Origin: Shimia isoporae
Lineage (GTDB): Bacteria; Pseudomonadota; Alphaproteobacteria; Rhodobacterales; Rhodobacteraceae
Direction: 5' to 3'
DNA: 64,000 bases
Assembly: GCF_004346865.1 (NCBI RefSeq)
Contig: NZ_SMGR01000004.1
Span: 186,001-250,000 of the forward strand
Part shown: one piece after another, positions 1 through 64,000 of the stretch
How the letters are laid out: every line of letters begins with the position of its first letter
Position numbering within the stretch: the stretch's first letter is position 1
The notes under the pieces: generated by a model
Database searches by the model: none
Told to the model about the DNA's origin: nothing
Seen by the model: only the letters and a program-made list of their open reading frames with translations
Program-made: the position numbers and the translations under genes

Positions 1-610
1 TGTTTGCCACAAACATTTTGCCGGAAGCGATCATGTTGGCACGCGCATAGACTGTTGAAGCGATGCTGACGAAGGTGGGGAACCATGGCTTCAACGCGAG
101 AAACACCGTGCCAATGGCAAGACCGGTAAACCATCCCAAGAGCAACATACCAAATGTCGGGATTGGCTTGTCGATGGATATTGGCGTGAACGCCACATGA
201 TACACGAACAGGATCGCGAAGAGCGACAGCACCTGAATATAGAGCGTGCCGAGGGCTGCGGACATGATCGAGATGATCGTGTTCATCGGCGCGTGTTTCA
301 TCATGGGCGATGAGGGTCCTTCTGAACCCACCACCGCGCCCAGCGTTTTGGTGTGCGTCAAAAACAGAAACACACCGGACATGAGGTAAATCAGGAAATC
401 GCCGCGCAAGGCTGCGCTGCGTAGCCCGAGGACAGAGAACATTACGTAAAACGCGAGTACGAAGATGATCGCCTGCAGCATGTTCATGATGATCGACAAA
501 ACCGCGTTGCCGTGTGACTTGCGCACGTTTCGCACGATCGAGTGATAAATCAGCTCGAATATATTCAGCGCGGACGAAAGCGTCGTTTTATGTGCGGTTT
601 GCTGAAACAT
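1..610 (-). CDS. Capsular polysaccharide ABC-2 type export permease, KpsM-like (partial)
   Basis: The C-terminal end lies beyond the left edge; about 203 residues are visible from an ATG at 610. The protein starts with a basic cytoplasmic stretch followed by hydrophobic segments near residues 40-62, 72-85, 113-138 and 150-172, the layout of ABC-2 permeases of the KpsM/Wzm family that export capsule or O-antigen across the inner membrane with a KpsT-type ATPase. No strong ribosome-binding site precedes the ATG, but an in-frame stop lies upstream and I see no better start. It is divergent from cysQ and kdsB, and the ATPase would be expected just outside the window. The assignment to polysaccharide rather than drug export rests mainly on the neighbouring glycan genes. 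Confidence 0.75.
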   Translation of the reverse strand, partial: MFQQTAHKTTLSSALNIFELIYHSIVRNVRKSHGNAVLSIIMNMLQAIIFVLAFYVMFSVLGLRSAALRGDFLIYLMSGVFLFLTHTKTLGAVVGSEGPSSPMMKHAPMNTIISIMSAALGTLYIQVLSLFAILFVYHVAFTPISIDKPIPTFGMLLLGWFTGLAIGTVFLALKPWFPTFVSIASTVYARANMIASGKMFVAN

Positions 611-728
611 GCCTGTGCCGTTTGCGGGGTTTCTGCTGTTATCGCAGGGAATTCTTGCCGTTCTGTTACGCTGGTATCATAAGGGGCGCCGTGTAGCAGT
701 TCAACAAATGCCGCGTAGGAGAGATCTT

Positions 729-1526
729 TTGAATTACGATGTGCTGATTCCCGTTATCCGTAAACTTGCGATCGAGGCGGGTGCCAAGATCATGGAGATC
801 TACAATTCCGACGATTTCGACGTGAAGGTGAAGTCAGATGACAGCCCAGTTACGGCGGCCGACGAGGCAGCGGATGCCATTATTTCTGCAGGTCTTCGTG
901 CAGCATTTCCGGACGTGATGCTGGTGACGGAGGAGCAGGCAGAGAGCCATGCCGCGAAGGGCGACACCTTCCTGATTGTTGACCCGCTGGATGGTACCAA
1001 AGAATTCATCCATCGCCGCGGGGATTTCACCGTGAACATTGCCTATGTGGAGAACGGGGTGCCGCAGCGCGGTGTGGTCTACGCACCGGCCAAGGAACGT
1101 ATGTTCTTTACCCAGGCGGACGGACAATCCGTCGAAGAGGTTGGTGCCTTTGATCTGGAAACCGTAGGCGAAACCCGCGCGATCAACGTTGCGAACTCGG
1201 ACAACAGCGCACTGATGGTCGTGGCGTCCAAATCGCATCGGGATCAGGCCACCGACGACTACATCAATAAGTACAACGTCAAAGACAGTAAGTCGGCGGG
1301 CAGCTCGCTGAAATTCTGTCTGGTGGCAACTGGCGAAGCGGATATCTATCCACGTGTGGGTCGTACGATGGAATGGGACACAGCCGCCGGTCACGCGGTT
1401 CTGCTCGGTGCCGGAGGACAGGTCGTGCGCTTTGACGATCACACTCCGCTGACCTACGGCAAGGAAGATTTCGCCAATCCGTTCTTTATCGCCTATGCAC
1501 CCGATGTGGCATTGAAGAGTGCCTGA
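729..1526 (+). CDS. cysQ: 3'(2'),5'-bisphosphate nucleotidase CysQ
   Basis: An inositol-monophosphatase-superfamily enzyme that hydrolyses 3'-phosphoadenosine 5'-phosphate (PAP) to AMP. I chose the TTG at 729 because AGGAGA sits just upstream and the resulting 265 residues match the usual CysQ length; the earlier ATG at 609 would add 40 atypical residues and overlap the permease start. The metal-binding EE pair is near residue 68, DPLDGTKEF at about 85-93, and the C-terminal EWDTAAG at 214-220. The stop overlaps the kdsB ATG by one base. Its place at the head of a polysaccharide cluster that ends in a sulfotransferase suggests it clears PAP made during glycan sulfation, though a role in general sulfate assimilation is equally known for the family. 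Confidence 0.9.
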   Translation: MNYDVLIPVIRKLAIEAGAKIMEIYNSDDFDVKVKSDDSPVTAADEAADAIISAGLRAAFPDVMLVTEEQAESHAAKGDTFLIVDPLDGTKEFIHRRGDFTVNIAYVENGVPQRGVVYAPAKERMFFTQADGQSVEEVGAFDLETVGETRAINVANSDNSALMVVASKSHRDQATDDYINKYNVKDSKSAGSSLKFCLVATGEADIYPRVGRTMEWDTAAGHAVLLGAGGQVVRFDDHTPLTYGKEDFANPFFIAYAPDVALKSA

Positions 1527-2326
1527 TGTCTGTTCTGATTGTCATCCCGGCCCGCTATGCCTCGACCCGCTATCCCGGAAAGCCTTTGGCGGAACTGCGT
1601 GGCGCGACCGGACAGGCGCGCAGCCTGATACGGCGCAGCTGGGATGCAGCCTGTGCGGTTGAGGGCGTGGACCGCGTCGTCGTTGCCACGGATGACATTC
1701 GGATCAAGGAGGCCGCTGAAGGGTTCGGCGCAGAGGTCGTAATGACTTCGGAGGATTGTGCGAACGGAACTGAGCGCTGTGCAGAAGCCTTTGATGCGCT
1801 GGGCGGGGGCTACGACATTGTCGTGAATTTGCAGGGCGACGCGCCACTGACACCTGCCTGGTTTGTGGAAGATCTTGTCAAAGGCCTTCGCGAAGACAGT
1901 ATGGCAGAGGTGGCGACGCCGGTATTGCAATGCGACGGGCGCGCATTGAACGGTTTTCTGGAAGACCGTCGTGCGGGGCGCGTCGGCGGAACAACAGCGG
2001 TCTTCACTACGGATCGTCACGCGCTTTACTTCTCAAAGGAAGTGATCCCGTTCACCTCTGACACTTACGCGGATGACGACGGCACACCGGTGTTCCACCA
2101 CGTCGGAGTCTATGCCTATCGACCCTCTGCGCTGGGCGCATACCCGCGCTGGTCCGCCGGCCCTCTTGAGAAACTGGAAGGCTTGGAACAGCTGCGGTTT
2201 ATGGAGCACGGCCGGCAGGTTCTTTGTGTCGAAGTTGAAGCTCGCGGGCGTCAGTTCTGGGAGTTGAACAATCCCGAAGATGTTCCGCGGATCGAAGCGA
2301 TGATGGCCGAGATGGGCGTCGCATGA
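1526..2326 (+). CDS. kdsB: 3-deoxy-manno-octulosonate cytidylyltransferase (CMP-Kdo synthetase)
   Basis: Activates Kdo with CTP to CMP-Kdo, the donor for lipid A-Kdo synthesis and for the Kdo linker of group-2 capsules. The nucleotide-binding start is visible (IPARYASTRYPGKPL, residues 7-21), with TERC at 82-85 and NLQGDAPL near 101-108. Its 266 residues are slightly longer than the roughly 250 of enterobacterial KdsB. It is translationally coupled on both sides: TGATG with cysQ and ATGA with the following glycosyltransferase. In this position it may be the capsule-dedicated copy (KpsU-like) rather than the only one in the genome; a second copy cannot be excluded from this window. Confidence 0.9.
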   Translation: MSVLIVIPARYASTRYPGKPLAELRGATGQARSLIRRSWDAACAVEGVDRVVVATDDIRIKEAAEGFGAEVVMTSEDCANGTERCAEAFDALGGGYDIVVNLQGDAPLTPAWFVEDLVKGLREDSMAEVATPVLQCDGRALNGFLEDRRAGRVGGTTAVFTTDRHALYFSKEVIPFTSDTYADDDGTPVFHHVGVYAYRPSALGAYPRWSAGPLEKLEGLEQLRFMEHGRQVLCVEVEARGRQFWELNNPEDVPRIEAMMAEMGVA

Positions 2327-3588
2327 CGCAACCGCCGGTCAGCGTGGTCGTGGTTAGTAAGGGTCGACCCCGATCTTTGCGGCGCACGCTGACGGCAGTG
2401 TCCCAGCAAGCCTATCCCGAGTTCGAAATCATCGTTGTCACCGATGATGATGGCGTGGACGCGGTGGGGTTTCTGGAATTCGGGCACCAGATCAAATTGG
2501 TGTCTTTTGACGAGGACAACATTTCCACAGCGCGCAATCAGGGTATCGCTGCTGCGGCGGGAGAAATCGTTGCCTTTATCGATGATGATGCGGTGCCGGA
2601 GACGGGCTGGTTGTGGCATCTGACGGCGCCGTTTTCCGAGGCGGAAGTCGCCGCAGCAGGCGGGTATGTACGCGGACGCAATGGCATCACCTTTCAGTGG
2701 CGGGCGCGATCGGTCAACAGCGCGGCAGAATACGATGACATTGCGATTTCAGGCGACAAGCCGGTGGTGATGACGCCCGCCAAGGGGCGCGCGATCAAGA
2801 CCGAAGGGACGAATATGGCCTTTCGCCGGGACGTGATTGCCGAAATGGGCGGTTTTGATCCGGCATTTGAATTCTATTTGGATGAGACTGACGTGAACAT
2901 GCGGCTTGCAGATCAAGGCGCGGCCACAGCAATTGTACCCTTGGCGGAAGTTCACCACGGATTTTTCGAAAGTGCGCGGAGGACCGCTCGACGGGCACCT
3001 CGAGATCTTGCCCAGAACGGCGCAAGTATGGCGGTGTTTCTGCGCAAACACTGCCGCGAGGCAGATCGTGCCGACGTTTGGAGCGCGTATCAACGCGGGC
3101 AACGCAAGCGGTTGGTGGATTATATGATCAAAGGCGAGCTGATGCCCGGGGATGTGGCGCGTCTGATGCGCGGGTTACGCAAAGGATATGCAGAGGGGCT
3201 GGAGCGGAAAATCACCGTTCTGGAACGCATTCCCAGAGCTTCGGACGGGTTTCGCGCTTTTGAAAGGCAGGTCGCTGGCGCCGAAATCATAGCTGGACGT
3301 CAGTGGCGCAGGGCTGCAATCCGGCGCGAGGCACTCGCAAGCTCCCGCGCAGGCAGAATACCGTCAGTATTTGTTTTTTCGCGCACCGGATTGTTTCATC
3401 GCGTGACGTTTCATTCCGAAGGATACTGGGAGCAGGTCGGCGGATTGTTTGGCCGATCGGACCGTGCGCAAAGGCTTTTTCGGATTACCGGATTTCGCAA
3501 ACGGTTGCGGCAGGAACAACAAAGGGTTGCCCGACAGCGACTCTTGTTGGATGAAAGCGAGACTTCGGCCAGAGAGGGCAAAGCATGA
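2323..3588 (+). CDS. Glycosyltransferase family 2
   Basis: A GT-A fold inverting glycosyltransferase. The N-terminal domain shows VSVVVVSKGRP (6-16), a FIDDDAV nucleotide-sugar and metal site at 85-91, and an ETD acceptor or base region at about 188-190. Roughly 150 further residues follow, rich in Arg and Ala, with no recognised fold; such tails often contact membrane or partner proteins. It starts within the kdsB stop (ATGA) and its own stop overlaps the next ATG, so it is an internal gene of the cysQ-kdsB-GT2-epimerase operon. No transmembrane segment is seen, so it is probably cytoplasmic or peripheral. Donor and acceptor cannot be deduced. Confidence 0.85.
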   Translation: MTQPPVSVVVVSKGRPRSLRRTLTAVSQQAYPEFEIIVVTDDDGVDAVGFLEFGHQIKLVSFDEDNISTARNQGIAAAAGEIVAFIDDDAVPETGWLWHLTAPFSEAEVAAAGGYVRGRNGITFQWRARSVNSAAEYDDIAISGDKPVVMTPAKGRAIKTEGTNMAFRRDVIAEMGGFDPAFEFYLDETDVNMRLADQGAATAIVPLAEVHHGFFESARRTARRAPRDLAQNGASMAVFLRKHCREADRADVWSAYQRGQRKRLVDYMIKGELMPGDVARLMRGLRKGYAEGLERKITVLERIPRASDGFRAFERQVAGAEIIAGRQWRRAAIRREALASSRAGRIPSVFVFSRTGLFHRVTFHSEGYWEQVGGLFGRSDRAQRLFRITGFRKRLRQEQQRVARQRLLLDESETSAREGKA

Positions 3589-4610
3589 CGCAAGAACAAC
3601 GTACGGCACTTGTGACCGGGTCTGCGGGATTCATCGGCTATCATACGTCCAAGCAGCTGTTGGCGGATGGCTGGCGCGTGATCGGTCTGGATGCGATGAC
3701 GGATTACTACGACGTTTCCCTTAAAGAGCGTCGACATGCGATGCTGCTGCAAAACGGAGGTTTCGCAGCCATCAATGCCCGGCTGGAGGAGCCGGGCAAG
3801 CTTACGTCAATTTTCGAGGAATACCGCCCCGACGCGGTGATCCATTTGGCGGCTCAGGCCGGGGTGCGCTATTCGATTGATGAGCCGCGGTCCTATGTCG
3901 AGGCAAATCTGATCGGGACATTTGACCTTTTGGAAGCGGCAAGGGCCTTTCCGCCCGCGCATATGCTGATGGCGTCAACGAGCTCAGTGTACGGTGCGAA
4001 CACGGAAATGCCTTATGCGGAGACTCATAAGGCCGATAGCCAAATGTCGTTTTATGCGGCAACCAAGAAGGCGAATGAAGCGATGGCGCATTCCTATGCG
4101 CATCTCTATCACTTGCCGATCACCATGTTCCGTTTCTTTACCGTTTATGGACCTTGGGGGCGGCCCGACATGGCGTTGTTCAAGTTCACCAAGGCTATTT
4201 TGGAAGGCAAGGCGATCGACGTTTACAACCACGGCGACATGAAGCGTGACTTCACCTTTATCGACGACCTGGTGCGGGGAATTGTGAATCTGGTTGAAGC
4301 CGTACCTGCGATGCCGGATGCCCGCGAAACCGTCTATGAAAACGACAGTCTGAGTGCAGTTGCGCCTTGGCGGGTCTGCAACATTGGCAACGGGCAGCCG
4401 GTCCAGTTGATGGATTACATCAAAGCCATCGAGTTGGCGCTTGGACGGGACGCCGACAAGAACTTCATGCCGATGCAAGCTGGCGACGTTCCTGCAACGT
4501 GGGCAGACGCGGGTTTGCTGGAGCAGTTGACGGGCAACATACCTCAAACGCCTGTCGAAGTCGGTGTCGCAAAGTTTGTCGCGTGGTATCGGGAGTACTA
4601 CGACGTCTGA
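3585..4610 (+). CDS. NAD-dependent epimerase, probable UDP-glucuronate 4-epimerase
   Basis: An extended SDR nucleotide-sugar epimerase. The NAD site TGSAGFIGYH is at 11-20, the catalytic Ser lies in STSSVYG at 131-137, and the YxxxK pair is Tyr157/Lys161. The N-terminal stretch around DAMTDYYDVSLKE (36-48) is typical of the CapI/LspL group that interconverts UDP-GlcA and UDP-GalA. The 341-residue length fits. It is the last gene of the cysQ operon by coupled ATGA overlap. Its TGA ends one base before the stop of the opposing dehydratase gene, so the two genes meet with no spacer. It probably supplies a uronic acid to the capsule repeat. Confidence 0.85.
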   Translation: MTQEQRTALVTGSAGFIGYHTSKQLLADGWRVIGLDAMTDYYDVSLKERRHAMLLQNGGFAAINARLEEPGKLTSIFEEYRPDAVIHLAAQAGVRYSIDEPRSYVEANLIGTFDLLEAARAFPPAHMLMASTSSVYGANTEMPYAETHKADSQMSFYAATKKANEAMAHSYAHLYHLPITMFRFFTVYGPWGRPDMALFKFTKAILEGKAIDVYNHGDMKRDFTFIDDLVRGIVNLVEAVPAMPDARETVYENDSLSAVAPWRVCNIGNGQPVQLMDYIKAIELALGRDADKNFMPMQAGDVPATWADAGLLEQLTGNIPQTPVEVGVAKFVAWYREYYDV

Positions 4611-6500
4611 TCAGCCTTCGCCGACAACTGTCAGATCAGGACCGTCAGAGGCGTCACCGGATTCCATCCAGCGATTCATGGTGTTGCGCAGAAGATCGGC
4701 ATCCCGCTGATCCACAGCGCGCCGCAAATCCTGCAGGGCACCGGCAATTTCCAGTTCTGACAGGTATTTTTCCTGCGCTCGCAGAATTTTCGGATGCGGT
4801 GTCGTGAGCATGTCCGAACCGATGAGCAACTCTTCATGGATTTTTTCACCGGGCTTGAGACCAGTGATCACAATCGGAATATCGCCGTTGGGGTTTTTCT
4901 TGTCGCGCGGTGTGTAGCCTGCAGCCAGGATCATTTTGCGGGCGACTTCAAGAATTTTCACCGGTTTACCCATGTCGAGGACGAACACATCGCCGCCCCG
5001 GGAGAAACCACCAGCAAGCAAGACAAGCCGAACAGCCTCGTTGATGGTCATGAAGTAACGGGTGACTTCGGGATGGGTCACAGTGACGGGGCCGCCGCCG
5101 CGGATCTGATCCTGAAAGAGCGGGATTACCGAACCGGACGAGCCCAAAACGTTCCCGAAGCGCACCATGGAGAACTTGGTGTACTGAGACCGCGTTGCCA
5201 GATCCTGAATGACAAGTTCGGCAAATCGCTTTGTGCATCCCATAACGGATTCAGGGCGCACGGCCTTATCGGTGGACACAAGAATGAAACGTCCGACGCA
5301 CGCTCGGCGGGCTTCTTCGGCGACGATGCGCGTTCCGAATACGTTGTTGCGTACACCTTCGAAGGCGTTTCCTTCGACGATGTTCACATGCTTGTACGCT
5401 GCGGCGTGGAAAACAACGTCTATGGTGTGTATTTCGAGAATTTCGCGGATCATCTCCGCCCGTTCGACCGAACCAAGGATGGCCGTCAATTTCGGGGCCA
5501 ATCCCAAGCCGTCCAGTTCTCGCTTGATATTATAGAGCGCATGTTCGGAATGGTCGATCAGTACGATCTGAGCGGGTTCAAGTCGGATCAATTGCCGGCA
5601 GAGTTCGGACCCGATTGAACCGCCTGCGCCTGTTACCAAAATATTCTGTCCGAGATAGGTGGACTCTTTGGCGGGTAGTTCCGCCTCCAAAGCATCCCGG
5701 CCAAGCAGAGTGCGCATTTTGGCTGGCGCTGCATGTTTGATTTTTTCTCCATGCAGGACCATGTCCGCGAAAGACGGAAGGGAAAGCACTTCGCAACCCA
5801 GGCCGCTGAGTTTCTTGGCCAGACGCTGGCGTACAGCTTGATCGGCGGAAGGCATGGCAAGGATTACACGATCTATGCCGATGCGCTCCACGAGCATGGC
5901 CACGTTGTTCGGAGAGTGAACGCGCAAACCGTGAACAGTCAGTTTGTGGAGGTTTGGGTTGTCGTCGACAAAACAGGCGACCTCGAACTCGTCATCGGTT
6001 TGCAAGGCTGCGGCAAGTTGCTGTCCTGTTTGACCAGCCCCGTAGATCAACACCAGCTTGCGGCCCTGTCTGCTGAAATAGACCCGTTGCACAATTTTGC
6101 GAATGACAACGCGGCTGCCGACGGACAGGACGGCAAATGAAAAGCCCAGATTCAGAAAGGTCGCAAACGGAACGTGCGGAAAGACACCGCCTATTTTGCT
6201 GAGTGCTTCGGCGACAAAGATCATCATACCGGCAACGATCAATGTGTGACCGATGTCGTCCATTCCGTAGGCGTTAAGTTTGACCTGATGGAGTCCAAAA
6301 AAGTTCAACGCTGCGCCGGCCAATGGCAAAAGAATCACAATATAGGTCGCCAGTTCCGAGATTCGGACGTTGAAAGGCTCTGTGCTTTTGACCAAAGCCA
6401 AGCTGATGAAGGCCGCAACAAAGACCAGTACCAGATCCACCGAAAAGAGGATCCAGCCTTTTTGCGAGCGATTCAAAGTGGTTAGCAGGTTGTACAGCAT
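4611..6500 (-). CDS. Membrane-bound nucleoside-diphosphate-sugar 4,6-dehydratase, FlaA1/CapD/WbpM family
   Basis: A polytopic long-chain SDR of 629 residues. Four hydrophobic helices span about residues 17-36, 48-68, 86-100 and 112-130. A first Rossmann-like domain follows (YGAGQTGQ near 153-160), then the catalytic domain beginning VTGAGGSIGSE at 289-299. The catalytic site reads STDKA (409-413) and MGCTK (420-424). Met replaces the usual SDR tyrosine, as known for the WbpM branch. The family makes UDP-4-keto-6-deoxy-GlcNAc-type sugars for O-antigen or capsule. It is transcribed alone, away from the export lipoprotein, and abuts the epimerase stop. The exact substrate is inferred only from the family. 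Confidence 0.88.
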   Translation of the reverse strand: MLYNLLTTLNRSQKGWILFSVDLVLVFVAAFISLALVKSTEPFNVRISELATYIVILLPLAGAALNFFGLHQVKLNAYGMDDIGHTLIVAGMMIFVAEALSKIGGVFPHVPFATFLNLGFSFAVLSVGSRVVIRKIVQRVYFSRQGRKLVLIYGAGQTGQQLAAALQTDDEFEVACFVDDNPNLHKLTVHGLRVHSPNNVAMLVERIGIDRVILAMPSADQAVRQRLAKKLSGLGCEVLSLPSFADMVLHGEKIKHAAPAKMRTLLGRDALEAELPAKESTYLGQNILVTGAGGSIGSELCRQLIRLEPAQIVLIDHSEHALYNIKRELDGLGLAPKLTAILGSVERAEMIREILEIHTIDVVFHAAAYKHVNIVEGNAFEGVRNNVFGTRIVAEEARRACVGRFILVSTDKAVRPESVMGCTKRFAELVIQDLATRSQYTKFSMVRFGNVLGSSGSVIPLFQDQIRGGGPVTVTHPEVTRYFMTINEAVRLVLLAGGFSRGGDVFVLDMGKPVKILEVARKMILAAGYTPRDKKNPNGDIPIVITGLKPGEKIHEELLIGSDMLTTPHPKILRAQEKYLSELEIAGALQDLRRAVDQRDADLLRNTMNRWMESGDASDGPDLTVVGEG

Positions 6501-6853
6501 TTACTTCTCAACTGGGACGCGCAGCGGATGACAGGGCTTAGGCTGAACGAAATAGGTAATCAAACAAAAACAACGCACTTTCCAAGGACGACCTTAGCAC
6601 CAAATCCGGTTACCACGCCAAATGTTGTGCACTTTCGGCAGTGTTTTTTGTCAGTTCGATTGTTTGTGCTCGCTCGGAAGGCGGTTGTGTGTAATGTGAA
6701 CGTGCTTTGATGATCCGGACGTAGGTATTTGACCTTAATGCAACAAGTGACGCACTTTTCTCTGGGTTCCGGCCTCATTGAGATAGCCAAGATACCGCGA
6801 AACTGTCATTTACTTCGTCCAAAACGTGCGAAGACGTTCAGATCAACGGGGCA
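6501..6853. promoter_or_regulatory. Divergent intergenic region between dehydratase and export lipoprotein genes
   Basis: About 350 bases without a credible gene. They must carry the promoters of both divergent units. The clearest structure is a small inverted repeat, AACGT with ACGTT separated by six bases, at 6823-6838, just ahead of the lipoprotein start. It could be a 5'UTR hairpin or an operator half-site pair. I see no convincing -35/-10 pair and no strong Shine-Dalgarno (only ACGGGG about ten bases before the ATG). Confidence 0.4.
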
Positions 6854-7960
6854 ATGAAGATGTCAGCTTTGCGTTTAGTTGCAGCGGCGTTTGTCGGGCT
6901 TTCATTGCTCGGTGGTTGTACTTTGCCGCGCGGCGGTCCGGTTGCTTATGAAATTACCGGGGATGCAACGCCTGAAGATATCAAGATCGAGGAGGTAACA
7001 CGCGCCTCGGTGAAAGAGATTGAGCGTTGGCCAGCAGCCGGATGGCATGGTCACTATCACTGGTTTTCGAGACAGCCAGGACCTGCGTCTCGTGCGATCC
7101 TACCAGGTGATTTGATTACGCTTACGATTTGGGACAATCAGGATAATTCGCTTTTGCTGGGCCCAGAACAGCGCAGCGCCCCTTTGCGGCCTGAAGAGGT
7201 CGCCTTGGACGGCACCGTATTCGTCCCTTACGTTGACAATATTCAAGTCAAAGGGCTGACACCTCAGCAAGCACGGGAAGTCATTCAGGAACGGCTGACG
7301 CCAATCGCGCCATCTGCTCAGGTGCAAATCGAGGTCAAATCCGGCCGGCGCAATTCGGCAGATCTGGTAACTGGTGTTGGAGCACCGGGCACCTACCCAC
7401 TTATGGATCGGAACGTGTCCATCCTGTCGCTTATTGCTCAGGGCGGCGGTGTAAACGAGTCTGTTGAAAACCCGTTGGTGCGTCTGATGCGTGACGGCAA
7501 AGCCTACGAAATACCCGTGGACACGCTTTACAAGGATCCCGCCAAAAACGTGATTGTGCGTGGTGGAGACCAGATTCTCGTTGAAGAAGAAGAACGGTTC
7601 TTCCTTGCGGTTGGCGCCACACAAGAAGAACGGCAGGTGTTTTTTCACAAAGAATACATCTCGGCGATGGAAGCCCTGTCCATTGTTGGCGGTCTGATCG
7701 ATACCCGTGCCAACCCGCAGGGCATACTGATTTTACGCCAGTATCGGCCTGACGCTGTGCGCGCTGACCGGTCGGGGCCACCGTCGAGTCACGTCGTTTT
7801 CCTGTTCGACATCACCAAGGCTGATGGTGTGTTTGGTGCAAGGAATTTTCGGATACAGCCGAATGACATTGTGATGGCGTCCGAATCCGCTGTGAAACCG
7901 GCACAAGCCGTGATCGCGCTTGCTGGATCCCTCTTTGCTTTGAATAATATCTTCGAGTAG
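6854..7960 (+). CDS. Polysaccharide export outer-membrane lipoprotein, Wza/KpsD (OPX) family
   Basis: An outer-membrane or periplasm-spanning polysaccharide secretin. A lipoprotein signal peptide is visible, with the lipobox LLGGC and acylated Cys22. An export-initiation (PES) region follows near residues 75-170, then soluble-ligand-binding beta-grasp segments (TYPLMDRNVSILSLIAQGG near 177-195). The C-terminus is short and ends in a hydrophobic stretch. At 368 residues it is close to Wza length. It opens the second half of the locus, with galU 140 bases downstream. It would form the exit channel paired with the KpsM-like ABC permease at the window start. Confidence 0.88.
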   Translation: MKMSALRLVAAAFVGLSLLGGCTLPRGGPVAYEITGDATPEDIKIEEVTRASVKEIERWPAAGWHGHYHWFSRQPGPASRAILPGDLITLTIWDNQDNSLLLGPEQRSAPLRPEEVALDGTVFVPYVDNIQVKGLTPQQAREVIQERLTPIAPSAQVQIEVKSGRRNSADLVTGVGAPGTYPLMDRNVSILSLIAQGGGVNESVENPLVRLMRDGKAYEIPVDTLYKDPAKNVIVRGGDQILVEEEERFFLAVGATQEERQVFFHKEYISAMEALSIVGGLIDTRANPQGILILRQYRPDAVRADRSGPPSSHVVFLFDITKADGVFGARNFRIQPNDIVMASESAVKPAQAVIALAGSLFALNNIFE

Positions 7961-8100
7961 GAAGGCCCGCCAGGAAACCTGGGAACGTCAGTGCACAATT
8001 TGCAAAGGTTTTCCCCTGTATAAACTTGTTGTCGAAATACAGAGTGTAACGGTACCCGCGGATCAGAAAGGTCCGGAAGACTGAATAGAGTGAGTGATCT

Positions 8101-8994
8101 ATGCGCAAAAAAGTGACCAAGGCGATTTTCCCTGTGGCAGGGCTTGGCACCCGATTCCTGCCTGCAACGAAATCGGTTCCCAAAGAGATCATGACACTGG
8201 TTGATCGACCTTTGATCCAATATGCGATCGATGAAGCGCGTGAAGCGGGAATCAAGGAATTCATCTTCGTTACATCTCGCGGCAAAGGCGCTCTGGAAGA
8301 TTACTTCGATCATGCGCCGCAGCTGGAACAGCAACTGCGCAAGAAAGGCAAAGACGATTTGTTGGAAACACTCAAGGCGACCAACATGGAAAGCGGTGCC
8401 ATCGCGTATATCCGTCAACACAAAGCGTTGGGTCTTGGTCACGCTGTAGCCTGTGCGCAGCGCCTGATCGCGAACGAGCCGTTTGCGGTTATCTTGCCTG
8501 ACGACGTCATTGCCGGCGATCCCGGCTGTTTGAAGCAGATGGTAGATGCCTATAGCGAGACCGGCGGCAGCATGGTCGCCGCTATGGAGGTGCCACCGGA
8601 AAAGGCGTCTTCCTACGGTGTGCTAGACGTCAAAGAAGACATGGGCGCGTTGGTCTCGGTTAAAGGGATGGTAGAAAAGCCGGACGCCAACGAAGCACCC
8701 TCCAATCTTGCAGTTATCGGTCGTTACATCCTGACTCCGGACGTTTTGCGTAACCTGAATCGGCAGCAAAGCGGCGCTGGCGGAGAAATCCAGCTGACCG
8801 ATGCGATTGCCAAGGAAATCGAAAACGAACGCAATGTGTTCGGTTTCCGTTTCAAGGGGCAGCGCTATGATTGCGGCTCCAAGGCAGGGTTCCTCCAAGC
8901 CACGGTTGCCTTTGCTTTGGCGCGCGATGATCTGCGCGATGAGCTTGAAATTTATCTTGAAGAGATGCTTGCAGCCCGCAAGGCGGCACAATAA
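8101..8994 (+). CDS. galU: UTP-glucose-1-phosphate uridylyltransferase
   Basis: Makes UDP-glucose from UTP and glucose 1-phosphate. The N-terminal signature FPVAGLGTRFLPATKS (10-25) with VPKEI following is diagnostic of bacterial GalU. The uridine site LPDDVI and the substrate-binding EKP motif (VEKPD near 197) are present, and 297 residues is the normal length. It is preceded by a weak GAGTGAG ribosome site. With galE 33 bases downstream it forms a UDP-Glc/UDP-Gal supply pair for the surrounding glycosyltransferases. Confidence 0.95.
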   Translation: MRKKVTKAIFPVAGLGTRFLPATKSVPKEIMTLVDRPLIQYAIDEAREAGIKEFIFVTSRGKGALEDYFDHAPQLEQQLRKKGKDDLLETLKATNMESGAIAYIRQHKALGLGHAVACAQRLIANEPFAVILPDDVIAGDPGCLKQMVDAYSETGGSMVAAMEVPPEKASSYGVLDVKEDMGALVSVKGMVEKPDANEAPSNLAVIGRYILTPDVLRNLNRQQSGAGGEIQLTDAIAKEIENERNVFGFRFKGQRYDCGSKAGFLQATVAFALARDDLRDELEIYLEEMLAARKAAQ

Positions 8995-9027
8995 GCCTGA
9001 AGCCAAAAGCGGCTAGGAGGTTTTGTT

Positions 9028-10011
9028 GTGAGCAATGTTCTGGTGACCGGTGGAGCCGGCTATATCGGCTCGCATGCCTGTAAGGCGCTGCGCGAAGCAG
9101 GGTTTACGCCGATCACATACGATAACCTGTCCACGGGTTGGAATGACGCGGTAAAGTTCGGTCCCTTTGAGCAGGGCGAACTTCATGACCGTGCGCGGCT
9201 GGATCAGGTTTTTGCAAAATACGCGCCAGTCGCTGTTATGCATTTTGCTGCGTTGAGCCAGGTTGGTGAGAGCATGTCCAAGCCTGGGCTTTATTGGCAC
9301 AACAACGTTGGTGGCTCTCTTGTTCTGTTCGAGGCTGCAGTGGCAGCGGGGTGCTTGAACGTCGTTTTCAGTTCGACCTGCGCGACATATGGCGATCATG
9401 ACAACGTTCTGCTGGACGAAACTGTCGAACAGCACCCGATCAATGCATACGCGAGTTCCAAGCGCGCCATTGAGGACCTTCTGCGCGATTTTGAAGGTGC
9501 GCATGAAATGAGCAGTGTCATTTTCCGATATTTCAATGTTGCGGGCGCTGACCCCGATGCAGAGGTAGGCGAGTTTCATCAGCCGGAAACTCACCTCGTC
9601 CCGTTGATGCTGGATGCCATCGCGGGCAAACGCGCCGCTTTGACCATTCACGGTACTGACTACGATACTCCGGATGGCACGTGCATCCGAGACTACGTGC
9701 ATGTCTGCGATCTGGTGGACGCGCATGTGCTTGGATTGCGGTGGCTTTTGGACGGCAAGGCAAGCCGCGTTTTCAATCTCGGGTCTGGGACAGGCTTCTC
9801 TGTGCGCGAGGTTGTAGACCAGTCGCGGGCCGTCACGAATATGGCGGTTCCGGTGACTGAAGGACCGCGCCGGGCAGGTGACTGTACAAAGCTGGTTTCC
9901 GGGTCGACACGTGCCGAGAAAGAGCTAGGCTGGGCCCCGACACGTTCCAAAATGGACATCATGATTGCCGATGCATGGCGATGGCACCAAATCGGTCATT
10001 ACGACCGCTGA
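9028..10011 (+). CDS. galE: UDP-glucose 4-epimerase
   Basis: Interconverts UDP-glucose and UDP-galactose with a bound NAD. The NAD site is TGGAGYIGSH near residues 7-16. The catalytic Ser/Thr region FSSTCATYG and the YASSK catalytic pair are both present. The start is a GTG behind a perfect AGGAGG at 9015-9020, so the GTG call is secure despite being non-ATG. The 327 residues match the family. The next glycosyltransferase begins inside its last 40 bases, which indicates co-translation. Confidence 0.95.
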   Translation: MSNVLVTGGAGYIGSHACKALREAGFTPITYDNLSTGWNDAVKFGPFEQGELHDRARLDQVFAKYAPVAVMHFAALSQVGESMSKPGLYWHNNVGGSLVLFEAAVAAGCLNVVFSSTCATYGDHDNVLLDETVEQHPINAYASSKRAIEDLLRDFEGAHEMSSVIFRYFNVAGADPDAEVGEFHQPETHLVPLMLDAIAGKRAALTIHGTDYDTPDGTCIRDYVHVCDLVDAHVLGLRWLLDGKASRVFNLGSGTGFSVREVVDQSRAVTNMAVPVTEGPRRAGDCTKLVSGSTRAEKELGWAPTRSKMDIMIADAWRWHQIGHYDR

Positions 10012-11239
10012 TCCTTCGGCAAGATTATTCGAGCTGACGCGGGTTTGCGCGCTCAAGGGGCGCCCGCCGACAGGCGTGGATCGCGTGTGCCTGGCGTATT
10101 TGCGCGGTGTTGTCGATGACTCCCGACCGGCCTTTGGACTGGCGCGGACAAAACTAGGTTATGTCCTTGTAAATAAGGAAGGAATGAGGAAGGTCCTTGC
10201 GCGATTGGAGGGCCGCGAGCCGTGGGGCGACAGTGACTGGATTTCGCGTCTAACGCGCGATGCAGACAACTCCCGGCGCGAAACAGAGGCAGACTTACGC
10301 CGAATGTGCATTGCGCGATGTTCGCCGTCATTTTTGGGGCGCATGTTGCGCAAGCATCTGCCAGCCGGGACGGTTTATATCAATGTGGACCATGCCAATT
10401 TTCCCGAGAGGGTGCTCAAAGCGGTCAAAGGTGTACCGGACGGTAAAGTTGCTATTTTCCTGCATGACACCATTCCGCTGGATTTCGCGGAACTCGAGGT
10501 GGTGCGGCCCGAGACCGAATTCAAAAGCATGTTCGAACGCACGCGCATTTACGCTGATGTGATCCTGACAAATTCGGAGGTGTCTAAACAGGACATCACC
10601 CGTCACATGACAAAGGCCGGTGCGATGCCTCCGGTAGTGGCGGCTCACCTTGGGATCGAAGGTGATTTGTTCCAAATCGTGGACAATGAACCGAAACTTG
10701 TGCCGTCTCCCTACTTTGTTTCTGTAGGAACGATCTCGCCGCGTAAGAATTACAACGTGCTTTTGGATCTTTGGGAGGAGATGGCGAGCGAGCAACCGCC
10801 CGAGACTTTGCCGCATCTTGTGATCGCCGGGCGTCGTGGTTGGAAGAGTGAGGATTTGTTTGCGCGATTGGACAGTAGCCCGTTGATGGGCGTCTGCGTG
10901 CACGAATTCAATCGGCTTGACGACGCGGCTCTGGGTAACCTCGTTGCGGGGGCGGCAGGGCTACTTTTTCCGAGTTGCGCAGAGGGATTCGGTTTGCCGC
11001 CGGTGGAGGCAGCAGCGGCAGGGGTTCCGGTGGTGTGCAACGAATTGCCCGTCATGCGGGAAGTTCTCGGTGAATATCCCATTTACGCAAACGTTACAGA
11101 CAGTTATTCATGGATTCAGGCAATACGGAAACTGGCTGAGGCTGACCAACTTGCACGGGGTGCTGATGGTCGGCCCAAGACGCGTTTTGAAGCCCCCAGC
11201 TGGGAGGCGCATTTCAACACCGTCTTAAGGGTCACGTGA
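9971..11239 (+). CDS. Glycosyltransferase family 4 (GT-B fold)
   Basis: A retaining GT-B glycosyltransferase of about 422 residues. The C-terminal Rossmann domain starts at VSVGTISPRKNY (near 235), and the donor-binding EGFGLPPVEAAAAG matches the EX7E motif. The N-terminal half is atypical, with PTGVDR near residue 34, as in the WbnK-like bacterial glycosyltransferases. I prefer the ATG at 9971; a TTG six bases earlier is also possible. Either start overlaps the galE 3' end by about 40 bases. No membrane segment is present. Substrate unknown; the context says capsule or exopolysaccharide. Confidence 0.82.
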   Translation: MHGDGTKSVITTADPSARLFELTRVCALKGRPPTGVDRVCLAYLRGVVDDSRPAFGLARTKLGYVLVNKEGMRKVLARLEGREPWGDSDWISRLTRDADNSRRETEADLRRMCIARCSPSFLGRMLRKHLPAGTVYINVDHANFPERVLKAVKGVPDGKVAIFLHDTIPLDFAELEVVRPETEFKSMFERTRIYADVILTNSEVSKQDITRHMTKAGAMPPVVAAHLGIEGDLFQIVDNEPKLVPSPYFVSVGTISPRKNYNVLLDLWEEMASEQPPETLPHLVIAGRRGWKSEDLFARLDSSPLMGVCVHEFNRLDDAALGNLVAGAAGLLFPSCAEGFGLPPVEAAAAGVPVVCNELPVMREVLGEYPIYANVTDSYSWIQAIRKLAEADQLARGADGRPKTRFEAPSWEAHFNTVLRVT

Positions 11240-11290
11240 TAGCCCATTTGAGCGCGTGTTGGGCGACGGCAAAAAGGAAGTGTAGACGGG

Positions 11291-12301
11291 TTGGGTGTTT
11301 GGCAATCATATCGCCTTCGGGTCAGACGCCGGTATCGGTTGGCGCGCGCGATCCGCAAGCGGCGTGAGCTGCGGTCGATTGTCAATCGCACAGGGCAGAT
11401 CAAGCGCAACGATTTGCTGCTGTTTTCCACGCAGCGCAACGAGCAAATCCGCCTTCCATTCTTCCTTGAGTACTATCGGGACAAAGGTGTCGATCATTTC
11501 CTGATCGTGGACAATGACAGCGACGATGGATCGCTGGAGTATCTGTCCGAGCAACCGGATGTTTCGGTTTGGCATACCCGGAACAGTTACAAGAAATCTC
11601 GTTTTGGCGTGGACTGGCTGAACTGGTTGCAGCTTCGCTATGCGCATAACCATTGGTGTCTGGTTGTCGATCCGGATGAATTTTTTATCTATCCGTTCTG
11701 CGATACCCGTCCGATCAAGGCGCTGACAGATTGGCTGGATGCTTCTTCGATCAAGTCGTTTTCGGCGATGTTGCTGGATATGTATCCGCGTGGTCCAATC
11801 ACAGAACAGCCTTATCGCGAAGGACAAGATCCGCTGGATATCGCCTGCTGGTTTGATGCGGGCAACTATACGATGTCCAAGAATTCAGCGTATGGAAACC
11901 TGTGGATTCAGGGTGGGCCGCGTTCTCGGGTCTTTTTTCCTGATACGCCCGAACTTGCTCCTGCATTGAACAAGATTCCGCTTGTTAAGTGGAACCGCCG
12001 GTATGCCTACGTGAGTTCCACGCACATGCTACTGCCGCGTGGACTTAACCAGGTTTACGATGAATGGGGCGGGGAGAAAGCATCCGGACTTTTGCTACAT
12101 GCAAAGTTCCTCGACACGTTCACGGCCAAAGCCGAAGAAGAGCTGCTGCGTAATCAGCATTATTCCGCGAGTGTTGAGTACAAGGCCTACGCCGAGCGAT
12201 TGCGCGATAATCCCGAACTTTGGTGCAAGTGGAGTGAGAAATACATCAACTGGCGCCAACTTGAGATTCTGGGGCTTATGTCCAAAGGAAACTGGGCATG
12301 A
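11291..12301 (+). CDS. Glycosyltransferase, Glyco_tranf_2_4-type (GT2-like)
   Basis: A GT-A-like transferase that recalls the PF13704 group. Seen directly: a basic N-terminus (residues 6-40), FSTQRNEQIRLPFFLEYY (45-62), IVDNDSDDGS (72-81), and a metal-binding VDPDEFF at 126-132. The start is a TTG with AGGAAG about eleven bases upstream; no ATG is available near the conserved region. Its stop overlaps the next ATG (ATGA), so it is co-translated with the Core-2-type enzyme. It probably adds one residue of the surface glycan. Confidence 0.78.
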   Translation: MGVWQSYRLRVRRRYRLARAIRKRRELRSIVNRTGQIKRNDLLLFSTQRNEQIRLPFFLEYYRDKGVDHFLIVDNDSDDGSLEYLSEQPDVSVWHTRNSYKKSRFGVDWLNWLQLRYAHNHWCLVVDPDEFFIYPFCDTRPIKALTDWLDASSIKSFSAMLLDMYPRGPITEQPYREGQDPLDIACWFDAGNYTMSKNSAYGNLWIQGGPRSRVFFPDTPELAPALNKIPLVKWNRRYAYVSSTHMLLPRGLNQVYDEWGGEKASGLLLHAKFLDTFTAKAEEELLRNQHYSASVEYKAYAERLRDNPELWCKWSEKYINWRQLEILGLMSKGNWA

Positions 12302-13995
12302 GCGTCGGGATTTTGATGCTGGTACACACCGCGTTCGGTCGTGCCGAGCAAGTGGCGCGTCACTGGAACAAATACGGGTGTCCGGTGGTGATACACGTGG
12401 ATGCTTCGGTTAAGCCCAAAGCATATAAAAAGTTCGTCAAATCCCTTGGCGATCTGGCGGATGTGAAATTCTGCAAACGCCACAAGTGCGAGTGGGGTGC
12501 GTGGGGTCTTGTAGCGGCGTCGCAATCAGCATCGGAAATGATGTTGGAAGAATTTCCCGAGGTACGACACATCTATCTGACTTCTGGGTCGTGTCTGCCT
12601 TTGCGTCCGGTAGAGGAATTAAAGGACTACCTGAAATCGCGTCCTCGCACCGACTTTATCGAAAGCGCAACAACAGCGGATGTGCCGTGGACTGTGGGTG
12701 GACTTGATGCGGAGCGGTTCACGCTACATTTCCCGTTTTCGTGGAAGCGTAATCGGTACCTGTTCGATAAGTGGGTCGATATTCAACGTTTCCTGCGCAT
12801 CAAGCGACGTATCCCGCACGGGATCGTGCCCCATATGGGAAGCCAATGGTGGTGTCTGACCCGACAGACGTTGTCCGCCATCCTTGAAGACCCCGAACGT
12901 GATACCTTCGACAAGTATTTCAGCCGAGTCTGGATTCCCGACGAAAGCTATTTCCAGACGCTGGCGCGCCTTTATTCGACCAAGATTGAAAGCCGATCTC
13001 TGACGCTGTCCAAGTTCGACTTTCAGGGTAAGCCGCATATTTTCTATGATGACCACCTACAGCTTCTGCGGCGGTCTGATTGTTTCGTCGCGCGAAAAAT
13101 CTGGCCCAAGGCGGGCAAGCTGTACAACGGTTTTCTTCGAGATCCTGAAGGCGCGATCAAGATGAGCGAGCCGAATCCGGCAAAGATTGACAGAATTTTT
13201 GCCAAAGCTGTGGAACGTCGAACAAAAGGTCGGACCGGCCTTTATATGCAGAGCCGCTATCCCAACGAGGGTTGGGAAAACGGCATGACCTTCGGGCGCT
13301 ATTCTGTGTTTCACGGTTTTGCCGAGTTGTTCGAAGACTTCGAGACGTGGCTTGCGCGCGCAACCGGTACGCAGGTTCACGGACACATTTTTGCACCGGA
13401 ACGGGCCGAATTTTCCGGTCGGCAGCGGGTGATAAACGGCGCACTGAGCAGTTCACCGAAGCTGCGGGATTACAACTCGATTGCGTTTCTGTCGAACCTG
13501 ATCTGGAACACACGCGGGGAACGTCAGTGTTTTCAGGTCGGCCCAAGGGATGAAGGCACGCCTATCTGGTTTATTGCCAAAGATCCCAATGCGCAGGTCA
13601 GCGTGATTTCCGGTGCCTGGGCCGTTCCGTTGTTCAAGTCAAACCTGAACTTTACAGACATTCGTGCCGAAGCCGCTCGTTTGCAGAAACTGGAGAATGA
13701 CCAGCTTTATGCATTGCGCTCTCCCTATGCCAAGGCGCGTGTGCGGATATGGACAATGGCCGAATTCATCGAAGCGCCAATGGAGCCGTTGCAGACCATT
13801 ATTGACGAGATCGGTATGGATCGCGCGAGGCGGCTGTCGGAAGCGCCGCGAATGACGGACCTGAGTGGATTTGGCCAATTCCTGCAAAACCTGAAAAACC
13901 AGGGGATGCACCCGTACCTGATGGGTGATTTCCCTGTTGAGCAGCCTGAAACGGGGCAAAAGAAGCCGCCCCGAAAACCCTATCTGGTGCAGTAA
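12298..13995 (+). CDS. Core-2/I-branching-type glycosyltransferase (GT14-like) with long C-terminal extension
   Basis: A 565-residue protein. The N-terminal 270 residues resemble the beta-1,6-N-acetylglucosaminyltransferase (branching) family: LVHTAFGRAEQVARHW, the acceptor-region CEWGAWGLVAAS near 62-73, SGSCLPLRP near 97-105 and GSQWWCLTR near 181-189. The remaining roughly 290 residues form a separate conserved extension (I recall DUF5928-type) of unknown role. It overlaps the preceding glycosyltransferase (ATGA) and lies six bases ahead of a sulfotransferase. A paralogue with the same architecture lies at 50502-52079, also beside a sulfotransferase. No signal peptide, so presumably cytoplasmic. 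Confidence 0.8.
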   Translation: MSVGILMLVHTAFGRAEQVARHWNKYGCPVVIHVDASVKPKAYKKFVKSLGDLADVKFCKRHKCEWGAWGLVAASQSASEMMLEEFPEVRHIYLTSGSCLPLRPVEELKDYLKSRPRTDFIESATTADVPWTVGGLDAERFTLHFPFSWKRNRYLFDKWVDIQRFLRIKRRIPHGIVPHMGSQWWCLTRQTLSAILEDPERDTFDKYFSRVWIPDESYFQTLARLYSTKIESRSLTLSKFDFQGKPHIFYDDHLQLLRRSDCFVARKIWPKAGKLYNGFLRDPEGAIKMSEPNPAKIDRIFAKAVERRTKGRTGLYMQSRYPNEGWENGMTFGRYSVFHGFAELFEDFETWLARATGTQVHGHIFAPERAEFSGRQRVINGALSSSPKLRDYNSIAFLSNLIWNTRGERQCFQVGPRDEGTPIWFIAKDPNAQVSVISGAWAVPLFKSNLNFTDIRAEAARLQKLENDQLYALRSPYAKARVRIWTMAEFIEAPMEPLQTIIDEIGMDRARRLSEAPRMTDLSGFGQFLQNLKNQGMHPYLMGDFPVEQPETGQKKPPRKPYLVQ

Positions 13996-14001
13996 AGACC
14001 C

Positions 14002-15426
14002 ATGTCCAAGTTCGATTATTTTGTGGTGTTCGCAGAGATGCGCACCGGGTCCAATTTTCTGGAAACCAATATCAATGCGTTTGAGGGATTGAGCTGCCAT
14101 GGTGAGGCGTTCAATCCACATTTTATTGGTTATCCCAACCGAGATGATGTTCTTGGCGTGACGCTTGAGCAGCGCACCGCTGATCCGATGGTTCTACTAC
14201 GGGCGATCAAAGACGAAGCTGGCCTGATGTCTGGGTTCCGCTACTTCCACGATCATGATCCGCGCATACTTGAGACAATTCTCAACGACCAGCGTTGTGC
14301 CAAGATTGTTCTGACGCGCAACCCTCTGGACAGCTACGTGAGTTGGAAAATTGCACAAGCAACTGGTCAGTGGAAGCTGACTGATGTGCGCCGCCGACGC
14401 GACAGTAAAGTGCGGTTTGACGGGGTCGAGTTCAAACGTCACGTGGAAGAATTGCAGGATTTTCAAGTCACGCTGATGAAGGCACTTCAGACGAGTGGCC
14501 AGACGGCGTTTTATGTGGCGTACGAAGATCTTCAGGATGTGGCCGTGATGAATGGTCTCGCGCGGTATCTCGGTGTGGAAGAAAGCCTTCCTGCGCTCGA
14601 CACGTCTTTGAAGCGACAGAACCCGAGCGCGCTGTCGGAAAAAGTCTCAAATTTCGCCGATGTGTCCTTGGCTTTGGCGGAACTTGATCGATTTAATCTG
14701 AACCGAACGCCGAATTTTGAGCCGCGTCGTGGCGCGGTGGTTCCAAGTTATCTTGCAGGGGCTGTTGTGCCGTTGCTTTACATGCCTGTGCGGTCCGGAC
14801 CGGAGGCCGAGGTTGCCTCATGGCTTGCCGGGCTGGATGAGGTGCCAACCTCGGGGCTTTTGACGGATTTCAATCAGAAATCACTTCGGAAATGGAAGCG
14901 CGGCAACAAGGGCCACAGAACCTTTACCGTGGTGCGTCATCCCGTGCCGCGAGTTCACGCTGCTTTTTGCGACCGCATTCTGAAAACCGGCGAGGGGAGC
15001 TATACCAAGATCCGGAATACGCTGCGCAAGGTCTACAAGCTGCCGATCCCGAAGGACGGGCCCGGGTCGGACTACGATGTTTCGGCTCACCGGGAGGCGT
15101 TTCTGGCGTTTCTGGATTTTGTGAAAGCGAATCTCCTTGGTCAGACCAGTATTAGGCAGGATGCGCATTGGGCGACTCAGTCTGGTGCTGTGCAGGGATT
15201 CGGGGACATGGCGTTACCGGACATGATCATCCGTGAAGAAGAGATGGCCAGCTATTTGCCAGCGCTCGCCATGCAGGTGGGACGGTCTTCCGTGCCTGAT
15301 CCTGATGCTGCTGCACCGGACACACCGGTGCCGCTGGATGCGATCTACGATGAGGAAATCGAAGCCCGTGTCCGAGACATCTACCAGCGGGACTATCTGA
15401 TTTTCGGGTTTGAAGCCTGGCGTTAG
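14002..15426 (+). CDS. PAPS-dependent sulfotransferase with two sulfotransferase-like halves
   Basis: A 474-residue protein. The first half resembles Stf0/NodH sulfotransferases: a 5'-phosphosulfate-type loop with RTGSNFLE at 14-21 and a 3'-phosphate site TRNPLDSYVSWK at 105-116. From about residue 255 a second unit resembles family-2 sulfotransferases: a loop-like segment PVRSGPEAEV (262-271) without the expected PK-G-TT residues, then VVRHPVPRVHAAF at 310-322, which does match the 3'-phosphate motif. The second half may therefore be inactive or bind only acceptor. It is the last gene of the glycan operon. The reaction would transfer sulfate from PAPS to a sugar hydroxyl, releasing PAP for CysQ. 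Confidence 0.75.
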   Translation: MSKFDYFVVFAEMRTGSNFLETNINAFEGLSCHGEAFNPHFIGYPNRDDVLGVTLEQRTADPMVLLRAIKDEAGLMSGFRYFHDHDPRILETILNDQRCAKIVLTRNPLDSYVSWKIAQATGQWKLTDVRRRRDSKVRFDGVEFKRHVEELQDFQVTLMKALQTSGQTAFYVAYEDLQDVAVMNGLARYLGVEESLPALDTSLKRQNPSALSEKVSNFADVSLALAELDRFNLNRTPNFEPRRGAVVPSYLAGAVVPLLYMPVRSGPEAEVASWLAGLDEVPTSGLLTDFNQKSLRKWKRGNKGHRTFTVVRHPVPRVHAAFCDRILKTGEGSYTKIRNTLRKVYKLPIPKDGPGSDYDVSAHREAFLAFLDFVKANLLGQTSIRQDAHWATQSGAVQGFGDMALPDMIIREEEMASYLPALAMQVGRSSVPDPDAAAPDTPVPLDAIYDEEIEARVRDIYQRDYLIFGFEAWR

Positions 15427-15467
15427 CGGCGCGACGAGCGGACCGTTAGGCATCGGTTGGCGTGCGT

Positions 15468-15932
15468 TTACGCCGCCTGAACCTTGTCGTCTTCAGTCAG
15501 GATCGCGAACAGGGTGCTGGCATCCTGGTTGGCGCGCAACTTGGCGCAAATGGCTGCGTCGCGTAGGCTGCGCGATACACGCGCAAGCGCTTTCAAGTGT
15601 TCCACTCCTGCGTCCTCGGGCGCAAAGAGCGCGAATGCGATGTCGACCGGCTGTCGGTCTACTGCGTTGAAATCTACGGGCTTTTCCAAAAGGATGAACG
15701 CACCGAGGACACTGTCGATGTCCTTGAGACGGGCATGCGGAAGGGCAACCCCCTTGCCAACACCGGTGGGGCCGAGGTTTTCCCGGTCTTGCAAAGCTTC
15801 CACGACGCGAGACGCGGACAAGCCATAGGCGGACGCCCCGAGGTCGCCGAATTCCTGAAGCAAACGCTTCCTGCTTGAGGCGGCCGTAACAACTTTGACC
15901 GCCTCTGGCTTGAGGATCGTTGAAAGGTCCAT
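15468..15932 (-). CDS. ptsN: PTS IIA-like nitrogen-regulatory protein PtsN (EIIA-Ntr)
   Basis: The output protein of the nitrogen PTS (PtsP-NPr-PtsN), a regulatory phosphocarrier rather than a sugar importer. The phosphorylated histidine is His66 in VGKGVALPHARL. I start it at the ATG at 15932 (MDLSTILKPE), with GGAG about twelve bases upstream, giving 154 residues, the family length; an upstream ATG would add twelve residues. It lies 41 bases downstream of hpf on the same strand, the conserved hpf-ptsN order. It meets the sulfotransferase gene tail to tail. Confidence 0.92.
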   Translation of the reverse strand: MDLSTILKPEAVKVVTAASSRKRLLQEFGDLGASAYGLSASRVVEALQDRENLGPTGVGKGVALPHARLKDIDSVLGAFILLEKPVDFNAVDRQPVDIAFALFAPEDAGVEHLKALARVSRSLRDAAICAKLRANQDASTLFAILTEDDKVQAA

Positions 15933-15973
15933 CTTGCCTGTAACTCCGGACCGGGGAGATGCCCCCAATCGCT

Positions 15974-16543
15974 TTATGTCTGAGGATCAACCCAGCCTAT
16001 ATTGCCGTCATCACGGCGATAGACCACGTTCAATCCACCTTTGCTTTCGTTTTTGAAGACCAGCACAGGCGCTCCGGCAAGTTCCATCTGCATCACGGCT
16101 TCGCCGACGCTCAGAGAGGGGATCTTAGTCTCCATCTCGGCGACGATTACTGGCTGCAGTGTTTCGGGCTCGGCCTCATGTTCTTCGGTTTCAGGCGCGA
16201 GGATATACGAGGATGCGCCCAAAAGTTCAACCGGGTCCTGACGTTCCTTGTGGTGGTCCTTCAGCCTGCGCTTATATCTGCGCAGTTGTTTGTCCATTTT
16301 CGCGCCACATTGATCGAATGCGGCATAAATTTCAGTGGCATGTGCTTTGGCCTGAGCAGTCAGCCCCGTGGACAGGTGGACAGTGGCTTCGCAAACGTAT
16401 TCGTGGGCGCTTTTGGAAAAAACAACATTCGCGTCAGTAGGTCGTCCCGCATATTTGTCGAGGATATCATTCAACTCGGTCTTTACATGGGTCTGCAGGG
16501 CCTCGCCGACGTCGATTTGTTTTCCGGTAATTTGATAGCGCAT
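15974..16543 (-). CDS. hpf: Long-form ribosome hibernation promoting factor
   Basis: Promotes 100S ribosome dimers and translational dormancy. The N-terminal HPF/RaiA domain runs from MRYQITGKQIDVGEAL to about residue 100; a linker rich in Glu follows; the C-terminal dimerisation domain (roughly 130-189) contains IPSLSVGEAVMQMEL and ends in GWVDPQT. The start at 16543 is set by the strong AAGGAGACAGG directly before the ATG; the longer frame would add 13 residues with no ribosome site. The 189-residue length is typical of long HPF. Its 5' region carries a palindrome at 16750-16763. Confidence 0.92.
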   Translation of the reverse strand: MRYQITGKQIDVGEALQTHVKTELNDILDKYAGRPTDANVVFSKSAHEYVCEATVHLSTGLTAQAKAHATEIYAAFDQCGAKMDKQLRRYKRRLKDHHKERQDPVELLGASSYILAPETEEHEAEPETLQPVIVAEMETKIPSLSVGEAVMQMELAGAPVLVFKNESKGGLNVVYRRDDGNIGWVDPQT

Positions 16544-16749
16544 CCTGTCTCCTTTTCGATGACATGTCGGACCACGGGCCAAATTGCCCCGTGAATTGCT
16601 TCAGGTCCGAATGCTGGAATGTGACGGTTTGCACCCCTGTGTGCGGGTCGCCCTTTTATCAAGGGTCGCCAGAAACACAGCAAAGGGTGGCTGAACTGTC
16701 ATGACTACATTTGAGTATTCCGGCCGCTCAGAGTCAATGATGCCGATCA

Positions 16750-16763
16750 ATTTTCGCGAAAAT
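16750..16763. promoter_or_regulatory. Perfect 14-bp palindrome upstream of hpf
   Basis: ATTTTCGCGAAAAT is a perfect dyad in the 205-base gap between the lptB stop and the hpf start. It lies about 200 bases before the hpf ATG, a plausible distance for an operator or distal activator site. No known regulator is assigned. It could instead be a chance AT-rich palindrome around CGCG. Confidence 0.35.
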
Positions 16764-16788
16764 ATGCCGCCGGATTGACGGGACCAGC

Positions 16789-17547
16789 TCAGGAAATTTT
16801 AAAGTTATCACCGAGATAGACGCGCCGGACGTTTTCGTTTTCCACGACTTCTGCCGGTGTGCCGTTCATCAGCACCTTGCCGTCATGCAGAATGTAGGCG
16901 CGATCAACGATTTCCAAGGTTTCACGTACATTGTGGTCGGTGATCAGAACCCCGATACCGCGCTTTTTGAGATCGGCGACCAGATGGCGGATGTCGTCCA
17001 CAGAGATGGGGTCAACACCGGCAAAGGGTTCATCCAAAAGGAGATATTTGGGTTCCGCCGCCAGACAGCGGGCGATTTCCACACGGCGACGTTCGCCGCC
17101 AGAAAGGGCCAGTGCCGGCGCACGACGCAGATGCTCTATAGAGAACTCCGACAGCAATTCTTCAAGTCGTTCGCGGCGTTTGTGACGATCCTTCTGTGTG
17201 ATATCGAGAATCGCCGTGATGTTGTCTTCAACCGAGAGACCGCGGAAGATCGACATCTCCTGAGGAAGATAACCGATGCCAAGTTTCGCGCGGCGGTACA
17301 TAGGCAAAGTGGTCACGTCGAGACCGTCGATGGAGACACGTCCACCCTCGGGCTGCAGCAGGCCTGCAACCGCATAAAAGGTGGTGGTCTTACCGCTGCC
17401 ATTTGGGCCAAGAAGCGCAACGACTTCGCCGCGGTTCAGAACCATTGAGAAATCACGGATCACAACGCGCTTGCGATAAGCCTTGCGCAGGCTTTCAACT
17501 TTCAAGCCGGATTGGCCTTCGGTTACAGCAAGATCAGGTTTCGCCAT
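16789..17547 (-). CDS. lptB: Lipopolysaccharide export ABC ATPase LptB
   Basis: The ATPase that powers LPS extraction by LptFG. Walker A GPNGSGKTTT is at 47-56, the ABC signature LSGGERRRVEIAR in the middle, Walker B LLLDEPFAGVDPIS, and the switch His in ITDHNVRE. The C-terminal end is the short family-typical tail. At 252 residues it is slightly longer than E. coli LptB because of a 15-residue N-terminal extension. It follows lptA by two bases, so the two are translationally linked. Confidence 0.95.
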   Translation of the reverse strand: MAKPDLAVTEGQSGLKVESLRKAYRKRVVIRDFSMVLNRGEVVALLGPNGSGKTTTFYAVAGLLQPEGGRVSIDGLDVTTLPMYRRAKLGIGYLPQEMSIFRGLSVEDNITAILDITQKDRHKRRERLEELLSEFSIEHLRRAPALALSGGERRRVEIARCLAAEPKYLLLDEPFAGVDPISVDDIRHLVADLKKRGIGVLITDHNVRETLEIVDRAYILHDGKVLMNGTPAEVVENENVRRVYLGDNFKIS

Positions 17548-17549
17548 GC

Positions 17550-18026
17550 CTACTGGTTCCTGAGAATGGTTTTGACGCGACCGTGCATTTCGGCGGTGTT
17601 ATTGTTGAGGTGAACTGTCATGCGATCGGATGCGATGGTCGTGGTTTCCTGCACCACGAGAACGTCCCCGTACATTTTCACAGTACCGGCCTCCGGGCTG
17701 TAGATCGCCCGGTTTCCTTCCGCCGCATCTGGACCGCGCACAAGCAGCACGTCTCCAACGGCGATCATCTTTTCGATCGCCGACTGATCCTCGAGATAAT
17801 AGACGTTCACCTTGTCGGCGGTCATGCGCATCTCACCCTGGATGACGACCACGTTGCCGATGAACACGGCGCTACCGTCGTTTTGGTTCACGGACAGGCT
17901 GTCAGAGGTGACTTCGACAGGCAGGGAGCTGTCTTGCTCCATCTCGCCAAAACCAACCGTGAGACCTTGAGCGGCCGCCATTGCCGGAAATATTGTGATG
18001 GCCAGAAAGAGCAGTGCTCGCAGCAT
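17550..18026 (-). CDS. lptA: Periplasmic LPS transport protein LptA
   Basis: A periplasmic OstA-like beta-jellyroll bridge component. The N-terminal signal peptide is visible (LFLAITIFPAMAAAQG, residues 6-21). The conserved OstA core includes DGSAVFIGNVVVIQGEMRM near 50-68 and repeated beta-strand patterns to the end. At 158 residues it is a normal short alphaproteobacterial LptA. It lies between lptC and lptB with two-base gaps on both sides, which identifies it more firmly than sequence alone. Confidence 0.92.
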   Translation of the reverse strand: MLRALLFLAITIFPAMAAAQGLTVGFGEMEQDSSLPVEVTSDSLSVNQNDGSAVFIGNVVVIQGEMRMTADKVNVYYLEDQSAIEKMIAVGDVLLVRGPDAAEGNRAIYSPEAGTVKMYGDVLVVQETTTIASDRMTVHLNNNTAEMHGRVKTILRNQ

Positions 18027-18028
18027 AT

Positions 18029-18646
18029 CTATTGGTCCCCTGTGGTTTTTTGCGGCGTGTATATCAGTCGCACACCATTTGTGAAAAACAAATAGATATC
18101 ATCATCGTTTCCAGCAGGTCGGACAGCCATTCGTCCGGCGTTCAGACGGCCGAACTGGGTGTAGGCCACCACCTCGCCGCTGCTTTCCGCTCGCACTTCG
18201 TCGATGCTCATGGTCATTTCGTGCGTGTCCATTGTGATGCCTGACGAGGTGACGAACTGAACGTTATTGGTGAGAACCACTTCCTTAAATGTGGAGTCCA
18301 TTTCACCATCATCGGACACGACATTGATTGTCTGTCCGTTGGCAAGGTCAATGCGGGCTTTCAGATCTGTGGCAACGGTGCGGGTCGGGTCCTCAAAATC
18401 AGGGTGGGCCGTTGATGCGGTTACGGCCACGAGATGTCCGCTGGACGTTTTGGTGGAGAATGACGCGGCGGTGACCTGCTGATCTCTAAGCCGCTTTTCC
18501 AGTTCTACCTCGGCGAAGGGAATAGCCGCTTCGAGATCAACTTCGCGAGGCACAAGAAAAAGAGTCGCCAGAATACCTAGCGCGATCAGGGGCAGGACGA
18601 CTTTGAGAAAAGCCACCACCTGAGAATATGTGTTGCCGGAGGCCAT
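18029..18646 (-). CDS. lptC: LPS export inner-membrane protein LptC
   Basis: A bitopic protein with one N-terminal transmembrane helix (FLKVVLPLIALGILATLFLV, about 9-28) and a periplasmic LptC/OstA-type domain containing the paired motifs VVSDDGEMDSTFKEVVLTN and VAYTQFGRLNAGRM. It links the LptBFG machine to LptA. At 205 residues it fits the alphaproteobacterial form. It follows kdsD by six bases on the same strand. No kdsC gene intervenes, unlike the enterobacterial order. Confidence 0.9.
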   Translation of the reverse strand: MASGNTYSQVVAFLKVVLPLIALGILATLFLVPREVDLEAAIPFAEVELEKRLRDQQVTAASFSTKTSSGHLVAVTASTAHPDFEDPTRTVATDLKARIDLANGQTINVVSDDGEMDSTFKEVVLTNNVQFVTSSGITMDTHEMTMSIDEVRAESSGEVVAYTQFGRLNAGRMAVRPAGNDDDIYLFFTNGVRLIYTPQKTTGDQ

Positions 18647-18652
18647 ATTAGG

Positions 18653-19627
18653 TCAGCCGAGTCCGGCACGCAGGCAATCGTGAATGTGCAGGATACCTTC
18701 CGGCGTTCCTTCGCCATTCGGATCAACCACAAACAGACAGGTGATTTTGCGCTCGTTCATAATGGCGACCGCTTCTTCGGCCAGTGCCGATGGTGCAATG
18801 GTTTGCGGGTCGCGCGTCATCACATCCGCAGCAGTGCGATCCAGAAGGCCGGCCATATGGCGGCGCAAGTCACCATCGGTGACGATACCGGTTAGGCTAC
18901 CTGAGGATCCGGTTACACCCACAACGCCAAAACCCTTTTGGCTGATTTCAATCAGCGCGTCAGACATCGGCGTTGTCTCAGAAATGAGCGGTACAGCATC
19001 GCCTGCATGCATCAGATCGCGCACGCGGCTGAGTTGTGCGCCGAGCTTGCCGCCTGGGTGGAACTCGCGGAAATTCTCGGGTGTGAATTGGCGATGCTCC
19101 ATCAAAGCCACCGCCAGCGCATCGCCCAGGGCGAGCGTCATGGTGGTGGAGCTGGTAGGAACCACCCCGGTACCGCAGGCTTCTTCAGCCTTGGGGAGAA
19201 TAAGACCGATATCGCTTTGTTTTATCAGGGTGCTGTCCGCGCGGCTGGCAACCCCGATCAACGGTATGTTGAAGCGTCGGGTGTAGGCGACCAGATCTGC
19301 AAGTTCTGGCGTTTCACCGGAATTCGACAGAACCAGCGCAACATCGCCCTGCGCCATCATCCCAAGATCGCCGTGACTTGCCTCGGCTGGATGCACAAAG
19401 TGTGCGGGTGTTCCGGTTGAGGCAAACGTGGCGGCGATCTTACGGGCGATGTGCCCTGATTTGCCCATTCCCGAGACAATTACACGGCCCTTGGCCGAAA
19501 GGAGCAGAGCAACGGCTTCACCAATTTCGGCCCCGAGGCTCTCGCCCAACAAACGCAGTGCATCGGTTTCAATCGACAGCACACGGCGCGCCGTGGCGAG
19601 AAAGGTATGTTTGTCCTGATCGGTCAT
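18653..19627 (-). CDS. kdsD: D-arabinose-5-phosphate isomerase KdsD/KpsF
   Basis: Converts ribulose 5-phosphate to arabinose 5-phosphate, the first step of Kdo synthesis. An N-terminal SIS domain is visible (SGMGKSGHIARKIAATFAS near 49-67, HPAEASHGDLGMM) followed by two CBS domains (about 200-320). I start it at the ATG at 19627, one base into the rnd stop (TGATG), giving 324 residues, the family length. It leads the kdsD-lptC-lptA-lptB string. With kdsB at 1.5 kb, two Kdo-pathway genes lie in this window. Confidence 0.93.
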   Translation of the reverse strand: MTDQDKHTFLATARRVLSIETDALRLLGESLGAEIGEAVALLLSAKGRVIVSGMGKSGHIARKIAATFASTGTPAHFVHPAEASHGDLGMMAQGDVALVLSNSGETPELADLVAYTRRFNIPLIGVASRADSTLIKQSDIGLILPKAEEACGTGVVPTSSTTMTLALGDALAVALMEHRQFTPENFREFHPGGKLGAQLSRVRDLMHAGDAVPLISETTPMSDALIEISQKGFGVVGVTGSSGSLTGIVTDGDLRRHMAGLLDRTAADVMTRDPQTIAPSALAEEAVAIMNERKITCLFVVDPNGEGTPEGILHIHDCLRAGLG

Positions 19628-20238
19628 CAGTGCGCGAAGATATCTTGTTCCGGCCATCCCGCGATATCGAGTTGCGCGCGCATCGGCAGGAAGTCAAAGC
19701 AGGCCTGCGCCATTTGACTGCGGCCCTCGCGATCTAGCCGTTTGTTCAATTCTTCGCGCAGGCGGTGCAAGTAGAGTACGTCGGACGCCGCGTAGTCCAT
19801 TTGCGCCTCGGTCAGCTCTGAGGCACCCCAGTCGCTCATTTGTTGCTGCTTGGAAATATCGACACCAAGCAGCTCCTGAAGGAGGTTCTTTAGCCCGTGG
19901 CGATCCGTGTAGGTGCGGATCAGTTTGGAGGCAATTTTTGTGCAGTAGACAGGCGCAGTGACGGCCCCGAATGTGTGAAACAGTGCTGCAATGTCGAAGC
20001 GGCCGAAGTGGAACAGTTTCAGGATGTTGGGGTCTTCGAGCATGCGTTTCAGGTTGGGCGCTTCGGTTTGACCAAGCGATACCTGCACGAGATGGGCGTT
20101 TCCGTCTCCACTGGACATCTGGATTACGCAGAGTCGGTCTCGATGCGGGTTGAGTCCCATGGTCTCACAGTCGATGGCCACAATCGGGCCAAGGTCGAGC
20201 CCGTCGGGCAGGTCGTTTTGATACAGGAAGTTCGCCAT
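19627..20238 (-). CDS. rnd: Ribonuclease D-like 3'-5' exonuclease
   Basis: A DEDD-family exonuclease domain without the HRDC domains of E. coli RNase D, the short form of about 203 residues common in alphaproteobacteria. Motifs seen: AIDCETMGL (Exo I, Asp and Glu), HFGRFDIAAL (Exo II) and YAASDVLYLHRL (Exo III). The ATG at 20238 (MANFLYQND) has AGG nine bases upstream and fits the family; an upstream start adds ten residues. It is the first gene of the kdsD-lpt unit by overlap, and substrates are probably tRNA or other structured RNA ends. Confidence 0.88.
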   Translation of the reverse strand: MANFLYQNDLPDGLDLGPIVAIDCETMGLNPHRDRLCVIQMSSGDGNAHLVQVSLGQTEAPNLKRMLEDPNILKLFHFGRFDIAALFHTFGAVTAPVYCTKIASKLIRTYTDRHGLKNLLQELLGVDISKQQQMSDWGASELTEAQMDYAASDVLYLHRLREELNKRLDREGRSQMAQACFDFLPMRAQLDIAGWPEQDIFAH

Positions 20239-20349
20239 ATGCGCCTCGGTGTCTGAGATGCCTAGCACTTACGTTGTCTCGGCCTGTGTTTCAATATTGT
20301 TGCAGCGTGGGAAGGACGGAAGACCGGGGCAATTTCATGTGGTGTCGAC

Positions 20350-21135
20350 ATGATTGTGACCGCGTGTCAAAGCAACTACATTGCCGCCATGATTGAGCAG
20401 ACTCCTAGGAACGCCGAAGCAGAATTGAAACTGCTGGCTGAATCGCGTGCGCATGATGACGCGCCAAGAGTCGAGCGTGTGAAAACTGAGTATGGGGTTT
20501 TCTGGATAAAACGTCCCGAGAAACTGAATTTGCGTTTTCGGTTGATCAAGGGCGACCCCCGCAAGGCATTTGAACGCGAGCGTCTCGGTCTTCATGACGT
20601 GAATGCCGCTGGTGGCCCGGCGCCGCAACTTGCCGCAGAGGGGCCGGATTTCTTTGTTCTGCCGGACTGTGGTCCGGATTTGCGGCATCGGTTGAGGCAA
20701 GTGCACGACGCCGAGGTGCGACGAAGCCTTTTGATGGATTGCGCCCGTTCTTTGGGTGAGTTGCATGCAATGGGTCTGTCCCACGGCCGCCCGAGCCCTA
20801 AGGACATGTGTCGGGTAAACGGTAAAGAGTTGCTGCTAGATTTCGAGCGCTATGATCGGGCCAACAATAACGTCAGGGGGCATGCCGAAGATTTGGTGAT
20901 TTGGGCGTTTAATGTGTCCGCTCACTCTCCTGAAGTGCGCGACAACCTGCCGGAAGCGTTGGAAGTGTATAGCGATATTGCACCCGCAGGTGTGCGCGCG
21001 GTTGCAGAGGAAAAGTGTCGAAAACTCGTGTGGGCCAACTGGCTTACAAAGCCGCTTCAAATGCGACCGGGGAACAAATCCAAGGAAGCCAAGGCGATCC
21101 CGTCTGTTCTGGAACTTTTTGGCGCACGCGTTTGA
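20350..21135 (+). CDS. Protein-kinase-fold protein, lipopolysaccharide (Kdo/WaaP)-kinase-like, with altered catalytic loop
   Basis: About 260 residues with the layout of small Bud32/KdkA-like kinases. A possible nucleotide Lys lies in WIKRPEKL near 53-60, ERERLGLHDV is helix C-like, LGELHAMGLSHGRPSPKDM near 152-170 matches the catalytic loop, and LLLDFERY near 177-184 matches the DFG region. In the loop the usual HGDL or HRDL reads HGRP, so the catalytic Asp is missing, while Asp sits where the Mg-binding Asn is expected, and DFG is DFE. It may be a variant LPS kinase or a pseudokinase. The start is uncertain: ATG at 20350 or 20389, neither with a clear ribosome site. Confidence 0.6.
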   Translation: MIVTACQSNYIAAMIEQTPRNAEAELKLLAESRAHDDAPRVERVKTEYGVFWIKRPEKLNLRFRLIKGDPRKAFERERLGLHDVNAAGGPAPQLAAEGPDFFVLPDCGPDLRHRLRQVHDAEVRRSLLMDCARSLGELHAMGLSHGRPSPKDMCRVNGKELLLDFERYDRANNNVRGHAEDLVIWAFNVSAHSPEVRDNLPEALEVYSDIAPAGVRAVAEEKCRKLVWANWLTKPLQMRPGNKSKEAKAIPSVLELFGARV

Positions 21136-21173
21136 TCCGCATACCGATCAAAGGCCATTGTCTCGGGAAAATA

Positions 21174-21249
21174 TGGTGCCGGTGATAGGACTCGAACCTA
21201 CGACCCCATCATTACGAATGACGTGCTCTACCAGCTGAGCTACACCGGC
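21174..21249 (-). tRNA. tRNA-Thr (anticodon CGU)
   Basis: A full cloverleaf on the minus strand. The acceptor stem GCCGGTG pairs with CACCGGC, the D-stem is GCTC/GAGC, and the anticodon stem CGTCA/TGATG has one G-T pair and encloses TTCGTAA with anticodon CGT (reads ACG). The T-arm is GTAGG-TTCGAGT-CCTAT. The 3' CCA is encoded. It stands alone between the kinase-like gene and the phosphatase gene. I see no integrase or attachment repeat beside it. Confidence 0.95.
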
Positions 21250-21313
21250 GCCGTCGCGGTATATAGGCGCGGCTTTGGCGAAGGGCAAGGGAAATAGAAG
21301 GTCGTCAACGGAC

Positions 21314-22048
21314 TCAGTTTTCAGGGGTCAAAGCCACTCTGCCTTCAGGTTTCAGTTGCCAGATTTTACCATTCTCGAACACCGCCGCGCAGAGCGGACG
21401 ACCGAATGCGGCGCCTCCGTCGAGATCGATGCGATTGCCAAAGTGGGTCGCTTTTTCGAGAGCGGTATGACCGTGAACAACGAGCCATGGATGGCGTGTT
21501 GTGTCGTCGATGAAGCCCTGTCGAATCCACACAAGATCGTGTTCCTTTTGCGCTTGCAGTGGCACGCCGGGCTTGATGCCTGCATGGACAAAGAGAAGAT
21601 CGTCTTGTTCGTGGAAGAGGGTCAGGTCTTTGAGAAAATCCACATGGGTTTGTGGCACTGCCTTTTTTGCTCGTTCATGTACAGAACTCAATCGTTCGTC
21701 CATTGAGACAGACACGCCGTAGCTTTCGAGTGTCTGCACACCACCGAGACGGTCGTGAAGCCAGAAGAAATTTACCAGCAGATGCGGATCATGGCGCGGG
21801 GTGTCTTCCATAAACCACTCAAACATGCGGTCATGGTTGCCTTTCAGGCAAATCCAGTTGCGCCCGCTGTCCACACCAAGGCGCAGGCGATTGATCACGC
21901 CTCGGCTGTCTGGGCCACGGTCTACGTAATCTCCAAGAAAAACGATCTTGGCGTTTGGTCCGCCGTCAGCCTCTATGCGCGCAAGCATGTCGTCGAGCAG
22001 GTCTATCTGCCCGTGGATATCGCCAATGGCGTATATGGGGTCGGTCAT
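21314..22048 (-). CDS. Metallophosphoesterase, serine/threonine protein phosphatase-like
   Basis: A calcineurin-like phosphoesterase of 244 residues. The dinuclear metal motifs are all present: GDIHG (8-12), GDYVDRG (38-44), GNHD (69-72) and a later VVHGHTALE histidine motif. This matches bacterial PrpA/PrpB-type or ApaH-like phosphatases; length and lack of extra domains favour a protein phosphatase. Its ATG overlaps the stop of the ClpP-like gene upstream (ATGA), so the two are coupled. No membrane or secretion signal is seen. Confidence 0.85.
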   Translation of the reverse strand: MTDPIYAIGDIHGQIDLLDDMLARIEADGGPNAKIVFLGDYVDRGPDSRGVINRLRLGVDSGRNWICLKGNHDRMFEWFMEDTPRHDPHLLVNFFWLHDRLGGVQTLESYGVSVSMDERLSSVHERAKKAVPQTHVDFLKDLTLFHEQDDLLFVHAGIKPGVPLQAQKEHDLVWIRQGFIDDTTRHPWLVVHGHTALEKATHFGNRIDLDGGAAFGRPLCAAVFENGKIWQLKPEGRVALTPEN

Positions 22049-22632
22049 TTCAGTTCGTCGGCCGTCTCGATGATTTTGCCGACGAGGCCATAGTCGATGG
22101 CCTCCGGAGCGGTCAGCCAGAAATCCCTCGCGGTGTCGGCTGCGATTTTTTCGGGCGTCTGTCCTGTGGCTTCAGCAAACAGGTGATCGAAGCGTTGACG
22201 CATGATCCGAATTTGCTCTGCCTGAATTTGCATGTCGGTGACCTGCCCGCCGATGCCGCCAGACGGTTGATGCAACAAGAAGCGGGTATTTGGCAGGCAA
22301 AACCGGTTCTCTGGTTTGGCGCCAACGAAAATCAGGGCACCAGCGCTTGCGACCCAACCGGAGCCTATTGTGCGCACCGCTGGTTTGATGAAGCGTATCA
22401 TGTCGTGAACCATATCGCCGCTCTCTACGTGTCCGCCCGGAGACGAAATGAACACGTTGATCGGATCATCGTTTTCTTCGGCCAAGGCCAGAAGGTGTGT
22501 TGCTGTACGCTGCGCGAGTTTGTCATCGATCTGGCCTGCGACGATCACGTTGCGACTCTGGAAAAAGAGCTCGCCAATGCGGGCCGGTGCTTGGGGCTCT
22601 TCCTGATTTTCTTTCAAATAGGTGGGCGTCAT
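22045..22632 (-). CDS. ClpP-like serine protease (ATP-dependent Clp proteolytic subunit paralogue)
   Basis: A ClpP-fold peptidase of 195 residues. The triad residues are recognisable: Ser96 in WVASAGAL, His121 in LLHQPSGG and an Asp in DTARDFWLTAPEA near 166-178. The sequence diverges from canonical ClpP around the nucleophile (VASA rather than AAS-M), and no clpX or tig neighbour is present, so it is probably the second ClpP rather than the housekeeping one. The start is the ATG at 22632, not the upstream TTG. It is co-translated with the downstream phosphatase. Confidence 0.85.
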   Translation of the reverse strand: MTPTYLKENQEEPQAPARIGELFFQSRNVIVAGQIDDKLAQRTATHLLALAEENDDPINVFISSPGGHVESGDMVHDMIRFIKPAVRTIGSGWVASAGALIFVGAKPENRFCLPNTRFLLHQPSGGIGGQVTDMQIQAEQIRIMRQRFDHLFAEATGQTPEKIAADTARDFWLTAPEAIDYGLVGKIIETADELK

Positions 22633-22721
22633 GGACTTAGGCCTTTCGCGCAAGAACTGGGAACTATGAGACTACTGTTTCTTCAAACTTGGAGGAGTGC
22701 AACCAATCGACAGACCAAAGA

Positions 22722-22749
22722 AAACGCCGCCTCGAAGAAGGCGGCGTTT
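22722..22749 (-). terminator. Rho-independent terminator of serA
   Basis: A 10-bp perfect stem (AAACGCCGCC with GGCGGCGTTT on the plus strand) with an eight-base loop. Read on the minus strand it is followed by TTCTTT. It lies 26 bases beyond the serA stop and before the ClpP-like gene. Confidence 0.85.
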
Positions 22750-22774
22750 CTGGATTTTCAGATGACGTTTCTGA

Positions 22775-24370
22775 TTAGCTTACATCAAAGGCCAGCGGTT
22801 TCACCTGACGGAACATGCCGGTTTGGCAAAGCTTGTCGATTATTGGGGTCGGCACCGGAGCATCCACATAAAGCAGAGCAATGGCTTCGCCGCCCACATC
22901 AGCACGACCAAGAGTAAAGTTCGCGATGTTGACGCCGTTTTCGCCCATGGTCTGTCCGAGCGTACCGATGATGCCTGGCACGTCCTCGTTGGTGGTGTAG
23001 AGCATGTTTTCACCGATCTCGGCGTCGATGTTGATGCCTTTGATCTGAATGAAGCGCGGCTTGCCATCGGAGAAGACAGTGCCCGCGATGGAGCGTTCGC
23101 GCGCTTCAGTCACCACGGTCACTTTGATGTAGCCATCAAAGGTGCCGGATTTGTCCTGATTTGTGGTGGAGATCTGAATGCCACGCTCTTTGGCCACCAC
23201 GGGGGCGGAAACCATGTTCACGTCCGGGTTGGCCTTTTTCATGATACCGGCCACCACGGCGCAGTTCAGCGCGGCGAGGTTCATGTCAGACACAACACCG
23301 TCATAGAGGATGTTTATTGCTTTGATGGGCTCGTCGGTCATCTGGCCGGAGAAGGCACCGAGGTGATCGGCCAGTTTGATCCACGGACCCATAACCTTAG
23401 CTTCTTCGGCGGTCACGGATGGCATGTTCAGCGCGTTTTCCACGGCGCCGGTCAACAGATAGTTGGACATCTGCTCAGCCACCTGAAGCGCCACGTTCTC
23501 CTGAGCTTCAGTGGTTGCCGCGCCAAGGTGCGGTGTGCAGACCACATTAGGCAGGTTGAAGAGCGCGTTTTCCTTGGCTGGCTCCTCAGAGAACACGTCA
23601 AAGGCTGCGCCAGCGACGTGGCCGGATTTCAGCAGCTCGGCGAGCGCTTCCTCGTCCACCAGACCACCGCGGGCACAGTTGATGATGCGCACGCCTTTTT
23701 TGGTCTTCAGGAGGTTTTCCTTGGAGAGGATGTTTGCAGTCGCGTCGGTGAACGGAACGTGCAGGGTTATGAAGTCGGCGCGGGCAAGAAGTTCGTCCAA
23801 CTCAACCTTTTCGACGCCCATTTTGTCGGCTTTTTCCGCAGACAGGAACGGGTCGTATGCGACCACTTTCATCTTCAGACCACGGGCGCGATCACACACG
23901 ATGCCACCAATGTTGCCGGCACCAATCACGCCAAGGGTCTTGTTGGTGAGTTCCACACCCATAAACTTGGATTTTTCCCATTTGCCGGCGTGGGTGGATT
24001 CGCTCGCCTCAGGGATTTGGCGGGCCACGGCGAACATCATCGCAATCGCATGTTCTGCGGTGGTGATCATGTTGCCAAAGGGCGTGTTCATAACGATCAC
24101 GCCTTTTTTCGACGCGGCTTCTTTGTCCACGTTGTCGGTGCCAATGCCAGCGCGACCGACGACCTTGAGGTTGGTTGCGGCATTCAGGATGGTGGGGGTG
24201 ACTTTGGTAGCAGACCGGATCGCCAGACCGTCATATTGGCCAATCACTTCGGCCAGTTTCTCTTTGTCCTTGCCAAGATCGGGCATGAAATCGACGTCGA
24301 TGCCACGGTCACGGAAGATCTGAACGGCGGTTTCGCTGAGTTTGTCAGAAACGAGTACTTTGGGAGCCAT
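22775..24370 (-). CDS. serA: D-3-phosphoglycerate dehydrogenase
   Basis: The first enzyme of serine synthesis. It is a long-type PGDH of 531 residues. The NAD site is VIGAGNIGGI near 147-156. The active-site Arg lies in NCARGGLVDEEAL and the catalytic His in CTPHLGAATTEAQ. An intervening ASB domain follows, then a C-terminal ACT domain (about 455-528), expected to bind L-serine for feedback inhibition. It lies 90 bases downstream of serC on the same strand, with a GC-rich hairpin in the gap, and ends at a strong terminator. Confidence 0.96.
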   Translation of the reverse strand: MAPKVLVSDKLSETAVQIFRDRGIDVDFMPDLGKDKEKLAEVIGQYDGLAIRSATKVTPTILNAATNLKVVGRAGIGTDNVDKEAASKKGVIVMNTPFGNMITTAEHAIAMMFAVARQIPEASESTHAGKWEKSKFMGVELTNKTLGVIGAGNIGGIVCDRARGLKMKVVAYDPFLSAEKADKMGVEKVELDELLARADFITLHVPFTDATANILSKENLLKTKKGVRIINCARGGLVDEEALAELLKSGHVAGAAFDVFSEEPAKENALFNLPNVVCTPHLGAATTEAQENVALQVAEQMSNYLLTGAVENALNMPSVTAEEAKVMGPWIKLADHLGAFSGQMTDEPIKAINILYDGVVSDMNLAALNCAVVAGIMKKANPDVNMVSAPVVAKERGIQISTTNQDKSGTFDGYIKVTVVTEARERSIAGTVFSDGKPRFIQIKGINIDAEIGENMLYTTNEDVPGIIGTLGQTMGENGVNIANFTLGRADVGGEAIALLYVDAPVPTPIIDKLCQTGMFRQVKPLAFDVS

Positions 24371-24431
24371 GTTGAGCGTCCTTTTGTCGGGGGCCCTCAG
24401 GTTTTCGAGCGGCCATAATGGGGAAGGGGGC

Positions 24432-24451
24432 GCCCGGCGGGCTCGCCGGGC
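24432..24451 (-). repeat. GC-rich hairpin between serC and serA
   Basis: A perfect 7-bp inverted repeat (GCCCGGC with GCCGGGC, six-base loop) just after the serC stop. No U-run follows, so it is not a classical terminator. It may stabilise the serC 3' end or attenuate serA expression. Confidence 0.5.
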
Positions 24452-24460
24452 AGTTGTCGC

Positions 24461-25609
24461 TTAAGCTTGCGCTGTGATCTCGGCCTCGAAGGCCCACGCG
24501 AGCCAAGGCAGCATCGCCTCCAGATCGGAGGTCTCAACTGTACCGCCGCACCAGATGCGCAGACCGGCTGGGGCATCGCGGTAAGCACCGATGTCCAGCG
24601 CGATGTTTTCGGCTTCAAGACGTTTGGCGACGGCTTTTGCAAAAGCTGCGCCGTCCTGAATGCGGTCATCGGTGAACTTCAGGCACACAGAGGTGTTGGA
24701 GCGTGTCGTGTCATCCTCGGCCAGATTGGCGATCCAGTCGTTGGCGTCGCAGAAATCAAACACGGCTTTGGCGTTGGCGTCTGCGCGGGCGATCAGACCC
24801 TGAAGGCCACCTTCGGAACGGGCCCAGTCCAGCGCGAAAAGGTAGTCTTCGACGGCCAGCATGGACGGCGTGTTGATGGTCGCGCCGGTGAAGATGCCTT
24901 CGATAAGCTTGCCGCCTTTCGTCAGGCGGAAGATTTTTGGCAGTGGCCATGCGGGGGTGTAGCTTTCCAGACGCGCAACGGCGGCTGGGGACAAAACGAT
25001 CACACCATGCGCCGCTTCACCGCCGAGCACTTTCTGCCAAGAGAAGGTGGTCACATCCAGCTTGTCCCAAGGCAGGTCCATGGCAAACGCAGCGGAGGTG
25101 GCATCACAGATGGTCAGACCCTCGCGGTCGTCCGCGATCCAGTCGGCGCTTGGCACGCGCACACCGGATGTGGTGCCGTTCCATGTGAAGACAACGTCAT
25201 TGTTTTTGGTGTCGACGGTCGCAAGATCAACGATCTGGCCATACTCGGCGGTTTTCACCTCGGCGTCGATTTTCAGTTGTTTCACCACGTCGGTGACCCA
25301 GCCAGCGCCAAAACTTTCCCATGCGAGCATTTCAACTTTGCGCGCGCCCAGAAGGGACCAAAGCGCCATTTCAACCGCGCCGGTGTCGGACGCAGGGACG
25401 ATACCGATGCGGTAGTCTGCGGGGATGCCCAGAACTTCGCGGGTGCCTTCAATCGCGGATTTCAGCTTATCCTTGCCGATAGCGGCACGGTGGCTGCGAC
25501 CCAGAGCGGCGTCTGCGAGTTTGGAAACATCAAATGTGGGGGGTTTGGCGCAAGGGCCAGAAGAAAAACGCGGGTTGGCCGGCCGCGTCGCCGGTTGCTG
25601 AGTAGCCAT
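24461..25609 (-). CDS. serC: Phosphoserine aminotransferase
   Basis: A class V PLP aminotransferase converting 3-phosphohydroxypyruvate to phosphoserine. The alphaproteobacterial type of about 382 residues begins [15 protein letters not shown]. The PLP-binding Lys is in [11 protein letters not shown]. The start at 25609 follows GGAAGG with a seven-base spacer; that site lies in a small stem (TATC with GATA) of the upstream leader. The upstream reading frame adding 28 residues is rejected because it runs through the leader RNA. Confidence 0.94.
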
Positions 25610-25615
25610 CAATGC

Positions 25616-25690
25616 TATCCTTCCAGATAAATGCCTCTCGTTGGGGAGAGGTGTCCCACGGACGGGCATAGAAGGGTTGCCGCGGCTGCA
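25616..25690 (-). ncRNA. serC leader RNA (serC motif), putative cis-regulatory element
   Basis: The leader of the serC-serA unit contains a perfect hairpin, CCTCTC with GAGAGG enclosing six bases (25634-25651), and then TATC with GATA (25616-25629), whose loop holds the serC Shine-Dalgarno. Rfam describes a serC motif in alphaproteobacteria with a final stem overlapping the serC ribosome site, upstream of serC-serA. The match here is by architecture and position; I could not score it against the covariance model. The ligand, if any, is not known to me. Confidence 0.65.
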
Positions 25691-25797
25691 CAACAGGGAA
25701 AATGCCGCATCTGCGACCGATACTGAGTCAATTGCGACGGGGAACGACCACTATAGGAAACTTGACTGCACGGTCCGAGGGGGCTGGTGACCTGAAA

Positions 25798-26808
<1,011 letters not shown>

Positions 26809-26852
26809 CTATGGCGCATAGCCGCAATGCAGAAAACTCAAAAGGTCCGCAG

Positions 26853-27731
26853 ATGTTTGTAGCAACACTCCTGTCTTCGCCCGCAAGTCCGTCGGTTGAT
26901 CCTGCTTTGGTGGAGAACTTGCGCAACGCATGGGGCGGTGGAGACGCACTTTGGCTTGCTCCCGACGAAGCGGCGGAGTTTTCCCTGAGCGTGTTGCCGG
27001 ACAATCAGTGGGAGGTCTGGGCCGACTTGCAGAACATGGGTGTTGATCTGGTGATCCAGCCTGCCGAGGGGCGCCGCAAAAAGATGCTTCTGGCCGATAT
27101 GGACAGCACCATGATCCAGCAGGAATGCATTGATGAGCTTGCGGATGAGGCTGGTGTTGGCGCGCGCGTCAAGGACATTACCGCCCGTGCGATGAACGGT
27201 GAACTGGATTTCGAAGGCGCGTTGACCGAGAGAGTCAGTCTTCTCAAGGGCTTGAGCGAAACGGTCATTGTCAAAGTCCTTGCGGAGCGCATCACTCTGA
27301 TGCCTGGCGGTAAGCAACTTCTGGCGACGATGAAGTCGAACGGCGCTTATGCAGCATTGGTGTCGGGTGGGTTTACCGCATTCACCGCCAAAGTGGCCGG
27401 TGAACTGGACTTTGACGAAAACCGTGCAAACAGGTTGCTGGTGGATAATGGCGTCCTCACCGGCGATGTCGGTCGTCCGATACTGGGACGCGAAGCCAAG
27501 GTGCAGGCGCTGGAAGAGATAACAGCGCGGCTAGGTCTGACGCATGAAGATGTGATGGCTGTCGGAGATGGGGCCAATGATCTTGGCATGTTGGGGCTGG
27601 CTGGTGCGGGTGTTGCCTTGCACGCAAAACCCTCCGTAGCAGCGGAATGCGATATCCGCATCAACCACGGAGATTTGACCGCGCTGCTGTATATTCAGGG
27701 GTACGCCAAGACCGAATTCCTCGGAGACTAA
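26853..27731 (+). CDS. serB: Phosphoserine phosphatase
   Basis: The last step of serine synthesis, a HAD-family phosphatase. Motif I is DMDSTMI (the first Asp forms the phosphoaspartate), motif II SGGFTAF, and motif III VGDGANDLGML. About 75 N-terminal residues form an ACT-like regulatory region. The start at 26853 (MFVATLL) has AAAAGG upstream; a longer frame from 26787 lacks a site. The 292 residues match alphaproteobacterial SerB. It is divergent from ldh, so all three serine genes lie within 5 kb but in two transcription units. Confidence 0.95.
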   Translation: MFVATLLSSPASPSVDPALVENLRNAWGGGDALWLAPDEAAEFSLSVLPDNQWEVWADLQNMGVDLVIQPAEGRRKKMLLADMDSTMIQQECIDELADEAGVGARVKDITARAMNGELDFEGALTERVSLLKGLSETVIVKVLAERITLMPGGKQLLATMKSNGAYAALVSGGFTAFTAKVAGELDFDENRANRLLVDNGVLTGDVGRPILGREAKVQALEEITARLGLTHEDVMAVGDGANDLGMLGLAGAGVALHAKPSVAAECDIRINHGDLTALLYIQGYAKTEFLGD

Positions 27732-27737
27732 TGCACT

Positions 27738-28493
27738 ATGGAATTCGGTGTCGAGGCGCTGCTGATACTGTTGGCAGCGGGTTTTTTCGCGGGATTTGTG
27801 GACTCGATTGCGGGTGGGGGAGGATTGATCACCCTGCCGGCTTTGATGATCGCGGGAGTGCCACCCATTCAGGCGCTTGCGACCAACAAAATTCAGGGCA
27901 TGTTCGGGTCAGGCACGGCCGCCTATTCCTATGCCAAGAGCGGGCTGGTGAATCTGCGGGAGCAGCTGCTGCCAGCAACTCTTGCGGGGTGTGCCTCGCT
28001 GGCGGGCGCATTGCTCGTTTCAGTGTTGCCGACCGAGTGGATCCGCCTGATTTTGCCGGTTCTGCTGATCGGAATTGCGGTGTTTTTTGCTTTCCGCAAG
28101 GACCCCGGAGACCTGGACCGCACCGCGCGTCTGACACCCGCGGCCTTTACGTGGACAGCAGTGCCGTTGATCGGCGCGTATGACGGGCTGTTGGGGCCGG
28201 GGGCAGGCAGCTTCTATATGATCGCCTTTGTTGCGCTGGGCGGGTACGGCATTTTGAAAGCGACAGCGCACACAAAGTTGCTGAATTTCGCGTCCAACGT
28301 TGGTGGGCTTGTCGGTTTCATTCTGATGGCTGAGCCGCTCTGGGCTGTTGGTCTCGCGATGGGCGTGACGCAGATTGCAGGAGCCCGCATCGGCGCCAAA
28401 ATGGCGATGGCCAAGGGTGCGAGGCTGATCCGTCCGCTGTTGGTCGTGACATCAATGGTGCTGGCCCTGAAACTGCTGTGGGACGTGCTCTAG
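27738..28493 (+). CDS. TauE/SafE-family membrane permease
   Basis: A polytopic inner-membrane protein of 251 residues with about eight hydrophobic helices and the two-repeat layout of the TauE/SafE (sulfite exporter) family. The first repeat begins FFAGFVDSIAGGGGLITLPAL (14-34 region), and the second contains GAYDGLLGPGAGSF. It starts six bases after serB and is probably co-transcribed. The family exports sulfite, sulfoacetate or other anions; the substrate here is unknown. Confidence 0.85.
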   Translation: MEFGVEALLILLAAGFFAGFVDSIAGGGGLITLPALMIAGVPPIQALATNKIQGMFGSGTAAYSYAKSGLVNLREQLLPATLAGCASLAGALLVSVLPTEWIRLILPVLLIGIAVFFAFRKDPGDLDRTARLTPAAFTWTAVPLIGAYDGLLGPGAGSFYMIAFVALGGYGILKATAHTKLLNFASNVGGLVGFILMAEPLWAVGLAMGVTQIAGARIGAKMAMAKGARLIRPLLVVTSMVLALKLLWDVL

Positions 28494-28562
28494 CTGCGAT
28501 TTTGCCGATTTCGGGAATCATGGGACACTCGCAAAACCAGTTTGTGTTTTCAGGAGGGTCCA

Positions 28563-28877
28563 ATGCCAAAGTTTATGTTCATTTATCACGGAGGTGGTCG
28601 CCCCGAGACGCCGGAAGAAGGCGAAAAGGTCATGGCCGCATGGATGAAATGGATGGAGGGGATAGGTTCTGACATGGTGGACCCCGGGAATCCCGCCGGC
28701 CTGTCCAGAACCGTCAGCGTTGACGGGGTTTCCGAGAACGGTGGGTCTAACCCTGTATCAGGCTACACACTCGTAAATGCGCCGGATATGGACGCCGCTT
28801 GCGCCATTGCCAAAGGCTGTCCGATCCTAGAAGGCGGGAAAGGCACCGTTGAGGTCGCCGAAGCAATGGACATGTAA
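28563..28877 (+). CDS. YCII-related (DGPF-type) small protein
   Basis: A 104-residue protein of the dimeric alpha/beta-barrel YciI type. It starts MPKFMFIYHGGGRPETPEE and contains SGYTLVNAPDMDAACAIAKGCP, the usual second half of this fold. A strong CAGGAGGGTCC precedes the ATG at 28563; the upstream Met in the same frame would remove this site. The function of the family is poorly defined (chlorophenol-related catabolism is one member). It stands alone between tauE-like and the convergent asparaginase. Confidence 0.78.
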   Translation: MPKFMFIYHGGGRPETPEEGEKVMAAWMKWMEGIGSDMVDPGNPAGLSRTVSVDGVSENGGSNPVSGYTLVNAPDMDAACAIAKGCPILEGGKGTVEVAEAMDM

Positions 28878-28909
28878 CCCAGGCTTCTTTCTGGTCAGAA
28901 ATACCCAAA

Positions 28910-28928
28910 GGCTCAGCGAAGCTGAGCC
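28910..28928 (-). terminator. Hairpin terminator of the asparaginase gene
   Basis: A perfect 8-bp stem (GGCTCAGC with GCTGAGCC) with GAA loop. On the minus strand it is followed by TTTGGGTATTT. It lies 58 bases past the asparaginase stop and 33 past the YCII stop, so it may also act on the plus strand, though no U-run follows there. Confidence 0.75.
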
Positions 28929-28985
28929 ATGTCCATCCCGGAGGTTATACCCGAAAGGGGAGCCGTCATTGGGTGGGCTGCCGAA

Positions 28986-29981
28986 TTACAGAAGCGCACT
29001 GCCGGCTTTCATCACGCCGGTTTGCAACCCGTCCCAGTTCCGTATCGGAGCGTCGAGATACTTCTTTGCCTCCGGATGGGTCGGATTCAACGCGCCGAGT
29101 TTCACGAGGATTGCGGCAATTGCGTTTTCGGAAGCGCGGGTGGCGCCATCAACGATCTTTAGCGCCACGCCAAGCTTTTGTTCAGGCAGCATGGCTACGA
29201 AATAAGCCTCGGCGCCGGTTTTGATAGCCACAGTGTGACCCATCGCCCGCATCAGATTGGTACAGGCGCGACCTTCTCCGGCCACATACTCGGGATGCTT
29301 TGCCATTGCGATGCGGAGTCGGGCCGCGGCGGTTTCGCGTGTCCCATTGCCTTCCCTCGCTGCTGCAAAAAATGCCATCGCTCGAGCCATGCCTTGCAGC
29401 GTGGAAGCGTGGTTTGGCGCGGAACATCCGTCGACCCCGTAACCGGCGCTGGGCTCTTGCGTCAGGTCCTCATGCGCAGCCTGCACCGCTTTTTGAACAG
29501 GGTGGTCGATTTCGCAATACTCTGCGTGTCCACCCAAGTGTTTGTTCAGAGTTAGGAAGCCCGAGTGTTTGCCTGAGCAATTGTTGTGAACCCGACAGAC
29601 CGGATCATTGCAGCGGATCAGTTCGTTGCGGATTGCGATGTCACGCGGTTCCTGCGGGCCACAGCGCAGATCGTCTTCGACAAAACCCTGCGCAGATAGC
29701 CACTCACGCACCATGTTGTTGTGAATGGCCGATGCGTTGTGGCTTGCGCAGGCAAGCGCAAGATGCATTTCACTCAGTCCGGCAGCATCGGCAGCACCAC
29801 TTTCCACCAACGGCATTGCCTGAATCATCTTTGACGAAGACCGCGGCAGCACAACGGCATCAGGATCGCCCCACGCGTGAACAATCTCTCCCTCTGCATT
29901 GCAGACCACGGCATGGCCGTGATGCATGCTTTCCAGAATATCTCCGCGCCAGATTTCCGTCATCAGAACCGGATCAGTCAT
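28986..29981 (-). CDS. Asparaginase (asparaginase II/PF06089 family)
   Basis: A 331-residue protein of the rhizobial-type type II asparaginase family, unrelated to E. coli AnsA/B. Recognisable family stretches include GHAVVCNAEGEIVHAWGDP near 18-36, the catalytic-type Ser/Lys region PRSSSKMIQAMP, NNCSGKHSGFL and GYGVDGCSAPNH. No signal peptide is present, so it is cytoplasmic. I start at the ATG at 29981; the frame opens eight codons earlier with TTG. It ends facing the YCII gene across a shared terminator hairpin. Confidence 0.85.
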   Translation of the reverse strand: MTDPVLMTEIWRGDILESMHHGHAVVCNAEGEIVHAWGDPDAVVLPRSSSKMIQAMPLVESGAADAAGLSEMHLALACASHNASAIHNNMVREWLSAQGFVEDDLRCGPQEPRDIAIRNELIRCNDPVCRVHNNCSGKHSGFLTLNKHLGGHAEYCEIDHPVQKAVQAAHEDLTQEPSAGYGVDGCSAPNHASTLQGMARAMAFFAAAREGNGTRETAAARLRIAMAKHPEYVAGEGRACTNLMRAMGHTVAIKTGAEAYFVAMLPEQKLGVALKIVDGATRASENAIAAILVKLGALNPTHPEAKKYLDAPIRNWDGLQTGVMKAGSALL

Positions 29982-30148
29982 CACATCTCTCACATTTGCA
30001 GGCAATTTTGTGCCAACAGGCCTTTCGCCTTTGGACGAATTTGGGTTAGACTCATCCTATCGAGACAAAAATGTCCAGCCACAAGAAACGGCATCAAGCC
30101 GGGGCGGACAGGTAATTGAGGTAAGTCACAGCTTGGAGGCTGTTGAGA

Positions 30149-30685
30149 ATGGGATCACGTTTTGTGAAAGCCATGGTTGCGGCGGCGAGTCTGTCGTTGG
30201 CGTCGTTTGGTGCGCAGGCGCAGGAAAGCAGCGAAAATCAAGTCGCTGCAATGACCGCGTGGAGCGTTTTTGAAGAGAAGCAAGGTGACGAAAAGGAATG
30301 CTGGGCAGTGAGCACGGCATCTGAAAGCGTCAACACGCGCAATGGCCAGGTCGTTGCCGTGAAGCGTTCCGACATTCTGTTGATGGTGGCTTATGTGCCC
30401 CAGAAAAGTGTGTCCGGTCAGGTTGCTTTCACGGGAGGTTACCCGTTCGCCTCAGGGTCCAATGTTGGCGTCGAGATTGACGGCAACTCGTTTGTTCTGA
30501 TCACTGACGGTGAATGGGGCTGGCCGGCGTCACCCGGCGATGATGCTGCTATTGTTGCTGCCATGAAGCGCGGCAAGACCGCAGTGCTGACAGCCCAGTC
30601 GTCGCGCGGCACCAAGACCAAGGACACGTTCTCTCTTCTGGGGTTCACTGCCGCAGTAGAAGAAGCGGGCAAGCGCTGCCAATAA
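30149..30685 (+). CDS. Invasion-associated locus B (IalB)-like secreted protein
   Basis: A 178-residue periplasmic or secreted protein. The signal peptide is clear (VKAMVAAASLSLASFGAQAQ, about 6-25). The mature part has a Trp-Cys pattern and beta-rich repeats as in IalB proteins, including CWAVSTAS and DGEWGWPASPGDDAAIVAAM. The ATG at 30149 follows GGAGG with a suitable gap. The family was named in Bartonella but is widespread in free-living alphaproteobacteria; no virulence role should be read into it. It is followed after 117 bases by a Hint-domain protein. Confidence 0.75.
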   Translation: MGSRFVKAMVAAASLSLASFGAQAQESSENQVAAMTAWSVFEEKQGDEKECWAVSTASESVNTRNGQVVAVKRSDILLMVAYVPQKSVSGQVAFTGGYPFASGSNVGVEIDGNSFVLITDGEWGWPASPGDDAAIVAAMKRGKTAVLTAQSSRGTKTKDTFSLLGFTAAVEEAGKRCQ

Positions 30686-30758
30686 ATTGAACGGCGTGAT
30701 CCGCGCCGTCTGATCCCTGCCAGGATTGATCGAAGCCACATCGCCACATGGGGGACGA

Positions 30759-30777
30759 CCGCCGGACCAACCGGCGG
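30759..30777 (+). repeat. Hairpin upstream of the first Hint gene
   Basis: A perfect 7-bp stem (CCGCCGG with CCGGCGG, loop ACCAA), 25 bases before the Hint gene start. No U-run follows. A weaker stem, ACGGCG with CGCCGT, lies at 30691-30709 just after the IalB-like stop. The pair may terminate the upstream message or structure the leader. Confidence 0.4.
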
Positions 30778-30802
30778 CATCCAACAGGTGCGAGGTGCAG
30801 GC

Positions 30803-31807
30803 ATGCCTGATCCGAAGTTTACTGAGATCAAATATCGTGGCCCCGGGTCTCAGGACTTTATTGAGGTTGCCGTTGACGCGGGCATGGATGTCTCAGGCAT
30901 CCAGATCATTGTTTACAATCCGAGCGGCACGGTGCGGTCAAGCAACGGTATCGGTACGTTTGATGGCACGATGTTCGGACAGGATGTCTACTCGCTGGAT
31001 GCGCCGGTTCACAAGAATGGCGCGGTTGCTCTCGTGGTCGATGGAGTCGTTGTGGACTTCGTGTCGTTCGACAATGTGGTCACCGCGAGCGAAGGTCCGG
31101 CGGCTGGGCAAGTTTCGAGTCAGATCGGTTCCACGGGCAACAACCAAGGTCAATCGGTACAGTTGGACAACGACGGAAACTGGACGGCAGGCGCTCTGAA
31201 TGAAGGCACGATCCCATGTTTTCTGGTAGGAACAAGAATTGCGACACGTCGCGGCGAGGTGGCCGTCGAAAACCTGCGACCTGGCGATCATGTTATGGTT
31301 CGCGACGGTGGATTTGCACCGGTGCGTTGGATCGGCAGTTATACCACTGAAGCGCGCGGAGCTTCATTCGAGAAAGCCGCGCCCATCAAGATCCCGCGTG
31401 GCGCAATGGGAAAGGGGCAGCCAAGTCGCGATCTTTATGTTTCGCCAAACCACCGTATTTGGATGCGGGATGCCAGTTTCGAAATGCTGTTTGAGGCGCG
31501 GGAGGTTCTGATACCAGCAAAGCAACTGATCGGGTGGAACGGGATTTCCCAAGTAAGCTATGTGCCACAGCCTGAGTACTTTCACTTCCTTTTTGACCAA
31601 CATCAGATTGTGTTGTCGGACGGGTTGTTGACCGAAAGCTTTCATCCCGGCGAAGTCACGCTGGATCAGTTCCAGAACGAGGCCCGGGATGAATTGCTGC
31701 GGATGTTCCCGAATCTGATGGATGTGGCTGTGTCCGGCAAAACGGCCCGAAAATGTCTGAAGTCTTTTGAAGCCCAACTGGCACTGAATGCAAAATCAGT
31801 TGCCTGA
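30803..31807 (+). CDS. Hint-domain protein with N-terminal lamin-tail-like domain
   Basis: A 334-residue protein. Residues 1-135 resemble a lamin-tail (LTD-like) beta-sandwich (FTEIKYRGPGSQDFIEV, GVVVDFVSFDN). A Hint domain starts at Cys139 (IPCFLVGTRIATRRGEVAV), continues with LRPGDHVMVRDGG, VSPNHRIWM (the block-B His) and FLFDQHQIV, and ends about residue 290, with a short tail. The catalytic Cys and His are intact, but no C-terminal His-Asn is present, so hedgehog-like cleavage is possible and intein-type splicing unlikely. No signal peptide. Its 3' end overlaps the opposing WYL-regulator gene by 12 bases. Confidence 0.75.
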   Translation: MPDPKFTEIKYRGPGSQDFIEVAVDAGMDVSGIQIIVYNPSGTVRSSNGIGTFDGTMFGQDVYSLDAPVHKNGAVALVVDGVVVDFVSFDNVVTASEGPAAGQVSSQIGSTGNNQGQSVQLDNDGNWTAGALNEGTIPCFLVGTRIATRRGEVAVENLRPGDHVMVRDGGFAPVRWIGSYTTEARGASFEKAAPIKIPRGAMGKGQPSRDLYVSPNHRIWMRDASFEMLFEAREVLIPAKQLIGWNGISQVSYVPQPEYFHFLFDQHQIVLSDGLLTESFHPGEVTLDQFQNEARDELLRMFPNLMDVAVSGKTARKCLKSFEAQLALNAKSVA

Positions 31808-32491
31808 AGGATTTTCAGCGTAGAAGCGTTGCAGATAGGTTGGGAGGTCCTTGCCGGCTTCATCGACAAAAGTGTGCCCGGTCTCCTGACAGTCTTCGAT
31901 ACGGTCGATGCGGAACACTCGGAAGTCTTCACGGGTTTCGCACCATCCCGTCATGGTCCATGCACGGCCCCAGTACTCCATTTGCAAAGGCCGAACGCGG
32001 CGGCTTGATCGCAGATTGGCGAGGGAAAGATAGTCGATTGCGAGGACCAGATGTTGTCGGATCGCTTTTCTGATCAGCGGCATTAGTTCAAAGCTGGCTT
32101 CGACATCGGGCGCCGCGAATATTTCTTTTCCGAAACCGTCAAGTGCGCCAAACATCGGATTGGGCATGGCTTGGTCTACTTTGGTCAGAACGCGATTGGC
32201 CGCATCCTGTAGTTCGGAGTCGGCTGTTTGGCGAACCAGTGCGGCGCCCAGATGCAAAGCTTCGAGCTCCACCTGTGTCAATGCCATCGGTGGCATGAAA
32301 ACAGGGGCGCGCAAGATATATCCGACCCCGCGCTCACCCTCTACCGGGATGCCGGACGCGACCAGTGTGTCCATGTCGCGATAGATAGTGCGGACCGACA
32401 CTTCCAAGTGCTCTGCCAGTTCGGACGCACGGTGCAACCGCCCGTCGCGCAGGAGCTGGATGAGGTCAAAGAGGCGATCGGTCCGGCGCAT
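31796..32491 (-). CDS. YafY-type transcriptional regulator (HTH plus WYL domain)
   Basis: A 231-residue regulator. The N-terminal winged HTH_11 domain is seen at 1-60 (LFDLIQLLRDGRLHRASELA, VRTIYRDMDTL), and a WYL ligand-binding domain follows (IRQHLVLAIDYLSL through WCETREDFRVFRIDRI). This class senses small ligands or nucleic acids and often regulates the adjacent gene. It lies three bases after a small monooxygenase-like gene on the same strand, so that gene is its likely target and operon partner. Its last 12 bases overlap the convergent Hint gene. Confidence 0.85.
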   Translation of the reverse strand: MRRTDRLFDLIQLLRDGRLHRASELAEHLEVSVRTIYRDMDTLVASGIPVEGERGVGYILRAPVFMPPMALTQVELEALHLGAALVRQTADSELQDAANRVLTKVDQAMPNPMFGALDGFGKEIFAAPDVEASFELMPLIRKAIRQHLVLAIDYLSLANLRSSRRVRPLQMEYWGRAWTMTGWCETREDFRVFRIDRIEDCQETGHTFVDEAGKDLPTYLQRFYAENPSGN

Positions 32492-32494
32492 GGA

Positions 32495-32800
32495 TCAGTT
32501 TTCGCGACCTGTTACAGTGAAATGTTGAATTTCGATGGTAGCGTCATCCAAGACTGCCACAAGGTCCGCGAGTTCGGGATGCTTGTCGACTTTGAATTCT
32601 TCCATCACTGCAAGCGCGGCCTCCATGGTTTCCCATTCCACGATATCAGCAAAAACGCCTTCTTCGGTTTGGGCCAGCTTGCGTGACACAAATCCGGGCT
32701 GCGATGAAGCAAAGGGTTGCGACTTTTTCCACGCGGATAGGGCGGCTTCAGCTGTGACACCTTCTTTGACCCGATAACGCACGATTTCCAGAACGGACAT
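32495..32800 (-). CDS. Small dimeric alpha/beta-barrel protein (antibiotic biosynthesis monooxygenase-like)
   Basis: A 101-residue protein. It begins SVLEIVRYRVKEGVTAEAA and has FADIVEWETMEAALAVMEEF, the two-strand and helix pattern of the ABM/DABB fold. A GGAGAG site precedes the ATG. It is the first gene of a two-gene unit with the YafY-type regulator, which suggests that regulator controls it. The enzymatic activity is not predictable: family members act on varied small substrates or none. Confidence 0.65.
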   Translation of the reverse strand: MSVLEIVRYRVKEGVTAEAALSAWKKSQPFASSQPGFVSRKLAQTEEGVFADIVEWETMEAALAVMEEFKVDKHPELADLVAVLDDATIEIQHFTVTGREN

Positions 32801-32952
32801 GATTTCTCTCCTTGGTTGGTTTCTAATGTCCGATCAATGGCACAGCCCAACTGACAGGGTCTGTCAGCTGACGTCGTCTCGGCGTGTATTATTTGCAAAT
32901 TGCCCTATATGGTGTATCTGCACCGCTTGAATTCCCAGATGAGTCCGAAACC

Positions 32953-34140
32953 ATGACCACCAGCGCGCCAATCACGCAGGACGTAATGACCATTCCTCGC
33001 AAAATGCCTGAGGGCGGCAAGATCAATCTTGTCGGCCTCACAAGGGATCAGTTGCGCGAAGTGTTGATCTCAAATGGTACCAAGGAAAAGCAAGCCAAGA
33101 TGCGGGTCGGGCAGATCTGGCAGTGGATTTATCAATGGGGTGTACGCGACTTTCACGAGATGACGAACCTGTCCAAGGCATATCGCGCCGAGCTGGATGA
33201 AAGGTTTGAAATTGCCATTCCAGAGGTGATCACAAAACAAGTTTCCGAGGATGGCACCCGCAAGTATCTGGTTCGAATTGCTGGTGGCCACGAAGTTGAA
33301 GTGGTCTACATTCCGGAAGACGACCGCGGTACGCTGTGTATTTCGTCGCAGGTTGGCTGCACGCTCACTTGTTCCTTCTGTCACACGGGCACCCAGAAAC
33401 TGGTGCGTAACCTAACAGCGGCGGAAATTATCGGTCAGGTAATGATGGCTCGCGACGATCTGAACGAATGGCCGGTTCCAGGTGCGCCCAAAGACGAGAC
33501 GCGCCTGTTGTCCAACATCGTTCTGATGGGCATGGGCGAACCTTTGTACAATTTTGACAACGTGCGGGACGCGATGAAAATTGCAATGGACCCTGAAGGG
33601 ATATCCCTGTCGCGTCGTCGTATTACGCTTTCGACGTCCGGAGTTGTGCCGGAGATCGCTCGGACTGCGGAAGAAATTGGCTGTCTTCTGGCGATTTCTT
33701 TTCATGCGACCACCAACGAGACCCGCGACGTTCTTGTGCCAATCAACAAGCGCTGGGATATCGACGAGCTTTTGCAGGCGCTGGCGGATTATCCGAAGGT
33801 GTCCAACTCCGAGCGGATCACATTTGAATATGTCATGTTGGACGGGGTGAACGACACCGATGAAGATGCGCACCGTTTGATTGATCACATAAAACGCTAC
33901 AATATCCCGGCCAAGATCAACCTGATCCCCTTCAACGAGTGGCCAGGAGCGCCATACAAGCGCAGCTCGAACAACCGCATCCGTGCGTTTGCCAACATTA
34001 TTTATCAAGCAGGCTATGCCTCTCCGATCCGCAAGACGCGTGGTGAGGACATCATGGCGGCCTGTGGCCAGTTGAAATCCGCAACCGAGCGCGCGCGCAA
34101 GTCCCGCAAGCAGATCGAAGCGGAAGCGGGAATGTCCTAA
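32953..34140 (+). CDS. rlmN: 23S rRNA (adenine-2503-C2) methyltransferase RlmN
   Basis: A radical SAM enzyme that methylates A2503 of 23S rRNA and A37 of some tRNAs. The CxxxCxxC cluster is in [18 protein letters not shown]. The [12 protein letters not shown] motif and a C-terminal Cys in MAACGQL (the acceptor-type cysteine) are present. The start I prefer is the ATG at 32953, giving 395 residues; a longer frame from 32884 adds an atypical stretch. No strong Shine-Dalgarno is seen. It stands alone, with a holin-like membrane gene 60 bases downstream. Confidence 0.93.
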
Positions 34141-34203
34141 AAACTGGAAACGGCAAAAAATCTGGTTAGTCTGAACACATATTTCTTAGGGAAAGGTGCG
34201 TTC

Positions 34204-34587
34204 ATGCCCAAATTCGTTCTTTCTGCCGCAGCGCATCTGATCGCCAATGCGGTTGGTTTGATGCTTGCCAATATCCTTTTGTCGGGTTTCTCGATCAGTG
34301 TCCTTGGTATCGTGATCGTGACCGTCGTTTTCACGGTCGTGTCGATGGTGCTCTTGCCGATCCTGCGCAAAGTTTCCGAGAAGAAAGCGCCTCAGCTGCT
34401 TGGTGGCCTTTCTTTGATAGTAATCTTCTTCGGTTTGTGGATCACGGAATTGCTTGTCAGCAGTTTCACCATGGGTGGCTTCGTAAACCACATTGCAGCG
34501 ACCATCATTGTCTGGATTGGCGCCTTGATCGCGGCTGTTTTGGTGCCGAAGTATCTGATCACCGGCTTGAATGTACCGAAAAAGTAA
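34204..34587 (+). CDS. Phage-holin-superfamily-IV-like small membrane protein
   Basis: A 127-residue protein with four hydrophobic helices (about 8-26, 30-50, 64-86 and 96-115) separated by short polar loops. This matches PF04020 (4-TMS putative holin) proteins, found widely in bacterial chromosomes. The name does not imply a phage: no lysis or structural phage gene is nearby. An AGGGAAAGG stretch precedes the ATG. Function unknown; it could be a chromosomal membrane protein in envelope stress or turnover. Confidence 0.7.
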   Translation: MPKFVLSAAAHLIANAVGLMLANILLSGFSISVLGIVIVTVVFTVVSMVLLPILRKVSEKKAPQLLGGLSLIVIFFGLWITELLVSSFTMGGFVNHIAATIIVWIGALIAAVLVPKYLITGLNVPKK

Positions 34588-34688
34588 ACAATCGACTGCC
34601 GTGTCTAAAACTTTCCTCATTTGAGAGCCAATTGCGCCTCGATCAACAGTCAGTTTCTTTTTTGTCAACAAACAGGAGGGATTGACAC

Positions 34689-34898
34689 ATGGCACATGCA
34701 GACATCGGTGGCGCAATGATCGACGCGCCTGTTCTGGACATTCTGGCACGCGAAAAGTCCAACTCGCTGAGCAATCGCGAATGGAAATTCCGCCTCAAGG
34801 GCTACGGCTATGCCATCAAAGACGTGGCAGGCGCACAAGTTGTGACCAAACTGCCTCAGGGCATTGAACTTGGTGTGCTTCCGGCGAACTTCCACTAA
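34689..34898 (+). CDS. Small conserved-looking hypothetical protein
   Basis: A 69-residue acidic-to-neutral soluble protein (MAHADIGGAMIDAPVLDILA at the start, GIELGVLPANFH at the end) behind a perfect AGGAGGGATTGACAC ribosome site, which is why I keep it despite its size. I do not recognise the family. It is not hydrophobic and lacks a signal peptide. A short hairpin (CGCACC with GGTGCG) follows the stop. It lies between the holin-like gene and the convergent LOG-family gene. Confidence 0.6.
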   Translation: MAHADIGGAMIDAPVLDILAREKSNSLSNREWKFRLKGYGYAIKDVAGAQVVTKLPQGIELGVLPANFH

Positions 34899-34963
34899 GA
34901 CGACGTTCGCACCGACAAAAAGGGTGCGCCCCGGGTAAGATTTCGGGACGCCTGATATGTTTC

Positions 34964-35797
34964 TCAGCGACCGGGCAACTCGCCCCGTCGGGAATAGTCT
35001 TCCCAATTGTTGAGAATACTGACCGCCTCTTCGGCGGTTTCGACAAACTGGAACAGGTCGAGATCATCGGCCGAGATTGTGCCCGCATCCGCGAGCGCCT
35101 CCCAGTTTACGATCTTTTCCCAGAATTCGCGGCCAAACAGCAGGAACGGAACCCGATGCATTCGGCCAGTCTGGATCAGGGTAAGTGATTCAAACAGCTC
35201 GTCCAGCGTGCCAAAACCACCGGGGAAAATGCAGATAGCACTGGCACGCATCAGGAAATGCATTTTGCGGATCGCAAAGTAGTGAAAATTGAAACACAGG
35301 TCGGGCGTTACGTATTCGTTGGGAGCTTGTTCGTGTGGAAGCACAATGTTCAGTCCAATAGACCGGCCGCCTGCGTCCACCGCACCACGGTTACCAGCTT
35401 CCATTACGCCGGGACCACCGCCCGTGACGACGACGTTGTTCCGGCCATCGGATTGTTCCGTGATGATGCGGGCAAAGGTTCGCGCCTCGTCATAAAACCT
35501 CGAGAGATCTGCGAGAGTCTGAGTGCGCGCTGTGTTCTTTTTGGCTGGTTCGGGAATGCGGGCGCCGCCAAAAAGTACGACCGTGCTTTCGACACCGTGT
35601 TCGTCCAGCGCCATCTCCGGTTTCAAAAGCTCAAGCTGTAGACGCGCTGGGCGCAATTCCGGACGGCATAGAAAGTCTTCATCCGCGAAGGCCAGTCTGT
35701 AGCTTGGCGCGCGGGTTTGTGGGGTATCGGGCACCTGCTTGGCGGTCACGCGATCTGTGCGGGCATAAGACAGCGGGTGTGAGCGATTTTCAGTCAT
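34964..35797 (-). CDS. LOG-family Rossmann protein (TIGR00730-like phosphoribohydrolase)
   Basis: A 277-residue protein. The family's PGGxGTxxE motif is present as PGGFGTLDE near 192-200, together with GGGPGVMEAGNRGA and the nucleotide-binding first half from VVLFGGARIPEP. LOG-family members hydrolyse cytokinin riboside 5'-monophosphates or other nucleotides to free bases; the longer N-terminus here (about 70 residues) fits the larger bacterial subgroup. AAGGA precedes the ATG. It is divergent from dapD. Whether it acts on cytokinins cannot be told from the sequence. Confidence 0.85.
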   Translation of the reverse strand: MTENRSHPLSYARTDRVTAKQVPDTPQTRAPSYRLAFADEDFLCRPELRPARLQLELLKPEMALDEHGVESTVVLFGGARIPEPAKKNTARTQTLADLSRFYDEARTFARIITEQSDGRNNVVVTGGGPGVMEAGNRGAVDAGGRSIGLNIVLPHEQAPNEYVTPDLCFNFHYFAIRKMHFLMRASAICIFPGGFGTLDELFESLTLIQTGRMHRVPFLLFGREFWEKIVNWEALADAGTISADDLDLFQFVETAEEAVSILNNWEDYSRRGELPGR

Positions 35798-35977
35798 AAC
35801 AAGGGTCCTTGGTCACGCGGTTTGCCCATGGCTATCCGGTTCCGCTACGTCTGACCAGCGCGGCCTTGGCCGTGCCCGAACAAGATTGCGTCGCTTTGCA
35901 AGGTGACGTGGCCGTTTGAAGCGGTTAAGAAACGCCAAATCCATCTGGAAATTCCTGCAAACGGAGACGCAAAGACA

Positions 35978-36805
35978 ATGTCCAACGCCCAACTGGAACA
36001 AGCCATCGAAGCCGCCTGGGATGCGCGCGATACCATTACGCCTGCAACGACCGGTGAAACCCGCGAAGCCATCGAAGATACGCTGAACGCTTTGGACAGC
36101 GGAAGCCTTCGAGTCGCCGAAAGGATGGAAAACGGCAACTGGCATGTGAACCAATGGGCCAAGAAAGCGGTTTTGCTTGGGTTCCGCATCAAGGACATGG
36201 AAATCCAGTCTGGTGGTCCGCAAGGCAGCGGCTGGTGGGACAAGGTCGACAGCAAGTTCGCCGGTTGGGGTGAAAACCAGTGGAAAGCAGCAGGGTTCCG
36301 CGCGGTGCCAAACTGTGTCGTTCGCAAGTCGGCTTACATTGCACCCGGTGTGGTTCTTATGCCGTCTTTCGTAAACCTCGGTGCATTTGTTGATGAAGGC
36401 ACCATGGTAGACACTTGGGCTACTGTCGGCTCCTGTGCGCAAATCGGCAAAAATGTGCACCTTTCCGGTGGTGTCGGTATTGGTGGGGTTTTGGAGCCAA
36501 TGCAGGCCGGGCCGACGATTATCGAGGATAACTGCTTTATCGGAGCGCGTTCCGAAGTCGTCGAAGGCTGTATTGTGCGCGAAGGTTCGGTTCTTGGGAT
36601 GGGCGTTTACATTGGCCAGTCTACCAAGATTGTTGATCGGGAAACCGGCGAAGTGATGTACGGCGAAGTGCCGCCCTATTCCGTGGTTGTTTCCGGATCC
36701 ATGCCATCCAAAAACGGCGTGAGTCTTTACTGTGCGGTGATCGTGAAACGCGTCGATGAAAAGACGCGTTCGAAGACCGGTATCAACGAACTGCTGCGTG
36801 ACTGA
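35978..36805 (+). CDS. dapD: 2,3,4,5-tetrahydropyridine-2,6-dicarboxylate N-succinyltransferase
   Basis: A step of the succinylase branch of lysine and diaminopimelate synthesis. Left-handed beta-helix hexapeptide repeats are visible from [17 protein letters not shown] through [17 protein letters not shown]. The N-terminal helical domain and the C-terminal cap (KKNGVS-type region) match DapD. The start at 35978 gives 275 residues, the family length; an upstream frame adds 25 residues. dapE, the later step, is 5.5 kb downstream on the same strand. Its stop touches the stop of the opposing receptor gene. Confidence 0.95.
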
Positions 36806-37885
36806 TCAGTTGCGGAAGTTGGCGCCGAACCAGCGTTCAATCAGAGCGTCATAGGTTCCATCTTCGCGTAGTTTGAGCAGAGATTGATCAATCTCTTCCC
36901 GCATCGCGCTGTCGGAAGGCAGTGCGATGCCATAGTTTTCAGGGCGGTAGACACGCTCAATGACCCGCGCCTTGGACTTCGGGTTAGAGCTAACGTGGTA
37001 GGCGAGGATCGGACCGTCAAAAACCACTGAGTCAATGGTTCCAGCATCGAAATCCGCCAGCATTTCCTGTGGAGAAATGTATCCGGTAAATCGGATCTCG
37101 CGCTGGTTCAGGAAGTCCGCACTTGTGGATCCAATAACTGTTCCGACATCGCGACCATCCAGATCGTTGATACTGTCGACGCTCTCCTGCAACGCTTCAA
37201 CTGTCACCGCGGCGGTGATTGTTGCAACGAAGACAGACACGACAAAGAGGCTTGCAACGACCAGAATGACCGCAAAAAAGCGGCCCGGCCGCGATTGCGG
37301 CATACGTTCTTCAAAACCGCCGTTCACAACAAGGTTCAGCGCCCACCAGAAAGATGGGAAAAGCGCGTCTTTGGCCGGACGGTCAAAGTAAGGTTGATGG
37401 CGGCGCTCGAAGATCCACATCAGCATGCCTCCCCCGAAAAGAAGCCCTAAAGCGATCAAAATTGCGGTGCCGATTTCGCGGGTTAGAAGGCCGCCTACGC
37501 GACCCAAGGCGCTGACCTCCGCAGGCATCAGGATTTGGATGCCACTCGCAAAGATGGGTTGGCTGAAATCCATTTCGACTTCGCGGGCTGCGGTGATCGA
37601 AATGTTGGCTATGGCACCGTCGACTGCTTCGGACTTAACCGCGTCAAGCATAGCGCTGAAGCTTTCCGCTGGAGCAAAGGATACGCTCCGCCCCAGATCG
37701 TCGGCAATGGCGCGCATAAGGTCTACGCTGAACCCCTCGGGTGAACCGTTTTCAGTTTCCAGAATTGCAAAGGGAGGGCGATCAACTGTTGCGAAGACCA
37801 TCGCGTCGTTTGATTGCGCCAACACGGCAGATGCGAAATTGAGAAGGGTCACGGTCGTCAGTGCGACGGCGGCAAGGAGTTTCAT
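36806..37885 (-). CDS. GluR0-like prokaryotic ionotropic glutamate-receptor homologue
   Basis: A 359-residue protein with the domain order of prokaryotic glutamate-receptor channels: signal peptide (1-23), ligand-binding S1 (24-125), TM1 (139-158), re-entrant pore segment (176-195), a second TM helix (203-228) and S2 (232-355). S1 has ITAAREVEMDFSQP with Arg101 at the alpha-carboxylate-binding position, and S2 has VVFDGP with Asp290 where the amino group is normally bound. The pore reads NLVVNGGFEERMP and lacks the TVGYG potassium filter of GluR0. No fourth helix is seen. It abuts dapD stop to stop. It could instead be a periplasmic-binding-protein fusion. Confidence 0.75.
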   Translation of the reverse strand: MKLLAAVALTTVTLLNFASAVLAQSNDAMVFATVDRPPFAILETENGSPEGFSVDLMRAIADDLGRSVSFAPAESFSAMLDAVKSEAVDGAIANISITAAREVEMDFSQPIFASGIQILMPAEVSALGRVGGLLTREIGTAILIALGLLFGGGMLMWIFERRHQPYFDRPAKDALFPSFWWALNLVVNGGFEERMPQSRPGRFFAVILVVASLFVVSVFVATITAAVTVEALQESVDSINDLDGRDVGTVIGSTSADFLNQREIRFTGYISPQEMLADFDAGTIDSVVFDGPILAYHVSSNPKSKARVIERVYRPENYGIALPSDSAMREEIDQSLLKLREDGTYDALIERWFGANFRN

Positions 37886-38029
37886 GGCGAAAGTCTATCC
37901 TGATTTCGCGTTTCCTTAGCCTGTGCAGAAAAAAGCGGTCAACTAGTGCCTTTGGGTGACCCAAGGGAAATCAGTGGCTTTGGTCTCAATTATCGATCAT
38001 TCGGGGTGTTTTGCAGCTCTTGGTTGCAT

Positions 38030-38746
38030 CTAGGCTGCATGCAGCAGTGCTCTGGCTTCTTGTTCTCGTAGGGACACGCGTGCCACAGGACCATATCCAT
38101 AGCCCATAAACCGATCGGTGTTGGGCATGTGCGAAAGGATTTCCTGCCGCGTATCGGCGTCGAACATGTCTAGTGTCTCGTGGCTGGGGTGGTAGCTTTC
38201 GCAGTCCAAGCCATTGGCACGGACAATTTCGTGCCGGTCGAAAAGCAGATGGACATACGTTACTGGCAGGCCGTCATCGCGGAGTTTGACGGAAGTGCCA
38301 TTCACAAGATCTCCTGCACGGATCAGCACTTCGCGTTCCCCGAAAAGGGTGGTGGCTGCATCAGATTGCAGCAAAACCCGGTGATTTCTGGAAAATGAAA
38401 TGGCATCGTGGTTGCCCAGCACACCTGCAGCGATTTCAACAGGAGCATCTTTGCCGGTGGCGAGGCGTCCGGATCGCCCGATCCATTGAAGTTCCTGATA
38501 CCCGTTGTCCCGTGTCAGAACTCGATCGCCTGGCGAAAGGGTTTCAATAGCGACCATTCCCTTCTGAGTGACGATCTGTGTACCGGCGACAAAACAAGGT
38601 ACGGATGTCTTGGAACAAGTCCCGACTTCTGGACGTCGCAGTGACGGAACCATAGTGGTCCGAACACTTTCGCCAAACGCCACGGGCAGTTCGCTTCCGG
38701 CACGGAATGCGGTGGCCTGTGTGGAATGGCCCAGCGAGTCGGTCAT
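38030..38746 (-). CDS. Hint-domain protein, short form
   Basis: A 238-residue protein. The Hint domain begins at Cys51 (VPCFVAGTQIVTQKGMVAI), has the LSPGDRVLTRDNG turn, the block-B His in FSRNHRVLLQ, and the late FDRHEIVRANGLDCESYHP segment, ending about residue 200. The N-terminal region of only 50 residues has no recognised fold. Catalytic Cys and His are present, with no C-terminal His-Asn. The ATG at 38746 follows GGGGGG; the frame's earlier start would add 17 residues. It is upstream of, and on the same strand as, the receptor-like gene. No signal peptide. Confidence 0.75.
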   Translation of the reverse strand: MTDSLGHSTQATAFRAGSELPVAFGESVRTTMVPSLRRPEVGTCSKTSVPCFVAGTQIVTQKGMVAIETLSPGDRVLTRDNGYQELQWIGRSGRLATGKDAPVEIAAGVLGNHDAISFSRNHRVLLQSDAATTLFGEREVLIRAGDLVNGTSVKLRDDGLPVTYVHLLFDRHEIVRANGLDCESYHPSHETLDMFDADTRQEILSHMPNTDRFMGYGYGPVARVSLREQEARALLHAA

Positions 38747-38953
38747 GAGTGCCCCCCGGCATAGTGTATTCGGCTGGTGTGGGCGGATTACCCGCACACC
38801 TGTCCCGATTGAAAAGATTGTTCAAAAGTGACGGTCAGGGGTTACCAAGTGGTGAGCAGGGCTCAACAAGTTGCCTAAACTTTTAGGTGTTGAAGGACCC
38901 TTTATGTCTCGCCGGTTGACCGAGGCGGTCCATGCGCGTTATGGCCTGCCGCC

Positions 38954-39331
38954 ATGAGCAACTCAAAGTCCGCCCCAAAGAAGAAATCGCGTCAGCAGGT
39001 TTTTACCTTGTTGGTCCAAGTTGGTCGTAAGGAAGACGATGGTCTTCCGGATGGGGCGACCGGTGGTGCCCTTATGATTTATGCAAGCGGCGTTGACGAA
39101 GCTGAGGCTGTTCGTGAAACCGTAGCGATCCTGAAGCAGGCAGATTTGAACCCGCTCGACGTGACGGGATACGGCACAATTGAGGAGCGTGAAGCTCAGG
39201 GTCATGAAATCGATCAGGCCGAACGCGATCTTATGCAGCGAGCGCTTGACGAGAACTCTGTAGTCGTTGCCCAGATGACGCCGTTTTATCATGGCGAAGA
39301 AAGCGACGGGGCGGATCAGCCGCAGCACTGA
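38954..39331 (+). CDS. Conserved-type hypothetical protein
   Basis: A 125-residue soluble protein. A basic N-terminus (KSAPKKKSRQQ) is followed by an alternating beta/alpha pattern (FTLLVQVGRKEDDGLP, GALMIYASGVDEAEAVRETVAILKQ) and an acidic C-terminus. This resembles a small ferredoxin-like or ACT-like fold, but I do not recognise a family. It is an island among Hint genes on the opposite strand, with its stop 12 bases from the end of the next Hint gene. Function unknown. Confidence 0.6.
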   Translation: MSNSKSAPKKKSRQQVFTLLVQVGRKEDDGLPDGATGGALMIYASGVDEAEAVRETVAILKQADLNPLDVTGYGTIEEREAQGHEIDQAERDLMQRALDENSVVVAQMTPFYHGEESDGADQPQH

Positions 39332-39343
39332 CTTTGTTTTTGG

Positions 39344-40438
39344 TCAGGCCGCACGCTGCGCAGCCAACGTCAAAGCCTCAAATTCTCTCAACACCGGGTA
39401 GGCCGTTCGCGAATGTTCGGGTAGGTCAACACGGGCGAACTGGCCGAGAAGGCTGGCGCGGAGGACATCCTTGCGACGTCGAATTCGTCCCAAATCGAGA
39501 CTTTCCAAATAGGTGCCGGCAACAAGAAGCGCATCGTGATCTGGCAAAATCAGTTGGCAATAAGTGACCAGCGGTTCGCTCTTGATTGGTTTGGCTGCGG
39601 TGCCGTGAAGCAAATGTCCTGCAGGCACAAGCACGTATTCAGATCCGAAAGTGTATTCCACTCGCGAACCGCCAATCACCAGCCGCTGTGTGGGCCCTAC
39701 TACTATCGGTTCTTGTAGCCCGAAGAATGGCGCGCGAAGGCGGATTGGCGTGAATTGGCCGGCGGCAGGGACAGATCGTTTGATGGTGTTGAGAACCGGC
39801 ACAATGTCGCCCTGAGTCGTCTGCACCAAATCGCCTCGTTTCAGCGATCCTGCAGGCACGTAGCCCTCCGCCGTCATAACCGGTGTATCGTTGGTCATTG
39901 TGGGCATCGGACCTACGGGTTCGACCCGGTCGCTCAGAGCAGCGTAGATCACGTCTGGCGAAAGCACGCGGGACAATTCATCGTGAACAAACTCGCACAT
40001 ATCCTCCGGCGACAACGCTACTGGATTGATCAAGTCTTTGACGGCTATCCGGAAGGTGCCGGGGCGTTCAACGCACAAACGTCCGCGGAATTGGTCCAGG
40101 TCCCAACTGTAGGTGATGCGAATGACGTCAGCGCGGCCTCCGGTGTCCAGATTGACCGCGGTATGAAAGGTCTCGCTTCCGCGGTTCAGAACCAAAACGA
40201 CTCCGCCGCCGGGAACTGCCTGCAAGGACAAGCGCACACCACTGCGTGTCTGAGGCGCATATCCCAGAAGCATTTGCGGTTTGTCATATGGCGAAACACG
40301 AGTTTCCACCACAAGGCTACCTGTTGTCATCGGCGCGCGCAGGTCTACGAGGTCTCTACCCGGTTTCTGTCCGTAGCGCGCCAGCCCGTCCAACCGAAAC
40401 AGGGTCCGTGTCTTGTCGATCAAAGCCAGCCAACTCAT
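39344..40438 (-). CDS. Degenerate Hint-domain protein
   Basis: A 364-residue protein. Residues 1-170 contain an unrecognised beta-rich domain, and 180-330 align to a Hint domain (DTPVMTAEGYVPAGSLKRGD, PDHDALLVAGTYLES). The catalytic residues seen in its neighbours are lost: the Cys position is Thr180 (PMPTMTNDT), and the block-B His is Gln in GPTQRLVI. It therefore cannot use the standard N-S acyl shift. It may be an inactive structural copy that still folds as Hint. It lies between two intact Hint genes on the same strand. Confidence 0.7.
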   Translation of the reverse strand: MSWLALIDKTRTLFRLDGLARYGQKPGRDLVDLRAPMTTGSLVVETRVSPYDKPQMLLGYAPQTRSGVRLSLQAVPGGGVVLVLNRGSETFHTAVNLDTGGRADVIRITYSWDLDQFRGRLCVERPGTFRIAVKDLINPVALSPEDMCEFVHDELSRVLSPDVIYAALSDRVEPVGPMPTMTNDTPVMTAEGYVPAGSLKRGDLVQTTQGDIVPVLNTIKRSVPAAGQFTPIRLRAPFFGLQEPIVVGPTQRLVIGGSRVEYTFGSEYVLVPAGHLLHGTAAKPIKSEPLVTYCQLILPDHDALLVAGTYLESLDLGRIRRRKDVLRASLLGQFARVDLPEHSRTAYPVLREFEALTLAAQRAA

Positions 40439-40448
40439 GCCTGTCCCC

Positions 40449-42017
40449 TCAACTCGCCAATGCCCAGTTGGCCATTGCGGTCACTTCGAATGTTTTCAAT
40501 CCCGGTCGTGCCATTTGGCCATAGCCGGTGCCGCCTTTGTTCTTCAGCTCGGGAAAAAGCGCGCAAAGTTCTTTGACAATTTCAGGATCGAAACTTGCGG
40601 AGGTCTGTGGTCCGGGCAGATAGCTTTCCGTGGCCAGTTTTTCCGAAAAGACGATCTGGTGGTCGTCAAAAAGCAAGTGATGGTATTCCACTGTACCACC
40701 TTCGAGTTGGCGGATCGTTTTGCCGTTCACGAGGTCTCGGGCTTTGATCAGCACTTCTTCTTCGCCGAACAGTAACTCGGACCATGCGCCGCTGATGAGG
40801 ACGCGGTGTAGTGGTGACAGAGTCAGGGCCCGGTGATCGCCAAAAGTGCCTTCGTCAATCAGGATCGGAGCGAACTTGCCTCGGGCATCAACCGTGCGCG
40901 ACCCGTGCCAGCGCACAGGCTGAGGGCCATTGTCCATCGTTTCGACGAGGTCATCTACGGCGATATGTTCGACTGGCACTTCGCCAAATGGCGTCAGGAT
41001 GAAGGTTCCTGCTGCAAAACAGGGTGCCTGGTTGATCGTGATAAAGCCGGTGTCGGTCGTGCCAGTCGAGCTTTCGACCTGATAGGTGAGGTTGACGGTT
41101 TCTTCATCGCTGTCGCCTTCGACGGTCACGGTGCCGTCGGAGTTCAGTGTGATGATCTGGCCGCTGCCAAGCGTGATCGGAACCCCAACCACAGCTGTCT
41201 GTCCGGCGATGTGGGTTATTGTGAGGGTGCCGCCGGTGGTATTGGTGTCGTTTGCCAGTAGGTTGACGGTTTTGGTTCCGTCAGGAGCAACGTTCACCGT
41301 ATCGGTGTTGGCGATCAGGCTGGTTTGCAAAGAGTCCGCTGCAATCAGCAGGCTACTGTCGTAGCTGCTGTCAGACACGTCGGCGATTATGATTTGCAGG
41401 GTGTTTATGTCGTTGGCGTTGACCGGAATGGTCAACGTCATGGTCATGGTGAAGCCGTCCATTTCGGTGTTGTAGGCATCACCGGTGTTGTCGATGAACA
41501 GGCTTTCGTTTTCGCCGCCGTTAATGTTTCCGGGGTCAACATCTCCGTTGCCGATTTCCATCGGCACAAAGACCCCATTGATCGAAACTGCCACAAAATC
41601 CTGATAGATCGAGTTCACGTATTCCGGGTATTCTTCGGATGCGAACACGAACTGCATGGTGAGCGTATCACCTGTCGGAATGAACTCCACCTCGAGCATC
41701 GCAGCGTCATAGGTATTCGCACCGGCAAGCGCGTTCAGGGTCGGGTCGTTGTCGACTCCGTTCATGTTTGAGGACTGGTTGGTGTCCTGGTTGTATTCCC
41801 CGTTACGGTTGGTGAAATTGCGCGCGTTGCCGGTCGATAGAATTACGCCGCTGTCTCCCGGCGTGACACCGGGCGAGATCGTATCGCCATTGGTATAAAC
41901 GCCGGACGCATTATTGTCGCCGGTGTAAGTGGCGCTTTCGATACTTACACCTTCGCCAAAGATGGTTTGTGCCATCTCTTCCGCGGTCGCGCCGCGGTCA
42001 ACTGGTAGTCTAGGCAT
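40449..42017 (-). CDS. Choice-of-anchor-L plus Ig-like protein with C-terminal Hint domain
   Basis: A 522-residue protein. Residues 10-230 carry a choice-of-anchor-L-type domain (LTMQFVFASEEYPEYVNSI, AVSINGVFVP). About 236-330 resembles an Ig/cadherin-like repeat (TVNLLANDTNTTGGTLTI), and the Hint domain starts at Cys333 (APCFAAGTFILTPFGEVPV) with LSPLHRVLIS and FDDHQIVFSE. Catalytic Cys and His are intact. There is no signal peptide, although the repeats are typical of secreted proteins, so a non-Sec route such as type I secretion is possible. The start at 42017 is chosen by domain content and a weak AGGG site. Confidence 0.75.
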   Translation of the reverse strand: MPRLPVDRGATAEEMAQTIFGEGVSIESATYTGDNNASGVYTNGDTISPGVTPGDSGVILSTGNARNFTNRNGEYNQDTNQSSNMNGVDNDPTLNALAGANTYDAAMLEVEFIPTGDTLTMQFVFASEEYPEYVNSIYQDFVAVSINGVFVPMEIGNGDVDPGNINGGENESLFIDNTGDAYNTEMDGFTMTMTLTIPVNANDINTLQIIIADVSDSSYDSSLLIAADSLQTSLIANTDTVNVAPDGTKTVNLLANDTNTTGGTLTITHIAGQTAVVGVPITLGSGQIITLNSDGTVTVEGDSDEETVNLTYQVESSTGTTDTGFITINQAPCFAAGTFILTPFGEVPVEHIAVDDLVETMDNGPQPVRWHGSRTVDARGKFAPILIDEGTFGDHRALTLSPLHRVLISGAWSELLFGEEEVLIKARDLVNGKTIRQLEGGTVEYHHLLFDDHQIVFSEKLATESYLPGPQTSASFDPEIVKELCALFPELKNKGGTGYGQMARPGLKTFEVTAMANWALAS

Positions 42018-42319
42018 ACCGCTCTGCCCTTGATCTCTGCCTCGTCGAGGACAGGACCAAACAGCGCGCGCATCACTTTGCGTGATACGACTCCAATACA
42101 TCGCGCACCGTTTTCGGCGTCTTAGATGCGGGCCCTTGGGGCGGGAACTGCTGGTGACCTGCCTCGGTCATTTGTTATTGCGACCAATAAACATCAAATT
42201 TTTCGGTCTGTTAAGGGGTTTATCGGGTTGCGGTAAGTCTTGCTGATGCTTTTGTGGCTTTCAGGCCCACTCTGCCTGTGCGAAACCCTGTTTAGCCAAT
42301 TTTTCGACAAGAGGATGCT
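42018..42319. promoter_or_regulatory. Divergent intergenic region between Hint gene and dapE
   Basis: About 300 bases without a gene, between divergent units. A short inverted repeat, ATCAC with GTGAT around five bases (42073-42087), lies in the region upstream of the Hint gene. AGAGGATGCT precedes the dapE ATG. I see no clear promoter hexamers, no terminator and no repeat. Confidence 0.35.
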
Positions 42320-43465
42320 ATGTCCGAAACCGATGCCGCCCAACTCACCGCCGATTTGATCCGTTGCCCATCGGTGACACCGACCGAAGGTGGTGCACTG
42401 GTCCTTCTGGAGAACTTGTTGTCTGACGCTGGATTTGAATGCACGCGTGTCGATCGCGGGGAAGTTTCCAACCTTTTTGCCCGCTGGGGTACCAAGGGCC
42501 ACGACAGGACTTTCGGCTTCAACGGCCACACCGATGTGGTGCCTGTTGGTGACGAAGCAGCATGGTCGGCTGACCCGTTTGGCGCCGAAGTGCGGGACGG
42601 GATCATGTTTGGACGAGGTGCAACGGATATGAAGTCTGGTGTCGCGGCCTTTGCGGCAGCTGCCGTTGACTTTGTGACCAACACCCCTCCGGACGGCGCC
42701 ATCGTTCTGACCATTACTGGTGACGAAGAGGGCGATGCGATCGACGGTACTACCGCTTTGCTGGACTACCTGGATTCCGAAGGCGAGAAGATGTCCGTTT
42801 GTCTGGTCGGTGAACCGACTTGCCCGAACGAGATGGGTGAAATGATGAAGATCGGCCGTCGTGGTTCGCTTACGGCCTATTTCAAATTTTCGGGGAAACA
42901 GGGGCATTCGGCCTATCCACATCGCGCCAACAACCCATTGCCGGCTATGGCACGTTTGATGGATGTAATGTCATCCCACACATTGGACGAAGGTACCGAG
43001 CACTTTGATGCCTCCACGCTTGCTGTTGTGACAATGGACACGGGCAATCCAGCGACAAATGTGATTCCGGCTGAGTGCAAAGCCACCCTGAACATCCGGT
43101 ACAACGACACGCATTCAGGTGCTTCATTGACTGCATGGATGCAGGGATTGGTCGACGCAGTCGCGGCGGACACAGGTATCACGATTGATATGGACGTGAA
43201 GATCTCTGGAGAGAGCTTCATAACACCGCCCGGCCCGTTGTCCGAGTTGGTTGCCGCCGCTGTCTATGCAGAAACAGGTCGAACTCCTGAGCTGTCAACA
43301 TCTGGCGGAACATCCGACGCGCGCTTCGTTCAGCATCATTGTCCTGTGGTTGAATTCGGGCTTGTGGGCAAAACAATGCACCAGGTTGATGAAAACGTTC
43401 CTGTGGCGCAGATTCACCAGCTCAAAGGCATCTACACACGGATTTTGCGTGACTATTTCGCCTGA
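42320..43465 (+). CDS. dapE: Succinyl-diaminopimelate desuccinylase
   Basis: A zinc aminopeptidase-like M20 hydrolase of 381 residues, which removes succinate from N-succinyl-LL-diaminopimelate. The metal ligands are recognisable: [12 protein letters not shown] with His and Asp, DEEGDA with the catalytic and metal Glu, GEPT, and a C-terminal His in [10 protein letters not shown]. Family-specific features match DapE rather than ArgE. It overlaps the following transferase start by 17 bases. dapD lies 5.5 kb upstream, so the lysine/diaminopimelate pathway is locally clustered. Confidence 0.93.
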
Positions 43466-44060
43466 ACTTGATCCGCGCTGGCGACGTCGGCTCGTCGTAA
43501 TGGTCAAGGAACCGCATCCGGGGCGGGTCAAGACCCGCCTTGGGCGCGACATCGGTTTGACAGCAGCCGCGTGGTGGTTCCGACACCAATCTGCGAGCCT
43601 TATTCGGCGACTTCGAGATCCGAGATGGGAATTAACACTGGCGGTATCGCCGGATGTCGAGGGACTAGAGTCCCGCGTTTGGCCGCAGGATGTGCCACGT
43701 GTGCCGCAAGGAACCGGCAACCTGGGGGATCGCATGGGCCGTATTTTGCGCCACATGCCCGTTGGGCCGGTGTGTATTATCGGCGCTGATATTCCCGGCA
43801 TCACGCGAGGGCACATCGCCGCCGCATTTCAGAGTCTTGGTGACAACGAGGCGACGTTTGGCCCCGCGCCTGATGGTGGTTATTGGCTCGTTGGCCTGAA
43901 GCGCGTGAACCCACCTCCGCCCTCGTTGTTCGCGGGGGTTCGATGGTCCACCAAGCATGCGCTTTCGGATTCGCGTGCAACCTTGAAGGGATATCGAGTG
44001 GCGACTCTGGCTGCGCTGGCTGATGTAGACACCGCGACGGACTTGCCGCCGCGAGGCTAG
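43449..44060 (+). CDS. DUF2064/TIGR04282-type transferase
   Basis: A 203-residue protein like the cofactor-type nucleotidyl or glycosyl transferase A family (TIGR04282, rSAM/selenodomain-associated transferase 1). Seen directly: [18 protein letters not shown] near the start, GADIPGI and [12 protein letters not shown] start it at the GTG at 43449, overlapping dapE. The ORF upstream of this is shadow sequence. The family is a GT-A-like fold of unclear substrate. It ends seven bases from the convergent FMN reductase gene. Confidence 0.72.
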
Positions 44061-44067
44061 GACAAAA

Positions 44068-44610
44068 TCACTCGGCGGAAACGTCTGCTTTCAATGCGTC
44101 CATCAGGTTGGAAACTGAAGACGCATAGCGTTCGCTAACAAAGTGCCCGTTTTCGTCAAAAGCGTTCCCACTGTCGGCAATACCGACTTCCGGAGCCAGC
44201 GCGATGCGGGGCCGGAATGCTACAAGACAGGTGCGCAGCATGGTTTGTGCGCGGACACCACCAGCGCGGCCTGCCGCGGCACTCATGAGCGCAACCGGCT
44301 TTCCGACCATCGGTTTTTCGGAGTGCCTGCTGATCCAATCCAGAGCGTTTTTCAAAACACCAGTTATCGCGCCGTTATACTCCGGGGTGGAAATAAGAAC
44401 CGCATCTGCGGCAGCGATTTGCGACACTAGTGTGTCTACAGCGGGTGGAATTCCGTCTTCATCCTCAAAATCACCGTCATACAGCGGCAGGTTCAGGTCG
44501 GCTTCAACAAAGCGATCAGCGCCGTAAAGCCGCGCAGCCTCACGCAGGAGGGCAGAGTTTGTGGAGCCAGCGCGCAGAGCGCCGGAGATGCCAAGTAGAG
44601 TATGGGGCAT
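44068..44610 (-). CDS. NADPH-dependent FMN reductase family protein
   Basis: A flavodoxin-like quinone or FMN reductase of 180 residues. The FMN phosphate loop SGALRAGSTNSALL (9-22) and the PEYNGAITGVLKNALDW segment near 77-93 are diagnostic of the SsuE/ArsH/ChrR group. It is a small soluble enzyme. It lies on the minus strand between the DUF2064 gene (tail to tail) and the OmpA lipoprotein (upstream in the opposite reading). Physiological role (quinone reduction, redox stress) is inferred from the family only. Confidence 0.87.
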   Translation of the reverse strand: MPHTLLGISGALRAGSTNSALLREAARLYGADRFVEADLNLPLYDGDFEDEDGIPPAVDTLVSQIAAADAVLISTPEYNGAITGVLKNALDWISRHSEKPMVGKPVALMSAAAGRAGGVRAQTMLRTCLVAFRPRIALAPEVGIADSGNAFDENGHFVSERYASSVSNLMDALKADVSAE

Positions 44611-44648
44611 GAGTTGTCCTGTTCGTCGCTTTGTCAGTGATAGGTAAT

Positions 44649-44678
44649 GAAAAAGGCGCCGCTGACAAGCGACGCCTT
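44649..44678 (-). terminator. Rho-independent terminator of the OmpA-like gene
   Basis: A hairpin (AAGGCG with CGCCTT, then CGCT with AGCG after one mismatch, loop GACA) followed on the minus strand by TTTTTCATT. It lies 25 bases beyond the OmpA-like stop. Confidence 0.85.
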
Positions 44679-44702
44679 CCTAAATTTCCGATCCGGAGCG
44701 GG

Positions 44703-45350
44703 TTATGCCGCATTTGGCAGGATCACGATCTCCACGCGCCGGTTCTGATGTCGGCCAGCTTCGTCGAGGTTCGACGCAATTGGCTGGTCCTCGCCGCGGC
44801 CAATGGATTCGATGCGACCAAAAGGCACGCCGCCGGTCATCAACACATCCGCGACCGCATTGGCGCGGCGTTGCGAGAGGCCTTGGTTGTGCGCGGCAGT
44901 TCCGGTGTTGTCGGTGTGGCCAAGGACCTGCACGGTGGTGTCCGGGTAATCGTTCAGGCTGCTTGCAACCTTATAGAGGTCGTCCTCAAGGCTGGCGCTT
45001 ACCGTGGCGCTGTCAACGTCAAACAGGATGTCCTGTGGCATCGTCAGGATCAGGCGGTCGCCGGTGTTTTCGATACGAACGTCGCTGTCGAGTTGTTTGC
45101 GCAGTTCGGCTTCCTGCTTGGCCAAACTGTTGCCGATCAATGCACCAGCGCCTGCGCCAACTGCTGCGCCGATCAGCGGGTCGTTTTTAGTGGCGGCAGA
45201 AAGGCCGGCTCCGAGGATGCCACCGATGATGGCACCACTTGCGGCCTTGTTGGTGGTGTTTCCGTCGCCGGAGGTGACGTACGCCGGATCTGTACATGCG
45301 GTCAGGGCCACAAGTGAAACGGAACACAGAGTCAGAGTGATTTTCTTCAT
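44703..45350 (-). CDS. OmpA-family outer-membrane lipoprotein (YiaD-like)
   Basis: A 215-residue lipoprotein. The signal peptide ends in LTAC (Cys19). A glycine-zipper segment follows (GAIIGGILGAGLSAATK and GAAVGAGAGALIGNSL), then a C-terminal OmpA/peptidoglycan-binding domain with ILFDVDSATV and GHTDNTGTAAHNQGLSQRRA, including the peptidoglycan-contacting Asp and Arg. It probably anchors the outer membrane to peptidoglycan. It is transcribed alone, ending at a strong terminator, and its 5' region faces the Ada-like gene's 3' end. Confidence 0.9.
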   Translation of the reverse strand: MKKITLTLCSVSLVALTACTDPAYVTSGDGNTTNKAASGAIIGGILGAGLSAATKNDPLIGAAVGAGAGALIGNSLAKQEAELRKQLDSDVRIENTGDRLILTMPQDILFDVDSATVSASLEDDLYKVASSLNDYPDTTVQVLGHTDNTGTAAHNQGLSQRRANAVADVLMTGGVPFGRIESIGRGEDQPIASNLDEAGRHQNRRVEIVILPNAA

Positions 45351-45473
45351 GTCGATGCCTCAAAAATTGAGCCGGTATGCTCCGGCTTTGTCATATTTAT
45401 AAGGCAACGTGCGCGTGGCCCCAAGCGTTCCGAGCATCAGATCGGCGAAAAAGTGCCGAATTTTTCTGTCAAT

Positions 45474-46331
45474 TCACGCACCCGCGCGCGCAGATTCATA
45501 GGCAAGCAGCGCGCGTTTAACAGGGAGTCCCCAATGGTAGCCACCTAGACCTCCTGATTTGCGCATTGCGCGGTGGCAGGGGATCAACCAGCTTACTGGA
45601 TTTCGACCAACGGCTGTTCCAACTGCGCGTACGGCGCGGGGATTGCCAATTGCGCGGGCGATTTCGGAATAGGTCGTGACTTCGCCAGAAGGAATACGCA
45701 TTAGCGCCTCCCAGACCTTGATCTGCAAGCTGGTGCCGATCATGTAAACCGGCACCTTATCAAGGTCACCGGACTCTGCCTGAAATGCAGCCAAGACCCA
45801 CGGGCGCAGAAACATCGGGTCTTCGACAAAATTTGCCCTCGGCCAACGCGAGGCCAAATCTTCCATGGTCGCCTCTTCTCCGAGTTCTGAAGCAAAGCCG
45901 ATGGCGCAAAGACCTTTGTCCGTTCCCATCACCAGTGCGAGACCAAAGGGGCTGTCAAACCATCCCCAGAAGATCGTCAACCCGTCTCCCTGCCGGGCGT
46001 ATTCTCCGGGGCTCATAGACTCCCACCGCAAGAACAGGTCATGAAGCCGGCCCGATCCGGAAAGACCCACGGATCCGGCAGTTTCGAGCGTGGTGAAGTG
46101 TTCTCGAAGAAGCGCTTTGGCATGCCCGAGCGTGAGATACTGTTGGAATTTCTTCGGACTTACACCGCTCCATTTTGTGAAAAGCCGCTGGAAGTGCGCT
46201 GGACTCATGCCCATTTGAGCCGCCAGATCGTCCAGCGACAATACTTCGCCGCCTTTGGCGCTGTGCGCATCTATCAGTTCGATTGCGCGGCGCATGACGT
46301 TGTAGTGATAGCCTTCGCTCATGTCGTTCAT
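45474..46331 (-). CDS. Ada-like O6-methylguanine-DNA methyltransferase with AraC-type HTH
   Basis: A 285-residue fusion. The AraC-type HTH region is at about 10-105 (LDDLAAQMGMSPAHFQRLF, SPKKFQQYLTLGHA), and the methyltransferase domain at 115-285 contains the acceptor PCHR and IGNPRAVRAVGTAVGRNP. It lacks the N-terminal zinc-binding Ada domain, so it cannot sense methyl-phosphotriesters in the E. coli way. AAGGAG precedes the ATG. Divergent to the TetR gene across a 140-base region with an obvious operator. Function: direct repair of O6-methylguanine, with possible self-regulation. Confidence 0.88.
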   Translation of the reverse strand: MNDMSEGYHYNVMRRAIELIDAHSAKGGEVLSLDDLAAQMGMSPAHFQRLFTKWSGVSPKKFQQYLTLGHAKALLREHFTTLETAGSVGLSGSGRLHDLFLRWESMSPGEYARQGDGLTIFWGWFDSPFGLALVMGTDKGLCAIGFASELGEEATMEDLASRWPRANFVEDPMFLRPWVLAAFQAESGDLDKVPVYMIGTSLQIKVWEALMRIPSGEVTTYSEIARAIGNPRAVRAVGTAVGRNPVSWLIPCHRAMRKSGGLGGYHWGLPVKRALLAYESARAGA

Positions 46332-46416
46332 GGCACGTCTCCTTTGGTAGCAAACTACGCCGAGGCCTTGCGTCTATCGACCCGAAACGTGCGGAATTTT
46401 CAGAATATACATTGAA

Positions 46417-46442
46417 GTCTCAAATGAGACACCTATGTCTCA
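46417..46442. promoter_or_regulatory. Likely TetR operator with overlapping dyads
   Basis: Three half-sites are visible: GTCTCA-AA-TGAGAC (46417-46430) and TGAGACA-CCTA-TGTCTCA (46425-46442), sharing the central half-site. They lie 30-55 bases before the TetR ATG, next to an ATATACAT -10-like box at 46404-46412. This is a typical location and geometry for autoregulation by the TetR protein encoded beside it. The site may also affect the divergent Ada-like gene. Confidence 0.65.
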
Positions 46443-46471
46443 TTCGGTGAGAAACCTGATTGGAGGGTTTG

Positions 46472-47017
46472 ATGATTGAAAAGACGATAGAGGCCATTCT
46501 AGAGGCCGCGTTTTCTGTTTTTGAGGAAACGCCCACAGCAACTTTGGCAGATGTTGCCGCGAGAGCTGGTGTGGGTCGAGCAACTCTGCACCGTCATTTC
46601 AGCGGTCGCGAGGAGCTGATGTCGGCCTTGGCTGTTCAGGCAATGCGCGATCTGGACAAGGTTTTTGAGGAGGCCACGACAGAAGCGGAATCCTATACGG
46701 ATGCCTTGCGCCTTGGGTTGGCAGCGATGATCCCGCTGGCCAGCCGGGCGCACTTTCTGGAAGACTGGACGTCGGCTGAAACCCCGGAACTGATCGCCGA
46801 GGCTGACCGGCAGAAAGCTGAAATGATCCATGCGATTGATCAAGCCAAATCCGAAGGAGGGTTTGCGCCCGAAGTTCCCAGCGCATGGATCGCTGAAAGT
46901 TTTGACGCTCTTCTTTACGCTGCCTGGGAGATGGTCAAAGCAGATGAAGCGACAGCAAAACAGGCCGCCGATTTGGCGTGGCGCACACTGACAAACGGAG
47001 TAGGAGGCACAAAATGA
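46472..47017 (+). CDS. TetR-family transcriptional regulator
   Basis: A 181-residue repressor. The N-terminal HTH is clear (TIEAILEAAFSVFEE, VAARAGVGRATLHRHFSGREEL), followed by an all-helical ligand-binding domain. A GGAGGG precedes the ATG at 46472; the upstream TTG is rejected. The stop overlaps the desaturase-like start (ATGA), so they form an operon. The dyads at 46417-46442 are its likely operator. The ligand is not known; a sterol- or fatty-acid-related effector fits the co-transcribed gene. Confidence 0.87.
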   Translation: MIEKTIEAILEAAFSVFEETPTATLADVAARAGVGRATLHRHFSGREELMSALAVQAMRDLDKVFEEATTEAESYTDALRLGLAAMIPLASRAHFLEDWTSAETPELIAEADRQKAEMIHAIDQAKSEGGFAPEVPSAWIAESFDALLYAAWEMVKADEATAKQAADLAWRTLTNGVGGTK

Positions 47018-47862
47018 ATCCGGAAGCATTCATCGGACTTGCAGAAGAAATCGATGGCGTTTTCTTTCTGATTGGTGCCGCCATTCTACTGATCGAAATC
47101 GCAGAAGCTTGGTTCAAAGGTTCTCTCAAGGGCAAAACACTTCTTGAGATGATCGCTAGTGCGAGCACACAAATTCCCTACCTCTTGCTTGAAGTGACGC
47201 TGATGACCGCAGCTTACGCAGCGCTTTATGTGGTTAGCTTCGAACTTGTGCCCTGGTCGATTCCCACGGCCTGGCCTTGGTTGCTGGTAGCGCTGTTGGT
47301 GGCGGATTTCACTTATTACTGGGAACATAGGATCGCCCATCAGGTGCGGCTCCTTTGGACCCAGCATGCAGTGCATCACTCAAGTCGCGACTACAATATC
47401 GTGACGGCAGTCCGGTTCGGGCCTCTGGAAAGCGTTTGGTCGCTCATCATGCATGTACCGATGGTGCTGGTCGGTTTCAGTCCGGATGTGGTGCTTGGCT
47501 CGATTATTGTGGTGCTTGCCTATCAGACTTGGCTCCACACCGAACTGATCGGCAAATTGGGTCCAGTGGAGTGGATTCTGAATACGCCAAGCCATCATCG
47601 TGTTCATCACGGATGTGACGCAAAGTACTTGGACAAGAACTATGCTGGCATCCTCATCATCTGGGACCGCATGTTCGGCAGTTTTCAGGTTGAGGAAGAG
47701 CGCCCGCGCTATGGATTGACCACAGATTTCGATAGTCAAAATCCGGTCAAGGTCTGGTTCAGTGAAATACCGGGTCTGGTGCGTGACATTCGGAACGCCA
47801 AAGATGGCAAAGAACTGCGGGGGCGTTTGTTTGGCCCTCCCGGGTGGAAGCCGGACGCCTGA
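47014..47862 (+). CDS. Sterol desaturase/fatty acid hydroxylase-family membrane enzyme
   Basis: A 282-residue di-iron membrane oxygenase. Histidine boxes are present: HRIAHQ, HAVHHSS and HRVHHG, with several hydrophobic segments around residues 15-35, 55-80, 85-105 and 140-160. The family hydroxylates or desaturates sterols, carotenoids or fatty acids. The start at 47014 is fixed by TGA/ATG overlap with the TetR gene and an AGGAGG site. Prokaryotic members are not usually sterol enzymes, so the substrate is best left open. Confidence 0.85.
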   Translation: MNPEAFIGLAEEIDGVFFLIGAAILLIEIAEAWFKGSLKGKTLLEMIASASTQIPYLLLEVTLMTAAYAALYVVSFELVPWSIPTAWPWLLVALLVADFTYYWEHRIAHQVRLLWTQHAVHHSSRDYNIVTAVRFGPLESVWSLIMHVPMVLVGFSPDVVLGSIIVVLAYQTWLHTELIGKLGPVEWILNTPSHHRVHHGCDAKYLDKNYAGILIIWDRMFGSFQVEEERPRYGLTTDFDSQNPVKVWFSEIPGLVRDIRNAKDGKELRGRLFGPPGWKPDA

Positions 47863-47882
47863 GTATTCACAAAATCCTCAGG

Positions 47883-47914
47883 GGGCGCGTCTTGCGAACA
47901 GGCGCGCCCTTTTT
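47883..47914 (+). terminator. Rho-independent terminator after the TetR-desaturase operon
   Basis: A perfect 7-bp stem (GGGCGCG with CGCGCCC) and a TTTTT run on the plus strand, 20 bases after the desaturase-like stop. Confidence 0.9.
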
Positions 47915-47938
47915 ATATGAAAGCGCACGGAACAGTGC

Positions 47939-48739
47939 ATGTCGCAGCAACAGGAAAAATTCATGAGCCTACGGGACAAACTAGGGGCGTTCATTGATCG
48001 CCCTGCATTTCGCAATGCCATCCTTGGCGTGATCCTGTTCAACGCGATTATTCTGGGACTGGAAACTTCGAAGCCTCTGATGGCTTCCATAGGACCAGTT
48101 CTGATTTTTCTCGACACACTGTGTCTCGCAATTTTTGTACTCGAAATCTTAGCCAAGCTTTTTGTGCAGCGCGCGAGGTTTTTCCGTGACGGCTGGAACC
48201 TGTTCGATTTTGTGATCGTTGGCATCGCTCTGGTGCCGGCAGCTCAGGGGCTTGCAGTATTGCGTGCGCTGAGAATTCTTCGCCTATTGCGGGTGGTTTC
48301 AGTTGCACCCTCTTTGCGACGTGTGATCGAAGGTCTTTTGAACGCGTTGCCCGGCATGGGGTCCGTGTTTCTGTTGATGGCCCTCGTTTTCTACATCGGT
48401 GCTGTCATGGCCACGAAGCTGTTTGGAACAGCGTTCCCCGACTGGTTTGGTACGCTGGGCAAGTCCGGCTATTCGCTCTTCCAGATCATGACGTTGGAAA
48501 GCTGGTCAATGGGTATCGTGCGCCCGGTCATGGAAGTCTTCCCGTTTGCCTGGATGTTCTTTGTGCCGTTTATCTTGCTGACGACATTCGTCGTTCTGAA
48601 TCTTGTTGTCGGTCTTGTCGTTAACTCGATGCAAGATGCCCACCATGTCGAAGCGGAAGAAGAGACCGGCAATTATCGTGACGAGGTACTTACGCGCCTC
48701 GATAAGATTGAGGGAATGCTCAAAGACCAGAGCAAATAA
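47939..48739 (+). CDS. Voltage-gated sodium channel, NaChBac type
   Basis: A 266-residue six-helix channel. S4 carries Arg every third residue (ALRILRLLRVV, near 105-115), and the pore filter reads TLESWSM, the same TLESW signature as NaChBac and NavAb, giving Na selectivity. After S6 the C-terminus (EEETGNYRDEVLTRLDKIEGMLK) has a heptad-like pattern expected to form the four-helix coiled coil. Starts at ATG 47939 or 47963 (the latter has AGGA nearer). Marine Rhodobacteraceae are known sources of such channels. It is transcribed as its own unit right after a terminator. Confidence 0.92.
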   Translation: MSQQQEKFMSLRDKLGAFIDRPAFRNAILGVILFNAIILGLETSKPLMASIGPVLIFLDTLCLAIFVLEILAKLFVQRARFFRDGWNLFDFVIVGIALVPAAQGLAVLRALRILRLLRVVSVAPSLRRVIEGLLNALPGMGSVFLLMALVFYIGAVMATKLFGTAFPDWFGTLGKSGYSLFQIMTLESWSMGIVRPVMEVFPFAWMFFVPFILLTTFVVLNLVVGLVVNSMQDAHHVEAEEETGNYRDEVLTRLDKIEGMLKDQSK

Positions 48740-48806
48740 CGGTCCTCGCCTTTGGTCATGGGAACCATTGGTTGCGTGAAGGGGCTGCGCGTGGTTAGAA
48801 CCTGCC

Positions 48807-49451
48807 ATGGCAAAGCAACTTGATTACCACACGATCCGGGAAATTTTCACCCGGTTTGAGGCAGCAGAAGCCGAACCAAAGGGCGAACTGGACCATGTCA
48901 ACGTTTACACGTTGGTGGTGGCCGTTGCCTTGTCGGCACAAGCGACGGATGCGGGCGTAAACCGAGCCACCAAAGACCTTTTCAAGGTTGCCGACACGCC
49001 GCAGAAGATGCTGGACCTTGGCGAAGAGCAGTTGATCGAGCACATCAAAACGATTGGGCTGTTCAGAAACAAAGCCAAAAACGTGATGAAGCTTTCGAAA
49101 ATCCTAGTGGACCAATACGGCGGTGAGGTTCCGAACTCCCGTGCGGCCCTCGAAAGTTTACCTGGAGTAGGCCGCAAAACAGCCAACGTTGTATTGAATA
49201 TGTGGTGGCGCTATCCAGCGCAGGCCGTCGACACCCATATCTATCGGTTTGGAAACCGCTCGGGTGTTTGCCCTGGCAAGGATGTTGTCGCTGTAGAACG
49301 CGCGATTGAAGACAACATTCCGGTAGACTTCCAGTTGCACGCGCATCATTGGATGATTTTGCACGGCCGCTATGTATGTAAGGCGCGCAAGCCGATGTGC
49401 GGTAACTGCCTAATTCGCGATCTCTGTCAGTTCGAGGACAAGAACCTATGA
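48807..49451 (+). CDS. nth: Endonuclease III
   Basis: A base-excision repair glycosylase/AP lyase for oxidised pyrimidines. The helix-hairpin-helix LPGVGRKTANVVLN holds the catalytic Lys, VDTHIYRFGNR has the catalytic Asp, and the C-terminal iron-sulfur cysteines follow the C-x6-C-x2-C-x5-C pattern (CKARKPMCGNCLIRDLC). At 214 residues it is standard length. Its stop overlaps the PfkB-family gene start by four bases, so the pair is co-translated. Confidence 0.95.
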   Translation: MAKQLDYHTIREIFTRFEAAEAEPKGELDHVNVYTLVVAVALSAQATDAGVNRATKDLFKVADTPQKMLDLGEEQLIEHIKTIGLFRNKAKNVMKLSKILVDQYGGEVPNSRAALESLPGVGRKTANVVLNMWWRYPAQAVDTHIYRFGNRSGVCPGKDVVAVERAIEDNIPVDFQLHAHHWMILHGRYVCKARKPMCGNCLIRDLCQFEDKNL

Positions 49452-50434
49452 AACAATATCAGGTTGTCGGTATCGGCAACGCAATCGTCGACGTAATCAG
49501 CCAATCTGATGACAGCTTTCTGGATCTGATGGGGATTCAGAAAGGCATCATGCAGCTTGTCGAAAAAGAACGCGGCGAAATGCTCTACGGTGCCATGACC
49601 AACCGCACGCAGGCGCCGGGTGGCTCCGTGGCAAACACATTGGCGGGTCTTGGGGCGCTCGGATTGACCACGGCTTTTATCGGTCGGGTACATGATGATG
49701 CTCTCGGCCAGTTTTACGCAAATGAAATGCAGGCGGACGGCACGGATTTCGTGAACCCTCCGGTGGCAGGAGGCGATCTCCCGACGTCGCGTTCCATGAT
49801 TTTCGTCAGCCCGGACGGAGAGCGTTCCATGAACACCTATCTCGGGATTTCCTCCGAGGTTGGGCCTGACGATGTTTCGGACGACGTTGCCGGACAGGCA
49901 CAACTGCTGTTCCTTGAAGGGTATCTCTATGACAAGCCCAAGGGCAAAGAGGCCTTTGAGCGCGCCGCCAAACTGTGCCGAGATGGGGGTGGTAAGGCCG
50001 GCATCGCGCTTTCGGACCCTTTCTGTGTAGAGCGGCACCGAGACGACTTCCGCCGATTGGTCAAGGAACTCGACTTTGTGATCGGCAACGAACATGAGTG
50101 GTCTTCACTCTATCAGACTGACCTCAGCTCTGCCCTTGAGCAAGCTGCGCAGGACGCTGGAATGGTGGTTTGCACGCGATCGGGCAAGGACGTCGTATTG
50201 CTTTCCGGTGATGAAGAGGCAACCGTTGCCGTGAACGAAATTGTTCCGGTAGATGCGACGGGCGCGGGCGATCAGTTCGCTTGCGGGTTCCTTTATGGCG
50301 TTGCGACTGGCCAAAGCTTGGAAGTTTCTGGCCGGATGGGCTGCATTGCTGCTGCAGAGGTGATCAGCCACTACGGCGCGCGCCCCGAGATCGACGTCAA
50401 AGAACTTTTCCGCAAGGAAGGTCTATTGGGCTGA
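49448..50434 (+). CDS. PfkB-family carbohydrate/adenosine kinase
   Basis: A ribokinase-fold kinase of 328 residues. The C-terminal signature DATGAGDQFACGF contains the catalytic Asp, and the N-terminal GNAIVDVISQSDDSF and TQAPGGSVANTLAGLGALG match the adenosine kinase subgroup rather than PfkB or RbsK. Substrate could be adenosine or a related nucleoside; the family label is safer than a specific reaction. It follows nth with a four-base overlap and ends at a strong terminator. Confidence 0.85.
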   Translation: MKQYQVVGIGNAIVDVISQSDDSFLDLMGIQKGIMQLVEKERGEMLYGAMTNRTQAPGGSVANTLAGLGALGLTTAFIGRVHDDALGQFYANEMQADGTDFVNPPVAGGDLPTSRSMIFVSPDGERSMNTYLGISSEVGPDDVSDDVAGQAQLLFLEGYLYDKPKGKEAFERAAKLCRDGGGKAGIALSDPFCVERHRDDFRRLVKELDFVIGNEHEWSSLYQTDLSSALEQAAQDAGMVVCTRSGKDVVLLSGDEEATVAVNEIVPVDATGAGDQFACGFLYGVATGQSLEVSGRMGCIAAAEVISHYGARPEIDVKELFRKEGLLG

Positions 50435-50443
50435 CCGGAAATC

Positions 50444-50475
50444 CGGCACCCCCACCTTAAGGGGGTGCCGATTTT
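50444..50475. terminator. Strong terminator after the PfkB-family gene
   Basis: A perfect 10-bp stem (CGGCACCCCC with GGGGGTGCCG, seven-base loop) followed on the plus strand by ATTTTCTTCT. The convergent glycosyltransferase gene ends 27 bases further on, so the hairpin may serve both. Confidence 0.9.
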
Positions 50476-50501
50476 CTTCTGGGGCTGACGGATCTGACGG
50501 A

Positions 50502-52079
50502 TCAGTCAGCGAACAGGTAATCCGTCCGTGCGATCCGTTCGGCCACGTCTTCAGGCACGTGCAGGAATTGTGCGATGGCGGGTACATAGTCTTCAATCTC
50601 GTCCGACTGTCGCATGATGTTCAGGTTTTCGAATTCCGCATCACGGATACGGTCGCTTTCGTTCACAATGTCACGCCGAATAGTCGGAAGCAGTCGCTCG
50701 AGCGTGTCTTGTGGGGTCTGCTCCCCTGCAAGACCGATCCGCATGGAGTGTCCAGTCAGATATTCGTCGGTGAATTCGCACTGAATTTCGAGCATTCTGG
50801 TGGTCGACCGATCGCCAAAGAAATCCTGCATAAGGTCCATTGCTGATGGGTCAAGGCACACAACCAAACGGTTTGTGTCATAATAATCAAACAGCATCCG
50901 CATCAAAGCTCTGCGGTGGCGCGTACGTTTGCCCAATGTCGATTGGATGCCCCCGAGATCGGGGAGGGGTGTGCCTTCTTCGTTGAAAAGATAGGCAATT
51001 GTCGGGATGTCGGTTTCCTGACCGATTTTTTCCAGCAAACGCTTGGCTACGTGCCACTTCTTGCACACAAGAAGCATCAATTCGCGATCCCGACCCAAGG
51101 AGCTTTCAGTCTCCCAGAAACGGCTCGCAAACCGCTTTCCAACGCGGCCACGCCCGGTGAGGAATTTGAACAGGCTTGGACCTTCTGCCGAGATCTGAAA
51201 GTCCACACCCGTTTCGGCATAGAGCGCTCCGAGCCGTTCTTTGAGTTCTATAGCCTCAGGACTGATCTTTCGCGCGAACAGGTAGTCCTGCGTCAGCAAC
51301 AGATCGTAGTGGTCGTTGTAAAAGGTGAGCGGCATACCATAGTCACTGAACATCAGAAAAGTCAGGGTGCGCGTACGGATTTCTGTTGCGGGCACCAAAT
51401 GGCGGACGATCGTCTGGAAGAAGGTTTCGTCCGGAATCCATGTTGTTCGGAAGAACCGCATGACGTCTTTGCGCTGTTTGGTGAAGTGCAGAACGGCTTC
51501 AATCGTCTGGCGGCGCAAGCACCACCACTGGCTGCCGATCATAACTTGAATGTCGGCGGGAATTTCGCGGGTCAATCCAAGCCGGCGTTGCAGCTTGAAG
51601 GATGTGTAGAACCGCCACTTTTGTGTCCGCTCATTGAAGAAATGGCGGTAAATCAGCCGCTCTCCCTTCATGCCCGTCTTGATCCAGTCGCTTTCGAAGT
51701 AGTCGAAGCTCTCGATGAAATCGACGTCGTTGTCGTCCAGAAACTTATGAATGTATTCCGACGACTTGATCACCATGCAGTCGCCGGAGACCATGTAAAA
51801 ATGGGTCGCGCGAGGAAATTTCTCGACGGCGGTTTCCACCGCATACAGCGTGGCTTCGACCAGCGACCATTCTCCCCAGCCGCATTTGATGCGTTTGTGG
51901 GCGAAGGCGACGTTGGGGTTTTTCCCAAGTGCAGTGGTGATCTGCTTGTAGTGTTCCGGATTGGCGCGGGCGTCGAAGTGGATCGAGATATAGTCGCCTG
52001 TTGCGGTCAGGCTTTCGGCCTGCTTGATGATCGCCTCAGGGTCCTTGTGGCACAGCAAAATATACGCAATTCGTGCCAT
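50502..52079 (-). CDS. Core-2-type glycosyltransferase paralogue with long C-terminal extension
   Basis: A 525-residue protein with the same two-part layout as the gene at 12298: N-terminal GT14-like half (ARIAYILLCHKDPEAII, CGWGEWSLVEAT near 65-76, MVSGDCMVIKS, GSQWWCLRR) and a roughly 250-residue extension. Similarity between the two copies includes the W-G-W/CGWGEW region and GSQWWCL. I start at the ATG at 52079, which aligns with the paralogue; the frame opens 14 codons earlier. It is divergent from a sulfotransferase, so the glycosyltransferase/sulfotransferase pairing seen in region 1 recurs. No signal peptide. Confidence 0.8.
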   Translation of the reverse strand: MARIAYILLCHKDPEAIIKQAESLTATGDYISIHFDARANPEHYKQITTALGKNPNVAFAHKRIKCGWGEWSLVEATLYAVETAVEKFPRATHFYMVSGDCMVIKSSEYIHKFLDDNDVDFIESFDYFESDWIKTGMKGERLIYRHFFNERTQKWRFYTSFKLQRRLGLTREIPADIQVMIGSQWWCLRRQTIEAVLHFTKQRKDVMRFFRTTWIPDETFFQTIVRHLVPATEIRTRTLTFLMFSDYGMPLTFYNDHYDLLLTQDYLFARKISPEAIELKERLGALYAETGVDFQISAEGPSLFKFLTGRGRVGKRFASRFWETESSLGRDRELMLLVCKKWHVAKRLLEKIGQETDIPTIAYLFNEEGTPLPDLGGIQSTLGKRTRHRRALMRMLFDYYDTNRLVVCLDPSAMDLMQDFFGDRSTTRMLEIQCEFTDEYLTGHSMRIGLAGEQTPQDTLERLLPTIRRDIVNESDRIRDAEFENLNIMRQSDEIEDYVPAIAQFLHVPEDVAERIARTDYLFAD

Positions 52080-52227
52080 AAACCTACGTGATCCCCACTT
52101 TGACGATAGTGTTTTATCCATTTAAAGATAAAGAAGCTTTGAATAAACAGGCTTTGTTGGGATTTTTTTTAGTTCTGACAGTCAACTACCGACGGTAAGA
52201 ACCGCGGCATGGCAGGAGGCGAGTGAT

Positions 52228-53046
52228 ATGGGTTTTCCGGGAACTTGGATGACAGAGAGCGAGAGCGTGGTCTATCGCGTGGTGCCAAAATGCGCCTGTT
52301 CAACCATCGGCCAGATCATGTTCTATTCGGATCATGGCCAGTTCTTTGACGGCGATATCCATGACGCTAAAGGGGGTATGCACAAGTGGGCGCTGGAAGA
52401 TAGCCACCAGCCGATCATCGACAACGTGCGTGATCACAAATCCTACGCGTTCACCTGTGTCCGTAACCCCTACACCCGTATTTTGTCGTCCTTCTTTGAC
52501 AAGATTTGCGGTATCCAGCGGAACGGCAAGCGTTACCGGGGCAACCTCGTCCCGATGTTGATTCAGAAATACGGGATCGAAGTGGGCGGTGATGATGGCA
52601 AACAGGATTTCGACCAGATCCAGAGTTTCCGTCGGTTTCTTCTGTTCGCGCGGGATACCATTCGGTGGCGCCGCCCTATGGACCCGGACATCCATTGGTC
52701 GGCCATGTCAGGCCACATTTCCACGTTCATCGTGAACGGTGGTCATTACGACCGGATTTTCTGGACCGAGCAATTCAACGAAGGCATGCAGGGTGTGCTG
52801 GACAACATCGAAACGCCTCATGCGGTCGATCTCACCTCGATCCCGCGGTTCAATGAAAGCGAAGGGCACGGCCCCAAGCGGGCTCACCCTGTCGAGGACT
52901 ATTTCGACGATCTTTCGATGCATCTCGTTTACGAAATCTACAAACGGGATTTTCAGTTGTTCAAATACGATTTTGAAAACCCTGGAAACAAGATGCCAAT
53001 CGGCGAGATTGATCTGGATGAAGTGCACGCCAAGCTCGGCGACTAA
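52228..53046 (+). CDS. Sulfotransferase family 2 protein
   Basis: A 272-residue PAPS-dependent carbohydrate sulfotransferase of the PF03567 group. The 5'-phosphosulfate loop is VPKCACSTIGQ (about 15-25) and the 3'-phosphate motif is CVRNPYTRILSSFFDK near 77-92. A strong AGGAGGCGAG precedes the ATG. It does not have a signal or membrane anchor, unlike Golgi relatives, so it acts in the cytoplasm on sugars or lipid-linked intermediates. It stands beside the Core-2-type glycosyltransferase and in front of two SDR genes. Confidence 0.85.
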   Translation: MGFPGTWMTESESVVYRVVPKCACSTIGQIMFYSDHGQFFDGDIHDAKGGMHKWALEDSHQPIIDNVRDHKSYAFTCVRNPYTRILSSFFDKICGIQRNGKRYRGNLVPMLIQKYGIEVGGDDGKQDFDQIQSFRRFLLFARDTIRWRRPMDPDIHWSAMSGHISTFIVNGGHYDRIFWTEQFNEGMQGVLDNIETPHAVDLTSIPRFNESEGHGPKRAHPVEDYFDDLSMHLVYEIYKRDFQLFKYDFENPGNKMPIGEIDLDEVHAKLGD

Positions 53047-53156
53047 CTAACAGGGCCGTTCTGTCTGGACTGTCGTGAAACGGCTTTTCCGGCGTCGATT
53101 TCTGCACAGTTGATCCTGACATCACGGCTAAGCTTCTCCTGAAGGGAGAGGCTATT

Positions 53157-53885
53157 ATGGCGAGTTTTCGAGGAAAAACAGCGCTGGTAACCGGCGCGGC
53201 AGGAGGGATCGGCCGCTCTATCGTGGCGCGACTTCAGGCAGAAGGCACGACTGTCATGGGGGTCGACCTCAGCGCGGCTGAAGCGGATCATAATGTAACT
53301 GGCGATTTGATGTGTGGCGACTTTTGCAATGGCCTACCTGAACACGCCGTCACCACGATGGGACGCCTTGATTTTCTTGTGAACAACGCGGGTATCATCA
53401 CACGTGGGAAGATCACCGAGGCGACGGATGAGGATTTCGCACGCTCGATGGCGATCAATGTTGAGGCACCCTTTCGACTTTGTCGCGCAGCAATACCTTT
53501 GATGGCTGATGCAGGTGGGGGAGCAATTGTGAATGTCGCATCGTGCTGGGGCGTGCATCCTGGCCCCAATCACCCGATTTACGTGAGTTCCAAGGCAGCA
53601 GTGGCCTCTTTGACTCAATGCCTTGGTATGGATCATGCGCATCAAGGCATCAGAGTGAATGCGGTTTGCCCGAATGAGGTTAACACGCCAATGATCCGCA
53701 CCGGGTTTGCGACTCGCGGCCTCGATCCGGAAAAAGCCATAGAAGACCTCAACGCCTCGGTGCCTTTAGGAAGGATCGCAGAGCCCGATGACATTGCGGA
53801 TGTCGTCCTGTTTCTGGTCAGCGATCAGGCAAGGTATATGTGTGGTGCTTTGCTCGAGGTGAACGGAGGAAAGCCGGTTCAATGA
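53157..53885 (+). CDS. Short-chain dehydrogenase/reductase
   Basis: A classical SDR of 242 residues. The dinucleotide site is TGAAGGIG (13-20), the NNAG motif is present, and the catalytic Ser, Tyr and Lys are in NVASCWG and YVSSK. GGGAGAG precedes the ATG. It is translationally coupled to the next SDR (ATGA at 53882). Pairs like this often act on sugar or polyol intermediates, and the sulfotransferase upstream favours a glycan-related substrate, but the reaction is not deducible. Confidence 0.85.
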   Translation: MASFRGKTALVTGAAGGIGRSIVARLQAEGTTVMGVDLSAAEADHNVTGDLMCGDFCNGLPEHAVTTMGRLDFLVNNAGIITRGKITEATDEDFARSMAINVEAPFRLCRAAIPLMADAGGGAIVNVASCWGVHPGPNHPIYVSSKAAVASLTQCLGMDHAHQGIRVNAVCPNEVNTPMIRTGFATRGLDPEKAIEDLNASVPLGRIAEPDDIADVVLFLVSDQARYMCGALLEVNGGKPVQ

Positions 53886-54616
53886 CGCGTTGGAAGGACA
53901 AGGTAGCTCTGGTCACTGGCGGGCGCAGCGGAATTGGCGCGGCGATTGCGGCTTGTTTGGCGGAAAAGGGTGTTCGGGTTTTTACCGCACAGCGTGGAAA
54001 AGACGCCGTGAACGAAGCGATTGAGGCGGATTTTCTACGTCCTCAGGAGCCTGAGCACGTGATCGGCGAAGTCATACGGCGGGCAGGGCGTTTGGACATG
54101 CTCGTAAACAACGCCGGTTTGATGCGCGAAGGCACAGCGTTGGAGACGTCGGTGGAGGATTGGACCGACACTCTTCAGCTCAATCTGACTGCGCCCTTTA
54201 TGCTTATCAAACATGCCTTGCCGCATTTGATCGAGGCCAAAGGCGGGATCGTGAATATCGGTTCGATCGAAGGTCTGGGATCTAATCCCCGGCATCCCGC
54301 GTACTGTGCGTCCAAAGGCGGCATCCATGCTCTGACCCGCGCAATTGCAGTGGATCACGGGGCAGACGATGTGCGGTGCAATGCCATTGCTCCGGGATGG
54401 ATCGACACCGAACTCAACACAGCGTTCGTTGAAAGCCTTGGGGATCCTGCCGCGTTTCGAGCCGAGATAGGGTCCCTTCATCCGGTTGGTCGCACAGGAA
54501 AACCGGAAGAAATCGGGGCGCTTGCGCGCTGGCTGTTGTCGGATGAGGCCGCCTTTGTCACAGGGCAGGTCTGGACTGTTGATGGTGGGCGAATGAGCAA
54601 ACTGAGTTTGCCATAG
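53882..54616 (+). CDS. Short-chain dehydrogenase/reductase (second of pair)
   Basis: A classical SDR of 244 residues, distinct from its neighbour. The dinucleotide site is TGGRSGIG, followed by NNAG and by NIGSIEGL and YCASK with the catalytic Ser, Tyr and Lys. A C-terminal VDGG motif is typical of 3-hydroxy-acid or sugar-alcohol oxidising SDRs. The start at 53882 overlaps the previous stop. It is the last gene of the sulfotransferase-SDR-SDR unit, facing a shared terminator with livK. Confidence 0.85.
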   Translation: MTRWKDKVALVTGGRSGIGAAIAACLAEKGVRVFTAQRGKDAVNEAIEADFLRPQEPEHVIGEVIRRAGRLDMLVNNAGLMREGTALETSVEDWTDTLQLNLTAPFMLIKHALPHLIEAKGGIVNIGSIEGLGSNPRHPAYCASKGGIHALTRAIAVDHGADDVRCNAIAPGWIDTELNTAFVESLGDPAAFRAEIGSLHPVGRTGKPEEIGALARWLLSDEAAFVTGQVWTVDGGRMSKLSLP

Positions 54617-54651
54617 GAAAACTCAAATTTCCGAGAGTAGGCATAACAAGA

Positions 54652-54675
54652 AAGGCGGGCTCGAGAGCCCGCCTT
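54652..54675. terminator. Bidirectional terminator between SDR pair and livK
   Basis: A perfect 10-bp stem (AAGGCGGGCT with AGCCCGCCTT, loop CGAG). On the minus strand it is followed by TCTTGTT. It lies 36 bases past the SDR stop and 27 past the livK stop. Confidence 0.8.
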
Positions 54676-54701
54676 ATGGATAGATAGTTGCAATGCGAAG
54701 C

Positions 54702-55856
54702 TTACTGGCGCGACACCAGTTTCCAGCCGCCGTTTTCCACAACGGAGATTGTCACTTCGTCCACACCCTGGTGGTCGCCGGGGCCATATTTGACCTGTGC
54801 ATCGGACAGCTCGTCATAGTAGTCGAGCGTTTCCATTGCCGCCTGGAAGCTTTCATGGGTCAGATCGGGACCCGCTGCTTCAAGAGCGCGTACGACGGTG
54901 TCGGCTGCGGAATACCCCAGCATTGCAAAGCCGGAGGCAGGCTGGTCGTACTTGGCTTTGTAGTCCGCGATGAACTTGCCCGGAACTGGGTCACCTGCGC
55001 GGGAGTAGAGGTCTACCCAGCCAGCAGATGCATAAAGACCATCGGTCACACCGCCCGGAACCATTGCAACCGGCTCAAGGAAGCCTGCAGAGGTGTTCAG
55101 GAACTTCACATCTGTCCAGCCAAGCTTCTTGGCGGTGCCAACTACTGTGATACCCTGACGGACACCCAGCGCCATCGTGATCACGTCACAACCAGCAGAC
55201 TTCAGCTTGGTCAAGGAACCGACAAAGTCCAGTTCGTCCGGCTTGTGTGTGGTCTCGCCACCAAGGGTCAGACCCAGAGAAGCGGTGACATCTTTGGTCG
55301 ACTCGGCGATTTCCTTGCCGAAGTCGGACGGGATGTACATTGTGCAGATCTCTTTCGCGTCGAACTCGCTTGCGAGATACTTCACGCCAACCTGAACCTG
55401 ATCCCAGTAGCTAGAGAAACCGATGAACTTGTTGTCGATCGGATCTTGCAGCATCTGGCGCGCAGCAGACAGCGGGCCAATGTTCGGGATGCCTTTTGGA
55501 TCCAGCAGTTTGAAGCCTGCGATGTTCATCGGTGTGCCAAGCGACAGAACCATGCCAAATACTTTGTCGCGGTTCAGCAATTTGTTGTAGCCCTGCATGG
55601 CGCGCGGGATCTGGTAGCCGTTGTCCTCCACAACGAACTTGATCTGGCGGCCGTGCACGCCACCTGCGGCGTTCACTTCGTCAAAGCGCATGTTGGCACC
55701 GTTCACGGCGGGCACACCCACCGCGGCAAAGATGCCGGACAGATCGTTCACCGAGCCGAACACCACCTCGGTGTCGGTCACACCTTGCGTTTCCGCAAAG
55801 GCCTGAGACGAAAGCGCCATGGCGCCTGCCGCAACTGCGGTCGTCAGTTTTTTCAT
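54702..55856 (-). CDS. Branched-chain-type ABC transporter substrate-binding protein
   Basis: A 384-residue periplasmic binding protein of the LivK/HAAT family. The signal peptide is clear (LTTAVAAGAMALSSQAFA, 4-21). The type I fold begins VFGSVNDLSGIFAAVG. It precedes an acyl-CoA ligase and LivFGMH on the same strand, with no separate promoter seen between them, so it is probably the periplasmic component of that importer. Such systems import amino acids, but LivK-like proteins in catabolic clusters also bind aromatic acids and other carboxylates. Confidence 0.87.
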   Translation of the reverse strand: MKKLTTAVAAGAMALSSQAFAETQGVTDTEVVFGSVNDLSGIFAAVGVPAVNGANMRFDEVNAAGGVHGRQIKFVVEDNGYQIPRAMQGYNKLLNRDKVFGMVLSLGTPMNIAGFKLLDPKGIPNIGPLSAARQMLQDPIDNKFIGFSSYWDQVQVGVKYLASEFDAKEICTMYIPSDFGKEIAESTKDVTASLGLTLGGETTHKPDELDFVGSLTKLKSAGCDVITMALGVRQGITVVGTAKKLGWTDVKFLNTSAGFLEPVAMVPGGVTDGLYASAGWVDLYSRAGDPVPGKFIADYKAKYDQPASGFAMLGYSAADTVVRALEAAGPDLTHESFQAAMETLDYYDELSDAQVKYGPGDHQGVDEVTISVVENGGWKLVSRQ

Positions 55857-55903
55857 GTTTTCCTCCCGTTGGTTAAGTGGTCTTGAGCCACAATAAATTC
55901 AGC

Positions 55904-57787
55904 TTAGTACATTTCCTCGATAAGTCCCGCGTGTTTCTTCTCCACGAAGCTACGTTTCAGCTTCATGGTCGCGGTAAGTTCTTCGTCTTCCGCCGTCAGC
56001 AGAACGTTAATCAGGCGGAAATCCTTGATCTGTTCCACACGGGCAAAGTCTTTGTTGACCTCATCAACCTCCTTTTTGATGAGATCGACCACCTCCTGCG
56101 CTGCACAGAGCGAAGCGAAGTCGGAGAAGGGCACTTTGAGGTCCTGCGCATATTTCTCAACGTTTTCCTGATCAATCATGATCAGACAGGTGAGGTATTT
56201 ACGCGCGTCACCAATCACCACAGCGTCAGAGATGTAGTGACTGAACTTCAAACGGCTTTCGATTTCCGCCGGAGTAATGTTTTTACCGCCGGCGGTGATG
56301 ATGATGTCCTTGAGGCGGCCGGTAATCGAGACAAAGCCGTCTGTGTCAACCTTGCCGACGTCGCCAGTCCGAAGCCAGCCATCATCGGTGAAGGTTTCGG
56401 CGGTCTTTTCGTTGTTGCGCCAGTAGCCTTGAAAATTGTTCAGGCCAAAGGTCTGGATTTCACCATCTTCGGCAATCCGCACCTGAAAACCGGGTACAGC
56501 TTTTCCTACCGTGCCGATCTTGTTGTCATCTGGCAGGTTAATCGAGGCCAAACCCGCGTTTTCAGTCATGCCATAGCCTTCGAGAAGCTGGACACCAATG
56601 GCCCAATACCACCGGATCAGATCCGGCGAAATCGGGGCTGCGCCGGTACCGCCACGGCGCATCTTATCCATACCAAGCATGCGTCGAAGGTTGCGCAGAA
56701 CAAGGAAATCCCAGATCGCAAAGTTGATCTTGGTCCCCATCGGCACGGGCTTGCGTTCCAGCAGATAGTCGGCGCGCTTGAGGCCCGCTTTGACAGCAAG
56801 TTTGAAACAAAGACGCCCAATCGGAGTGGCTTCTTGTGACAGGACCAGAACACGGGAATAAATCTTTTCCCAAACGCGAGGCACAGCGGTGAAGTGTGCC
56901 GGCGAGACTTCCTGCAAGTTGTCAAAGACGGTTTCGGTGCTCTCCGCGAAGTTCACGGTCGCCTTGCCGGCGATCGGAAAATAGGCCGACACATTGCGCT
57001 CAAGAATGTGACACAGCGGCAGAAAGCAGAGCTGTTCGTCATCATCGAAAGTAGGCAAGGCATGTGCGCCGGACACACAGCCGGAAATCACGTTTTCTTG
57101 GCTCAGCATCGCGCCTTTCGGCATTCCTGTGGTGCCGGACGTGTAGATTAATAGGCCCGTGTCGCCCGGCTCTGCCTTTGCAATTTCTTCCTCGAAGAAA
57201 CCATGGTTCTCGGCTTCGAAAGCTTTGCCAGTGTCATAGAGTTCGTCGATGAACACGCATTTCTCGTGACGCAGGTCATGCAGACCGTCTTCATCGAGAA
57301 TAATGACCTTTACGACATGCTCTGCCTGGTCTTCAATTTCGAGAAACTTGTCGAGCTGCTCGTCATTCTCAACGAACAGGAAACGGCTGCCACTATCGCG
57401 TAGCAGGTATTCCAACTGGCTGGCTGAGTCGGTTGTGTAAACACCGGAGGCGATCCCGCCAACGCATTGGATGCCCATATCGGCGTAAAGCCATTCCTTC
57501 CGGTCCTCAGACAGGATTGAGACGACCTCGCCTCGCTCCATGCCCAAAGCTCGAAGGCCAAGGCCAATCCACTTCGCGTGGTTCCAATAGTCTTTCCACG
57601 TATAGCTTTGCCAGATGCCAAGATCTTTTTCGCGATGCGCGGTGCGCTCGCCCAACTGTTCGCAGCGTTTCTGAAAGAGCGAAACCATTGTATCGCAACC
57701 ATCAACCAGCGCAGGGCGTTGGCCCGGCGTGGCTGAAACGACAACGCCGTTGATCTCGATCTGGTCGGTATTTGTGTGCACGTTCAT
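55904..57787 (-). CDS. Long-chain-type acyl-CoA synthetase (AMP-forming)
   Basis: A 627-residue adenylate-forming ligase. The P-loop-like motif is YTSGTTGMPKG and the C-terminal adenylate regions GYGMTENAG and GWLRTGDVG are present. The length and N-terminal layout fit the long-chain acyl-CoA synthetase branch (FAA1/FadD15-like) rather than acetyl- or aryl-CoA ligases. The start at 57787 follows AGGAGATGCA; the frame opens 37 codons earlier. It sits between livF and livK genes and two acyl-CoA dehydrogenases lie upstream, so the imported acid is presumably activated here. Confidence 0.88.
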   Translation of the reverse strand: MNVHTNTDQIEINGVVVSATPGQRPALVDGCDTMVSLFQKRCEQLGERTAHREKDLGIWQSYTWKDYWNHAKWIGLGLRALGMERGEVVSILSEDRKEWLYADMGIQCVGGIASGVYTTDSASQLEYLLRDSGSRFLFVENDEQLDKFLEIEDQAEHVVKVIILDEDGLHDLRHEKCVFIDELYDTGKAFEAENHGFFEEEIAKAEPGDTGLLIYTSGTTGMPKGAMLSQENVISGCVSGAHALPTFDDDEQLCFLPLCHILERNVSAYFPIAGKATVNFAESTETVFDNLQEVSPAHFTAVPRVWEKIYSRVLVLSQEATPIGRLCFKLAVKAGLKRADYLLERKPVPMGTKINFAIWDFLVLRNLRRMLGMDKMRRGGTGAAPISPDLIRWYWAIGVQLLEGYGMTENAGLASINLPDDNKIGTVGKAVPGFQVRIAEDGEIQTFGLNNFQGYWRNNEKTAETFTDDGWLRTGDVGKVDTDGFVSITGRLKDIIITAGGKNITPAEIESRLKFSHYISDAVVIGDARKYLTCLIMIDQENVEKYAQDLKVPFSDFASLCAAQEVVDLIKKEVDEVNKDFARVEQIKDFRLINVLLTAEDEELTATMKLKRSFVEKKHAGLIEEMY

Positions 57788-57809
57788 TGCATCTCCTCCC
57801 TGCGTCCGA

Positions 57810-58583
57810 TCAACGCCAAGTCTTCTTGCGTTTCCAGCGGCGCTCGCCGCGCGCGCCTTCTTCCTGATGACCAAGATAGAAGGACTTAATATCCTCACTT
57901 TCCATCAGGCGATCAGCCGTATCGTCCATTACGATACGGCCGACTTCCATCACGTAGCCGACATCGGCGAGTTCCAACGCCACCTTGGCATTCTGCTCCA
58001 CCAACATCATGGTCACGCCTTCATCTTTGTTAAGGCGTTTGAGGATCGCGAAGATCTCCTGAACAAGAAGTGGGGATAGGCCAAGGGACGGTTCATCGAG
58101 CAGCATGATCTTCGGGCGCAACATCAGGCCACGACCAATCGCGAGCATCTGCTGCTGACCACCTGACAGCGTGCCGGCCTCCTGATTGCGGCGCTCGGCC
58201 AAAATCGGGAAGTAGTCGAACACCATCTCCCGGTCTTTCTCGATTTCGGCTTTGTCGGACCGTGTGTATGCCCCCAACGACAGGTTTTCATCTACTGTCA
58301 GAAGTGGAAAGACCTCGCGGCCTTCGGGCACATGAACGATTCCCTCGCCAACGACCCTGTGCGGTTCCATCCCCTGAATTTCGCGACCTTCAAAAATCAC
58401 CTGACCTTTTTCCGGATCCATAATGCCAGAGATGGTTTTTAGGAGTGTGGACTTTCCGGCGCCATTGGCTCCGAGCACAGTCACCACCTGGCCCTTTTCA
58501 ACCTTCAAAGACACGCCACGGATTGCCATGATAGGTCCGTAGAAGCTTTCGATGTTTTTGATATCAAGTACGGTTTCGGCCAT
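57810..58583 (-). CDS. livF: ABC transporter ATP-binding protein LivF
   Basis: One of the two ATPases of a HAAT-type importer, 257 residues. Walker A is GANGAGKSTLLKT, the signature LSGGQQQMLAIGRGLM and Walker B LLDEPSLGLSP. A short C-terminal extension of about 20 residues is basic (RGERRWKRKKTWR), longer than usual. It overlaps livG by one base and precedes the acyl-CoA synthetase gene by 22 bases. Confidence 0.9.
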   Translation of the reverse strand: MAETVLDIKNIESFYGPIMAIRGVSLKVEKGQVVTVLGANGAGKSTLLKTISGIMDPEKGQVIFEGREIQGMEPHRVVGEGIVHVPEGREVFPLLTVDENLSLGAYTRSDKAEIEKDREMVFDYFPILAERRNQEAGTLSGGQQQMLAIGRGLMLRPKIMLLDEPSLGLSPLLVQEIFAILKRLNKDEGVTMMLVEQNAKVALELADVGYVMEVGRIVMDDTADRLMESEDIKSFYLGHQEEGARGERRWKRKKTWR

Positions 58584-59353
58584 TATGCTGCTCCCGCACC
58601 AAGATAGGCTTCGATCACGGCAGGATCGGATTGAACCTGTGCCGGCGTACCTTCGGCCAGTTTGGCCCCGTCTGCGAGTGCAAGCACGCGGTCGGAAACG
58701 CCGCTTACCAGCCCCATATCATGTTCCACCATCAATACGGTGATCCCCATCTGTTTGCGGATGTCGTCAATCCACCACCGCATGTCTTGTGTTTCTTCTA
58801 CCGAAAGTCCGGAAGCCGGTTCGTCCAGCAACAGCAGGCGCGGACCAGAGGCCAGCGCGCGGCCAAGTTCGACAACTTTGCGCACACCGTAAGGCAAGCC
58901 CGCGATCATTTTGTCGCGATAGGGTTGCAAGTCGAGGAAATCGATGACTTCTTCGACCGCTTCTCGGTGATGCTTCTCTTCGCGCCGCGCTTTGGAGGTG
59001 AACAGCATTTCCTGCAACAAGTTGGTCTGGCGATGGCGATGCCGGCCGACCAGAAGGTTTTGCAGCACCGTCGCATGGTCAAACAGCTCGATGTTCTGGA
59101 AGGTACGGGCAATTCCGAGATCGGCCACCGAGTCCGCCTTTAGGTCCAGTAGGTTGTTGCCGTCGAACGAAATCGAGCCGGCATAAGGATCGTAGAACCG
59201 TGAGATCAGGTTGAACACGGTGGATTTGCCTGCCCCGTTCGGTCCGACGATGGCGTAAACTTCGCCTTCCTCCACCGAAAAAGTCAGGTCATTTACGGCC
59301 ACGACGCCACCAAACTTGAGCGTCGCGTTTTTGATTTCCAGCAGGTTGCTCAT
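58583..59353 (-). CDS. livG: ABC transporter ATP-binding protein LivG
   Basis: The second ATPase of the importer, 256 residues. Walker A is GPNGAGKSTVFNL and Walker B LLLDEPASGLS. The HAAT-specific long insertion between Walker A and the signature is present (HRQTNLLQEMLFTSKARREEKH). It overlaps livM by four bases (ATGA) and livF by one base, so the four transporter genes are tightly coupled. Confidence 0.92.
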   Translation of the reverse strand: MSNLLEIKNATLKFGGVVAVNDLTFSVEEGEVYAIVGPNGAGKSTVFNLISRFYDPYAGSISFDGNNLLDLKADSVADLGIARTFQNIELFDHATVLQNLLVGRHRHRQTNLLQEMLFTSKARREEKHHREAVEEVIDFLDLQPYRDKMIAGLPYGVRKVVELGRALASGPRLLLLDEPASGLSVEETQDMRWWIDDIRKQMGITVLMVEHDMGLVSGVSDRVLALADGAKLAEGTPAQVQSDPAVIEAYLGAGAA

Positions 59354-60435
59354 CTCAGGCGCTCCGTCTTCAAGTAGCTCTTCTGGCGCTTAAACATGTC
59401 CTTGCGCGCAAAGGGGAACAGTTCGAACCAAATGCGGATTTTCATCCAGCGGCCGTAAATGCCCATTGGTTCAAACAGGATGAAGAGGATCAGGATCATA
59501 CCGAACACGCCGGTTTCCAGACCGGGAATGGCGACGCCGCCGCCAATGACGGTTTCTTTGGCGATCGATAGGAACTGCGGCAGGAAGGCCACCACCACTG
59601 CGCCGAAGAACGCGCCGTGGATGGAGCCAAGGCCGCCGATTACAATCATCATCAGAAGTGTGATGGAGATAACGATGTTGAACGTTTCGTTGTTGAACGC
59701 GCCCGAATAGAAGCCCATCAAAGCGCCTGCCAAACCGGTAATGGCGCAGGAAATGCCAAACGAGATTGCCTTGGTCTTAGCGATGTGAACACCCATTGCT
59801 GTGGCTGAGACTTCACTGTCACGGACGGCAGCGAAAGCTCGTCCAAGTGGCGAGCGCAGTATGTTGCGATAGGCCAGCGTGCAGAGGATCGTCACGGCCA
59901 GCACCAGCCAATAGAAACGATCCGGTGTCGTCCAGCGTTCGATCTCGATGCCGAAGATGTTGATCATGGGGGCAAACTTGCCTGAAACGCCGTCAGTAAT
60001 CGGCTCCATAAGGACGATGATGTCATCCGCGAGGATCGACAGGGCAATTGTCGCAATTGCCAAGTAGATGCCGTGCAGACGTATTGCGGGGATGGCAATG
60101 ATGGTACCCACAACACCGGTCAAGAAACCTGCAGCGGGGAAAGCGATCAGGAAGGGCCATCCTTGCTCCATGAAGATTACGCAAGAGTAACATCCAAGCG
60201 CCAGGAAAGCCGCATGACCAAGAGAGGCTTGCCCAGTTTGGCCGGTTAGCATCATCAGGCCAAGACCTGCGATTGCCCAGATCAGGACGTTTGTGACCTC
60301 ACCCAGATAAAAATCATCAATCAGCCAAGGCAACACGACCGCGATAAAAATCAGGCTCGCGTAGACGAAGAAGCTCCACCAGTCCGGAAACAACCGGATG
60401 TCGTGCTCATAAGATGTTTTGAAGTGTATACGCAT
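59350..60435 (-). CDS. livM: Branched-chain amino acid-type ABC permease LivM
   Basis: A polytopic permease of 361 residues with eight to nine predicted helices. The conserved coupling-type region near the C-terminus contains GGLGSIHGAFFGAVVVAFLP. N- and C-terminal soluble extensions are short and basic. It lies five bases after livH and overlaps livG. No other family fits this sequence and context. Confidence 0.9.
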   Translation of the reverse strand: MRIHFKTSYEHDIRLFPDWWSFFVYASLIFIAVVLPWLIDDFYLGEVTNVLIWAIAGLGLMMLTGQTGQASLGHAAFLALGCYSCVIFMEQGWPFLIAFPAAGFLTGVVGTIIAIPAIRLHGIYLAIATIALSILADDIIVLMEPITDGVSGKFAPMINIFGIEIERWTTPDRFYWLVLAVTILCTLAYRNILRSPLGRAFAAVRDSEVSATAMGVHIAKTKAISFGISCAITGLAGALMGFYSGAFNNETFNIVISITLLMMIVIGGLGSIHGAFFGAVVVAFLPQFLSIAKETVIGGGVAIPGLETGVFGMILILFILFEPMGIYGRWMKIRIWFELFPFARKDMFKRQKSYLKTERLR

Positions 60436-60440
60436 GAGCC

Positions 60441-61316
60441 TCAGACCTTCTTGGTGCGGACCTGGCTGAACAGGCCGTGCGGACGGAAGACAAGCACGAA
60501 GAGCAAGAGCGCGTAGGGTGCGATCTGGCTGTATCCGGCAGGGAAATAGTAGGAGGCGAAAGGTTCGATTACTCCAACGATCAGGCCGCCCATAAGTGCG
60601 CCCGGGAGCGATCCGAAGCCACCGATCACCGCAGCTGCAAAGGCCTTGATGCCAAGAAGACCAGCGTTCGGATCAATCGCACCCTTGGAAGCAAAGAGGA
60701 TGCCGGCAACAGCAGCAACTGCGCCAGACAGACCCCAGATCATGCCCTGCACCCGCTTTACCGGGATGCCCATAAAATAAGCCGCCATCTGGTTCTGCGA
60801 CGCCGCTTGCATCGCAAGACCCAGTTTTGTGCGTTGGAAGAACTGGTAGAGGAAGAAGGTCAGCAGAACGGTCACGACGATAACTGCAACATCCGCGCGG
60901 CCAAGCACCAGGCCACCAATGTTGATGTCCCCGATGGCCAGCGGGCTTTCCAGCGTTTGCGGCTCGTGCGTCCAGATTAGACCTGCAACGAAGCGGATCA
61001 CAAAGCCCAGCGCGATGGTCAGGATCACCACTGCGGTTTGGCTTTGACCAAACAGATGACGCAGAACAAAGAAATCCAGCAGGTAGCCCAGCACCGCCAT
61101 AATGGCGATTGCAAGCGGAGCTGCGACCCAGAACGGCAGTCCCATGTAGTGAGCATTCGTTAGGCCCAAAGTGATAAAGGCGCCAAGCATCATAAAGTCG
61201 CCTTGGGCGAAATTCACTTGCTCAGTCGCCTTGTAAATCAGCACGAAGCCAAGCGCGATCAGGCCATAAACACAGCCGTTCGCAAGCCCGCTGACGAGCA
61301 GTTGCAAAACTTCCAA
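60441..61316 (-). CDS. livH: Branched-chain amino acid-type ABC permease LivH
   Basis: The first permease of the importer, 291 residues, eight helices. The typical start region is LLVSGLANGCVYGLIALGF, and ATEQVNFAQGDFMMLGAF is a LivH hallmark. I start it at a TTG (61316) because GGGAGGAAAAA sits directly before it and the resulting N-terminus (MEVLQLL) fits the family. The frame extends ten codons upstream to an ATG that has no ribosome site. The gene is preceded by a conspicuous hairpin at 61434-61463. Confidence 0.88.
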   Translation of the reverse strand: MEVLQLLVSGLANGCVYGLIALGFVLIYKATEQVNFAQGDFMMLGAFITLGLTNAHYMGLPFWVAAPLAIAIMAVLGYLLDFFVLRHLFGQSQTAVVILTIALGFVIRFVAGLIWTHEPQTLESPLAIGDINIGGLVLGRADVAVIVVTVLLTFFLYQFFQRTKLGLAMQAASQNQMAAYFMGIPVKRVQGMIWGLSGAVAAVAGILFASKGAIDPNAGLLGIKAFAAAVIGGFGSLPGALMGGLIVGVIEPFASYYFPAGYSQIAPYALLLFVLVFRPHGLFSQVRTKKV

Positions 61317-61433
61317 TTTTTCCTCCCATTGCCGGTTTTCCGGCATTTATTGACGGTCAGTGTTCCGACCTGCCCCCCTTGCGTCAAGCGCGGCGGCCCC
61401 TCCATTGGCCGTCGCGCCGTTACGTCACGTGAT

Positions 61434-61463
61434 ATTGCCGTTTACGTTTCCGTAAACGGCAAT
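61434..61463. terminator. Long perfect hairpin between acyl-CoA dehydrogenase and livH
   Basis: A 13-bp perfect stem (ATTGCCGTTTACG with CGTAAACGGCAAT, loop TTTC). It lies three bases after the acyl-CoA dehydrogenase stop on the minus strand, so it is probably a processing or termination structure, though no U-run follows on that strand. The core TTTACG-TTTC-CGTAAA dyad could also be an operator for the livH unit downstream. I cannot decide between the two. Confidence 0.6.
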
Positions 61464-61466
61464 TTG

Positions 61467-62582
61467 TCAGAGTCCGCGGTGCCTCAGCAGCCACTCAGTA
61501 TGATGTCCTGCATCGCCCAAGAATTCAGCAAGTGCCCGATCGCGCTTCATAAACAGTCCAAGATCCATTTCGTCTGTCATGCCAATTCCGCCGTGCATCT
61601 GCACGCCTTCCTCGGTTGCCTGACGCCCAACACGAGCAGCCTTTGCCTTGGCGGCGCGGGTCAATGCGTCCGCGTCTTCGCGACCTTGGTCCAGTGCGAC
61701 AAGCGCCTCAGCCACGAGCGACGACGTTTGCTCGAGTTCGCAATAGAGGTCCGCAGCGCGATGCTGCAACGTCTGGAACATGCCAATCAACACTCCGAAT
61801 TGTTTGCGTGTCCGCAGGTACTCGAATGTCTGTTCCGCTGCGGCTTTGGCCACACCAAGCTGTTCCGCAGCCGCGACCGCCCGACCCGCTTGAAGGGCTG
61901 CGTTCAGTGCTTCTTCTGCTGACTCGCCTTCAGCGATTACCGACTCCAGCGGAACTTTCACGTCGTCCAGAGAGACAACCGCGGCATTGCGGTGATCCAG
62001 CATGACTTGAGACGTCACCGACACGCCCGCAATTTGCGGATCAACCAGGGCCAAGACCAGTGAATCTCCGTCTTTGGCAACGACGATCAGGCGGTCAGCT
62101 TCGACACCGTCCACCACAAAAGACTTGCGACCATTCAACGTAAAGCCATCTGCCCCTTTCGAGGCCGTTGTCGCGATGCTCTTCGGGCGATGCTTGGCGC
62201 CTTCCTCCAGGGCCAAAGCAATCACGGCTTCGCCACCCGCGATGCGCGGTCCCCATTGTGCAAGCGCCTCACCGCCAGCATGACGGAGAAGGGTCGCCGA
62301 CAGTACAGCCGTTGAAATGAAAGGACCCGCGGTCAGGTTCTTGCCCATTTCCTCGGCGATCAGTCCTGCCGCGCGAAAGCCAAAATCGGCGCCTTCTACC
62401 TCTTCAGGCAGGACAATTCCCATCCAACCCATTTCTGCCATCTCACCCAGGATCGCTTTGTCGTATCCGAGAGTAGATCCGCTATCCCGCAGCGCTCGAA
62501 AGGTCGTAATTGGGTGTGATTTTGCGAGCAAACCGGAGGCGCTTTCGGCCACCATGCCCATATCTTCGTTCAGAATTTCCAT
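61467..62582 (-). CDS. Acyl-CoA dehydrogenase, small-subunit-like
   Basis: A 371-residue ACAD-fold flavoenzyme. FAD-interacting features are present: RKQFG and QMHGGIGMTDEM. The C-terminal part ends FLGDAGHHTEWLLRHRGL: the region where the canonical catalytic Glu is expected reads GDAGHH, so no Glu is available at that position. That matches the non-catalytic or small subunit of heteromeric acyl-CoA dehydrogenases (PimD, FadE28 type). It follows the other ACAD by ten bases, so the two are probably co-transcribed and may form an alpha2-beta2 enzyme. Confidence 0.82.
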   Translation of the reverse strand: MEILNEDMGMVAESASGLLAKSHPITTFRALRDSGSTLGYDKAILGEMAEMGWMGIVLPEEVEGADFGFRAAGLIAEEMGKNLTAGPFISTAVLSATLLRHAGGEALAQWGPRIAGGEAVIALALEEGAKHRPKSIATTASKGADGFTLNGRKSFVVDGVEADRLIVVAKDGDSLVLALVDPQIAGVSVTSQVMLDHRNAAVVSLDDVKVPLESVIAEGESAEEALNAALQAGRAVAAAEQLGVAKAAAEQTFEYLRTRKQFGVLIGMFQTLQHRAADLYCELEQTSSLVAEALVALDQGREDADALTRAAKAKAARVGRQATEEGVQMHGGIGMTDEMDLGLFMKRDRALAEFLGDAGHHTEWLLRHRGL

Positions 62583-62592
62583 GACGCTTCCT

Positions 62593-63774
62593 TCACCCGG
62601 GCATCTTGAGAATGGCTTTGGACAGGATCGACAACATCACTTCGGATGTGCCGCCTTCGATGCTGTTGGCTTTGGAGCGCAACCAGTCTTTCGCAGCCTG
62701 ACCTGCGTCGTTGGATGCGCCTTCCCAGACCAGATCGTTGGCTCCACCGGCGCCGACGCGTAGCGATTGGCGACGCTTGTTGAGCTCTGTTCCAAGATAT
62801 TTTAGTTCAGCCGACCGCGCACCCAGTTCGTTGCCGGCGCGCATGTAGGCGCGCGTCATCGCGACATGGGCATCAAAAGCCATTTCGTCGACAAGAAAGG
62901 CACCCAGTTCGGCCCTCATCATCGGGTCATCCAGCCGCCCACTTTCGTCGAGGCCGATTGCCTCTACCGCATCCGATACCAAATCTGATTTCGCAAAAAT
63001 TGCAGAATCCGAGCCGCCAATCATCTCGCGTTCGTGGGTCAGAAGGTACTTGGCAATCGTCCAACCTTGACCGCGCTCGCCGACGATTTGTTCCGAAGGT
63101 ACTTTGACCGCATCAAAGAATGTCTCGCAGAAAGGAGAGGCGCCGGAGATCAGTTTGATCGGTTTGGTGCTAACTCCTTCGCTTTCCATGTCAAACAAAA
63201 GGAAAGAGATGCCAGTGTGTTTCTTTTCATCCGGTTCGGTACGCACCAGGCAGAAGATCCAGTCAGCCTTGTCTGCATAAGACGTCCAGATTTTTTGACC
63301 CGTGACCTCGAAGTGGTCGCCCTTGTCTTCGCCTTTGGTCTGAAGGCTCGCGAGGTCGGATCCGGCTCCCGGTTCGGAGTAGCCCTGACACCAGCGAATC
63401 TCGCCGCGTGCGATCTGTGGCAAATAGTGACGTTTCTGTTCTTCGGAACCGAACTGCAGTAGCGCGGGGCCCAGCATCCATATCCCGAAGCTTTGCAGCG
63501 GCGGGCGGGCGTTGATGCGGCGCATTTCTTCGGCGAGCACTTTTTGTTCAGGGCCGCTCAGGCCACCTCCGCCATACTCCTTGGGCCACGCGGGCACTGT
63601 CCAGCCGCGTTCCGCGTTTGCTTGAAGCCATTGCTTCTGCGCAGGCGAACTGAACTCGAACTTACGTCCGCCCCAGCAAATGTCGTCTTCACCCATTGGT
63701 TCGCGCATCTCCGGCGGGCAATTCTTTTCCAGCCACGCACGCGTCTCTTCCCGGAACTGTTCCAGGTCCGTCAT
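62593..63774 (-). CDS. Acyl-CoA dehydrogenase, large-subunit-like
   Basis: A 393-residue ACAD. FAD and substrate regions include CQGYSEPGAGSDLASL (about 130-145) and TGQKIWTSYADKADW. The C-terminus is NSIEGGTSEVML, with a Glu one residue from the classical YEGT position. This is typical of the FadE/PimC large-subunit group. The start at 63774 has AGGGAGG; the frame opens 34 codons earlier without one. It is the first gene of a minus-strand unit and its 5' region holds an inverted repeat beside the TetR-like start. Confidence 0.85.
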   Translation of the reverse strand: MTDLEQFREETRAWLEKNCPPEMREPMGEDDICWGGRKFEFSSPAQKQWLQANAERGWTVPAWPKEYGGGGLSGPEQKVLAEEMRRINARPPLQSFGIWMLGPALLQFGSEEQKRHYLPQIARGEIRWCQGYSEPGAGSDLASLQTKGEDKGDHFEVTGQKIWTSYADKADWIFCLVRTEPDEKKHTGISFLLFDMESEGVSTKPIKLISGASPFCETFFDAVKVPSEQIVGERGQGWTIAKYLLTHEREMIGGSDSAIFAKSDLVSDAVEAIGLDESGRLDDPMMRAELGAFLVDEMAFDAHVAMTRAYMRAGNELGARSAELKYLGTELNKRRQSLRVGAGGANDLVWEGASNDAGQAAKDWLRSKANSIEGGTSEVMLSILSKAILKMPG

Positions 63775-63837
63775 CTTGATTTTCCTCCCTGCCGCAATAC
63801 CCGTCGCAAGGCATTGGCGTTGCATGACTGATGGAAA

Positions 63838-63853
63838 CATACTACTGAGTATG
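63838..63853. promoter_or_regulatory. Candidate TetR operator, CATACT-ACTG-AGTATG
   Basis: A perfect 6-bp inverted repeat with four-base spacer, between the divergent acyl-CoA dehydrogenase and TetR-like genes. On the minus strand TTGACA, a plausible -35 element, lies just upstream of it. This arrangement is typical for a TetR repressor controlling a catabolic operon and itself. The regulator's binding is inferred, not shown. Confidence 0.55.
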
Positions 63854-63933
63854 CTGTCAACGAAGGCCACCCCCACGACGTCGCGTCAGCCGATGCGTCT
63901 CACCCAAGGGAAGGTGGCGAGGGGAAGAAGCGA

Positions 63934-64000
63934 ATGACTGCGGCGACCGCGGGTGCGGACAAAAAACCCATGAGCAAATCCAAGGCTGAAATCCTGGATG
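63934..64000 (+). CDS. TetR-like transcriptional regulator (partial)
   Basis: Only the first 22 codons are in the window: MTAATAGADKKPMSKSKAEI and the following Leu-Asp resemble the N-terminus of a TetR helix 1 (KAEILDAA-type). GGGGAAGAAG precedes the ATG at 63934; a second Met at codon 13 (63970) is also possible. Divergent from the dehydrogenase gene across the CATACT-AGTATG dyad. The call rests on the short visible part plus this context, so it is tentative. Confidence 0.5.
   Translation, partial: MTAATAGADKKPMSKSKAEILD

What the first reader, a model, noticed from the sequence alone, without database searches (positions are those of the whole stretch)
38030..42017. Tandem cluster of Hint-domain proteins with different N-terminal passengers
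Three Hint genes sit together on one strand here, and a fourth lies at 30.8 kb. Hint cores are similar while the N-terminal parts differ completely (short tail, beta-rich, anchor-L plus Ig-like, lamin-tail-like). Each intact copy ends without a His-Asn, so hedgehog-like cleavage and attachment of the N-terminal part to an acceptor is more plausible than intein splicing. No signal peptides are seen. The passenger variation suggests a module that displays different surface domains.
Basis: partly seen in the sequence, partly recalled or inferred. Interest (0 to 1): 0.75.

Follow-up and report, generated by a model that had tools for sequence, protein, structure and literature searches.

The report
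A conserved dead Hint protein
In a marine Shimia-like genome rich in Hint proteins, one of three neighbouring Hint genes has lost the residues needed for self-cleavage yet is kept beside the same gene in many related bacteria, which suggests that it does a job other than cleavage.

Summary
The Hint genes are real; the cluster is not uniform. The genome is Shimia-like (nearest named record S. haliotis, 89%) and has 17 Hint_2 places. The gene at 40449-42017 is choice-of-anchor-L + Ig-like + an intact Hint_2. The gene at 38030-38797 is an intact Hint without a conserved passenger.

The middle gene, 39344-40438, is the find: a Hint pseudoenzyme with a confidently predicted Hint fold behind a lectin-like domain. 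Cys1 is Thr, the block-B His is Gln, the block-F Asp is Pro. Among 98 non-redundant sequences of this gene (the window's included) none has Cys1 or that His; among 59 of the upstream gene 57 have Cys1 and 59 the His. A match exists in 25 of 25 genomes of the genus; dapE lies beside it in 79 of 80 named loci, and an anchor-L Hint gene directly upstream in 62 of 80.

Hedgehog-like cleavage is plausible for the intact copies and improbable for the middle one. Attachment to an acceptor is untested. I favour a non-catalytic partner role for the dead Hint; that is inference.

The parts
40449..42017 (-). Active-type Hint protein 'W4', 522 aa: choice-of-anchor L + Big_9 + Hint_2
   Evidence: Cys333, His404, His447, Asp451, His453 all present
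41328..41978 (-). choice-of-anchor L domain of W4
   Evidence: NF038133, 166 bits
41031..41315 (-). Ig-like (Big_9) domain of W4
   Evidence: PF17963, 27.7 bits
40611..41024 (-). Hint_2 domain of W4 (Cys1 codon 41019-41021; block-B His codon 40806-40808)
   Evidence: PF13403, 157.8 bits; residues
39344..40438 (-). Pseudo-Hint 'W3', 364 aa: lectin/laminin-G-like N-terminal domain (predicted fold) + Hint_2 without catalytic residues
39494..39898 (-). Hint_2 match of W3 (the Cys1 place is Thr180, codon 39899-39901, just before the match; the block-B place is Gln251, codon 39686-39688)
   Evidence: PF13403, 90.7 bits; residue mapping
38030..38797 (-). 'W2': intact Hint_2 with a short N-terminal part that is not conserved
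   Evidence: 157.5 bits
38954..39331 (+). Conserved 125-aa ORF between W3 and W2, no Pfam or NCBIfam match; a neighbour, probably not part of the system
30788..31807 (+). Fourth Hint_2 protein, intact, N-terminal domain without a family match (start probably Met at 30803)
   Evidence: 171.9 bits
42320..43465 (+). dapE, divergent neighbour that marks the place of W3 and W4 in relatives
   Evidence: TIGR01246, 377.4 bits (cut-off 361.8)

Best explanation
The intact Hint_2 genes encode proteins with a C-terminal self-cleaving module: Cys1 attacks the peptide bond before it, helped by the block-B His, and the N-terminal passenger is released or passed to a nucleophile; without a C-terminal Asn there is no splicing (inferred from residues). 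The middle gene belongs to a separate, conserved family: a Hint pseudoenzyme whose lectin-like passenger should stay attached. Because it usually starts right after an active-type anchor-L Hint gene, and because every genome in which I found it has at least five Hint_2 places, I think it most likely works as a non-catalytic partner of active Hint proteins, for instance an adaptor or regulator that binds them or their cargo through the kept Hint fold. Shown by computation: predicted fold, residue loss, conservation, gene order. Inferred: cleavage by the active-type copies, secretion, and the partner role.
For: Residues: of 98 non-redundant W3 sequences (the window's own included) 0 have Cys1 (T 35, S 35, G 20, A 7, L 1) and 0 the block-B His (Q 94, A 4); Asp451 is Pro in 96 and Ala in 2; of 59 W4 sequences 57 have Cys1, 59 the His, 59 the Asp. 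No Cys is invariant or 90% conserved in 30 W3 sequences, so no class-3-like moved Cys. Constraint: 36 invariant columns in those 30 (the window's own and 29 at 41-51% identity to it); against S. haliotis dN is 0.073 for W3 and 0.077 for dapE, dS saturated. The 19 W3 rows of a 57-row tree are one clade, 100/100. Fold: mean pLDDT 90.3; matches to a BIL (2lwy, TM 0.67 by target) and to laminin-G and CBM40 folds. Presence: a match in 25 of 25 genomes of the genus. Place: dapE beside it in 79 of 80 named loci; a W4-type gene directly upstream in 62 of 80, in 52 of these with a gap of 16 bases or less. Company: the 84 family genomes with a W3-like match have 5 to 19 Hint_2 places, median 12 (11 if W3 itself is taken off); the 114 without have a median of 6.
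Against: W3 persists without W4: 18 of 80 loci lack a W4 directly upstream. Of these 18 genomes, 3 have a W4-like protein with its passenger: in two it lies just downstream of W3 (L063, L084) and the third (L082) is cut by a contig end; the other 15 showed none at E<=1e-30, so W4 is not an obligate partner. The link with Hint_2 number is not corrected for kinship, and counts of about 18 are lower bounds because at most 18 candidates were scored for most genomes. No interaction was modelled. Among the 57 weaker family matches 6 keep Cys1 and 4 keep Cys1 and His; two of the four look like ordinary active paralogues (L210, L212), two (L196, L202) are unexplained; 11 keep the His without the Cys. 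So the loss is not universal in the wider family. Catalytic residues were not read one by one in the 25 genomes. Secretion is inferred only.
Confidence: 0.45

Rival explanations
1. W3 works on its own: the dead Hint is only a structural or export module, and the protein delivers an uncut lectin-like domain while its active paralogues shed theirs.
For: W3 stays beside dapE where no W4 is found (15 of 80 loci without any); the C-terminal tail is kept in the 30 aligned orthologues; the Hint fold is predicted with high confidence.
Against: Close gene coupling with W4 in 62 of 80 loci; no direct evidence of export for any of these proteins.
Confidence: 0.35
2. All three cluster genes are hedgehog-like self-cleaving proteins that attach their passengers to an acceptor.
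For: Cys1 and block-B His present and no His-Asn in W4, W2 and the 30.8 kb gene; a tail after the Hint is kept in most own-genome copies. Thr or Ser, found at position 1 in 70 of 98 W3 sequences, can act as a nucleophile in some inteins (recalled).
Against: W3 sequences lack Cys1 and the block-B His in 98 of 98, and 28 of 98 have Gly, Ala or Leu at position 1; no acceptor or adduct-recognition region was identified; plain hydrolysis would give the same sequence picture.
Confidence: 0.12
3. W3 is a decaying gene or an artefact.
For: Loss of catalytic residues; 1 of the 80 loci (L113) has a W3 frame of only 134 aa.
Against: Open frames, a match in 25 of 25 genomes of the genus, own invariant positions, dN like that of dapE.
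Confidence: 0.02

Closest known systems
Bacterial intein-like (BIL) domains
   Same: Hint fold; the best sequence match of an own-genome Hint profile in the PDB is the Clostridium thermocellum BIL 2lwy (E 2.6e-6); BILs give mainly cleaved products (passages of PMC7664689); RTX flanks are known for BILs (recalled from Amitai et al. 2003, not read)
   Different: Here the Hint is C-terminal with a tail after it and has Glu-Ser where inteins have His-Asn; W3 has no catalytic residues
Hedgehog C-terminal (Hog) domain
   Same: C-terminal Hint after exchangeable N-terminal domains; uses only the first acyl shift (passages of PMC7664689); Hog genes evolve new N-termini, some very short (abstract passages of PMC2362128)
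   Different: No sterol- or adduct-recognition region shown; prokaryotic; no signal peptide seen
Predicted intein in the Ruegeria pomeroyi exoprotein YP_168868
   Same: Hint-type domain in an RTX protein of a related marine bacterium, without signal peptide; peptides of its region are missing from the secreted protein (passages of PMC2953401)
   Different: Near the N-terminus, followed by more protein, and ends in His-Asn; a splicing type
Hint_2 (PF13403) in marine Rhodobacteraceae
   Same: Same Pfam family; Hint and RTX reported as over-represented in strongly responding Rhodobacteraceae (passages of PMC12487129)
   Different: In the passages seen that paper counts domains and says nothing of dead copies or gene order

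Membership tests
Hint_2 (PF13403) | Profile score above the curated cut-off | tested here: met
   171.9, 157.5, 90.7, 157.8 bits against 28.4
Self-cleaving Hint (W4, W2, 30.8 kb gene) | Nucleophile at position 1 and block-B His | tested here: met
Self-cleaving Hint (W4, W2, 30.8 kb gene) | Cleavage in vitro or in vivo | not testable with these tools
   needs protein
Self-cleaving Hint (W3) | Conserved nucleophile at position 1 and block-B His | tested here: not met
   position 1 is Thr in the window and T, S, G, A or L across 98 sequences; block-B His absent in 98 of 98
Class 1 intein | C-terminal His-Asn and protein continuing after it | tested here: not met
   Glu-Ser instead in the four window proteins (place matched by eye); Hint at the C-terminal end
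Class 3 intein (for W3) | Conserved internal Cys | tested here: not met
   no Cys invariant or at 90% in 30 sequences
Hedgehog Hog domain | Lipid attachment guided by a recognition region after the Hint | not testable with these tools
   a tail is kept in most own-genome copies, role unknown
Pseudoenzyme | Fold kept, catalytic residues lost, gene conserved | tested here: met
   inactivity itself not assayed
Type I secretion substrate | No signal peptide, C-terminal signal, exporter in the genome | tested here: inconclusive
   no signal-like start in 16 proteins; one PrtD-type exporter gene over its cut-off and an HlyD-type gene; the signal itself not shown
choice-of-anchor L (W4) | Profile score above cut-off | tested here: met
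   166 bits against 27

The most novel reading that the evidence does not exclude
The dead Hint is a dedicated partner in trans of the active Hint_2 set: it uses the kept Hint pocket to bind active Hint domains or their thioester products and to steer where the released passenger goes, and its lectin-like domain chooses the surface. That would be an enzyme-pseudoenzyme pair in the Hint superfamily.
Probability: 0.2. Interest if true: 0.8.

Novelty: new variant of a known kind. Interest (0 to 1): 0.55.

Why it matters
Hint domains are studied as self-cleaving and self-splicing machines. A branch that has lost the chemistry and is kept at one locus across many marine bacteria would show that the fold has a second use, and it comes with a natural comparison: in most loci an active-type Hint gene is next door. 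It could also help explain why these bacteria keep so many Hint proteins (10 to 18 places in each of 25 genomes of the genus).

Tried and rejected
Rejected: the middle copy as an active Ser/Thr-type Hint (28 of 98 sequences have Gly, Ala or Leu at position 1 and none has the block-B His); a class-3-like moved Cys; a pseudogene; W4 as an obligate partner of W3. One origin or two for the dead Hints of this genome could not be decided (AU p 0.253).

Led nowhere: the model of W4 was poor (mean pLDDT 62.7) and was not searched. The promoter and terminator scan gave no more than shuffles (1 against a mean of 2.4; 7 against 5.8). In one search the dapD row gave a meaningless dN/dS and was dropped; the W3, W4, W2 and dapE rows stand, dS not measurable for W3 and W2. 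The first orthologue alignment read some loci on the wrong strand and was replaced. The 17th Hint_2 place (27.1 bits, under the cut-off, stops inside) was left out of the protein comparisons. In one search a truncated W3 (L113) and an over-long frame (L077) were dropped by the length filter, and one W4 frame by its own; 109 W3 rows became 98 and 62 W4 rows 59 after clustering at 97%. In one search one of 25 loci (L138, whose frame holds a stop) was read in a wrong frame and is not counted. Foldseek's hits for W3 include receptor-binding domains of clostridial neurotoxins at 7-9% identity and TM about 0.25; I read these as the shared lectin-like jelly roll, not as kinship.

One search was read by the tool as 'hint2' and gave histidine-triad papers of no use. 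'Hint domain' with 'Roseobacter' gave none; PF13403 gave two papers, of which I saw passages of one. Searches listed 15 of 1,633 and 10 of 92 papers. No title or abstract start that I saw named an inactive Hint family. The library lacks most subscription journals, and the BIL papers themselves were not read.

Full report
What is in the window. The gene at 40449-42017(-), here W4, has choice-of-anchor L, an Ig-like Big_9 domain and Hint_2. The gene at 39344-40438(-), W3, starts 10 bases after it. The gene at 38030-38797(-), W2, is separated from W3 by an ORF of 125 aa on the other strand with no Pfam or NCBIfam match. A fourth lies at 30788-31807(+). The cluster lies between dapD and dapE. The nearest named record by W3 is Shimia haliotis, 89%, so I call the genus Shimia; records very near the window may have been left out of that list.

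Context in the genome and group. The genome has 17 Hint_2 places, 16 over the cut-off. The 25 genomes of the genus (the window's own included) have 10 to 18 each, and 173 of 198 genomes drawn from the family have at least one. In the 16 proteins the Hint is C-terminal, with 182-210 residues from about the Cys1 position to the end. Two carry RTX-type repeats (L016 by Pfam; L009 by eye), one LTD, two anchor-L, one a ConA-like match under its cut-off (L019); most others have no named passenger. None of the 16 starts with a signal-peptide-like stretch by a crude hydropathy measure. Of 113 ABC-type matches to the PrtD model in the genome one is over its cut-off (670.4 bits; the control genomes all match under it), with an HlyD-type gene beside it (341.5 bits, cut-off 208.65). 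RTX proteins are exported by type I systems through a C-terminal signal, and nine predicted RTX proteins were noted to have weak Hedgehog/Intein similarity (passages of PMC3034196). A shared export route is plausible; it is inference.

The middle gene is a pseudo-Hint. On joint alignments its Cys1 is Thr, the block-B His Gln, the block-F His Gln and the block-F Asp Pro. I took 30 sequences from family genomes, the window's own among them, and 80 from named records. After the length filter and clustering at 97%, 98 W3 and 59 W4 sequences remain. Cys1: 0 of 98 W3, 57 of 59 W4. Block-B His: 0 of 98, 59 of 59. Block-F Asp: 0 of 98 (Pro 96, Ala 2), 59 of 59. W3 has its own invariant set instead (36 columns in 30 sequences). 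The 19 W3 rows of a 57-row tree form one clade with 100/100 support. Between the window and S. haliotis W3 has dN 0.073 with dS saturated, like dapE at 0.077. This looks like purifying selection on a protein without the chemistry.

How wide. W3-like matches at E<=1e-20 occur in 84 of 198 family genomes, 87 matches in all (at most 10 candidates were scored in a genome). I looked at all 87: 30. In the 30 none has Cys1. In the 57 six have Cys1, four of them with the block-B His as well; two of the four (L210, L212) are second matches in genomes that have a closer W3 and look like ordinary active paralogues; L196 and L202 are the exceptions that may be active. Eleven of the 57 keep the His without the Cys. 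So 81 of 87 lack Cys1. In the genus a W3 match is in 25 of 25 genomes at 48% identity or more; their residues were not read one by one.

Place and neighbours. In the 80 named loci dapE lies upstream on the opposite strand in 79 (the other, L082, is at a contig end) and a W4-type gene directly upstream in 62, with gaps of -4 to 115 bases, 52 of 62 at 16 or less (the two widest gaps depend on the chosen start or a broken frame). In the genus W4 is directly upstream in 22 of 25 (read from positions). A Hint match within 5 kb downstream of W3 was found in 19 of 80 loci, 15 of them with anchor-L in the same frame; the one in L113 may be the rest of its broken W3. In the window and in S. haliotis that place is taken by W2, 76% identical between the two over the Hint and tail, while the N-terminal part does not align. 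I read W2 as an anchor-L Hint gene that lost its passenger; that is inference. Against a strict W4-W3 pair: 18 loci have no W4 directly upstream; of those genomes three hold a W4-like protein with its passenger, two just downstream of W3 (L063, L084) and one in the genome of the cut locus L082; the other 15 showed none.

Structure. The W3 model is confident (mean pLDDT 90.3, 30 sequences). PDB matches fall into laminin-G, CBM40 and other lectin-like folds and into BIL and intein folds; that the first belong to the N-terminal half and the second to the Hint is my reading, since the table gives no ranges. A profile of 16 own-genome Hint regions finds the C. thermocellum BIL first, and the alignment puts an Ala of that chain on our Cys1 position.

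Mechanism. For the intact copies, N-terminal cleavage through a Cys1 thioester is the best reading. Glu-Ser stands where inteins have His-Asn, by an alignment that I made by eye against the splicing motif quoted in PMC2953401. Whether the thioester is hydrolysed or passed on is unknown. For W3 I favour a non-catalytic partner role. The arguments are the gene coupling with an active-type Hint and the company of other Hint_2 genes: median 12 places (11 without W3) in 84 genomes with a W3-like match against 6 in 114 without (not corrected for kinship). The main rival is a free-standing role for an uncut lectin-like protein.

A second dead Hint. Another Hint-only protein (contig C1, L020) has one match in each of 25 of 25 genomes of the genus, with a stop inside in one. 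In the 24 rows aligned in the right frame the Cys1 place reads Gly and the block-B place Gln or Glu, by eye; in many of them a Cys and a His lie one residue earlier, though the window genome's own copy and its nearest kin lack that Cys, so a shifted active site in some is not excluded. Whether it shares an origin with W3 is open.

Verdict. What deserves attention is the dead one.

Noticed in passing
L020:6375-7040(-), own genome contig C1:2293374-2294039: A second Hint protein without the usual catalytic residues, 222 aa with almost no passenger, matched once in each of 25 of 25 genomes of the genus; beside a gene that looks by eye like an acyl-CoA synthetase. Many relatives have a Cys and a His shifted by one residue.
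   Followed up: partly
window 38954-39331(+): A 125-aa ORF with matches of about 70-90% identity in most of the 80 named loci and no Pfam or NCBIfam match.
   Followed up: no
L018:5881-6897(+): An own-genome Hint_2 protein with Ser at the Cys1 place.
   Followed up: no
L196 and L202: W3-like proteins that keep Cys1 and the block-B His; possible active relatives of the dead family.
   Followed up: no
W4 relatives, for example L027: Two of 59 W4 sequences have Tyr or Ser at position 1 (rows not traced), and in the separate alignment of 23 sequences L027 has Tyr, so the active family may also be losing copies.
   Followed up: no
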